Assembly: GCF_001435755.1 (NCBI RefSeq)
Contig: NZ_AZFI01000003.1
Location: forward strand, 1-39,450
Length of the DNA: 39,450 bases
Direction of reading: 5' to 3'
From: Ligilactobacillus acidipiscis DSM 15836
GTDB lineage: Bacteria; Bacillota; Bacilli; Lactobacillales; Lactobacillaceae
Shown here: one piece after another, positions 1 through 39,450 of the stretch
Layout: each line of letters begins with the position of its first letter
How positions within the stretch are numbered: position 1 is the first letter of the stretch
Notes under the pieces: model-generated
Seen by the model: the letters and a program-made list of their open reading frames with translations, nothing else
The model's database searches: none
Told to the model about the DNA's origin: nothing
Translations under genes and position numbers: made by a program

Positions 1-28
1 GCTCATCAACACTAAAAAGTTTAGACCC

Positions 29-82
29 AAACAAATAAAAACCACGAATTCGCATGTAAGAATTCGTGGTTTTTATTTGTTT
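29..82 (-). terminator. Intrinsic terminator after nth
   Basis: A perfect 23-bp inverted repeat (29-51 with 60-82) encloses an 8-base loop. The GC-containing core CCACGAATTC is flanked by A-rich and T-rich arms, so the hairpin has a U-tract on either strand and could stop transcription from both sides. It lies 11 bases beyond the nth stop codon. The sequence before it (1-28) holds no recognisable gene. Confidence 0.85.
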
Positions 83-92
83 AATTTAGGTC

Positions 93-746
93 CTAGTTAA
101 TATCCTGTTTCAAACGATTTTGTCCTTCCTGACACACCGAAAACAAGGGGCAAGTTTCACACAACGGCTTGCGTGCTTGACACCGATAACGTCCCCAAAA
201 GATCAACGTATGATGAGCGCGGATCCACATTGAGCGTGGTAGTTTTTTCATCAAGATCTGTTCGATTTGGGCAGGAGTATCTTTTTGAGAAACAATCCTT
301 AGCCTCTTGCAAATCCTTGCAACATGAGTATCCACAGCAATCGTCGGAATATTAAAACAATCAGCCAAGACTACATCAGCAGTTTTACGGCCAACACCGG
401 CCAAGGAAGTCAGCTCTTTCATGGTTTGCGGGACTTGTGAGTGGTAATTTTCCATTAAAGAACGAGAACAGGCAACTAAGTACTTCGCTTTGTTCTTATA
501 CAAACCAATATTTTTAATATATTGTTCCACCTCCTTGACGTCTGCCACAGCAAGATCTTCGGGCTGGGGAAAACGCCGAAATAAAGCCGGTGTCGCTGAA
601 TTAACTGATTTATCTGTCGCTTGTGCGCTTAAGATCACTGCCAATAAAAAGTGAAAGTCAGAATCAGCTTTTAATTCAGATTTTACGTCTGGAAATTCAG
701 TCATCATCGTTTCTATTGCTGCAACTGTTTGAGATTTATTCAACAT
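93..746 (-). CDS. nth: Endonuclease III (DNA glycosylase/AP lyase)
   Basis: Base-excision repair enzyme that removes oxidised pyrimidines and cleaves the abasic site. The 217 residues match the usual family length. The helix-hairpin-helix LTSLAGVGRKTA lies at about 113-124 with the catalytic lysine at 121, and the catalytic aspartate is D139 in AVDTHV. A C-terminal 4Fe-4S motif is complete: C189-X6-C196-X2-C199-X5-C205. The ATG is preceded by AGAGGT. It is the last gene of the dinG-ypmB-aspB-asnS-dnaD-nth series, the same order as in Bacillus subtilis, and is followed directly by a strong terminator. Confidence 0.97.
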   Translation of the reverse strand: MLNKSQTVAAIETMMTEFPDVKSELKADSDFHFLLAVILSAQATDKSVNSATPALFRRFPQPEDLAVADVKEVEQYIKNIGLYKNKAKYLVACSRSLMENYHSQVPQTMKELTSLAGVGRKTADVVLADCFNIPTIAVDTHVARICKRLRIVSQKDTPAQIEQILMKKLPRSMWIRAHHTLIFWGRYRCQARKPLCETCPLFSVCQEGQNRLKQDIN

Positions 747-772
747 ATTTTGACCTCTATTATTGTTAAAAA

Positions 773-1498
773 TTATTTTTTCTTAGGATCAGGCTTGTCT
801 GACCAACGATATAACGGGATATGAGGTTTGCTATTATTTCCCTTTTTCTTTGTTTCATTAGTTCGACCAGTAAAACTTTTGCGCCGGTTTGTTTGTAAGT
901 TTTCCACATCAGCAGCTGATTTAATGTTTTGTTTTTCCCAGTTCAGCAATATCTTATCCATATACTTCAAACTATATGCACGACTTAATACTGCCTCGCG
1001 TAAAGCAGCATTGATCAACTCAGGCGCATAATGATCTTCCTTCAGCCACGAATCGATAGTTTCCATTTCGATCGGAGATAACGGATGTCCAAACTCTTCT
1101 TCGATCGAATTATAAACTTGTTCAGTTGCCAACAAAGAACTTTGGTCAACCTCTTTTTTTTCATCATTTTCTGTTAAAGCTGTTAATTTACGATATAGTA
1201 ATTCAAAACTATAACGATCATGTTTCTTTCCGTCAACATCACTGACAGGCACGATCGTTAACATCTTTTTGGCTAGCAGTTGATGAACAAGATCATAAAC
1301 TTCCGTGTTTTTAACACCCATTCGAGCAGCAATCAGTTCAAGGTCAGGAAAGTCTTTACCTGCTTGTAGACAACTGGAGATCTGTAAAAACAAGATAAAT
1401 TCCTCATTAGTTAAACCAAGTTGAGAGTATTTATGCAAGACCATATTAGACACACTAAGCTGTCCTTGCTCGATAAATTTTGCAAATGTTGGGTCCAA
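773..1498 (-). CDS. dnaD: DnaD-like replication initiation protein
   Basis: A primosomal protein that, in Firmicutes, acts with DnaA, DnaB and DnaI in loading the replicative helicase. The 241 residues show an N-terminal winged-helix region (about 1-120) and a C-terminal DnaD/DnaB2 domain (about 130-205) with the family-like LKYMDKILLNWEKQNI stretch, then a basic, lysine-rich tail. The start is TTG at 1498, chosen because AAGGAGG sits 8 bases upstream and no ATG fits better. It lies between asnS and nth, as in B. subtilis. A terminator-like hairpin separates it from asnS, so it may have partly independent expression. Confidence 0.93.
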   Translation of the reverse strand: MDPTFAKFIEQGQLSVSNMVLHKYSQLGLTNEEFILFLQISSCLQAGKDFPDLELIAARMGVKNTEVYDLVHQLLAKKMLTIVPVSDVDGKKHDRYSFELLYRKLTALTENDEKKEVDQSSLLATEQVYNSIEEEFGHPLSPIEMETIDSWLKEDHYAPELINAALREAVLSRAYSLKYMDKILLNWEKQNIKSAADVENLQTNRRKSFTGRTNETKKKGNNSKPHIPLYRWSDKPDPKKK

Positions 1499-1569
1499 GA
1501 TCGTGTCCTCCTTCCGTCTTCATTATCAGTTCTATTATATCCTCTTTATCACCTAAATTTCAGCTAGTA

Positions 1570-1616
1570 CAAAAACAAAAAAGAATGGTAACCATAATCA
1601 TATCATGGTACCATTC
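1570..1616 (-). terminator. Terminator after asnS
   Basis: On the minus strand GAATGGTACCAT pairs with ATGGTTACCATTC (one bulged base), followed by CTTTTTTGTTTTTG. It lies just after the asnS stop and before dnaD, so it probably reduces read-through into dnaD-nth. Confidence 0.75.
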
Positions 1617-1633
1617 CTAATTAAATTAATATT

Positions 1634-2935
1634 TTACGGGTAGATCCGGTTAAGCATTCGTGGGAATGGAATAGCTTCACGAATATGTTCTTCTCCAGTG
1701 ATCCAAGTAACCATTCTTTCTAGCCCCAAACCAAAACCTGAATGAGGTACGCTGCCGTATCTACGCAAGTCTAAGTACCACTGATAGTCTTTTTCATTTA
1801 GACCAGCCTTTTTAATTTGAGCTTCCAAGTAAGCGGCATCTGTTGCACGCTCTGAACCACCGATAATTTCTCCATAACCTTCAGGAGCTAACAAATCAGC
1901 ACAAACCACCAAGTCTTCCCGTGTAGGATGCGGCTTCATATAAAACGGCTTAATAGCCTTAGGATAATTAACAACAAACACCGGTTGGTTAAAATGATTG
2001 GCCAGGTAAGTTTCTTCTGGAGAACCAAAATCAGCGCCCCATTCTAATCCATCAAATTCACCGGAATCTTGTAACAATTTAACAGCTTCATCATAAGAAA
2101 TACGAGGATAAGGCAACTTAGTATAATTTTTCAATAATCCTTTATCTCGACCCAGAAGTGTCAAAGCATAATCACAGTGATCTAAAACACTTTGTACCAA
2201 ATAAGCAATGTAACGCTCCTGTAATTCTAAACTTTCTTCTTGATGCATAAATGCCATTTCCGGCTCGATCATCCAAAACTCGATCAAATGACGCCGTGTT
2301 TTGGACTTTTCAGCACGGAAAGTCGGACCAAAAGTAAACACTTTACCATAAGCCATTGCCCCAGCTTCTGCATAAAGCTGCCCTGATTGAGAAAGATAGG
2401 CATCTTTGTCAAAATATTCAGTATGAAAGAGTTCAGTCGTTCCCTCCGGTGCACTGCCAGTTAAAATCGGTGCATCAAATTTGATGAAACCTTCCTGATT
2501 GAAAAATTCGAAGGTCGCCCGTGTAATTTCATTACGAACTTGCATGTTTGCAAATTGTTTCTTGGAACGTAACCAGAGATGACGATGATCCATCAAAAAA
2601 TCAGTCCCATGTTCTTTAGGGGTGATCGGATAATCTTCACTTTCACCTACAACAGTAATATCTTCGATCTCAATTTCATAACCAAAATGAGAGCGAGAAT
2701 CCTCATGTATCGTTCCAACAACGTACATGCTAGTCTCTTGTTTTACTTCCTTAGCTAATTCGAACACTTCAGGTTCAACATTGTTTTTGACAACTACTCC
2801 CTGAAAATAAGCTGAGCCATCACGTAATTGTAAAAAAGCGATCTTTCCGCTCGAACGTTTATTTGTCAACCAGACACCGATTTTAACTTTCTGATTAACA
2901 TGATTTTTTGAGTCAATAATACTAATAGTTTCCAC
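1634..2935 (-). CDS. asnS: Asparaginyl-tRNA synthetase
   Basis: Class IIb aminoacyl-tRNA synthetase that charges tRNA-Asn. The 433 residues carry an N-terminal OB-fold anticodon-binding domain (about 1-110), class II motif 2 in [15 protein letters not shown] (about 200-216) and motif 3 in [15 protein letters not shown] near the C terminus. The start is GTG at 2935, with GGAGG 7 bases upstream. The stop codon of aspB is only 11 bases upstream, so the two are probably co-transcribed. The asparagine-type motif region [11 protein letters not shown] favours AsnRS over AspRS. No T-box leader is visible before it. Confidence 0.97.
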
Positions 2936-2946
2936 GAATTTTCCTC

Positions 2947-4131
2947 CTACATATGTAATTTCATAAACTTCTTGATCCTGTGAATACTTTCTTCCAAGCT
3001 ATCATCACTGGCAGCATAAGTTAAACGAACAAACCCCGATTGTCCAAATGCTTCTCCTGGTACCAAAGCGACATGGACTTCATCCAACAACTGCTTAGTA
3101 AACTCCGTCGTTGACGTTATCCCTGTCAGTTTCAAAGCTTCAGTAATATCTGGAAAGAAATAAAATGCCCCCTGTGGTTTAACAGGAAATGAAAACCCAG
3201 GAATTTCCATCAATTTAGGATAGAAACGATTCAAACGCTCCTCATAGGTCAAGCGCATTTTTTCTATCTCGCTTTCCGATAATTCAATCGCCGCTAGTGC
3301 AGCATACTGACTGACTGCTGTTAAATTGCTTGTCGTTTGGCCAAGCAGAGCATTGATTTTTGAAATCAGCGGAATAGGACCAGCAATGAAACCGACACGC
3401 CAACCAGTCATCGCATATGACTTAGAGAACCCGCTGACCAAGACAGTATGTTCTCTGATACGGCCGTCAAATTCAAAAGCAGAATGAAATTCAGTCTGGT
3501 CGTAAACCAAATCACGATAAATATCGTCAGTGATCAAAGTTAGATCATTATCAGCAGCCCATTGGGCAATTCTCAATAACTCATCTCTAGAATAAACTAG
3601 ACCAGCAGGATTTTGTGGCGAGTTTATGATCAGCACTTTGCTGTGAGCAGTTAATTGTTTTTCTAAGTCATTTACACCAACTTTACCTGACTTAGCAGTT
3701 GGATATACAAAGACTGGTTTGCCACCTGCAAGTTTGACCTGTTCACCGTAACTGACCCAAAAAGGCACGGGAATAAGTACCTCATCGCCAGGATCTAATA
3801 ATGCTTGACCTAATAAATATAAAGCAAATTTAGCACCTGTGGTCACTGAAACATTAGCGGCTGAGAAATCAGTTTGGTATTGCTGATTAATTTTAGCTGC
3901 GATCGCCTTTTTTAAGGGCAAGATCCCACTGGCAGCTGTATAAGAATCAACTTTTCCATGTTGGATCGCAGAAATTGCTTTGTCCCTAATAGTCTGTGGT
4001 GTCGAAAAATCGGGCTCCCCAGCTGTCAAATTGATCACATCGACCCCCGAAGCAGCTAATTGCATAGCCTGATCAGACAAAGCGATCGTTGCAGAAGGCT
4101 GTAAATTTTGGACGCGTTGCGATAATTTCAT
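2947..4131 (-). CDS. aspB: Aspartate aminotransferase, class I PLP-dependent
   Basis: Interconverts aspartate and 2-oxoglutarate with oxaloacetate and glutamate. The 394 residues fit subgroup I-gamma enzymes. Visible active-site elements are NSPQNPAG with N174, TDDIY with D202, and the PLP lysine K237 in [16 protein letters not shown]; a C-terminal arginine lies in FVRLTYA. The ATG has a GGGGG-type ribosome site. It is tightly placed between the ypmB-like gene and asnS, an arrangement shared with B. subtilis. This coupling makes biological sense because aspartate feeds asparagine supply. Confidence 0.94.
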
Positions 4132-4148
4132 TTGATAACCCCCTTTTA

Positions 4149-4643
4149 TTATAAGTTTTGTATTTCCTTGATCACTGCTCCGTTTTTAAAAGTTAACAGT
4201 GAATAACAAAGGTTTCCTTTTTGATTCAAGTAAGTTACTTCCCAGACTGGATGTTTTTTGGCCGAATCCATTCCTAAAGCAACGTTTAAGACCTTCTTAG
4301 GTTTTCTGTTTGAAACTATCAAAGCACGTGCCTGTTTGGCCGAGATCCCCTTGTTAGCTGCATAGACATTGATCCGTTTATTATTGCCAGAAATGATCGC
4401 ATAGAGCTTCTCGCCTTGCTTATTGTTACCTTCAACGGTACGATAGCTTCTTCCTTCACGTTGAAATTCAAAGTAGTTCGTTTTCTTTGTAATGTGGGCA
4501 TATTTTTCAGCTAGCAGAGCTGCTTTTTGCTCGTTTGACTCATATGGCCTCATCGCACCACGAAAAAAGACAAATATCAATAACAACAATGCTATCAAAA
4601 TTGACCAAATGATTTTGTTTTTTGATCCATTATTTTTTCTCAT
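4149..4643 (-). CDS. ypmB: YpmB-like membrane-anchored protein (DUF5590)
   Basis: A 164-residue protein with a basic N terminus, one hydrophobic segment (about 11-29, IIWSILIALLLLIFVFFRG) and an extracytoplasmic domain of alternating short strands that resembles PepSY-like folds (VWEVTYLNQKGN near the C terminus). No catalytic motif is seen and its function is unknown in the family. It sits in the ypmB position between dinG and aspB, which is the main support for the name. The upstream ribosome site (ATAGGG) is weak. Confidence 0.8.
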   Translation of the reverse strand: MRKNNGSKNKIIWSILIALLLLIFVFFRGAMRPYESNEQKAALLAEKYAHITKKTNYFEFQREGRSYRTVEGNNKQGEKLYAIISGNNKRINVYAANKGISAKQARALIVSNRKPKKVLNVALGMDSAKKHPVWEVTYLNQKGNLCYSLLTFKNGAVIKEIQNL

Positions 4644-4731
4644 TTTTTACCCTATTCCTTGCTCACACATTAAAAATCTTATCAGACACTAATCAATTAT
4701 ACCAATCCTGCGATCTTCTTTAAAGATTGAG

Positions 4732-7527
4732 CTAAATGTTTTTAAAAAAATTTTGTAAATTATCACCTAGTTCGGCTGTTTTTCGCCTTTCTAGTTTAAC
4801 GCCTGCAGGAAATGATTTTTCAAAAACGACCCCATATTTTTTAGTCAAGATCCGTGGATCAAGTAAAACAAACGCGCCAATATCTGTCTTTGTTCTGATC
4901 AACCGTCCAAAACCCTGATTTAATTTGATCACTGCTTCAGGTAAAGCTATTGTTGAAAAAGGATTTTCTCCTAGTTTTTCTGCTTTGTGGTACCTGGCCT
5001 GATTAATTACTGAATCAACTGCTTGGAAAGGTAAGCGCGTTACGACCAGCAACTCCAGATCATCATGCGGCAAATCGACACCTTCCCAAAAACTACCGGT
5101 CCCTAGTAAAATAGCCTGATGTTCATGATCCATTAAAAAGCGTTTTTTAATTTTTTCTACCCCACCAGAGATTCCCTGAGCCAAAACATTCTTGGTCCTA
5201 GTCAGCCCCTTTTGCTGTAACAACTGATAAACATCAGCAATTGTCTGAAGCGAATTAAACAAGATCAAAGTCTGTCGTGGTACCTTACTACATATCTCAG
5301 AAATAGTGTCTGCCAGATATTTACAGTATTCTTGCTGATCGACGACCCCAACATCAGGAGCATCCATAGCAACCATAGCTGCGACCTGCTTTCGATAATC
5401 AAAAGATGAATCATACTGCGAGATCTGTGTCTTTGCAGGTAGATCAAGATTAGTTGGAATAAAGTTTTTGATTTCTGGTAATGAAAGCTCTGCTCCTGTT
5501 AATAATGTATGCTGAAAAGATTCATAAATATGATTTTTCAAAAAGTTCTTGGTCTCCATTAAACCACTATGGATCCGCAAGTGAGCGCCTTTCACATTGG
5601 ACTTAGTCAACCAGATTATTTGACTCTCAAATAATTCTTCCAACTGATCCAAATCGAATAATTTCCAATTTTTTAGCTCCTTAGTCAAAGAGCGAGCTAG
5701 TGTGAAATAATCATTCAACAATTTATTTTGAACCGAGCTCAAGTGCAATGTCGTACTTTGTGTCATAAATTTCTTATATAGCTCACGATCAACCTGGACT
5801 AATTTCCTATAAGCACTAGCTACTGTTACAAACTCAGCTAAGTGTCCCTTGATAAAACCACGTATTTTTTTTGGGCGCAACAATTGTTCATAGTACTCAC
5901 TTTGACTAGCATTACCACCGACAAAAGTCGCAGCAAGATCATTTCTTAATTGAGGTACCCGCGAATCGATCACCCTAATAACTTGCAACAAATGTTTAAA
6001 CTCCGAGCTAGTTATAAAACCCGACCCAACAAGATCGATGAAGGAATACGATTCATGTGATCTAATTTTGACAAGTAGTGAATCTGCTAAGATCTTGATC
6101 TCATCAAAATCTAAAGTTTTCCTATTATTTTTAATTGTCATTGGTGCCAAGTGCTGTGCCTCATCAACGACTAATAAGCTGTTTGGCCCACTCAATTCCT
6201 CAATATGGCTGCTTAAATACGCATGATTAGTCAAAACAAAATCAGCATTTTTTTCAGCCAGTTTCTTTCTTCTCAGAAAATCGACGGAATAAAAAGGGTT
6301 GTCGCTATCCAATTCTTCAACGCCACGATGGTGGATCTCGTTAAACAATGGATCTTGTAATTTAGTCAAATGCAACTCATCAAAATCACCAGTTTTTGTT
6401 TCCATCAGCCAAACCATGATCCTCATTTGTAATAGATTTGTGTGAGAATTTTGCGTGCGTTTCAAAGATTGTGCAAAACGAGCCAAGTCGATGAAATGGT
6501 AGTTACCCTTTAAAGAAACTACAGAGCACCCAAATGGCAGTATTTTTTTTAAAAGAGAAAACGCATTTTCTTGGAGTTGAGTTTGTAAGACATTGGTTGC
6601 AGTGCTGATCACTACCTGCTTTCCCTGTCCAGTTTGATAAGCAGCGGGAAACAAATAACCTAATGTCTTACCAGCCCCTGTTGGTGCATCGATCACCCGT
6701 ACCAAATCTGAGCCGTTAAAAAATTCAAACGTTTCATCCATCATTTTTACTTGTTGCAAACGAACATCGATCAGGCCTGTAAAAAGCTTTTCTTTTTCGA
6801 CTAATTCAAATGGATAATCAAGTGGAGCCAGAGTGTCTTTTGAAAAAATCGGTCTTTGAATGATCAACCCGGCAACAGACATTAAGTCAGCGGGCAGTTT
6901 AGTTTCTTGTTTACTTTTTTGCTCATACGCTTCTTTAAAGCAATCAACAGTATCTAACTCTAACTGCCTTCCTCTAAGACTTAATTCTTCTAATAATGTT
7001 AATGGAAAATCAGCGATCCGTTCCCGGAGTTTAATAAAAAGCGCTGCCGTTGTTCGCGCGTCGCTTGCTGCATTATGCGGTTGCTCATGTGTCAAAGACA
7101 AAAAGTGACTGACATCTGATAATCTATACGATGGTAAAGTCGGTAAAACGATTTGTGCTAATTGAACTGTGTCGATCCCTTTAAGATCTAGCTCTGGATA
7201 ACCTACACGTACCAATTCACTATTCAAAAAATTATAATCAAAGGCAATATTATGTGCGACAAAGGTCGTATTTTGTAACAAAGAATAAATGGTCCCTGCC
7301 ATTTCTTCAAAGCTTGGGGCCTTCTTGACATCTTTATCACTGATATTGGTTAATTGCGAAATCTCTGGGGGGATCGGTTGTTTAGGATCGATCAGCGTTG
7401 AAAACTCGTTAACGATCCGTTTATGCTGTACGAAAGTACAACTAAATTGAATGATTCGATTAGTCCCATTGATGGCAGTTCCCGTAGTTTCAAGGTCCAC
7501 CACGGCATATGTTTTTCGACTACTCAT
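4732..7527 (-). CDS. dinG: DinG-family exonuclease/helicase-like ATPase
   Basis: A 931-residue Firmicutes-type DinG. Residues 1-170 form a DEDDh 3'-5' exonuclease domain like DnaQ (AVVDLETTG, VAHNIAFDYNFL, HNAASDARTTAALF). The rest is a superfamily 2 helicase of the XPD/DinG type, with Walker A APTGAGKT near 285, the DEAH-type box VVDEAQHL near 455 and motif VI QGFGRLIRT near 880. The cysteines that bind 4Fe-4S in E. coli DinG are not apparent; after LKGNYHF no cysteine cluster follows, consistent with iron-sulfur-free Firmicutes homologues. It begins the dinG-to-nth cluster; ypmA, present in B. subtilis, is missing. Confidence 0.95.
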   Translation of the reverse strand: MSSRKTYAVVDLETTGTAINGTNRIIQFSCTFVQHKRIVNEFSTLIDPKQPIPPEISQLTNISDKDVKKAPSFEEMAGTIYSLLQNTTFVAHNIAFDYNFLNSELVRVGYPELDLKGIDTVQLAQIVLPTLPSYRLSDVSHFLSLTHEQPHNAASDARTTAALFIKLRERIADFPLTLLEELSLRGRQLELDTVDCFKEAYEQKSKQETKLPADLMSVAGLIIQRPIFSKDTLAPLDYPFELVEKEKLFTGLIDVRLQQVKMMDETFEFFNGSDLVRVIDAPTGAGKTLGYLFPAAYQTGQGKQVVISTATNVLQTQLQENAFSLLKKILPFGCSVVSLKGNYHFIDLARFAQSLKRTQNSHTNLLQMRIMVWLMETKTGDFDELHLTKLQDPLFNEIHHRGVEELDSDNPFYSVDFLRRKKLAEKNADFVLTNHAYLSSHIEELSGPNSLLVVDEAQHLAPMTIKNNRKTLDFDEIKILADSLLVKIRSHESYSFIDLVGSGFITSSEFKHLLQVIRVIDSRVPQLRNDLAATFVGGNASQSEYYEQLLRPKKIRGFIKGHLAEFVTVASAYRKLVQVDRELYKKFMTQSTTLHLSSVQNKLLNDYFTLARSLTKELKNWKLFDLDQLEELFESQIIWLTKSNVKGAHLRIHSGLMETKNFLKNHIYESFQHTLLTGAELSLPEIKNFIPTNLDLPAKTQISQYDSSFDYRKQVAAMVAMDAPDVGVVDQQEYCKYLADTISEICSKVPRQTLILFNSLQTIADVYQLLQQKGLTRTKNVLAQGISGGVEKIKKRFLMDHEHQAILLGTGSFWEGVDLPHDDLELLVVTRLPFQAVDSVINQARYHKAEKLGENPFSTIALPEAVIKLNQGFGRLIRTKTDIGAFVLLDPRILTKKYGVVFEKSFPAGVKLERRKTAELGDNLQNFFKNI

Positions 7528-7547
7528 TTTTTCACCACTTCTACAAA

Positions 7548-7576
7548 TTGATCAAATCAAAAGTGTATATTACAAT
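7548..7576 (+). promoter_or_regulatory. Predicted promoter of a small transcript between dinG and mvk
   Basis: TTGATC (7548-7553) and TACAAT (7571-7576) are separated by exactly 17 bases. It faces away from dinG and predicts a start near 7583. It overlaps the opposing dinG promoter region, so the two could interfere. Confidence 0.4.
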
Positions 7577-7581
7577 CGTTG

Positions 7582-7610
7582 ATATTACCAGTATTGGCGC
7601 TTTTTGTCCA
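7582..7610 (-). promoter_or_regulatory. Predicted dinG promoter
   Basis: Read on the minus strand, TGGACA (7610-7605) and TAATAT (7587-7582) are separated by 17 bases, placing the start about 50 bases before the dinG ATG. No LexA box is visible here, so SOS control of dinG is not supported. Confidence 0.5.
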
Positions 7611-7665
7611 CTTCTACTAGTTACACTAAACACTTATTCGTGCTGTTCGAATAAGTTGTTTTTTT
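7583..7665 (+). ncRNA. Candidate small RNA between dinG and mvk
   Basis: A unit of about 80 bases runs from a predicted start near 7583 to an intrinsic terminator: ACTTATTCG (7632-7640) pairs with CGAATAAGT (7648-7656) and is followed by TGTTTTTTTG. No plus-strand gene precedes the terminator, no ATG-initiated ORF lies inside, and mvk has its own promoter further on. A small RNA, or a premature-termination leader, is the simplest reading. This is an inference from signals only. Confidence 0.4.
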
Positions 7666-7693
7666 GAAAATACGATTCGACTAAGAATTTTCA

Positions 7694-7722
7694 TTGTCTG
7701 ATTTGGTGCTAAAATGTATAAT
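7694..7722 (+). promoter_or_regulatory. Predicted promoter of the mevalonate operon
   Basis: TTGTCT (7694-7699) and a perfect TATAAT (7717-7722) are 17 bases apart, predicting a start near 7729 and a leader of about 85 bases before mvk. Confidence 0.65.
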
Positions 7723-7814
7723 TATGTTGCTTAGCAATTAAATCTAATCACGGAGTCCAATGAAAAGGACCAAAAATTTGCTACAAATAACAGTGAGAGG
7801 AAGTTTAATTAACC

Positions 7815-8771
7815 ATGAAACAAAAAGCAGACGGTATCGGCCATAGTCACGCTAAAATAATTTTGATAGGTGAACATTCGGTCGTATACGGACAGCCGGC
7901 AATTGCTCTTCCTTTGACAACGATTCAAACAGAAGCAAAATTGTTTTTTACAAATGATGACCAACAACTTATACAAAGTTCGTATTTTGATGGACCTGTT
8001 AACGAGATGCCTCCCGCTATGTTGGGAATATCACACTTGCTAAAAAATATCTTAGCACAGGCACATCAAGAAAAAAGTAGTTTTATTTTGAAAATAAGAA
8101 GTCAATTACCTGCTGAACGCGGCATGGGATCTTCGGCGGCGGTCGCGATCTCCATCATTCGCTGCTTATATGATGCATTTGGCCTTAAGTTAACACATAG
8201 CCAAACACTACGTCTAGCAAACATCTCCGAAACTGACACCCATAAAAATCCTAGTGGGCTGGATGCTGCTACTGCTGCCAGTGAAAATCCGATCTGGCTG
8301 ATCAGAGACCAGGAGCTAGTGCCATTACCTATCACCATGAATGCTTACATTTTGATTTGCGACAGTGGGGTCAAGGGGCAGACGGGCAAAGCAATCAAGA
8401 TCGTGCAAAACAATCTGACTAATGAACCGCAAAAAACTAAGGCCCACCTGGCCCACTTAGGTCGATTGTCAATTGAGGTCAGGGAACAATTAGCAAAAAA
8501 TGACGTTTTTGGTTTAGGCAGATCCTTAAATTCAGCGCAAAAGCATTTGAATGCGATCGGCGTCAGCAGCCAAAACTTGGAAGATCTGATCCACCTTGCT
8601 TTACAAAATGGCTCACTTGGCAGTAAATTAACTGGCGGTGGTCGTGGCGGTTGTTTCATCAATTTGACCAAAAATCGGGCAACTGCTGAAAAGTTAGCAG
8701 CTGTTTTACAAAAGCACGGTGTTACAAAAAGTTGGATCCAACCACTGTCATCTGAAATTGGAGGTTTATAA
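7815..8771 (+). CDS. mvk: Mevalonate kinase
   Basis: Phosphorylates mevalonate to 5-phosphomevalonate, the first step of the lower mevalonate pathway. The 318 residues show the GHMP kinase signature: an N-terminal AKIILIGEHSVVYG (about 14-27), the ATP loop ERGMGSSAAVAIS (about 101-113) and the C-terminal KLTGGGRGGCF motif. SDTHKNPSG-like sequence (about 145) corresponds to the substrate-binding Asp/Asn region. The ATG follows GAGAGGAAG. Its TAA overlaps the mvaD ATG by one base (TAATG), so translation is probably coupled. First gene of mvk-mvaD-pmk-fni. Confidence 0.96.
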   Translation: MKQKADGIGHSHAKIILIGEHSVVYGQPAIALPLTTIQTEAKLFFTNDDQQLIQSSYFDGPVNEMPPAMLGISHLLKNILAQAHQEKSSFILKIRSQLPAERGMGSSAAVAISIIRCLYDAFGLKLTHSQTLRLANISETDTHKNPSGLDAATAASENPIWLIRDQELVPLPITMNAYILICDSGVKGQTGKAIKIVQNNLTNEPQKTKAHLAHLGRLSIEVREQLAKNDVFGLGRSLNSAQKHLNAIGVSSQNLEDLIHLALQNGSLGSKLTGGGRGGCFINLTKNRATAEKLAAVLQKHGVTKSWIQPLSSEIGGL

Positions 8772-9745
8772 TGCAACATTTGCAAGCTGCTGCTCGTGCA
8801 CATACCAATATCGCGTTGATCAAATATTGGGGCAAAAAAGACCAAAACTTGATTTTGCCAATGAACAGCTCTCTATCATTGACTTTGGATAAATTTTATA
8901 CAGATACTTTTGTTGAATATTTGCCTAATTTACATGGAGATATCTTTTTCTTAAATGGTAAACAAAAAGTTGACCCTAAAATCAAAATTTTCATGAACCT
9001 CATTCGTCAAGTTACTGGACTGAACGTCTACGCACAAATCAAATCAACTAATCATGTTCCTACTGCGGCAGGCTTAGCTTCTTCTGCATCCGCCTATGCA
9101 GCCTTATCGTTAGCAGCGACTGCAGCCGCAGGTAAAATATATAGCAAAACTGAACTGTCACGAATTGCACGTCGCGGGTCCGGTTCTGCCACACGTTCAG
9201 TCTTTGGCAACTTTGTTGAATGGGTTGCCGGAAACGACGATCAAAGCTCTTATGCGCGCCCAGTCAAAATAATGAACGACTGGGACATTAGGATGGTGGC
9301 GATCGTCGTCGATTCTCGTCCCAAAAAGATTTCATCGCGTTCAGGTATGCAAACTGTGGTAGAGACCTCACCCTTTTATCATTCGTGGGTCAAAACAGCT
9401 AACGAAGACTTGAAGAATATTAAAAAAGCACTGAAAAATGGCTCGTTTGAAACATTTGGCACTATTGCTGAAAGCAATGCTTTGAAAATGCATGCTTTAA
9501 ATTTGAGTGCTTCGCCTCATTTTAACTACTTTGAACCCCAAAGCCTGGTAGCAATGAATGCTGTAGAAGATATGAGAACACAAGGTGTACAATGTTACTA
9601 CACGATGGATGCTGGTCCAAATGTGAAAGTCATTTGTAAAAACAAGGATCTTGATGTTATATTAGAACAGTTGCACCGTTATTTTCCCAGTGACCACCTG
9701 TTCGTGGCAGCACCTGGGCCTGGAGTTGAATTATTAAACAATTAA
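8771..9745 (+). CDS. mvaD: Diphosphomevalonate decarboxylase
   Basis: ATP-dependent decarboxylation of 5-diphosphomevalonate to isopentenyl diphosphate. The 324 residues carry the family hallmarks NIALIKYWGK (about 14-23), PMNSSLSLTLD, TAAGLASSASAYAAL (about 98-112), SGSATRSVFG and the catalytic aspartate in YTMDAGPNVK near 280. It overlaps mvk by one base and GGAGG lies just upstream inside mvk. It stands before the phosphomevalonate kinase gene although it acts after it, an order common in Gram-positive cocci and lactobacilli. Confidence 0.97.
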   Translation: MQHLQAAARAHTNIALIKYWGKKDQNLILPMNSSLSLTLDKFYTDTFVEYLPNLHGDIFFLNGKQKVDPKIKIFMNLIRQVTGLNVYAQIKSTNHVPTAAGLASSASAYAALSLAATAAAGKIYSKTELSRIARRGSGSATRSVFGNFVEWVAGNDDQSSYARPVKIMNDWDIRMVAIVVDSRPKKISSRSGMQTVVETSPFYHSWVKTANEDLKNIKKALKNGSFETFGTIAESNALKMHALNLSASPHFNYFEPQSLVAMNAVEDMRTQGVQCYYTMDAGPNVKVICKNKDLDVILEQLHRYFPSDHLFVAAPGPGVELLNN

Positions 9746-9775
9746 GAAATAATTTCCTGAAAGGGTCTGATTTAT

Positions 9776-10849
9776 TTGATTAAGGTCAAAGCCCCCGGCA
9801 AACTTTACCTAGCGGGTGAATACGCCGTCGTTGAGACCGGTTATCCCGCGATTTTAGTAGCATTAAACCAATTCGTCCATGTGTCGGTCGAAGAAAGCCA
9901 TGACTATGGTTCGATCATTTCGCGGCAATACCAGGAAGAATCTCTGTATTGGAAAAGACAAGGTAATCAAATGATATTTGATAACCGCGATAATCCATTC
10001 CACTACATTCTTTCTGGAATTAAAATTACCGAACAATATGCTCAGACTTTGGGCAAAAAAATGCAGTGCTATCATCTAAAGATCGACAGCGAACTTGACA
10101 GTCCAGATGGCAAAAAATATGGTCTAGGTTCTTCGGCTGCTGTAACTGTCGCAACCGTTAAAGCATTATGTGCTTTTTATGAATTACCAGTTTCAAAGGA
10201 TGAACTATTTAAATTAGCGGCTATCGCCCACTTCGAAGTTCAAGGAAATGGCTCACTAGGCGATATTGCGGCCAGTGTTTATGGCGGATATATCGCATAT
10301 CACTCATTTGACAGAGAATGGTTGACTCTCGCACGAAAAGAGTATTCATTGAATGAACTGGTAAAGCTAACATGGCCACAGTTAAAAATTGAACTCTTAG
10401 ATCCTCCAACGGATCTTAATCTTTTAATTGGTTGGACTGGCTCACCTGCCTCAACTTCACAACTGGTCGATGTTGTTGGTCTAAAAAAGGCAGAGAAAAA
10501 AGCTAAATACAACCTTTTCTTAAAAGAAAGTGACGCTTGTCTACAAAAAATCATTGCCGGTTTTCATCACGGATCCCTCAAAGAGGTTCAAGAAGGTTTA
10601 CAGCAAAATCATAAAAGTTTGCAGAAAATGGCACAATTCAGTAACTTAAACCTTGAAACAGCTAAGTTACAGCGCTTGATCAAAATTGCTGAATCTTTTG
10701 GCGGTGTGGCTAAGTCCTCTGGTGCCGGAGGCGGCGATTGTGGGATCGTAGCACTAAACAAAGTTATCGATCCGCAAAAGGTCTACAATAAATGGCAGGC
10801 TGAAGGAATAGAACCATTAAATTTAAAAGTACATTACGTAGTCGATTAG
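9776..10849 (+). CDS. Phosphomevalonate kinase
   Basis: Converts 5-phosphomevalonate to 5-diphosphomevalonate. The 357-residue GHMP kinase has KAPGKLYLAGEYAVVE at the N terminus, YGLGSSAAVTVATVKAL (about 116-132) as the ATP-binding loop and KSSGAGGGDCGIVAL near the C terminus. The start is TTG at 9776, preceded by GAAAGG about 11 bases upstream; no ATG lies near. The 30-base gap after mvaD contains no terminator, so it belongs to the same operon. The gene is often named mvaK2 or pmk. Confidence 0.94.
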   Translation: MIKVKAPGKLYLAGEYAVVETGYPAILVALNQFVHVSVEESHDYGSIISRQYQEESLYWKRQGNQMIFDNRDNPFHYILSGIKITEQYAQTLGKKMQCYHLKIDSELDSPDGKKYGLGSSAAVTVATVKALCAFYELPVSKDELFKLAAIAHFEVQGNGSLGDIAASVYGGYIAYHSFDREWLTLARKEYSLNELVKLTWPQLKIELLDPPTDLNLLIGWTGSPASTSQLVDVVGLKKAEKKAKYNLFLKESDACLQKIIAGFHHGSLKEVQEGLQQNHKSLQKMAQFSNLNLETAKLQRLIKIAESFGGVAKSSGAGGGDCGIVALNKVIDPQKVYNKWQAEGIEPLNLKVHYVVD

Positions 10850-10867
10850 ACTGAAAGGAGTTCCAGC

Positions 10868-11890
10868 ATGGATATTCAAGCACATCGCAAAGACGAACAT
10901 GTCATCATCGCCGAAAAGCTGTACCAAGAAAGTGCTTCGAATGATCTTGGCGAAGTGCAATTGCTCTTGGATAGTCTTCCTGAGCTGTCTCTTGAGGAGA
11001 TCGACATTTCAACCAAATTAGCCGGAAGAGATATTTCGGCTCCTTTTTTTATAAACGCAATGACCGGAGGAAGTCCTGAAACTGGAAAAATCAACCGTCG
11101 TTTATCCAAAATCGCGCAAGTCAATAATTTAGCATTAGCTACTGGATCGCAAAGTGTCGCTTTGCATGATAAAGAAGCCGTGCACTCTTTTAAAGTTGTA
11201 CGTGAAAATGACCCGACAGGTTTTATAATTGCGAACTTAGGCGCATCTCATGGTATCGAAGACGCCTTAAAAGCAATTGAAATGACAGCAGCCCAAGCAC
11301 TTGAGATCCATTTAAATCCTGCTCAGGAATTAGTCATGCCAGAAGGAGATCGTGAATTTTATTGGCTGGAACAATTAACTGGTTTGATCCGTCAAGGCCC
11401 TGTTCCCGTGATTATTAAAGAAGTTGGAATGGGTTTATCCCCCAAAACTCTAGCCAAGTTGCAAAAAATCGGAGTCCAGTATATTGATGTTGCTGGTTAT
11501 GGTGGAACTAACTTTATAGAGATCGAAAACGAACGTCGCCATAGAAAAGAATATTCTTTTTTAAAAAATGTCGGCCTTTCAACAGCTAAATCATTATTAG
11601 CAGCGCAAAAGTTTTCCAACGATTTCTCGATCACCGCATCTGGTGGGATCAGAACCGCTTTGGATATTGTAAAATGCTTAGCTTTGGGCGCAGATAATGT
11701 CGGCATATCAGGTTTCTTTTTGCATACTTTGATCAAACAAGGTGATGAAGGATTAGATCGAACGGTCAAAGACTTAAAAAAACAGATAGCAAAAATAATG
11801 CTTTTACTGGGATGCAAAAATATTGCTGAACTACATGAGCAAAAAGTCATCTTATCAGCCGAATTACAAGCTTTTCGAAATCAATTATAA
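10868..11890 (+). CDS. fni: Type 2 isopentenyl-diphosphate delta-isomerase
   Basis: FMN- and NADPH-dependent isomerase that interconverts IPP and DMAPP, giving the starter for prenyl transfer. The 340 residues form an FMN TIM barrel with AMTGGSPETGKINRRL (about 64-80), HLNPAQE and PEGDREF (about 140-162), VAGYGGTNFIEIENERR (about 205-221) and the phosphate-binding SGGIRTALD plus GADNVGISGFFL near 255-285. A strong AAAGGAG ribosome site lies just before the ATG. It is 18 bases after pmk and is followed by a terminator, closing the operon. Confidence 0.96.
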   Translation: MDIQAHRKDEHVIIAEKLYQESASNDLGEVQLLLDSLPELSLEEIDISTKLAGRDISAPFFINAMTGGSPETGKINRRLSKIAQVNNLALATGSQSVALHDKEAVHSFKVVRENDPTGFIIANLGASHGIEDALKAIEMTAAQALEIHLNPAQELVMPEGDREFYWLEQLTGLIRQGPVPVIIKEVGMGLSPKTLAKLQKIGVQYIDVAGYGGTNFIEIENERRHRKEYSFLKNVGLSTAKSLLAAQKFSNDFSITASGGIRTALDIVKCLALGADNVGISGFFLHTLIKQGDEGLDRTVKDLKKQIAKIMLLLGCKNIAELHEQKVILSAELQAFRNQL

Positions 11891-11906
11891 TTAATTTGCA
11901 TATAGC

Positions 11907-11945
11907 AAAAAGCCACAAATCAACTACCTTAGTTTGTGGCTTTTT
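11907..11945. terminator. Bidirectional terminator between fni and the RNA methyltransferase gene
   Basis: AAAAAGCCACAAA (11907-11919) pairs perfectly with TTTGTGGCTTTTT (11933-11945). With A and T flanks it can serve both converging genes. Confidence 0.88.
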
Positions 11946-11957
11946 AAATATTTTGTA

Positions 11958-13352
11958 TTATACAACTAAAAGTCGGGCTTCAAACCTTAATCCTTTAGGA
12001 AAGAAATTTTTCACTGTACCATTAACTAATTTGCCAAATGCAAACGGCTTACCCTCACACACTAGTAGTTTCCAACCATTTCTCAAGGACGAGCCTCCAG
12101 CTAAAATCGTTTCACCATGGACATACTTCGCCCAATCATCATGTGAAACTTCTAAAATCTGACTACAATCTTGCGGCTGCAACGCTAATGCTAAAGTATA
12201 TGCAGGCTCAAATCGTTTCTTTTTAAATTGTCCCAATAACAATCCTGGACGCATAAATTTCAAATGTGAGATGTCTGGCCAAGAATGCTGATAAAAGTAT
12301 AAATGATCACCATAACATCTTAAGTCTGCCAGTGAAAAGTGAAATCCATCAGTCAAAACAGCAGAAAAATCCTCCCAAAGTGCTAGTTGTTCTTTCGTCA
12401 AACTTTGTCGTTGATTCATTCGTTTCTTTTTGACTTTTTTGACTGAGACTGCAGCTTTTTTCGGACGCGTATCAGTCAACTTCGCAATAAAATGGCCGTC
12501 ACCTTTAAAATGATGGGGCCACAATCTAACTGCATCGCTTAGATCTGAGTTAGAATCAGCAAATTCCGGTCGTCCATCATCCATCCCTGGGTACTTTTTT
12601 ATAGGTTGGATCTGTAAAGCAGGATATTGCTCTAACAGCCATTCAACGACCTGTTCATCCTCTTCTGGTGCAAAAGTGCAAGTTGAATAGATTATCGAGC
12701 CTCCGGGGGCTAACATCTGATAAGCCGAGGTAAGGATCTCTTTTTGCCTTCCGGCACACTGCTGAGGATAATCCTTATTCCAATATGAGACTGCCTGATG
12801 GTCCTTGCGAAACATGCCTTCACCTGAACATGGTGCATCTACTAGGATCTGGTCGAAATAATCTTGAAAAACTTCGGCTAATCTAGCTGGCGACTCATTT
12901 AAAACAATGACGTTTTTAGCACCGATCCGTTCAACATTTTCTGCCAAAATCTTAGCTCGCGCATGATTGATCTCATTTGAGACCAACAATCCTTGATTAT
13001 TCATCAATGAAGCCACCTGAGTCGATTTACCGCCAGGCGCAGCACAAAGATCAAGGATCCTAGCTTTAGGAGCAACAGTCACGTTTTCTGCAACATACAT
13101 CGCACTCAGATCTTGACTGTAAACATAACCGCTCTGATGTTCTAAAGACTTGCCGCTAACTGAACCGTAATAGCCATATTTGGTATATTCCACTGGTTTA
13201 TTTAGGGCATATTGAATTTTTTGTGGATCTGATTTAAGTGGATTGATTCGAAAGCCTTTTTCTGAAGGCTGATCAAAAGTAGTGAAAAAAGCGTCAGATT
13301 CCTCACCTAGTAAATTACGATATTTATCTATAAATTCTTGCGGTAACTTCAT
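11958..13352 (-). CDS. RsmF/NOL1-NOP2-Sun family RNA m5C methyltransferase
   Basis: SAM-dependent cytosine-5 methyltransferase acting on rRNA or tRNA. The 464 residues have an N-terminal recognition region, SAM motif LDLCAAPGGKSTQVA (about 99-113), VDAPCSGEGMFR with the motif IV cysteine (about 170-182) and YSTCTFAPEEDEQVV with the catalytic motif VI cysteine (about 220-236). The C-terminal 170 residues, after a lysine-rich linker, fit the RsmF/YebU-type PUA-like region. The exact target base cannot be read from the sequence. Its ATG overlaps the stop of the upstream membrane protein gene by 4 bases, implying co-translation. Confidence 0.92.
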   Translation of the reverse strand: MKLPQEFIDKYRNLLGEESDAFFTTFDQPSEKGFRINPLKSDPQKIQYALNKPVEYTKYGYYGSVSGKSLEHQSGYVYSQDLSAMYVAENVTVAPKARILDLCAAPGGKSTQVASLMNNQGLLVSNEINHARAKILAENVERIGAKNVIVLNESPARLAEVFQDYFDQILVDAPCSGEGMFRKDHQAVSYWNKDYPQQCAGRQKEILTSAYQMLAPGGSIIYSTCTFAPEEDEQVVEWLLEQYPALQIQPIKKYPGMDDGRPEFADSNSDLSDAVRLWPHHFKGDGHFIAKLTDTRPKKAAVSVKKVKKKRMNQRQSLTKEQLALWEDFSAVLTDGFHFSLADLRCYGDHLYFYQHSWPDISHLKFMRPGLLLGQFKKKRFEPAYTLALALQPQDCSQILEVSHDDWAKYVHGETILAGGSSLRNGWKLLVCEGKPFAFGKLVNGTVKNFFPKGLRFEARLLVV

Positions 13353-14320
13353 TTACTTTTTTTAATACCCCCTTTTACAAAAAATTTAAATAATAAACTA
13401 ACTGCTCCAAAGCATGATATTAAATAAAGAATTAACGCAGCATAGTTTTGAATACTAAAAGTCAAACAACCAATAAAAGTGCCCGCTAAGATGCCCAATC
13501 CGCTAAACAATGAGTAACTAGCCCATTCATTCAAAGCCAATTGTGCGACCTTAGCACCTGCTTTGAGTATATGAGTATAAAATTTGTGTGAAGAAAAACG
13601 CCACAAAAAAATCTCAATTGCCATCACAGCGAAAATTCCCAAAAGACCTATCAATTCAAGCCAATGCGTAGTTGCCCATTCCCATCTAGTCATTACAAAC
13701 TGTTGTGAATGGCTTTTCTGAATCTCACTGATCGGCAAAATGGCTTTGATCTCAGCAGCCTGCAAATTTTTGTCGCCATCGATCATAATATCATACTGTG
13801 ATGCCTTCATCTGTTGTAACTTCTTTTGTGAAGGTGCAATAAAAATTTGCCGATCTAAATTAGAACTGATCTTTTCGCCCATGACACCTATGACGGGCAC
13901 ATATCTTCCGTTAAGTTTTAAATATTGCTGATCCTTGGGTTTATATAACTTTTGATTCAATTTTTGTCCAACGACAGCCACACTTAAATCAGAAACAAAA
14001 TCATTTTTAGAAAAAAAGTTGCCAGACACCATTGGCGGCGTCGCGAATGACCCTTTTCCATAAAAATAGGTCAACTTTTTAGAACCACGTGGTCGATAGT
14101 GAACTTGGATGTCATCGATTTTTTTTGCATCATTTAGCTTCTGATCGATCTGAGCAGCGGTCCAATTCTTTTTAAGCCGAACTTGATACGCGTCCATTGA
14201 CAAATTATGATCATTTAATTTAATTACGACGTCACGTTGCTGGATCTGAAAAAAAATAAACACGGCCAAAAAGGCTAGACAAGCGTTCAAAAATGTCAAA
14301 AAAGTTTTATTTCTAAACAA
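13349..14320 (-). CDS. Orphan membrane protein with MacB/FtsX-like layout
   Basis: I do not recognise the family with certainty. The 323 residues have one N-terminal membrane segment (about 8-25), an extracytoplasmic domain of about 190 residues with VVGQKLNQKLY and VPVIGVMGE-like stretches, then three more hydrophobic segments (about 219-240, 266-288, 290-313). This 1+3 arrangement and the periplasmic-domain motifs resemble MacB-type ABC permeases or FtsX, but no ATPase gene is adjacent. The start is TTG at 14320 with AAGGAG 9 bases upstream. It overlaps the RNA methyltransferase gene by 4 bases. A degenerate permease or stand-alone envelope protein are both possible. Confidence 0.65.
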   Translation of the reverse strand: MFRNKTFLTFLNACLAFLAVFIFFQIQQRDVVIKLNDHNLSMDAYQVRLKKNWTAAQIDQKLNDAKKIDDIQVHYRPRGSKKLTYFYGKGSFATPPMVSGNFFSKNDFVSDLSVAVVGQKLNQKLYKPKDQQYLKLNGRYVPVIGVMGEKISSNLDRQIFIAPSQKKLQQMKASQYDIMIDGDKNLQAAEIKAILPISEIQKSHSQQFVMTRWEWATTHWLELIGLLGIFAVMAIEIFLWRFSSHKFYTHILKAGAKVAQLALNEWASYSLFSGLGILAGTFIGCLTFSIQNYAALILYLISCFGAVSLLFKFFVKGGIKKSK

Positions 14321-14341
14321 ATCAGTTAACTCCTTCTAATA

Positions 14342-14668
14342 TTAATGGATACCTAAAGCCATTTTTGCATACCGTGTCATGCGGTCGATCGTCCATTCCG
14401 GCTCCCAAATAAATTCCACATCGACTTTTTTAATTTCAGGCACATCTTTTAAAGCAGATTCAACCATATCCGCCAATATATTTGTCAGTGGACAACCAAT
14501 AGTTGTCAACGTCATTTCTATCAAACATGTCCCATCATCTTCTAAATCCACATTGTAAATCAACCCCAAATTAACAATATCAATTCCTAATTCCGGATCG
14601 ATCACTGTTTGCAAGTGCGCTATAATATCATCTTTGATCTCTTGAGTAGTTCTTGCTTGCTCTTGCAT
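14342..14668 (-). CDS. MIP18/SufT-like metal-sulfur cluster assembly factor (DUF59)
   Basis: A 108-residue member of the family that includes SufT, PaaD and eukaryotic CIA2, linked to iron-sulfur cluster maturation. Diagnostic motifs are VIDPELGIDIVNLGLIYNV (about 22-40) and the cysteine-containing TTIGCPLTNILADMVE (about 56-71), with a C-terminal EPEWTIDRMTRYAKMALGI. The length is full for the family. No suf genes are adjacent here. It is followed on the minus strand by the TTG-started membrane protein gene 21 bases away, and preceded by the hydrolase gene, so it may be in a short operon. Confidence 0.9.
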   Translation of the reverse strand: MQEQARTTQEIKDDIIAHLQTVIDPELGIDIVNLGLIYNVDLEDDGTCLIEMTLTTIGCPLTNILADMVESALKDVPEIKKVDVEFIWEPEWTIDRMTRYAKMALGIH

Positions 14669-14683
14669 ATCCTTCAGACTCCT

Positions 14684-15436
14684 TTATTGAAGATAGTTAA
14701 TAAATTTTTGAACCATTTCTTGTGTTACATCATACGATAGCTTATGCTTTGCACCATGACTAATATGGATCGACACATTTTGTGCCGCCGGGATATCTTT
14801 GACTGATTTTCCAAAATTTTCAGTAAGATCACATGGTACTTTCTCATCAGCATCACCATGCCAAAAATGTAGTGGTCGTTGCATGATCTTTTCCGGATGC
14901 AACGAGAGGTCATATTTTGTCAATAATTTCAATTGATTCTTTTTATATGCTGGAGAAATTTCAACATCACTTGGCAGTGCAGACAGGATCTGTTGACAAA
15001 ATTCCACAGGGTGTGGTGTGCCTGACAAAACGACCCCTGCTTTAATTTCATCATTTGCAGCCATCAACATGCAAGTCGTGATACCTCCCATAGAAAAGCC
15101 GCCAACACCGATTTGATCATTTAGTATCAGATCATGTTCTCGATAATAATTAATAAGTTGTGTAAACTCTTGGACAGACTTTAAAGGGACCTCCCAAAAT
15201 GAAAGGAAATGATCCGTAACTTTTCCTTCAGCCCGTACCCCATGATACAAAGCCTCAGGTAAAATTACCCTGAATCCGCGCTTGGCCAATTCATACCCTT
15301 GAGTTAAAACGACTTCTTTGCAATTAGTCCAACCATGATAAAATACTATTAAAGGCAGCTTTTCGCTGGTGCTAACGGCATCGACTACTTCCAAGACCGG
15401 TAGACTAGCAACCTGTTTTTCACTAACGCTGATCAT
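14684..15436 (-). CDS. Alpha/beta hydrolase, YitV-like esterase
   Basis: A 250-residue alpha/beta-hydrolase. The oxyanion-region HGW motif is at about 33-35 (VFYHGWTNCKE), the nucleophile elbow is GGFSMGG with the serine near 125, an aspartate lies in FWHGDADEKVP near 202 and the catalytic histidine probably in SHGAKHKLSYD near 232. The pattern resembles prolyl-oligopeptidase-like or dienelactone-hydrolase-like esterases such as YitV; the substrate is unknown. The ATG follows GGAGGG. An extended -10 promoter lies about 33 bases upstream. Confidence 0.85.
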   Translation of the reverse strand: MISVSEKQVASLPVLEVVDAVSTSEKLPLIVFYHGWTNCKEVVLTQGYELAKRGFRVILPEALYHGVRAEGKVTDHFLSFWEVPLKSVQEFTQLINYYREHDLILNDQIGVGGFSMGGITTCMLMAANDEIKAGVVLSGTPHPVEFCQQILSALPSDVEISPAYKKNQLKLLTKYDLSLHPEKIMQRPLHFWHGDADEKVPCDLTENFGKSVKDIPAAQNVSIHISHGAKHKLSYDVTQEMVQKFINYLQ

Positions 15437-15466
15437 CTGATTCCCTCCAATTACTTAACAAACTAA

Positions 15467-15475
15467 ATTATAGCA
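15467..15475 (-). promoter_or_regulatory. Extended -10 promoter of the hydrolase gene
   Basis: Minus-strand TGCTATAAT is a full extended -10 element, about 31 bases before the hydrolase ATG. No clear -35 hexamer is needed or seen. Confidence 0.5.
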
Positions 15476-15498
15476 AAGATAGGCTAGATTATACATCC

Positions 15499-15669
15499 TT
15501 ATTGATTTAAAGCTTCGTTAAATTTTAGTATAGCTAAACTTTTACTCTGAATGAATTTGTGTGGTCTTAAAACTTTCTTCTCATAGCTGTCTCTGCCATT
15601 AATTGATACCGCATGCATCCACGCATTACCTTTCCCAAAATAAACTTTTGGGACCACTAAATTGCTCAT
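15499..15669 (-). CDS. Possible 56-residue protein, unknown
   Basis: An open frame of 56 codons (ATG at 15669, TAA at 15499) fills an otherwise empty 310-base gap. The predicted product begins MSNLVVPKVYFGKGNAW and ends KSLAILKFNEALNQ; it is basic, with no membrane segment. Codon choice looks like that of the neighbours and the residue pattern is protein-like, but no ribosome site is evident upstream. It could be a small gene, or the remnant of a larger one. It reads in the same direction as the downstream hydrolase. I do not recognise a family. Confidence 0.35.
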   Translation of the reverse strand: MSNLVVPKVYFGKGNAWMHAVSINGRDSYEKKVLRPHKFIQSKSLAILKFNEALNQ

Positions 15670-15746
15670 TTCAAACTTTAGCTGGCAAATTTTGTCTGAT
15701 TATGCTAATTTTAACCTATTACCATTAAATTTAGGGGGCTTAAAAC

Positions 15747-16553
15747 ATGCAAAGAAAATTGATTTCACTTGATTTAGACGGAACGACCCTGACTTCCACC
15801 AAAAAGATCTCACCTAAAACTAAACAAATTTTACAAAAAGCCACAGATATGGGACATGTCGTTACTATCGTAACTGGTCGCTCAGATCAAATGGCCATTG
15901 ATTATTATGATGAATTAAATTTGGATACACCTATGATCAATTTCAATGGTGCCCTTGGACATATGCCGCATCGTCACTGGAAGGATGCTTATGAGATCAC
16001 ATTTGAAAAAAAGATCGTATTAGAAATACTTGCAGCTAAAAGCACATTGGGGATCCAAACTATTGCGGCACATGGACAAGGACTTACATTAACAGATTCG
16101 ACTGATAGTTCAATTTCGCCTTTTTTCCCTGCAGCTTCGCGTTCCCAGGAAATATTAAACCAAATTAACCTGACAAAAGATCCGTCTGCGATCACAATGC
16201 TAGTCGATCCATATAAAAAAGAAACGATCACTCATCAGCTTCAACAGACTTATGATTCAGACGTGACAGTCAGCGTCTGGGGCGGCCCAGCACCAGTCTT
16301 GGAGCTTTCACCCAAAAATATCAATAAAAAAGTCGGACTTAAATCTCTTTCTAAATACTACGGCATTCCCCGCGAAGATATCATCGCTTTTGGTGATGAA
16401 CAAAATGATGTTGAAATGTTAAGTTATGCTGGGACTGGTGTTGCTATGCAAAATGCTGCTCCATGGATCCGTGATATTGCCGACAATATCACACCGGTCG
16501 ATAACGATCATGATGGAATTGCGCAATATTTAGAACAAAATCTTGCGTTGTGA
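15747..16553 (+). CDS. Cof-type HAD-IIB family phosphatase
   Basis: A 268-residue cytoplasmic phosphatase of the Cof/YidA subfamily, which act on sugar phosphates or other small phosphorylated metabolites. HAD motif I is SLDLDGTTLTS (about 8-18), motif II is in VTIVTGRS (T at about 43), the motif III lysine is near KVGLKSL, and motif IV is GDEQNDVEML (about 217-226). A type IIB cap lies between. AGGGGG precedes the ATG. It is a single gene, ending at a bidirectional terminator shared with lysA. The substrate cannot be inferred from the sequence. Confidence 0.92.
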   Translation: MQRKLISLDLDGTTLTSTKKISPKTKQILQKATDMGHVVTIVTGRSDQMAIDYYDELNLDTPMINFNGALGHMPHRHWKDAYEITFEKKIVLEILAAKSTLGIQTIAAHGQGLTLTDSTDSSISPFFPAASRSQEILNQINLTKDPSAITMLVDPYKKETITHQLQQTYDSDVTVSVWGGPAPVLELSPKNINKKVGLKSLSKYYGIPREDIIAFGDEQNDVEMLSYAGTGVAMQNAAPWIRDIADNITPVDNDHDGIAQYLEQNLAL

Positions 16554-16578
16554 TTTATTCAATAATTAATATTAATTT

Positions 16579-16620
16579 AAAACTGCGGAGCTGTGGTTTT
16601 CCACAAACTCCGCAGTTTTT
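16579..16620. terminator. Bidirectional terminator between the HAD gene and lysA
   Basis: AAAACTGCGGAG pairs with CTCCGCAGTTTT and an inner TGTGG-TTTT-CCACA extends the stem. T-rich runs follow on both strands, serving the two convergent genes. Confidence 0.9.
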
Positions 16621-16635
16621 GCTTTTTTTCACTCA

Positions 16636-17928
16636 TTATTCAACTTCTAGATGCAACATATCTGCATAAGTTTCTCTTTTAAGAACTAACTGTGAATGGC
16701 CATTCTCACAAAAAACGACGGCGGGACGCCCATTTCGGTTATAATTAGAAGCCATCGAATATCCATAAGCACCCGTAGAAGGTATTGCCAAAATATCCTC
16801 CGGATGGACCTCTGGCAGATCCTGATCAGCGACTAAAACATCTCCAGATTCACAATACTTACCCACAATAGTAGCTTTTTGAGTAGTCCGAGCATTGGGG
16901 GCAGCAGCTAAAAAGGCAGTGTACTTTGCCCCATATAACGCTGGCCGAATGTTATCCCCCATCCCGCCATCGACGGCGATAAAGTTACAGATCCCTGGGA
17001 CCTTTTTAGTCGAACCAGTTGTATAGAGAGTTGTTGCAGCTTCACCGACCAATGAACGCCCCGGCTCGATCCAGATCTCAGGTAACATAAGGTCGTTTTT
17101 TTGTGCCTCCGCTTGAACTGTTTGCACGATAGTTTTGACAAATTGCGCGGGTCCTAACGGATGATCATCTTCATTATATTTGATGCCAAAACCCCCACCA
17201 AGATTTAAAACTTGTGCATCAAAGTTAAACTCATCTTTCCACTGTTTCAACAATTGAACCATTTTAACGGCTGCCATTTCAAACCCAGCAACTGCGAAAA
17301 TCTGTGAACCAATGTGGCAATGAACACCCAGCACCTCTAAATTATCAGCATCCAGCAACATCGTCAATGCTTTTTTGGCTTGACCAGAATCCAAATCAAA
17401 ACCAAATTTAGAGTTAGACTGTCCTGTTGAAATATATTTATGTGTCTCAGCTTCGATCCCTGGGGCTACTCGCAAAACTACACTTACCTTCTTATTTTGC
17501 GCGGAACAGATCTCATCTAAGAGTTCGATCTCATAAAAATTATCAACAACAATACAACCAATATTTTCTTGGACGGCATATTCCAACTCAGCCGGTGTTT
17601 TATTATTTCCGTGAAATTCGATCATTTCTGGGTCCATTCCGCCCTTTAATGCGGCATAGAGTTCTCCACCGGAAACTACATCACAACCAACATCGTCTTC
17701 TGACAAAAGACGATACATAGCTAAAGAAGAAAAAGCCTTACTAGCGTACACAATTCGATGCTTGATGCCGGCATTTAAAAAAGTCTTTTTAAACGCCGCA
17801 ATTTCTTGTTTTATGACACTCGTATCATAGGCAATTACTGGTGTACCATATTTTTGGGCCAATTCTATACTGTCTACTCCGCCGATTTGTAAGTGACCAG
17901 CTTGATTTTTTTGTACATTGTCAGGCAA
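16636..17928 (-). CDS. lysA: Diaminopimelate decarboxylase
   Basis: PLP enzyme that makes L-lysine from meso-diaminopimelate. I chose TTG at 17928 (430 residues) because GGAGG lies 8 bases upstream; a GTG at 17943 would start inside that ribosome site. The fold-type III barrel has the PLP lysine near 64 in VYASKAFSS, HCHIGSQI (about 205), GGGFGIKY, EPGRSLVG (about 285) and the catalytic cysteine in GKYCESGDVL. The gene stands alone, with its own promoter and terminator and no other lysine genes nearby. No lysine riboswitch is visible in its short leader. Confidence 0.95.
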   Translation of the reverse strand: MPDNVQKNQAGHLQIGGVDSIELAQKYGTPVIAYDTSVIKQEIAAFKKTFLNAGIKHRIVYASKAFSSLAMYRLLSEDDVGCDVVSGGELYAALKGGMDPEMIEFHGNNKTPAELEYAVQENIGCIVVDNFYEIELLDEICSAQNKKVSVVLRVAPGIEAETHKYISTGQSNSKFGFDLDSGQAKKALTMLLDADNLEVLGVHCHIGSQIFAVAGFEMAAVKMVQLLKQWKDEFNFDAQVLNLGGGFGIKYNEDDHPLGPAQFVKTIVQTVQAEAQKNDLMLPEIWIEPGRSLVGEAATTLYTTGSTKKVPGICNFIAVDGGMGDNIRPALYGAKYTAFLAAAPNARTTQKATIVGKYCESGDVLVADQDLPEVHPEDILAIPSTGAYGYSMASNYNRNGRPAVVFCENGHSQLVLKRETYADMLHLEVE

Positions 17929-17984
17929 ATTAAAGACCTCCACTAAATATCAAATTCTCAAATAAATTAGATTCTTTAATCAGT

Positions 17985-18013
17985 ATCTTACTTAAAGTAG
18001 CGGTAAAAAGCAA
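17985..18013 (-). promoter_or_regulatory. Predicted lysA promoter
   Basis: Minus-strand TTGCTT (18013-18008) and TAAGAT (17990-17985) are 17 bases apart, about 57 bases before the lysA start. Confidence 0.5.
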
Positions 18014-18145
18014 TATCTCCAATCTAAAAACAAAAATAGATATCCAGCCTACTATAATTTAAGAAAATTTATGATAAGATAGCTATAAATAAGAGATTTT
18101 TGCAAACATCCAAAAACTACCTACTAGTTATCAAAGGAGAAAATA

Positions 18146-19576
18146 ATGCCATTTAATAAAGATGATTTTTCAGCATGTACCAGCATTCTAGCCGGTAAAA
18201 AGGCCACAATCGATGGTTCAACAATTATTGCAAGAAACGAAGATTCTAAAAGTGCTTGGCCTAAGCATATGCAGATCCATGCTCACAAAGAATATAGTGA
18301 ACCCCAAAAGTTCGTTTCACCAGACAATGGTTTCAAACTTTCTTTGCCGACTGTTCGTGCAAAATATTCTGCGACACCGGAGTGGACCGATAAATTCGGT
18401 GTCTTCGAAGAAGATGGAATAAATGAGTACGGTGTTGCCATGAGTGCTACAGAAAGCGCCTACGCCAACGAACGTGTTTTAGGCTATGATCCGCTCGTTA
18501 AGGACGGTATCAGTGAAGAAGCTATGCTGACAGTTATTTTACCGTATGTCCACACTGCGCGTGAAGGTGTAAATCGATTAGGAGAAATAGTAGAAAAATA
18601 TGGTACCAGCGAAAGCAATGGTGTCTTATTTTCTGACCAAAATGAAGTTTGGTATCTCGAAACAGGGAGTGGCCACCAGTGGGTCGCACAACGAATTCCA
18701 GATGATTCATATGCGATAGTGGCTAATCAATTAGCCATCCAAGAAATCGATTTTTCACAACCAAATAATTTTATGTATGCCAAAAATATACGGAAATTTG
18801 TTTCTGAGAATCATTTGAACCCCCAACCAAACAGTTTCAATTTTCGCAATATTTTTGGCACTCACGATCTTTCAGATGAAATATATAGTACACCACGGGT
18901 GTGGTATGGTCAAAAAGTATTCAATCCTGAAATAAAGCAAGAACCTATGAGTCAAGATTTGCCTTTTATTAGAAAAGCTGACCGCTTATTAGGCCTAGAC
19001 GACTTCAAATATGTCTTGGGCTCACATTTTCAAGATACGCCTTATGATCCGCTCGGCTTTGGAACAGAGGAACAGAAGCATAAATTCCGCCCGATCAGCC
19101 TGGCAAAAACTCAAGAATCTCATATTTTGCAGCTCCGTCCTGAGCTTCCTACTGAAATCGCTGGAATTCACTGGTTGGCTATGGGCGTCACTGCCGAAAG
19201 CATTTTCATCCCAACATACGCCGGAACGACAGATGTCCATCCAGCCTACAAAGTCGGTCAGCAAAAATATAGCAATGATTCAGCTTATTGGGTATATAAA
19301 CTTGTTGGTGTCTTAGTTGACGGACATTATACCGAACTCCAAGGATTCTTGAAAGATGCTCAAAAAAATACAAATATCGCACTCAGCAACTTATTGCACC
19401 ACAGCGACCAAGAAGCCTTGAAACTAACTGGAACGAAATGCACTGAGTATCTAACTCAGCAAAGCATTAAAATGCAGCAACTAGGCCTGGAAAATATGCA
19501 ACAGCTGATCAGCGAACTAGTAACTGCATCAACAGACCTATCAGTTTTGAACTTTAAAACTGACGCAAACCTGTAA
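18146..19576 (+). CDS. pepD: C69 family dipeptidase
   Basis: An N-terminal-nucleophile dipeptidase of broad specificity, typical of lactic acid bacteria and used to finish peptide breakdown. The 476 residues match PepD/PepDA proteins. The nucleophile is probably C11, which begins CTSILAGKKATIDGST and would be exposed by removal of a ten-residue leader; ARNEDSKSAWPKH follows. The ATG is preceded by AAAGGAG. The MBL-like gene begins 24 bases downstream, so both probably form one transcript ending at the terminator near 20632. Confidence 0.93.
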   Translation: MPFNKDDFSACTSILAGKKATIDGSTIIARNEDSKSAWPKHMQIHAHKEYSEPQKFVSPDNGFKLSLPTVRAKYSATPEWTDKFGVFEEDGINEYGVAMSATESAYANERVLGYDPLVKDGISEEAMLTVILPYVHTAREGVNRLGEIVEKYGTSESNGVLFSDQNEVWYLETGSGHQWVAQRIPDDSYAIVANQLAIQEIDFSQPNNFMYAKNIRKFVSENHLNPQPNSFNFRNIFGTHDLSDEIYSTPRVWYGQKVFNPEIKQEPMSQDLPFIRKADRLLGLDDFKYVLGSHFQDTPYDPLGFGTEEQKHKFRPISLAKTQESHILQLRPELPTEIAGIHWLAMGVTAESIFIPTYAGTTDVHPAYKVGQQKYSNDSAYWVYKLVGVLVDGHYTELQGFLKDAQKNTNIALSNLLHHSDQEALKLTGTKCTEYLTQQSIKMQQLGLENMQQLISELVTASTDLSVLNFKTDANL

Positions 19577-19600
19577 ATTTTATTAAGGGTGGTGAATCAT

Positions 19601-20599
19601 TTGCCTGACAATTATCTAACTTTAAACTCTGAACAAACGCGGATCCTTTGCGACCCGATCTTGACTGATGACACCGACTTAGGGGAACATGACTATATCA
19701 TATTGACTCACATAGATTTTGATACTTTAGATTTATTAGATAATTATGTTGGTTCTAAACCAATTTATTTATCATTTGAGCTTTTTAAATTAATTCAGAA
19801 ACTAGTCAGAGCTGATTTATTGGAACCAGTTCAAGCAAATTTGAAAATTTTACCTTATAACTATTCTGTGAAATTAGGTGGTATTCAAATGGCTGCCTTT
19901 AAAAATGACGATGGCCAATTTGGCAGTTTCACTCTAATTGCCAGAGGAAGTCATAGTACGATCGGGTATTGCGACTCATTTTACAGCCACGGAAATCACA
20001 AAAAAAGAATCAAAAAGTGGAAAAAGGCCTTCCGAGAAAAGCAGTTGGACACCTTGATCTTGGGTTCCAAAATTGCGCCGATCTCCGAGCAAAAAAACAT
20101 CCTATCAGAAAACGGGATGCAAGAAATGTTGCTGAAGTTTATCACTAAAAATCCAGCAGACCAGCCTTTAACCGCCTTACTATCTCCTTTTGACCCAGAA
20201 CGCCTATACCGCTATGATAAAACGGCTAAACAAAACCAGCGACCGATCGTCTGGGATAAAAATTATCTGCAGTTACTTGAGTCTTTTTATCCATTCGCTG
20301 AATTCTTTAGTGCTAAAAATTTACCGACCACAGCTCAAAGTATTATCGTTCAGGTCGAACAAAGCCAACAGTTGAAACATATGAATACTTTCTTGGACCC
20401 CGCTTTACTTCACCCGAATGCTGTAAATATTGCTGGCTTGATCTACCAAAAACATCTGTGCGCTCTTACATTAGCCGAACTAAATGAATTCGTGTCATAT
20501 ATTGATCCCGGCCAAGTGATCATGAAAGAAGATCGCAGCTTAGCACAAGATCATTCGATCCCGCAAAAATGGTTACGTTCCTTGGAATTAACGATTTAA
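19601..20599 (+). CDS. Degenerate metallo-beta-lactamase-like protein
   Basis: A 332-residue protein of uncertain function. The segments ILCDPIL, YIILTHIDFDTLDLL (about 32-46) and SFTLIARGSHSTIGYCDSFYSHG (about 110-132) line up with MBL-fold/RNase J-like proteins, where one expects T-H-x-H-x-D-H and YTGDFR-x-H-G. Here the first motif is THIDFD, so key zinc ligands are lost and hydrolase activity is doubtful. I chose TTG at 19601 because AAGGGTGGTGA, close to a perfect anti-16S match, lies just upstream; two GTGs (19589, 19592) lie inside that site. It follows pepD closely. Confidence 0.6.
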   Translation: MPDNYLTLNSEQTRILCDPILTDDTDLGEHDYIILTHIDFDTLDLLDNYVGSKPIYLSFELFKLIQKLVRADLLEPVQANLKILPYNYSVKLGGIQMAAFKNDDGQFGSFTLIARGSHSTIGYCDSFYSHGNHKKRIKKWKKAFREKQLDTLILGSKIAPISEQKNILSENGMQEMLLKFITKNPADQPLTALLSPFDPERLYRYDKTAKQNQRPIVWDKNYLQLLESFYPFAEFFSAKNLPTTAQSIIVQVEQSQQLKHMNTFLDPALLHPNAVNIAGLIYQKHLCALTLAELNEFVSYIDPGQVIMKEDRSLAQDHSIPQKWLRSLELTI

Positions 20600-20605
20600 A
20601 ACCAC

Positions 20606-20637
20606 AAAAAAAGAAAGCCGCTTGGCTTTCTTTTTTT
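20606..20637. terminator. Bidirectional terminator between the MBL-like gene and tsf
   Basis: AAGAAAGCC and GGCTTTCTT pair around GCTT, with an A-run before and a T-run after. It closes both convergent transcripts and so ends the rpsB-tsf operon right after tsf. Confidence 0.9.
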
Positions 20638-20643
20638 CGGTTC

Positions 20644-21519
20644 TTACTTAATTTGGCTCATAACATCTGAAACAAAATCTTCTTGCTTCTTTTCGATACC
20701 TTCACCAACTTGGAAGCGAACAAAACTCTTAACTTTACCATTTTTAGATGCAACATACTTAGCAACTGTTTGGTCTGAGTCTTTAACAAAGTCTTGATCA
20801 TCCAAGGTAATTTCCGCAAAGTACTTATTCAAACGGCCACTGACCATCTTTTCGATGATTTTTTCTGGTTTACCTTCATTTTTAGCTTCTTCAGTCAAAA
20901 CTTCTTTTTCATGAGCAACTTGTTCTTCAGGAACTTGATCACGGCTCACAAACTTAGGATTGATAGCAGCAACGTGCATTGCAACATCCTTAGCTGTTGA
21001 CTCATCGGCACCGGCAACAACTACCAGTGTAGCGATAGAACCACCCATATGCAAGTATGCACCAAAATTGTCACTATCTTCTTTTTCAACGATTTGGAAA
21101 CGACGCAAGCTAATTTTTTCACCAATAACTTGTGTTGCTTCGATCAATTCATCGTTCAAAGTCCCTTTGTCTGTTTTCACAGCTAATGCTGCTTTAACAT
21201 CAGCAGGTTTGCTTTCTAAGAGAACTTCACCGATATGCTTAACTAAGTCTTTGAACTTAGCATTTTGTGCAACGAAGTCAGTTTCTGCATTAACTTCAAC
21301 GATCACTGCAGTATTGCCTGAAACAGTAACACTGGCCAAACCTTCAGCAGCAACACGATCACTCTTCTTAGCAGCTTTAGCTATTCCTTTTTCACGTAAG
21401 AAATCAATGGCTTTTGCCGAGTCACCTTCTGTTGCGACTAATGCTTTTTTGGCGTCCATCATACCAACACCTGTTTTATCACGTAATTCTTTTACTTGAG
21501 AAGCAGAAATTTTTGCCAT
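20644..21519 (-). CDS. tsf: Translation elongation factor Ts
   Basis: Guanine nucleotide exchange factor that regenerates EF-Tu-GTP. The 291 residues begin with the signature [18 protein letters not shown] (about 10-27), followed by the core motif [12 protein letters not shown] (about 75-86), typical of EF-Ts. AAGGAGG precedes the ATG. It lies downstream of rpsB beyond an attenuator-like hairpin. In most lactobacilli pyrH and frr follow; here a terminator and a convergent gene follow instead, so that linkage is broken. Confidence 0.98.
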
Positions 21520-21552
21520 AACTCAATGGCCTCCTTATTAAATATTTTCTTT

Positions 21553-21603
21553 AAAAAAGCTGCCTCAGACCATTAGGCAAACTTACCCAACATCTAAGAC
21601 AGC
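21553..21603 (-). terminator. Attenuator-like hairpin between rpsB and tsf
   Basis: On the minus strand GCTGTCTTAGA (21603-21593) pairs with TCTGAGGCAGC (21569-21559), using G-U pairs, and is followed by TTTTTT. It should partly terminate rpsB transcripts and lower tsf expression relative to rpsB, or be a site of regulated read-through. Confidence 0.65.
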
Positions 21604-21618
21604 CTAAGTTGAAATTAA

Positions 21619-22416
21619 CTATTCAGCATCTTTATGACCATTGTTGCCTTCAACAGCTTCAACGATATCTTCGATGGAATCTACTTTTTCATCTTTTTTG
21701 CCGAATGTTTCTTCGGTAACTTGATCATTTTCTTCGCCCTGGTTTGCTTCGATGATAGCATCTGCCATCTTAGATGTGATCAAACGTACGGCACGAATAG
21801 CATCATCGTTTGATGGGATCTTAACGTCGATCTCATCAGGATCAGCGTTTGTATCAACCATAGCAACGATCGGAATGTTCAATTTTTGAGCTTCCTTAAC
21901 TGCAATTCTTTCTTTACGTGGATCAACAATAAAGACTGCATCTGGAATACGAGGCATGTCTTCAATACCACCAAGGAACTTCTCGAGTTTTTCCATTTGT
22001 TTGGTCAACTGAGCAGCTTCCTTCTTAGGTAAGATATCAAATGTGCCATCTTCAGACATTTTCTTTAAGTCTTTCAAACGTTTGATACGTGACTGGATAG
22101 TATTCCAGTTAGTCAAAGTACCACCTAACCAACGATGGTTAACATAGTATTGACCAGCACGAGTTGCTTCTTCTTCGATCGAATCTTGTGCCTGTTTCTT
22201 TGTACCAACGAAAAGAACAACACCATCATTTTCGGCTGTTTCTTTCATAAAGTTATAAGCTTTATCGATCAACTTAACTGTCTTTTGTAAATCAATGATA
22301 TAGATACCATTACGTTCTGTAAAGATATACTTCTTCATCTTAGGGTTCCAACGACGTGTTTGGTGTCCAAAATGCACACCAGCTTCAAGCAATTGTTTCA
22401 TAGTAATAACTGCCAT
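21619..22416 (-). CDS. rpsB: 30S ribosomal protein S2
   Basis: Structural protein of the small ribosomal subunit. I chose ATG at 22416 (265 residues), because the S2 family begins with [18 protein letters not shown] and GGAGG lies 8 bases upstream; the frame stays open for 29 more codons but that part is leader. Motifs [24 protein letters not shown] and [11 protein letters not shown] are typical. The C-terminal 35 residues are acidic, as in other lactobacilli. A structured leader of about 120 bases precedes it. Confidence 0.98.
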
Positions 22417-22536
22417 TACTAAATACCTCCGAATATAGTTTTTTTCCTCCCCTGCATTCATTTGGCGAGAACTTATATCTAATAAGCACCACTCGCCCAG
22501 CATACAGAGTGTGAATTAGGCACCTAAAAAGGCACC
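22417..22536 (-). promoter_or_regulatory. Structured rpsB leader, possible S2 autoregulatory element
   Basis: The predicted leader starts with a hairpin from two copies of AGGTGCCT that pair with each other through two central G-U pairs (about 22518-22537). Further on, GGCGAG (22497-22492) pairs with CTCGCC (22469-22464) around an inner CTTAT-ATAAG stem, 34 bases in all. The ribosome site follows. Autoregulatory leaders before rpsB are known in some bacteria; whether this one binds S2 is inference. Confidence 0.45.
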
Positions 22537-22542
22537 TTTTTT

Positions 22543-22571
22543 ATTGTAAATGATTACGTTGTTAATTGCAA
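22543..22571 (-). promoter_or_regulatory. Predicted rpsB promoter
   Basis: Minus-strand TTGCAA (22571-22566) and TACAAT (22548-22543) are 17 bases apart, giving a start near 22536. Confidence 0.6.
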
Positions 22572-22639
22572 TAACATTTGACCTGATCGCCTAAAAATTA
22601 TTTAGTACTGGATAATTGAACAGTGACGCTCAGTTCTTT

Positions 22640-23635
22640 TTATTCAGCATTCACGATTGAATCCGCTGTACCTGTCTCAATGACTGACTTTGCACTGTTC
22701 AAAGATAGTCTAACCATATTCTTGACAGCCGTATCAGTATAAAATGCAACGTGTGGTGTCACAATTACATTTTCTAATTCACGTAATTCGTTGAAAAGCG
22801 GGTCTTTGATTTCTTTTCCCCTCAAATCATGGTTGAATAAGGGGCTTTCATTTTCATAGGTATCAAGACCAGCACCAGCAACTTTTCCACTTTTAAGTCC
22901 ATCGATCAACGCTGCTGTGTCTATTAAAAGCCCCCGTGCAGTATTGATCAAATAAACACCGTCTTTCATTTCTGAAATAGCCTGGGCATCGATCATATGC
23001 TTATCTTTTAACGAAGCTGGCATATGCAAAGTGATTATATCAGCCTTTTGATATAATTCCTCTTTACTGTCAACATAGATACCTTCTGCTGCTAATTTAG
23101 AGTCCGGATAAGGATCATAAGCTACGATTTTGGCACCAAAACCACGATAAATAGAAATAGCAGCCTTACCGATTCGGCCGGTTCCGATCACACCGATAGT
23201 TTTATCGTGAATTTCTTGGCCAACGTTTCCTTCCCAGCGAAAGTCTTGTTGTTCGCTGCGTTTTCTAAAATTATCAATTTTCCTAAGCAATTGCAATAAT
23301 AGAGTCACAGAAAATTCAGCAATCGCAGTCGGCGAATATGCTGGCACATTAGTTACTGCAATATTATTCGCTGAAGCTTCTTTGAGATCAACATTGTCAA
23401 CACCGACATTGCGGATCGAAAAAACTTTGATCCCTAAACTCTGTGCTTTGTTAAATAATGACTTAGGATACTCGCCAGTTTGTAAGGCTAAAACTGCATC
23501 ATGACCATTGATCTTATCCATTGTTTCGTCTGTCAAAGGATCTTTAATTAAATCAACTTGAATATTATTTTTGGTTGACCATTCCCTAAAGAATGGTTCT
23601 TCGTCATCTCTCACTGAAAAAGCAATCATTTTCAT
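22640..23635 (-). CDS. ldhD: D-lactate dehydrogenase
   Basis: Reduces pyruvate to D-lactate with NADH, the main fermentative end step in many lactobacilli. The 331 residues match D-LDH in length. The Rossmann loop is GVIGTGRIGKA (148-158). Catalytic residues are R234 (NTARG), E263 (ENESPLF) and H295 (VTPHVAFYT). SIRNVGVDNVDL and NVPAYSPTAIAEF are typical of D-LDH rather than the related hydroxyisocaproate dehydrogenase, though overlap in specificity is common. AAGGAG precedes the ATG, and an extended -10 (TGCTATATT) lies about 55 bases upstream. Confidence 0.92.
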   Translation of the reverse strand: MKMIAFSVRDDEEPFFREWSTKNNIQVDLIKDPLTDETMDKINGHDAVLALQTGEYPKSLFNKAQSLGIKVFSIRNVGVDNVDLKEASANNIAVTNVPAYSPTAIAEFSVTLLLQLLRKIDNFRKRSEQQDFRWEGNVGQEIHDKTIGVIGTGRIGKAAISIYRGFGAKIVAYDPYPDSKLAAEGIYVDSKEELYQKADIITLHMPASLKDKHMIDAQAISEMKDGVYLINTARGLLIDTAALIDGLKSGKVAGAGLDTYENESPLFNHDLRGKEIKDPLFNELRELENVIVTPHVAFYTDTAVKNMVRLSLNSAKSVIETGTADSIVNAE

Positions 23636-23744
23636 ATTACTAAAACTCCTTCATGTTTTATATAGCTAAAATTCTTAGAGAAATATAGCATGACTTATAT
23701 TATACGTGACACAACACATCATTGACTACACAAAAATAAATTCA

Positions 23745-24032
23745 TTAATTTTTTTTAATTGATTCAAGATCGACTCCATGAGCCGACAAAAAGCTTTCTT
23801 TTTTAGAACGTGGCTGATGTTTAAACGCATATTCTGCTTTTAGGGCCAGAGACTTACTGTCAAATTCTTCATGATAGATCATTTTAACTGGTCTTCTGAC
23901 CCTCGTATATTTAGCCCCTCGTCCCGAATTATGCTGCTCTAAGCGCCGTTTTAAATCAGTTGTAAATCCTCCATACAAGGTCCCATCAGCGCAAAAAAGT
24001 ACATAAAAAAAATAGTGTTTATTCTTCACCAT
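23745..24032 (-). CDS. GIY-YIG domain protein (UPF0213/YazA-like)
   Basis: A 95-residue stand-alone GIY-YIG domain of the UPF0213 group. The motif appears as [19 protein letters not shown] (about 8-26), followed by [22 protein letters not shown]; the glutamate needed in nucleases may be E68 in KAEYAFK. The second G-x-Y element reads YGGF rather than YTGI. Substrate is unknown. It overlaps the upstream methyltransferase gene by 14 bases, as in B. subtilis, where yabB and yazA are neighbours. Confidence 0.9.
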
Positions 24033-24777
24033 ATAAAATCCTTCTTACTTCTGGCAAATATTGATCCTGTTCGTCATAAACAACTACAGGAGAAACAAAT
24101 CTCAATCCCCCGGGGCGACCATCCTTGATTGCCTCTATCAAAACCATATTAGCTTCACGTCCTTTTTTAGGATAAACCAAACGGATCCTTTTAGGAACAA
24201 GGCGGTTTTTTTCCAATAAGCTAAAGATTTCTTGAAGTCGATCAGGACGATGCACCATATACATTTTACCGCCCATTTTCAGTAAAGCACTGATAATTAC
24301 TATAATATTAGCCAGTGAGGCTGTGCTTTCGTGTCGAGCCAACGCTAAGTATGGATTAGGATTTTTTTTACTAGATGGTTGATCAGCAAAATATGGTGGA
24401 TTACACGTGATCGTATCGACCGAATCTTTTTTTATTTCTTGTAAAATATCTTTAAGGTCCATATTTAAAACTGAAACTTGTTCATTCAGATCATTTAATT
24501 CAATGCTGCGTCTGGCCATATCTACTAATCTTGTTTGAACCTCAACTTGGGTAATGTGGGCTTTCGTTTTTTTAGTCAAAAATAAACCAACCGCCCCGTT
24601 ACCTGAGCAAAGATCAATGATCTTTGCTTTTTGTTTTAAAATTGGCTGCGCAAAATCCGCCAACAAGACCGCGTCCAAAGAAAACGAAAAAACATCTGCA
24701 CTTTGAATGATCTTGATATTATTAGCATACAATTCGTCTACTCTTTCTCCACTTTTCAATTGCGGATCAAATTTCAT
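24019..24777 (-). CDS. TrmN6-like tRNA1(Val) A37 N6-methyltransferase (YabB)
   Basis: SAM-dependent adenine-N6 methyltransferase of the TrmN6/YabB family. I chose ATG at 24777 (252 residues) with GAAAG 8 bases upstream; a GTG at 24786 would add three residues. The SAM site is [13 protein letters not shown] (about 56-68) and the catalytic N-P-P-Y motif is TCNPPYF (about 121-127). [15 protein letters not shown] near the N terminus is typical. The exact tRNA target in Firmicutes is assumed from the family. It overlaps the GIY-YIG gene. Confidence 0.88.
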
Positions 24778-24871
24778 TTTAAACACTTTCTTTCATCAAA
24801 ACTTGCAACTGGTATAATAACTATGTAATATTATTCTTGACAATACTATTTTGGAAAGGAATGTCACTGCG

Positions 24872-25504
24872 ATGTTCTACTCATTTATTCGAGTTGTGGC
24901 TCGAATAGTAGTTGCTATCATTAATGGCAACAGCCACTACCTTAACAAAGAAAAACTTCCTGAAGGCAACTATATTGTAGTCGGGCCTCATCGTGCCTGG
25001 TTTGATATGATTTATTTTGCCTTGGCTGCATCCCCGAAACGTTTTTCATTTATGGCTAAAAAGGAGTTATTTAAGAACCCTGTTCTCCGCTATATCTTGG
25101 ATCACGCAAATGCTTTTCCCGTCGATCGTGAACACCCGGGACCCTCTGCAATCAAAACACCCGTCAAATGGTTACGTAAGCGAGATATCTCGCTGATCAT
25201 GTTTCCTTCTGGGACACGACACTCACAAGAAATGAAGGGCGGTGTCGCATTGATCGCCAAGCTTTCAGGAGTACCGATCGTACCAACAGTTTACCAGGGA
25301 CCATTAACTTTCAAATCTCTTTTTTCACGAAAACGTGTTACAGTGGCATTTGGTGACCCGATTTATCTTGACCGCAAAGCAAAAATGACTGATGAAAAGC
25401 AAAACAAATTATTTGCAAAAATAGAAGCAGAGTTTGAAAAGTTGGATCAGCAGGTCGATCCTAATTTTAAATACGTTGATGTTTCAAAACATTCAACAAA
25501 ATAA
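24872..25504 (+). CDS. plsC: 1-acyl-sn-glycerol-3-phosphate acyltransferase
   Basis: Membrane-associated acyltransferase making phosphatidic acid in phospholipid synthesis. I chose ATG at 24872 (210 residues), with GAAAGGA about 11 bases upstream; a TTG at 24851 falls before that site. The catalytic HX4D motif is GPHRAWFD (about 45-52), FPVDRE is motif II, and FPSGTRH (about 109-115) is the glycerol-phosphate-binding motif III. VPIVPT is motif IV. It is a single gene ending in a bidirectional terminator. A second, shorter homologue lies at 38513-39070. Confidence 0.93.
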   Translation: MFYSFIRVVARIVVAIINGNSHYLNKEKLPEGNYIVVGPHRAWFDMIYFALAASPKRFSFMAKKELFKNPVLRYILDHANAFPVDREHPGPSAIKTPVKWLRKRDISLIMFPSGTRHSQEMKGGVALIAKLSGVPIVPTVYQGPLTFKSLFSRKRVTVAFGDPIYLDRKAKMTDEKQNKLFAKIEAEFEKLDQQVDPNFKYVDVSKHSTK

Positions 25505-25512
25505 GGATAAAT

Positions 25513-25540
25513 AAAAAGTCGGGTGATCACCCGGCTTTTT
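25513..25540. terminator. Bidirectional terminator between plsC and yneF
   Basis: AAAAAGTCGGGTGA pairs with TCACCCGGCTTTTT with one G-T pair and essentially no unpaired loop in the DNA palindrome. Confidence 0.9.
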
Positions 25541-25555
25541 TATTTAAAAATGACT

Positions 25556-25786
25556 TTATTTTTTCTTCCCATAATTAGCTTTCATGGACGTCATCATTTG
25601 GTTAAGTTTCTTTTCCGAAGGCTTCTGGCCCATCTGCAACATCATTTGTCTTAACATCTGTTCATTGATTGGCGGGTTTTTTTGTAAATAGCTCTCCATA
25701 TACTTGCGGGCACCGTAGAAACCGCCTACGAGTCCTAAAACCAACGCGATGATGACGATAATTATCCATACTGATGTGGACATCAT
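25556..25786 (-). CDS. yneF: YneF family small membrane protein (UPF0154)
   Basis: A small single-pass membrane protein of unknown function, conserved in Firmicutes. The 76 residues have one N-terminal transmembrane segment (about 4-22, ending [13 protein letters not shown]) and the highly conserved tail [20 protein letters not shown], then a basic end. I chose ATG at 25786 with GGGAG 6 bases upstream; the frame also has an adjacent TTG and a second ATG. As in B. subtilis it lies near lexA and ynzC. Confidence 0.92.
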
Positions 25787-25897
25787 CAACTACTCCCTTC
25801 CTTAACTTTTGCTTACTTAGTTAAGTTTACACAATTAACTGTGAAAAATAAAGTGGTCGTCAAAAATTACACAAACTTCTCCACTTTTTATTAACTT

Positions 25898-26146
25898 TTA
25901 ATCGTCACGTAAACCACGTTTTCTTTGGATATCTTTGACCTTTTCAGGGGTAACTTCTTTTCCCTTTTTATCAAAAACCTGCGTCATCTCGATCTGACTG
26001 CGAAAGTTTTCGCGAAACATGCTTAAATAGGTTTCACGTAAGCGCTGCTGCTCTTCTTGTTCTTCTTTTGTTAAACCATTTGCCTTTTTTTTGTGAGCCA
26101 GTTCGTTGATCCTATCTAATAAGTTTTGTGGGATCCCATTATCCAT
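25898..26146 (-). CDS. ynzC: YnzC-like protein (DUF896)
   Basis: An 82-residue cytoplasmic protein of unknown function. It has the DUF896 pattern: LLDRINELAHKKKANGLTKE (about 5-24), a helical hairpin rich in E, R and K, then REYLSMFRENFRSQ-like sequence and a C-terminal RKRGLRDD. In B. subtilis the corresponding gene lies close to lexA and the SOS genes. Here it is divergent from lexA, and the shared 164-base gap contains the LexA operator, so it could also feel LexA; this is inference. Confidence 0.9.
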   Translation of the reverse strand: MDNGIPQNLLDRINELAHKKKANGLTKEEQEEQQRLRETYLSMFRENFRSQIEMTQVFDKKGKEVTPEKVKDIQRKRGLRDD

Positions 26147-26238
26147 ATCTTCTACGACCTCTTTTCATACAACGAGACTCTTTAATTCCAATACAAACTA
26201 TCTTAAACAATTAATACTAAAAACTCAAGTATTTTATC

Positions 26239-26252
26239 CGAACATTAGTTTG
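26239..26252 (+). promoter_or_regulatory. LexA operator (SOS box)
   Basis: CGAACATTAGTTTG fits the Gram-positive SOS box CGAAC-N4-GTTYG. It lies 59 bases before the lexA start, between lexA and the divergent ynzC gene, which supports lexA autoregulation. Confidence 0.85.
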
Positions 26253-26310
26253 AAATAGCAACAATAATATGATACGCTTGAACTATAAAAAATTAAATGA
26301 GGTGTTCGTG

Positions 26311-26937
26311 ATGTCCAAAATAATCGAAGAACGACAAATCTCCGTCTTAAAATTCATCTACGAATGTGTACATGAAAAGGGTTACCCGCCTACTGTCCGT
26401 GAAATTGGCGAAGCAGTCGATCTCTCTTCGACCTCAACTGTCCATGGACACATTGCACGTTTAGAAAAGCGCGGATATATTCACAAAGATCCTACTAAAC
26501 CACGTGCCCTTGAAATAACCCCTGCTGGGATGGAAGCGCTCGGTATCAGTGAAAAAGCTGCTAAAATACCAGTTCTAGGAACGGTTACAGCTGGTAATCC
26601 AATTTTAACAGTTCAAGAAACAACAGACTACTTCCCCTTGCCACCTAATTATGACTCCGCTCAAGACTTGTTTATGTTAACTATCAGAGGCGAAAGCATG
26701 ATCAACATTGGTATTCTCGACGGCGACGAAGTGATCGTCAGACAACAACGTTCCGCAGATAATGGTGATATTATTATCGCTATGACAGATGACAACGAAG
26801 CAACCTGCAAACGATTCTTCAAAGAAAAAGATCATTTTCGATTGCAGCCTGAAAACGACACAATGGCCCCGATCATTTTAGATTCAGTTACCGTACTTGG
26901 TAAAGTTGTGGGCTTATACCGAGACTTCATTAGCTAA
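26311..26937 (+). CDS. lexA: SOS response repressor LexA
   Basis: Transcriptional repressor of DNA-damage genes that cleaves itself when RecA is activated. I chose ATG at 26311 (208 residues), as the family begins with a wHTH like [15 protein letters not shown] and GAGGTG lies 7 to 8 bases upstream. The DNA-binding domain (1-70) has [19 protein letters not shown]. The cleavage site is A94-G95 (VTAGNP), the serine is S129 (RGESM) and the lysine is K167 (EATCKRFF). All parts needed for autocleavage are present. The upstream operator fits autoregulation. Confidence 0.97.
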
Positions 26938-26954
26938 AAACAGCCAGATAAATA

Positions 26955-26991
26955 AAAAAACGAGTAACTTTGATAAGTTTGCTCGTTTTTT
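26955..26991 (+). terminator. Terminator after lexA
   Basis: AAAAAACGAG pairs with CTCGTTTTTT and an inner AACTT-TGAT-AAGTT adds to the stem. It may also work in the opposite direction for recN, about 130 bases away. Confidence 0.85.
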
Positions 26992-27124
26992 ATTTACTAT
27001 TTTAGTTAAGTTCCAGCAAATAAAGAGTTTTGCCGACCCAATTCCATCATCTCTTTGCGCTAAAACATACTTTAATGACAGGGCCAAACGGTACTTAATT
27101 TTTTCCTGTTCTTCTGCTAAGTTT

Positions 27125-28804
27125 TTAAGAATGACCCATTTTTAACAATTCAGCAGCGTGCTTCCGAGCAAGATCTGTAATTTCCGTTCCCGCAAGCATC
27201 CTAGCCAATTCTTCAATTTTTTCAGACTGCCTCAGTCGTTCAACTCTTGTTTCTGTCCGACCATCTTGAACATGTTTGGTAACAAGATAGTGGTGATCAC
27301 TTACAGCAGCAACCTGTGGCAAGTGAGTAATGCATAATACTTGAGAGCTTTGGGCGATCAAACTGATTTTTTCAGCAATTGCCTGGGCCACTCGTCCGCT
27401 AACTCCAGTATCTACCTCGTCGAAAATAATACTTGTTACACCTTGACGTTGAGCAAAGATGGTCTTAAGCGCCAGCATGACTCGTGATAATTCACCGCCA
27501 GAAGCTATTCTTGCCAAAGGACCCATCGATTCACCCGGATTAGTTTGAATATAAAATTCAACCTGATCAAGGCCCTCAGAATTGAGCCGTTCATCTGTTC
27601 CCTGTAAAAACTTAACACTAAAAACTGCCTTTTCCATGTACAAAGCTTTCAGTTGTTTATGAACAGCTTTTTCGAGCTGGACAGCAGATTTTTTCCGCTC
27701 ACTGGAAAGTTGACGTGCAATTTGCTTAGATTTTTTGAACAGTTCATCTACGCGCTCTTTTTGTTCATCGGAGTCCGCATCTGTTTGTTGCATACCTTTA
27801 AGTTCACTTTTGATCTTTTGATAATAATTTAAGATCTCGGAAATTGAATTCCCATATTTTCTCTTCAGTTGATGAATATCATCCAACCGGTGTTCGATCT
27901 GGTCTAACCGGTCTTCATCCCATTCCATCGTTGCAAGTTGATTTGAAACATCACGCACTGAATCAGATAAACCATAATAGGCATCCGTTATACGCTGGCT
28001 AATTTGTCCTAAATCAGGAGAAAACTCTGCAACACGCTGCATTTGTTCCATCACAGAACCAACTTGACCTAAAGCATCATTTTCTTCCCCTGAAAGTAAC
28101 TGATAACTGTTTTCTAAAGCATCATGGATCGCTTGATAATTATCCAGCTGCTCTTTTTCTTCAGCCAACTGCTCCTCTTCTTCAGGCTGTAACTGGGCGG
28201 TTTTAATCTCTTGAACTTGAAATTGCAACATATCCAACCGCTGAACCCAGTCTTTTTCATTCTTTTCTTTCTTTTCCAGACTGGCCTTTTCTTTGCGATA
28301 TTGTTGATAGCTCTCAGAATATTTATCTTTAAGTGCTCGCAACTGCTTATTAGCAAAACTGTCCAACAATGACAAATGCTTGTCTGGACGCATCAACTCC
28401 TGATGCTCATTTTGACCATGAATATCGATCAAAGTCTCACCGACTCGCCTCATATTCGTCAAGTTGACCAGTTCTCCGTTGATCCGACAAATATTGTGCC
28501 CATTACGGTACAACTTACGCTGCAAGATCAACCCATTATCATCGTAACTGATACCTACCTCGTCTAAAATCCGATAGGCTGGAGCATTTTTGGGTAAAAT
28601 AAAGAGAGCTTGTAATAACGCCTTCTTCTTTCCCTTTCTAATATAGTCTGCGGACCCGCGACCACCGGCCAATAACCCTAAAGCATCGATCACGATAGAT
28701 TTACCCGCCCCAGTTTCACCAGTTAGTACCGTCATTTTAGGTTGAAAGTCTATTTGAATTTTATCTATAATTGCAAAATTTTTAATAGTTAAACTACTTA
28801 GCAA
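27125..28804 (-). CDS. recN: DNA repair protein RecN
   Basis: SMC-like ATPase used in double-strand break repair. The 559 residues match the family. Walker A is TGETGAGKS (28-36), followed by GGRGS; long coiled-coil segments fill about 150-380; the signature GGELSRVMLALKTI and the Walker B IIFDEVDTGVSG lie near 435-480, and ITHLPQVAA is typical of the C-terminal ATPase half. The start is TTG at 28804 with GGAGG 9 bases upstream. It follows argR, as in B. subtilis. No LexA box is seen before it. Confidence 0.96.
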   Translation of the reverse strand: MLSSLTIKNFAIIDKIQIDFQPKMTVLTGETGAGKSIVIDALGLLAGGRGSADYIRKGKKKALLQALFILPKNAPAYRILDEVGISYDDNGLILQRKLYRNGHNICRINGELVNLTNMRRVGETLIDIHGQNEHQELMRPDKHLSLLDSFANKQLRALKDKYSESYQQYRKEKASLEKKEKNEKDWVQRLDMLQFQVQEIKTAQLQPEEEEQLAEEKEQLDNYQAIHDALENSYQLLSGEENDALGQVGSVMEQMQRVAEFSPDLGQISQRITDAYYGLSDSVRDVSNQLATMEWDEDRLDQIEHRLDDIHQLKRKYGNSISEILNYYQKIKSELKGMQQTDADSDEQKERVDELFKKSKQIARQLSSERKKSAVQLEKAVHKQLKALYMEKAVFSVKFLQGTDERLNSEGLDQVEFYIQTNPGESMGPLARIASGGELSRVMLALKTIFAQRQGVTSIIFDEVDTGVSGRVAQAIAEKISLIAQSSQVLCITHLPQVAAVSDHHYLVTKHVQDGRTETRVERLRQSEKIEELARMLAGTEITDLARKHAAELLKMGHS

Positions 28805-28885
28805 ATACTTTCGCCTCCGATGAAACCTAATTGCGTCTATCTATGTAGACAATTGAATCTTGTTAAAGAACAAGTGCTTCATTGC

Positions 28886-29344
28886 TTAATCTTCATTTGT
28901 CAACTTTCGTATTTCTTCTTGTACCTTACTTGCAGCTTGTGTTGAACGATTGAAGATCATAATCGTATCATCGTCACTAATACATGCGAAAACTTCAGGA
29001 TAATTCATTTGTTGGAACAAACCAGAAACTGTGGGCCCATTACCAGGTTGAACTTTCAAGACGCACATTTCATTGTGAATATCTGAACTCACATATACAT
29101 CTTGCAGCGTCTTTTTTAGTTTGACAGCTGCATCTACTTCTTTTTCAGAAGGAAGGGTGTAACGATAACTACCATCATTTAAAGGGACCTTAATAAGCTG
29201 TAACTGCTTGATATCCCGTGAAATCGTCGCTTGAGTGACCTCAATACCGCGTTTAGCAAGGAGATCAACTAGGTCTTCTTGCCGATACACATTATTTTTC
29301 ACTAGTAGTTGTTTCAACAATTTATGTCGTTCATGTTTCTTCAT
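28886..29344 (-). CDS. argR: Arginine repressor ArgR/AhrC
   Basis: Arginine-responsive hexameric regulator. I chose ATG at 29344 (152 residues) because the family begins with KKHERHKLLKQLL-like sequence; a GTG three codons upstream is possible. The N-terminal winged helix includes GIEVTQATISRDIKQLQLIKV (about 35-55, shown in part), and the C-terminal trimerisation and arginine-binding domain has VQPGNGPTVSGLF and CISDDDTIMIF. The position between tlyA and recN matches B. subtilis ahrC. Whether it controls arg genes or another pathway here cannot be told. Confidence 0.95.
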   Translation of the reverse strand: MKKHERHKLLKQLLVKNNVYRQEDLVDLLAKRGIEVTQATISRDIKQLQLIKVPLNDGSYRYTLPSEKEVDAAVKLKKTLQDVYVSSDIHNEMCVLKVQPGNGPTVSGLFQQMNYPEVFACISDDDTIMIFNRSTQAASKVQEEIRKLTNED

Positions 29345-29405
29345 ATAATCCACTTACCCCACACTTTAAATAATCCTGCCGGCTTGACAGTTCAAAATCC
29401 TAAAA

Positions 29406-30227
29406 TTAATGCAGTAAAGTCTGGTGAGCTTTTTTAACCACTTCAACCGGCGAAACCTGGAGAAGATTTTGTCCCTTCTCACCTTCAGGACACTTCACTA
29501 AATGTACGATAAATTCAATATTACCCGTTCCTCCAGTAATCGGTGAAAAATCTAACCCGCTAACATTATACCCGCTTTTTTGGGCAAATCCTAAAACATC
29601 ATCTAAAACTTCCAAATGAGTCTGCTCATCGTGCACTATGCCGTGTTTCCCGACTTTATTTCTACCTGCTTCAAACTGCGGCTTGATCAAGGCAACAACA
29701 TCGCGTCCAGTTTCTAAAATTGAATACAAGGTCGGTAAAATCAAGCGTAAAGAAATGAAGGAAACATCGATCGAGGCAAAATTTGGCTGTCCCTCTTTAA
29801 AATCTGCTAACTTACTATAGCGGAAATTAGTATTTTCCATCACTATCACGCGTTTATCTTGACGAAGTTTCCAAACCAGTTGATTTGTTCCCACGTCTAG
29901 AGCATAACTAAGGCGCGCATGATTTTGTAAGGCTACATCCGTAAAGCCGCCAGTAGAAGACCCAATATCCAGCACTGTACGTCCGGTCAGGTCAATTTTA
30001 AACACCTTTAAGGCTTTTGCAAGTTTTAAGCCCCCACGACTAACGTAAGGCATCTTTGTCCCTTTAAAATGAAGTTTGACAGAAGAATCGATTTTCATAC
30101 CGGGTTTATCCAAACGTTCTTCGTTTTCCCCTAAAATTTCTCCTGCCATCACAGCCCTTTTTGCTTGTTCACGACTATCAAACAAGCCTTGTTGTACTAA
30201 TAATACATCAATTCGTTCTTTTTTCAT
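29406..30227 (-). CDS. tlyA: TlyA family rRNA 2'-O-methyltransferase (YqxC)
   Basis: A 273-residue protein with an N-terminal S4 RNA-binding domain (about 3-65, ERIDVLLVQQGLFDSREQAK) and an FtsJ-like methyltransferase domain. The SAM loop is VLDIGSSTGGFTDVAL (about 85-100), and the expected K-D-K-E-type tetrad residues probably include the lysine in ALIKPQFE near 185. The family methylates ribosomal RNA ribose groups. It lies between ispA and argR. In B. subtilis dxs separates it from the ispA homologue; here only 9 bases separate the two. Confidence 0.92.
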   Translation of the reverse strand: MKKERIDVLLVQQGLFDSREQAKRAVMAGEILGENEERLDKPGMKIDSSVKLHFKGTKMPYVSRGGLKLAKALKVFKIDLTGRTVLDIGSSTGGFTDVALQNHARLSYALDVGTNQLVWKLRQDKRVIVMENTNFRYSKLADFKEGQPNFASIDVSFISLRLILPTLYSILETGRDVVALIKPQFEAGRNKVGKHGIVHDEQTHLEVLDDVLGFAQKSGYNVSGLDFSPITGGTGNIEFIVHLVKCPEGEKGQNLLQVSPVEVVKKAHQTLLH

Positions 30228-30236
30228 TTTCCTACC

Positions 30237-31124
30237 TTATATTTTAAAATATCCTAGTAATTCGTCAAACAGTTCTGTTTGCACACCCAAGTCATTCAAT
30301 TGTTTTAACACATTGCCAGCCTGTGACAATGTGTGTTCAAGTGATCGTTTAGCCTCGTTGAGACCTAATAAAGCCGGGTAAGTATTTTTGTGCTCCAAAC
30401 TATCTTTGTGAACAGCCTTTCCCATCTTTTCTTGTGTTGAAGTTACATCCAAAATATCATCATAAATTTGGAAAGCTAATCCAAAAAGCAAACCGAATTC
30501 TCGCAATAGTGCTTGGTGTTGGTCGGAAACGCCGGCCAATATTCCTCCCGCTTCAAAAGCGTAAGTGATCAAAGCACCAGTTTTCCCAGCATGTAAGACT
30601 TTTAACTGTTCTAAAGTCAATTGCTGCTTTTCTCCGAGAATATCACGAGACTGACCATCGACCATTCCTTTAGGACCAGCCGCTTTTGCCAACTTATGGA
30701 CTAATTTCAAATTATCAACTGGTGAAATCCCTGCTTCAGTTAACCACTCAAACGCTTCCGTCAATAAAGCATCACCGGCCAAAACTGCCATAGCCTGACC
30801 GTAAACTTTATGATTAGTTGGCTTCCCCCGCCTAAGCTCGTCATTATCCATTTCAGGCAAATCATCGTGAATCAGCGAATAAGTATGAATAAATTCCAAA
30901 CTGCCAGCAACAGCAAAGACAGCCTCAGAAATTGGCGTTTGAAAGCTCGCACACGTTGCAAAGACGATCAAAGGCCTGATCCTCTTACCGCCAGCCATTA
31001 CTGAATAACGCATTGCAGCACGCAAAGTGTCCTGGTTATCCAAGGAATTCAGACGAGCTTCCATCTGCCGATTTAGTTCATTGATCTCACTTGCTTGCAG
31101 CTTTGAAATACTGTTATTACTCAT
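30237..31124 (-). CDS. ispA: Geranyltranstransferase (farnesyl diphosphate synthase)
   Basis: Condenses IPP with DMAPP and GPP to make farnesyl diphosphate, feeding undecaprenyl phosphate and quinone pathways. The start is most likely ATG at 31124 (295 residues), with AGGAG 10 bases upstream; ATG at 31130 is a close alternative. The first aspartate-rich motif is [21 protein letters not shown] (about 85-104, in part) and the second is YDDILDVTS (about 228). It overlaps the xseB stop by 8 bases. Its precursors would come from the mevalonate operon at 7.8-11.9 kb. Confidence 0.94.
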
Positions 31125-31359
31125 TATCATCTTGCTCCTGCTCAAAAACCTGTTCCTCACCATTTTCATCGATCACTTTGGTTAAAGTTTTTTCAGCATT
31201 TTCTAGAGTACCCTGTAACTTTTTGCTGAGCTTAACTCCCTTTTGAAAAGAATCTAACGCTTCCTCTAAAGGGACATCCCCCTGTTCCAATTTAGAAACG
31301 ATTTTTTCAAGTTCAGCCAAATTTTCTTCAAATGTTGGTTCTTTTGTATCTTCACTCAT
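31117..31359 (-). CDS. xseB: Exodeoxyribonuclease VII small subunit
   Basis: Small regulatory subunit that wraps the XseA catalytic subunit. I chose ATG at 31359 (80 residues), because AGGAGG lies 9 bases upstream and the conserved core [27 protein letters not shown] (shown in part, about 9-34) starts soon after. The tail is acidic and glutamine-rich. The start overlaps the end of xseA by 8 bases and its own end overlaps ispA, so the three are translated from one message. Confidence 0.95.
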
Positions 31360-32698
31360 TGCCTTGCTCCTCCTTGGTATCGATGATGCGCGCATCCGCA
31401 ATTCCGTCTGCCATATGCAAAACTACCTTATCATCTACATCTAGATTTTTAACACTTTTAGTGATCTTACCAGCATGACTGACATAAGAATATCCACGTC
31501 CCATAACAGATAAAGGACTGAGTACATCCAAATTGCTCACCTGTTGCGCTAGCTCATTTTTCTTTGCAACTAAATAAAGTTGCATATTTCGCTGTAATTG
31601 CTGCTTATTTGTAGCCAAAATTGACCCTGATCTCTTAAGACGCGGTTTAGGATCTACCATTTTCAAACGACTATTCAACTCTAATTGTTCTCGCTGAACA
31701 CGCGATAGTTCTTGTCCAAAAGCTGCTTCAAGTTTAGAATTCAAAAAGTCAAGTTTCTGTAAATAGCCTTCGTACAAACGAGCCGGCGTTTTAAATATAT
31801 ATGAATCGATTTGCCGTGCTGCTTGACGTTCATTGCGATCTAAGACTGTCTTCATCGCTTGCACTAACCGTAATCTTTGCTGCTTTAATTTTAATATCTC
31901 ATCTGAAAGGAGCGGTGTAGCCAACTCTGCTGCCGCAGTTGGTGTTGGGGCACGTAAATCAGCCACCAGGTCGGCAATTGTAGTATCAGTTTCATGTCCG
32001 ACAGAAGAAATCACTGGAATCTTAACAGCTGCGATCGCGCGTGCAACTTTTTCTTCGTTAAAAGGCCACAAATCCTCAATTGAGCCGCCGCCACGACCAA
32101 TGATCACAGTATCAAAATCCTCATGTTGCGTAACTTCTTTTAATCTGCCGACCAAAGAATCTGCGGCTTGTTCTCCTTGAACAACTGCAGGAAACAAAAC
32201 AAGTTGAGCGATCGGATAGCGCCGTTTAACAGTTGTCATAATATCACGAATGACTGCACCTGATGGGCTTGTGATCACAGCTATTTTTTGCGGAAAACGA
32301 GGGATCCTCTTCTTTTCTACAGCAAAGAGCCCTTCAGCAGCAAGTTTCTTCTTTAATTGTTCGTATGCCTCATATAAAGCACCCACACCGTCCGGTTGCA
32401 TACTTTCAATATTTATTTGATATGTACCATTAGGCTCATATAAATCTATCCGGCCAACGAGCAAGACCTTCATGCCTTCTTCAGGTATAAATTTCACACG
32501 TTTAAAATTAGACTGAAACATTACCGCACTTATTTTAGCATTATCATCTTTTATACTAAAGTACTGATGTCTAGGACGTAAACGAAAATTTGAAATTTCA
32601 CCTGTCAAAAACACTCTTTGAAGATAGGGATCGACAGTAAACTTTTTGTGCAGATAACGTGTCAAAGCAGTAACCGTTAAATATTTATTTGTAGTCAA
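31352..32698 (-). CDS. xseA: Exodeoxyribonuclease VII large subunit
   Basis: Catalytic subunit of the single-strand nuclease ExoVII. The 448 residues have an N-terminal OB fold (about 5-105, with [20 protein letters not shown] in part), the catalytic core with [12 protein letters not shown] and [18 protein letters not shown] (about 140-225), [19 protein letters not shown], and a C-terminal coiled coil. The start is TTG at 32698, with AAGGAG 8 bases upstream. The TTG overlaps the folD stop by 4 bases (TTGA), a tight translational coupling. Confidence 0.96.
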
Positions 32699-33546
32699 AT
32701 TTTCAACTCCTTTGCTGCAAAGCCAATTGTTTGTTTCATTAGCATCACACTTGTCATGGGGCCAACACCACCCGGAACTGGGGTCAGATAATCAGCTGCT
32801 TTTTTCACATCGTTTTGGTTGACATCTCCTACAGTTTCGCCGTTAGACAAACGATTGATCCCAACATCAATGATCACTGCACCTGGTTTGATATACTTGG
32901 CTGTGATCATTTCGGGCTGCCCAATTGAAACGATCAAAATGTCGGCTTTCTTAGTGACCTCTTCCAGATCGACAGTCTTGCTGTGCGCGATAGTAACAGT
33001 GGCATCCGCGTTGAGTAGCATTGCAGCCAAAGGACGACCAACAATATTACTGCGACCAACTATCACCACCTGTTTGCCCGCGAGCTGGATGTGATACTCA
33101 TTAAATAATGCCATGATCCCAGCTGGCGTGCACGGAATAGGGCCCGGATCATTCATAAATAAACTCCCAATGTTGTACGGATGAAAACCGTCAACGTCTT
33201 TAGCGGGAGAAATCGACTCTATCACTTTTTTCTCATCCAAATGTTTTGGGAGCGGCAATTCGACCAAAATACCATGAACAAGCGGGTCTTCATTGTAATT
33301 TTGAATGATCTTGATAATATCTTGCTCAGAAGAATTCTCAGGTAAGAGCCGATCGTGAACATTAACTCCCAACTTATTAGCCAGTTTTTTCTTACTCCGA
33401 AAGTAAATTTGACTAGCAAGATCATTACCCACTACCAAAACCGCCAATGTTGGAACGATCCCATGCTCTTTGAGATAAGTCGTTTGGCTTAACAAAGATA
33501 TCTGAAATTTTTGAGAAAGCTTCTTTCCATCCATTAAAACTACCAT
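32695..33546 (-). CDS. folD: Bifunctional methylene-THF dehydrogenase/cyclohydrolase
   Basis: Interconverts 5,10-methylene-, methenyl- and 10-formyl-THF with NADP, supplying one-carbon units. The 283 residues include the catalytic region YFRSKKKLANKLGV (Y and K about 47-55), PCTPAGIMAL (about 138), the cofactor loop VVIVGRSNIVGRPLAAML (about 158-175) and the C-terminal signature PVPGGVGPMTSVMLM. The ATG at 33546 follows GAGGT by about 6 bases. The upstream nusB terminator suggests a partly separate transcript, as in B. subtilis, where nusB and folD are neighbours. Confidence 0.97.
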   Translation of the reverse strand: MVVLMDGKKLSQKFQISLLSQTTYLKEHGIVPTLAVLVVGNDLASQIYFRSKKKLANKLGVNVHDRLLPENSSEQDIIKIIQNYNEDPLVHGILVELPLPKHLDEKKVIESISPAKDVDGFHPYNIGSLFMNDPGPIPCTPAGIMALFNEYHIQLAGKQVVIVGRSNIVGRPLAAMLLNADATVTIAHSKTVDLEEVTKKADILIVSIGQPEMITAKYIKPGAVIIDVGINRLSNGETVGDVNQNDVKKAADYLTPVPGGVGPMTSVMLMKQTIGFAAKELKI

Positions 33547-33635
33547 GCTACTACCTCACAACAGAAATTATTTACTTTCAATTTTAGCACATTGCCCAAT
33601 GCAAAACTAATCCAATCATTTATCAAACATAAATT

Positions 33636-33670
33636 AAAAAGCCTGAGCAACAATAACTGCTTCAGACTTT
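33636..33670 (-). terminator. Terminator after nusB
   Basis: On the minus strand GTCTGAAGCA pairs with TGCTCAGGC, with one bulge, followed by TTTTT. It separates nusB from folD. Confidence 0.75.
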
Positions 33671-33675
33671 TAATA

Positions 33676-34077
33676 TTATAAGAGGTTAGATAAAACTCCA
33701 TTGATGAAACGTCGTGACTTGTCGTCGCTAAACGCTTTTGCAAGCTCTAAGGCTTCATTTAGCGCAACCTTGTCGGGAGTTTCACTTTCAAACTTAATTT
33801 CAAACACAGCAATTCTTAAAATCAAGAGATCTGTTTTGCTCAAACGATCCAGTGACCACTTTGAATTAAGATGTGTTTCTAGAAAACTATCAATTTCTGC
33901 TTGGTGTTCCAAAACACCATGGACCAAAGTTTGCATATATTCCAGAACGCTTTCAAGCCCGAATTCTTCCTCTGAAATTTGCTGACAAACCAAATCAGGA
34001 TCTGCATCCAAATTGCTCTGTAGGGCAAATAAAACTTGAAAAGCACCCTGGCGTACCTGATGTCTTGTAGTAGCCAT
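33676..34077 (-). CDS. nusB: Transcription antitermination factor NusB
   Basis: Binds BoxA RNA with S10 to prevent early termination in rRNA operons. The 133 residues form the expected all-helical domain: an arginine-rich N terminus (TTRHQVRQGAFQVLFAL), VHGVLEHQAEIDSFLE in the middle and the conserved end DDKSRRFINGVLSNL. Its ATG overlaps the stop codon of the Asp23 gene by one base (TAATG), so they are coupled. The same gene order, yqhY-nusB-folD, is found in B. subtilis. Confidence 0.96.
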   Translation of the reverse strand: MATTRHQVRQGAFQVLFALQSNLDADPDLVCQQISEEEFGLESVLEYMQTLVHGVLEHQAEIDSFLETHLNSKWSLDRLSKTDLLILRIAVFEIKFESETPDKVALNEALELAKAFSDDKSRRFINGVLSNLL

Positions 34078-34508
34078 TACTTCTTATCCTCTTTTTCTTC
34101 TCCAAAAATATTATTTGGGTCAACCGTCGCTTCAACCTTTTCGGGAACTACTCCCTGGACATGAATATCGACTGATGCCAATTTCAAACCAGTCATAAAC
34201 AAAACCTGCTGTGCAACTTTATCCTGAATTGCAGAAGCTACTTTAGGGACAGAAACTCCATAATTTAGGAAAACATTAACATCAACTTTTAACTCATTTT
34301 GGGCCGCTGCAAGTTTAACACCTTGCTTCCGGTCTTGACGTCCAAATAATTTCGAAAAACTATTTGCAATAGAACCGTGCATTGAGTAAACACCTTCAAC
34401 TTGGCTGGCAGCAATCCCAATGATCACTTCTACAACCTCAGGTGCGATCTTAATTTCTCCTAGGTCTGGCTGGTTGCTGGTCAAAACAATATTGTTTTCG
34501 TCAGACAT
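34077..34508 (-). CDS. Asp23/Gls24 family protein (YqhY)
   Basis: A 143-residue member of the Asp23/Gls24 envelope-stress family. EIKIAPEVVEVIIGIAASQVEGVYSM (about 14-39, shown to 20 residues elsewhere) is the defining region, and VNVFLNYGVSVPKVASAIQD follows. No membrane segment is seen. In B. subtilis YqhY is linked to acetyl-CoA carboxylase control and lies after accBC; here accB and accC are absent and efp lies directly upstream. The acidic, lysine-rich tail EEKEDKK is typical. Molecular role is not settled. Confidence 0.93.
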   Translation of the reverse strand: MSDENNIVLTSNQPDLGEIKIAPEVVEVIIGIAASQVEGVYSMHGSIANSFSKLFGRQDRKQGVKLAAAQNELKVDVNVFLNYGVSVPKVASAIQDKVAQQVLFMTGLKLASVDIHVQGVVPEKVEATVDPNNIFGEEKEDKK

Positions 34509-34527
34509 TACTAAACCCCCTTATTAA

Positions 34528-35085
34528 TTAGGCACGCGAAATGTACGTTCCGTCTACCGTATTAATAGTCAATGTATCTCCTTCATTTACGAAAAATGGA
34601 ACTTGCACAACAAGACCTGTTTCCATTGTCGCAGGTTTTGATCCACCAGAAGCGGTGTCACCTTTGATACCAGGTTCTGTTGCAGAAACTACTAAATCAA
34701 CAGTGTTTGGCAATTCGACGCCCAATGTCTCAGAGCCATACATTATGACACTGACGATGGTGTTTTCTTTCAAGAATTTCAACTCATCTTTAATTGATTC
34801 TTCTGGGAGTTCTAACTGTTCATACGTTGTTGTATCCATGAAGACATGGTTGGTACCATCAGCATACAAATATTGCATCTTTTTACGGTCGATTTGTGCT
34901 TGGTTGATTTTTTCACCACCACGGAATGTTTTTTCCTGAATCGCACCAGTCCGTAAATTCTTCAGTTTAGAACGAACGAAAGCTGAACCCTTACCTGGTT
35001 TAACGTGTTGAAATTCAACAACGCGCCATAATTCACCATCAATTTCGACAGTCAAGCCTGTCTTAAAGTTATTTACTGAAATCAT
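34528..35085 (-). CDS. efp: Translation elongation factor P
   Basis: Relieves ribosome stalling at polyproline stretches. The 185 residues have the three EF-P beta-barrel domains. The tip loop is [12 protein letters not shown] with K32 as the residue that is modified in many bacteria; no poxA/epmA-type modification gene lies in the window. Domain III carries the signature [18 protein letters not shown] (about 139-156). CAAGGAGG precedes the ATG. It lies after the broken X-Pro peptidase gene, the same order as yqhT-efp in B. subtilis. Confidence 0.98.
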
Positions 35086-35178
35086 CTAATATAATCCTCC
35101 TTGGCAAATGCCATTAAAGTATGCATAGTTTTAATACTTGTTTAATCAAAAGTTATTACACTTCATTTTCACGTGGAT

Positions 35179-35211
35179 CTATAGCTTTGTCAAGTTGACA
35201 AATAACTATAG
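35179..35211. repeat. Inverted repeat at the end of the X-Pro peptidase pseudogene
   Basis: CTATAG at both ends and an inner TTTGTCAA-G-TTGACAAA form a two-part stem overlapping the pseudogene stop codon. No T-run follows, so it is not a typical terminator. A TTGACA in it could act as a -35 for efp, but I see no convincing -10. Confidence 0.5.
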
Positions 35212-36266
35212 TTCCAACAAATTCTTGTCAGAATGTGTCAGAACATCATAACCACTTTCGGTCACTAAAACATCATCTTCGATCCTGACTCCGCCAACAC
35301 CAGGAACATAAACGCCAGGTTCGATCGTAATAATTTGACCAGGCTGCATTATATCGGCAAATCTTTGACCAACATTGGGCAATTCATGAATATCCAAACC
35401 GATACATGGCCCATGCCATGATTAAAGTATTTGCCATACCCAGCTTTTTCTATCAATGAACGCCCGACCTCATCTAAATGTGCACCACTAACTCCGGCAC
35501 TGATTGCTTCAATTGTTGCTTGCTAAGCCTCAAGTACTAACTGATAAATTTCTTTAACTTGTTCATTTTGTTCACCCAAACTAAAAGTCCGCGTAACATC
35601 GGAAGTGTAGCCATCAACAAAATAACCATAATCTAAAGTTATCAGATCACCAGTCATAATTTGACGGGAAGTAGCAGTACCATGAGGCCAAGTAGTATGT
35701 TCTCCACTAGCTACGATAGTTTCAAACGACTGAGCTGAGGCACCATGTTTTTTCATATAATGATCTAAGTCATTAGCAATGTCCAGTTCTGTTTGACCAG
35801 CTTGTAACTGCTCAACGACAAAACGAAAACCATCATCCGCCAATGCGCAGCTCTTTTTTATTAGAGCAATTTCCTGCTCATCTTTGATAGACCTTAATTG
35901 TTCAACTAATCCGTCGAAAGGAACGATATCGCAGAGTGCAGTTTCATCCAAAAAATCGTAAGAAGCGTAATCGATCGTATTTTCAAATCCAATAGCAGCT
36001 AAATGATCTTTAGCTGCTATCTCGCAAGCATTCTTTAGATAATTTCTAGTGATCACCGAACCCCAATCTGGATTTTCAGTCTTGATCTGTTCTTCAAACC
36101 GAGAATCAGTAATTAAGTACTTGTCTTTCTCTGTAATTAACAAGACGCCTGCGTCACCAGTAAAACCACTTAAATAATATATATTCAACGGATCTGTCAC
36201 TAGAAAGCCATCAATTTTTAATCCTGAAAACTTATCCTGCAACTTTTTCACTCGACTCGAAGCCAT
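35206..36266 (-). pseudogene. Broken X-Pro peptidase (PepP/PepQ, M24B) gene
   Basis: Homologue of B. subtilis YqhT, an M24B metallopeptidase. The probable original start is ATG at 36266 (AGAAGGG 10 bases upstream), giving about 353 residues when repaired, the usual length. Two lesions are visible. An in-frame TAG (35523-35525) follows KEIYQLVLEA, where EAQQATIEA-like sequence is expected. Then, at about 35405, one G is missing in GGCCAT(G)GTATCGGT, shifting the frame within the metal-binding GHGMGHG. Past the shift [18 protein letters not shown] and RIEDDVLV continue normally. The metal ligands DYG, TSDVTR and both glutamates survive. Sequencing error could explain one lesion, less easily both. 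Confidence 0.88.
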
Positions 36267-36382
36267 TACCATCATACCCTTCTTAAAACTTATACTACTA
36301 GTATAGCAAATAGTTGGCCCAGAGAACATTTACTAAATTTGGTTTGGACTCGGATCATAACTAGCTTGTATATTTTAAGTTT

Positions 36383-36414
36383 AAAAAACCGGGACCCCAC
36401 AAGTGGAATCCCGG
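36383..36414 (-). terminator. Terminator after rpmA
   Basis: On the minus strand CCGGGATTCCA pairs with TGGGGTCCCGG around a short loop, followed by TTTTTTAAA. It ends the rplU-prp-rpmA operon. Confidence 0.9.
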
Positions 36415-36431
36415 CACTGAGCACGTAAAAA

Positions 36432-36713
36432 TTATTCTGCTGTAGGATAAACCGAAACTTGTTTCTTGTCACGGCCCTTACGTTCAAATTTTACGACACC
36501 TGCAGAAGTAGCGAATAATGTGTCATCTCCGCCAATTTTAACGTTCATACCTGGATAGATATGTGTCCCACGTTGACGATACAAAATTGAACCACTTGTG
36601 ACAGTTTGACCATCGGCACGTTTTGCACCCAAACGCTTAGCTTTTGAGTCACGACCGTTAGAAGTCGAACCGCCCCCCTTATGATGGGAGAAGAACTGTA
36701 AATTCATTAACAT
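36432..36713 (-). CDS. rpmA: 50S ribosomal protein L27
   Basis: Ribosomal protein near the peptidyl transferase centre. The 93 residues begin [23 protein letters not shown]. The N-terminal LQFF extension is the Firmicutes-type presequence that the Prp protease removes to expose the functional N terminus, and prp is the adjacent upstream gene. [10 protein letters not shown] and the basic C-terminal half are typical. CAGGAGG lies just before the ATG. It ends at a strong terminator. Confidence 0.98.
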
Positions 36714-36735
36714 AACACGAACACCTCCTGGTTAA

Positions 36736-37062
36736 TCATTCATTTTCAATAGTTATATAATCTCGATAATTATCTATAATACTTTGGATCCCTAGTCTAA
36801 AACTTTTTAACAATAATTGAACTGCAGGCTTTTTAGCTTCATTCTTTTCAAGTGAAACTTTAAGATACCCGCCATTATTGTCATCCGAGACAACTTGAGG
36901 TGTCACAGATGCTAACTGTTCTAAACTATTAACAGTATTAATTGCTAAAACAGAAACCGCAGCACAAACAATATCGTAACCGAATTCGCCGGAATCAGCA
37001 TGTCCTTTTAACAAAAAACCGCAAAAAGTATCATTATTAGACAAAAAATGCGCTTTGATCAT
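36736..37062 (-). CDS. prp: Ribosomal-processing cysteine protease Prp
   Basis: Protease that cleaves the N-terminal extension of L27. The 108 residues contain the catalytic pair H21 and C33 in GHADSGEFGYDIVCAAVS, with the expected H-X11-C spacing. The gene lies between rplU and rpmA, its usual place in Firmicutes (ysxB in B. subtilis), and the L27 in this window has the LQFF target. AAGGAG lies about 11 bases before the ATG. Confidence 0.95.
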   Translation of the reverse strand: MIKAHFLSNNDTFCGFLLKGHADSGEFGYDIVCAAVSVLAINTVNSLEQLASVTPQVVSDDNNGGYLKVSLEKNEAKKPAVQLLLKSFRLGIQSIIDNYRDYITIENE

Positions 37063-37087
37063 GCAACATGCAACTCCTTAAATCTGG

Positions 37088-37396
37088 TTAGGCATTGATA
37101 GCATCAATAACAACCTTTGTGTATGGTTGACGATGACCTTGTTTTGTATGAGAATGTTTCTTAGGCTTATACTTGAAAGTAACAACCTTTTTCTCACGGC
37201 CTTGTTTTTCAACAGTACCAGTAACACTAGCACCATCAACAACTGGTGTTCCGATAACAGTTTTTTCACCGCCAACAAGAACAACTTGGTCAAAAGTAAC
37301 TTTGTCACCTGCGTTTGCAGCTAACTTTTCAACGTAGATTGCTTCACCGGCTTCAACTTTGTATTGTTTACCACCTGTTTTAATAATTGCGTACAT
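37088..37396 (-). CDS. rplU: 50S ribosomal protein L21
   Basis: Large-subunit ribosomal protein. I chose ATG at 37396 (102 residues), with AAGGAGG 9 bases upstream; the TTG one codon earlier is less likely. The family start [16 protein letters not shown], the middle [18 protein letters not shown] and the basic [19 protein letters not shown] are present. It begins the rplU-prp-rpmA operon, behind a structured leader and a strong promoter. Confidence 0.98.
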
Positions 37397-37511
37397 CAAT
37401 GTGCACCTCCTTGTAATTGACTTAGACTCGCCGTAATGTAGTGACTCAATTTGCCTGAGTACTTAAAAACTTAAAACGCGCGGTTGTAGTTGTGACATGC
37501 ACAAATACAAC
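37397..37511 (-). promoter_or_regulatory. rplU leader, probable L21 leader-type element
   Basis: The predicted leader of about 115 bases begins with a strong hairpin: GTTGTA and TTGTG (37511-37490 side) pair with CACAA and TACAAC around a five-base loop (37483-37511). L21 leaders are known in Bacillus and relatives. I cannot verify a covariance match, so the family assignment is tentative. Confidence 0.5.
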
Positions 37512-37517
37512 GTGTTA

Positions 37518-37546
37518 ATGTTAGCAGAAAAGAAACTACGTGTCAA
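37518..37546 (-). promoter_or_regulatory. rplU operon promoter
   Basis: Minus-strand TTGACA (37546-37541) and TAACAT (37523-37518) are 17 bases apart. The consensus -35 fits a highly expressed ribosomal operon. Confidence 0.75.
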
Positions 37547-37589
37547 TATTTATTCGTTAAAAAGCTTTTAATTAAGAGCAAAAATTGTA

Positions 37590-37619
37590 TTTGACATAAT
37601 CTACATATCTAGCCTATAA
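37590..37619 (+). promoter_or_regulatory. tRNA-Arg promoter
   Basis: TTGACA (37590-37595) and TATAAT (37614-37619) are both perfect, with an 18-base spacer. The tRNA begins 15 bases after the -10. It is divergent from the rplU promoter. Confidence 0.85.
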
Positions 37620-37633
37620 TATACCTTGTTGTT

Positions 37634-37707
37634 GGTTCGGTAGCTCAGCTGGATAGAGCATCCGCCTTCTAAGCGGATTGTCGAGAGTTCGAATCTCTCC
37701 CGAATCA
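37634..37707 (+). tRNA. tRNA-Arg (anticodon UCU)
   Basis: A 74-base cloverleaf. The acceptor arms GGTTCGG and CCGAATC pair fully, with discriminator A at 37707. The anticodon stem TCCGC/GCGGA encloses CTTCTAA, so the anticodon is TCT and it reads AGA/AGG. The T arm GAGAG-TTCGAAT-CTCTC is standard. CCA is not encoded. It has its own promoter and terminator. The 3' end of such tRNA genes is a common integration site for mobile elements, and the DNA beyond it is decayed. Confidence 0.97.
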
Positions 37708-37740
37708 TTATATATCAAATTAGAACGAATCAAAAATGTA

Positions 37741-37770
37741 AGAATGCCTTTATACCGGCGTTCTTTTTTT
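37741..37770 (+). terminator. Terminator after tRNA-Arg
   Basis: AGAATGCC (37741-37748) pairs with GGCGTTCT (37757-37764) with a G-U pair, followed by TTTTTT. Confidence 0.85.
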
Positions 37771-37780
37771 GTGATTTGAT

Positions 37781-37810
37781 ACAAAAACCATTAAAAACCA
37801 CTAAAAACTT
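37781..37810. repeat. Three phased A-tracts, 10-base period
   Basis: Three consecutive 10-base units (ACAAAAACCA, TTAAAAACCA, CTAAAAACTT) carry AAAAAC in the same phase. Two more A5 tracts follow within about 35 bases. One-turn spacing predicts intrinsic DNA bending, as found near integrase or regulator sites. Confidence 0.5.
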
Positions 37811-37867
37811 TTAGAGTGATGGACAAAAATGGACATAAAAACAGCTCCGATCACTCGAAACTGTGAA

Positions 37868-38039
37868 TTAATTTTTTTCATCAATGAACTCTATTGTAAC
37901 TCGTTTAGGTCGTCTACAGTAGCCATATTACGAATAAAACTGCGTGCTTGCGACTACGACCAGACAAATATGAACGATGTGGCCGATTATCGTTGTTCCA
38001 TTTTACAGACTCTTTCTTTTGTTCTTTGCTTTCTACCAT
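37868..38039 (-). pseudogene. Decayed small basic protein gene next to tRNA-Arg
   Basis: Reading from ATG at 38039, the first frame gives MVESKEQKKESVKWNNDN and RPHRSYLSGRS; another frame continues SQARSFIRNMATVDDLNELQ; after a second shift near TAGAG a third ends EFIDEKN and a stop at 37868. Joined, they make about 56 residues resembling the small 'KW..N..R..Y...RS.ARSFIRN.AT.EDL.EL..LI' proteins I recall as common in lactic acid bacteria, often near plasmid or phage DNA. Two frameshifts indicate it is dead. Family recall is from memory, and the function is unknown. Confidence 0.6.
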
Positions 38040-38270
38040 TTTATTAAACGAATATTGTTATAGTTCGTCACTGCTCGTTATCCTACTATATAGGTGGAAA
38101 AACTTTAAAGATGATGGGTGCGATAGTTTTGAATATAAGTAACTTGTAAAAAAGAACCTTTTTTCAAGCATTAACCGCACCAAACTAAATTAAAAATCGT
38201 TTATTGCAAGTTCTAGATCAACACAATTTTAATCATTATCTTTACAATTTTAGTTCGAACCCAAATTTGA
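38040..38270. other. Gene-poor stretch, nothing convincing
   Basis: AT-rich sequence between the decayed small gene and a terminator hairpin. A 37-codon minus-strand frame (near 38065-38175, starting MLEKRFFF) exists, but it has no ribosome site and no recognisable motif. I read this as degraded intergenic or former mobile DNA. Confidence 0.4.
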
Positions 38271-38357
38271 CTTCAAAAATAAGCTCGTTCCATTTGGGAG
38301 CGAGCTTATTTTATTCAGTTGAAAAACGAAATATAGAGTTGTTAACACTAGGGAATG
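38271..38357 (-). ncRNA. Candidate small RNA or repeat unit downstream of the second PlsC-like gene
   Basis: A perfect minus-strand TATAAT (38369-38364) with a weak -35 (ATGGAA, 17-base spacing) predicts a start near 38357. The unit has a GTTGGCA-x3-CCTAG motif at its 5' edge, spanning the predicted start, and ends at the terminator 38276-38312 with TTTTT. No ORF is inside. A similar arrangement occurs at 39174-39287. Confidence 0.3.
38276..38312 (-). terminator. Intrinsic terminator
   Basis: AAAATAAGCTCG pairs perfectly with CGAGCTTATTTT, and inner bases extend the stem. T-runs on both sides would allow action in either direction. Confidence 0.85.
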
Positions 38358-38512
38358 CCAACTATTATATGGTAGCATGCACCTGTTTCCATAAATACTT
38401 GTACAACATGAAAAAACCATCCTTTCGTACTACCACAAAGTCTAACAGACTCTCTCCTAGTTAGTTTGTTCTTGCTAAACAATTCAAAGGGTATTTTTCA
38501 TTTTATTTAGAA

Positions 38513-39070
38513 TTACAAAGCTGCAAATTTCAATTCAAGTTCTTCGTTCAAAATCTTTTTCTCTTTCTTGCTTAACCTTTCATCACTAGCAATAAAATAG
38601 GGTTTTCCAATAGTCAATCTAGATCTACCCCAACTGTTAAATTCAAATTTTGCTGGAACGATAGGCTTTTTACTGCTCTTCGCAATCAACAGATAACCTG
38701 ATTTTAGCTGGCTAGAATAACGTGAACCAGTTGGAAAAATTACAAATGATTGCTGATTTTCAGTCAGTTTTTTAATCGGAAATTGAAGAGTAGCTAAAGA
38801 GGGATTTTTTCTGTCGACCGGAAAAGCATTTAGTTTGCCTAAAAACCAGGAAAAAATCTTATTTTTAAATAATTCCTTTTTTGCAATAAAGAAAAAGTCT
38901 GTAGCTCTGATTTGTGTGGCAAATACTATAGCGTCAATAAAGTGATGATGTGGTGCTACGATAATGTATGAACCACTTTTGGGCAAGTTTTCGATCCCTT
39001 TAACAATGATCCGGCCAACGTAAATCATTAGGCAAATACCTAAGATAAATCTGACATATCTATATATCAT
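38513..39070 (-). CDS. Second PlsC-like acyltransferase
   Basis: A 185-residue 1-acylglycerol-phosphate acyltransferase-like protein, shorter than the PlsC at 24872-25504. The HX4D motif is in APHHHFIDA (about 39-47), then FFIAKKELFKN, AFPVDRKN, FPTGSRY (motif III, normally FPEGTRS) and KPIVPAKF (motif IV). One N-terminal hydrophobic segment is seen (about 6-24). All catalytic elements are present, so it is probably active; its acceptor is unknown. AAGGAGG precedes the ATG. It stands alone, in decayed DNA near the window edge, flanked by two similar terminator-ended units. Confidence 0.85.
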   Translation of the reverse strand: MIYRYVRFILGICLMIYVGRIIVKGIENLPKSGSYIIVAPHHHFIDAIVFATQIRATDFFFIAKKELFKNKIFSWFLGKLNAFPVDRKNPSLATLQFPIKKLTENQQSFVIFPTGSRYSSQLKSGYLLIAKSSKKPIVPAKFEFNSWGRSRLTIGKPYFIASDERLSKKEKKILNEELELKFAAL

Positions 39071-39173
39071 AATTGAACCTCCTTGTAGTTTGTCTGATAA
39101 TACTACATTGATTCCTCATTTCCACTATAAGTTAAAAAATTTAAATCAAACTTAATTCTGCCTCCAAACATTG

Positions 39174-39202
39174 AAAAAAGCTCATTCCAGAAGAATGAGC
39201 TT
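39174..39202 (-). terminator. Terminator upstream of the second PlsC-like gene
   Basis: AAGCTCATT (39179-39187) pairs with AATGAGCTT (39194-39202). On the minus strand it is followed by TTTTTTC, so it stops a transcript coming from the right. Confidence 0.8.
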
Positions 39203-39335
39203 GTCTGTATGAAAATAATTAGCCTATCCTCTTGATATCAAGTGACTAATGTATCAAACTACATTATGTTAGCTAGGAGTTGCCAACCTCTTAACTTTAA
39301 CATAAAATTTTTTAGATAGATAATTGTGCAAAACC
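39203..39335 (-). ncRNA. Candidate structured non-coding unit
   Basis: Before the terminator at 39174-39202 the minus strand holds a GTTGGCA-x3-CCTAG motif (39287-39273), a 7-bp hairpin (TAATGTA/TACATTA, 39247-39266) and a 12-base palindrome CTTGATATCAAG (39231-39242). No ORF is present. The start is not well defined. It parallels the unit at 38271-38362. Confidence 0.25.
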
Positions 39336-39362
39336 AAAAAACACAGGCCGCTAAGCCTGTGT
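39336..39362 (-). terminator. Terminator near the right edge
   Basis: ACACAGGC (39341-39348) pairs with GCCTGTGT (39355-39362). On the minus strand a T-run follows, so it closes a transcript entering from beyond the window. Confidence 0.85.
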
Positions 39363-39430
39363 AATGTAGAGAACATAGTGATCATTTCTCTCTCCCAAAA
39401 TTATTATAAACGTTAATTCATTTCCCCGAT

Positions 39431-39450
39431 TTAAAATTGAAGTGCAACAC
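39431..39450 (-). CDS. Possible C-terminal end of a gene cut by the window edge
   Basis: The minus strand reads V-A-L-Q-F then TAA at 39431-39433, with the remainder outside the window. The terminator at 39336-39362 lies downstream on that strand, as expected for a gene end. The sequence reminds me of transposase gene ends in lactobacilli (IS30-like), but six codons cannot establish that. Confidence 0.2.

Follow-up and report, generated by a model that had tools for sequence, protein, structure and literature searches.

A promoter match and a terminator-like hairpin in the divergent dinG–mvk gap of Ligilactobacillus acidipiscis

Introduction

Bidirectional promoters with a non-coding divergent RNA have reportedly been described by Warman et al. 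in 2021. In one study (PMC10268837), a bidirectional promoter is a pair of starts on opposite strands 7–25 bp apart, most commonly 18 bp, and such promoters are given as frequent and as often having a non-coding divergent RNA. For intergenic small RNAs, the SIPHT description (PMC2527527) gives as candidate rule a Rho-independent terminator located at most 35 bp from conserved intergenic sequence.

The locus described here lies in the gap between a dinG-type gene and the mevalonate kinase gene (mvk) of Ligilactobacillus acidipiscis DSM 15836, whose genome is available as 2.33 Mb in 457 contigs. The whole stretch of DNA that was analysed, 39,450 nucleotides long, is referred to as the window. 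As in bidirectional promoters, the locus contains two promoter matches of opposite direction on the same DNA, with starts predicted from the -10 positions at about 7575 (minus strand) and about 7583 (plus strand), some 8 bp apart, and an mRNA is predicted in one direction and a non-coding RNA in the other. It is unlike the commonest layout, where the starts are 18 bp apart and the -10 hexamers coincide (at the locus the starts are predicted), and its plus-strand promoter is lost in the related species G008. With SIPHT-type small RNAs it shares a conserved intergenic stretch, a terminator within 35 bp and the lack of an ORF, but its conservation is due to the dinG promoter, while the terminator and most of the RNA body are unconserved. 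Like an intrinsic (Rho-independent) terminator, it has a T-tract directly after a stem-loop (7632–7665); however, there is no upstream gene on the plus strand and the stem is poor in G-C pairs.

Results

Architecture of the gap

The features of the locus, with promoters, hairpin and T-tract identified from the letters, are the following:

4732–7527, minus strand: dinG-type gene (DnaQ-family exonuclease / DinG-family helicase), 931 aa; NCBIfam TIGR01407, 673 bits, cutoff 547.7
7548–7576, plus strand: candidate promoter TTGATC-17-TACAAT (9/12); start predicted at ~7583
7582–7610, minus strand: dinG promoter TGGACA-17-TAATAT, with TG before the -10; start predicted at ~7575
7632–7656, plus strand: terminator-like hairpin ACTTATTCG-7 nt-CGAATAAGT, with 9-bp arms and a 7-nt loop
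7657–7665, plus strand: T-tract TGTTTTTTT after the stem (the hairpin is followed by TGTTTTTTTG), 7 T in 8
7694–7722, plus strand: mvk promoter TTGTCT-17-TATAAT (10/12), both hexamers identical in all five aligned species
7815–8771, plus strand: mvk; NCBIfam TIGR00549, 244.7 bits, cutoff 163.05

The dinG (minus strand) and mvk (plus strand) genes are divergent, with 287 bases between them. The mvk gene is the first of mvk-mvaD-pmk-fni, the genes that follow it matching TIGR01240, TIGR01220 and TIGR02151. Its protein shares 81% identity with its counterparts in Ligilactobacillus pobuzihii and Candidatus L. excrementavium, and 71% with the one in L. pabuli.

The anatomy given in the preliminary description, a promoter with a 17-base spacer facing a terminator, nothing coding between the two and a separate mvk promoter beyond, is borne out by the letters. 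No ORF of at least 20 aa, which might have been a hidden small gene, is located wholly within 7583–7665. A 52-aa plus-strand ORF (7509–7667) enters from upstream and spans this segment, and two minus-strand ORFs, of 30 and 22 aa, reach into it at its ends. The overlap of the plus-strand match (7548–7576) with the dinG promoter (7610–7582 in its own direction) was also correctly noted, and competition is possible there between polymerases, which would shut one another out of the two sites. The plus-strand match has no TG before its -10. A further plus-strand promoter-like match is present to its left, at 7398–7427.

Antisense control of the dinG mRNA was considered and ruled out: the two RNAs are predicted to run apart from starts at about 7575 and about 7583, with no bases in common, so no antisense pairing with the dinG mRNA is expected. 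A second, weak plus-strand hairpin (CGTTGATATT/AGTATTGGCG, -4.9 kcal/mol) lies over the dinG promoter and was found, under a loose rule, in the window, pobuzihii and excrementavium; it is taken as a by-product of the dinG promoter letters. In the dinG leader, positions 7548–7555 form the palindrome TTGATCAA. Excrementavium has a longer, 12-bp version of it (ATTTGATCAAAT) and pabuli one of 14 bp (AAATTGATCAATTT); in pobuzihii it is broken, and G008 has lost it.

Strength and setting of the terminator-like hairpin

At 7632–7665, a G+C-containing stem is followed by a T-tract, as in an intrinsic terminator. The stem has nine pairs, three of them G-C, and an energy of -8.4 to -9 kcal/mol. It was compared with 55 terminator-like hairpins following ORFs in a sample of 380,790 bases, made up of 81,340 bases from the own genome, 160,000 from G017 (taken as pobuzihii), 100,000 from G007 (taken as pabuli) and the window, in which ORFs were assigned by a simple longest-ORF rule, with no gene finder. 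The median stability of these hairpins is -13.8 kcal/mol; 45 of the 55 equal or exceed -8.4 kcal/mol and 10 are weaker. A T-tract level of 7 T in 8 is attained by 9 of the 55. The terminator had been called strong, which goes too far: the stem has only three G-C pairs, and 45 of 55 hairpins are at least as stable. Its T-tract is among the better ones.

In the same sample, with genes assigned by the same longest-ORF rule, terminator-like hairpins with a stem of at least 8 on either strand are present in 2 of 27 divergent gaps (the hairpin at 7632–7656 being one), 9 of 24 convergent gaps and 30 of 116 tandem gaps. Compared with shuffles, folding is clearly better for the stem alone (z -4.17, matched by none of 200) and somewhat better for the full 83-nt RNA (z -1.88, matched by 10 of 200).

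Chance level of the promoter and the hairpin

Chance levels were estimated from 1000 dinucleotide-preserving shuffles of the gap, using the plus strand only. A promoter match at the observed cutoff occurs in 436 of them, and the match at 7548–7576 is thus at chance level. Any terminator-like hairpin is present in 52, and a stem of at least 9 plus a T-tail in 7; the hairpin with its T-tract is locally above chance and not readily random. The combination of a promoter 10–130 bases upstream of a terminator arises in 5 of the 1000.

When both strands of the whole window are considered, five promoter-terminator pairs are observed. Twenty shuffles contain 4.15 on average, with 0 to 8 pairs each and at least five in 9 of the 20. 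The count is at shuffle level, and therefore one pair somewhere in a 39-kb stretch is to be expected. One of the five pairs (37590–37765) brackets a tRNA at 37634–37707 and is probably real; another (8599–8700) is located within the mvk ORF. Near this tRNA gene, at 37414–37495 on the minus strand, lies a ribosomal protein L21 leader (RF00559, 61.7 bits).

Conservation between species

Some part of the region is matched in 22 of 41 genomes, the own genome included. The collections contain one genome per species, and conservation counts are therefore between species. Starts of dinG and mvk could be paired by simple protein motifs in 10 species, own included; the remaining fetched loci, where one of the motifs fell beyond the locus or went unrecognised, were left out. 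The gap was aligned for the five nearest species: the window, pobuzihii, excrementavium, pabuli and G008. As pobuzihii and excrementavium are mutually close, the four relatives amount to nearer three independent ones.

Mean identity to the window over these four relatives is 0.96 for the dinG -10, 0.96 for its -35 and 0.82 for its spacer, 1.0 between the two opposite -10 hexamers and 1.0 for both mvk hexamers. It falls to 0.40 for 7611–7631, 0.45 for the hairpin and 0.47 for 7666–7693. In the alignment, the dinG and mvk promoters thus appear as sharp conservation footprints, and the hairpin stretch is poorly alignable. The T-tract reaches 0.69 because pobuzihii and excrementavium have T-runs there, without a terminator-like stem directly before them.

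None of the four nearest species has a plus-strand terminator between the dinG and mvk promoters, even though the rule applied to the relatives was more permissive on stem and loop than the one that detects 7632–7656. Conservation of the hairpin in related species, proposed earlier as a check, is therefore absent; the preliminary description holds for the letters and anatomy, not for a strong terminator or a conserved hairpin. G008 has an unlike inverted repeat at about the position of the hairpin, without a T-tract. Of the more distant species, G024 contains a 14-bp inverted repeat (TAAAGTAATAGTAA-CTAG-TTACTATTACTTTA) with the tail TGCTATTTTT in its dinG–mvk gap, G019 and G006 have 5-bp stems on the plus strand of the gap, and no plus-strand terminator was found in the gap of G010 and G012. 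By eye, none of the structures of these five species resembles the hairpin at 7632–7656.

The plus-strand promoter is retained in part. It scores 9/12 in two of the four nearest species, pabuli (spacer 17) and excrementavium (spacer 16), as in the window; in pobuzihii it reads TTAATC-16-TACAAT, 8/12 by direct count, and in G008 it is lost, with TACAAC and no -35 (1/6 identical). The -10 TACAAT is conserved because it is within the dinG start region, kept for dinG itself. The -35 TTGATC is identical (6/6 each) in pabuli and excrementavium, and in pabuli the spacer beside it has diverged (10/17 identical). Retention of the -35 despite this divergence mildly favours a plus-strand promoter and is the main reason against dismissing it.

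The start region of mvk seems to be duplicated in pobuzihii and excrementavium. In pobuzihii (L033), TTGCCTGACAATAAATTT directly follows the mvk -10, and a second copy, adjoining a second promoter-like match, is located 66 bases upstream; excrementavium (L032) has a diverged form of this pair. Right after the mvk -10, at 7727–7737, all five aligned species have TTGC, four variable bases and CAA, which could be a short hairpin or a regulator site where the mevalonate mRNA begins.

Copies elsewhere, families and literature

A single copy of the hairpin at 7632–7656 was found in its own genome (exact 8-bp arms, spacers 3–15). A repeated element or mobile hairpin is unsupported, given this single copy and the lack of an exact match in viral contigs. 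When 7560–7735 was compared with 26 genomes of the genus, own included, the best outside match at the 3' arm and T-tract was in G006 (E 0.0036). This match (L079, 598–633) resembles window positions 7651–7684, with 83% identity over about 34 bases, and is at another genomic place; its T-tract follows unlike short arms (CAACT-ATT-AGTTG), and some likeness runs on downstream. Contig C117 of the own genome (L078) has AAGTTGTTTTTTTG in common with the T-tract side, with the arms absent.

A regulon sharing the dinG-promoter block was considered and rejected, as the 17-mer CGTTGATATTACCAGTA has nine genomic sites (one exact, eight with three mismatches) against nine for the reversed control, which is chance. 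In G016 (L077), taken as excrementavium, a block like the CGTTGATATTACCAGTA region is located, by eye, in apparent protein-coding sequence. Rfam has no family in the gap at gathering score, nor up to E 5, and among the literature matches listed there is no title on the dinG–mvk gap locus.

Discussion

The gap is probably an ordinary divergent one, in which a plus-strand transcript, if any, is a weak by-product stopped before mvk by a lineage-specific terminator. The conserved promoter letters suggest that dinG would be transcribed leftward from 7610–7582 and the mevalonate genes rightward from 7694–7722. The plus-strand match at 7548–7576 would be largely a by-product, its -10 being part of the conserved region in which dinG starts; it might at most give a weak rightward non-coding RNA of about 80 nt or add to background rightward transcription. 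Such background RNA could come from the overlapping site or from further left, where the promoter-like match at 7398–7427 is located. The hairpin with its T-tract, either gained in this lineage or retained only here, would stop rightward RNA ahead of the mvk promoter. Transcription, termination and an insulating role of the hairpin are what we infer from the letters. Counting against an ordinary gap, the hairpin may serve a specific transcript, because its stem and T-tail arise in only 7 of 1000 gap shuffles and stems of at least 8 are uncommon in divergent gaps.

That transcript might be a small RNA specific to this lineage, about 80 nt long (7583–7665), running from the 7548 promoter to the hairpin and acting on other mRNAs, which we consider unlikely. 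A 9/12 promoter suitably spaced from a terminator (5 of 1000 gap shuffles) and the z-score of the stem (-4.17) argue for it. The SIPHT-style rule, judged by coordinates, agrees too, with 17 bases from the end of the conserved block (about 7614) to the stem (7632); however, this block is the dinG promoter, and hairpin conservation, a supporting feature for such RNAs, is found in 0 of the 4 nearest species. The modest fold of the whole 83-nt RNA, the lack of an Rfam match up to E 5 and the chance level of promoter-terminator pairs across the window also argue against a small RNA.

Less probable still is that polymerase at the plus-strand promoter blocks the dinG promoter and lowers dinG expression, with the terminator merely disposing of the RNA. 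The two sites overlap, each predicted start being in or beside the -10 of the other, and both TTGATC and TACAAT are retained in pabuli and excrementavium. However, the dinG start region accounts for the conservation of TACAAT, the plus-strand promoter is weak, with no TG before its -10, and G008 keeps its dinG promoter (10/12) though the plus-strand promoter is gone. A decoy transcript interfering with the dinG promoter had been suggested earlier; the overlap of sites on which this was based is present, but interference would come from two polymerases competing for a single DNA segment, for which no RNA and no terminator would be needed. Both a small RNA and a decoy transcript are possible, and hairpin conservation lends no support to either.

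A young, species-specific small RNA whose promoter stands face to face with that of dinG, so that the two are expressed in a mutually exclusive manner and the repair helicase is coupled to a new RNA regulator, is a distinctly improbable elaboration. Finally, we give very little credit to the inverted repeat being operator DNA to which a regulator of dinG or mvk binds, instead of a terminator: its perfect 9-bp arms end 37 bases before the mvk -35 and other inverted repeats occur in the same gap of G008 and G024, but the arms of those are unrelated in letters, the nearest relatives do not share the repeat, the genome contains a single copy and a T-tract directly follows it.

If the gap is indeed an ordinary divergent one, a promoter and a terminator in a single genome argue only weakly for a small RNA, and a few sister species suffice to part the real promoters, those of dinG and mvk, from the turnover between them. 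If the segment is transcribed, it would be a small and clean case of a young non-coding RNA arising from an overlapping divergent promoter.
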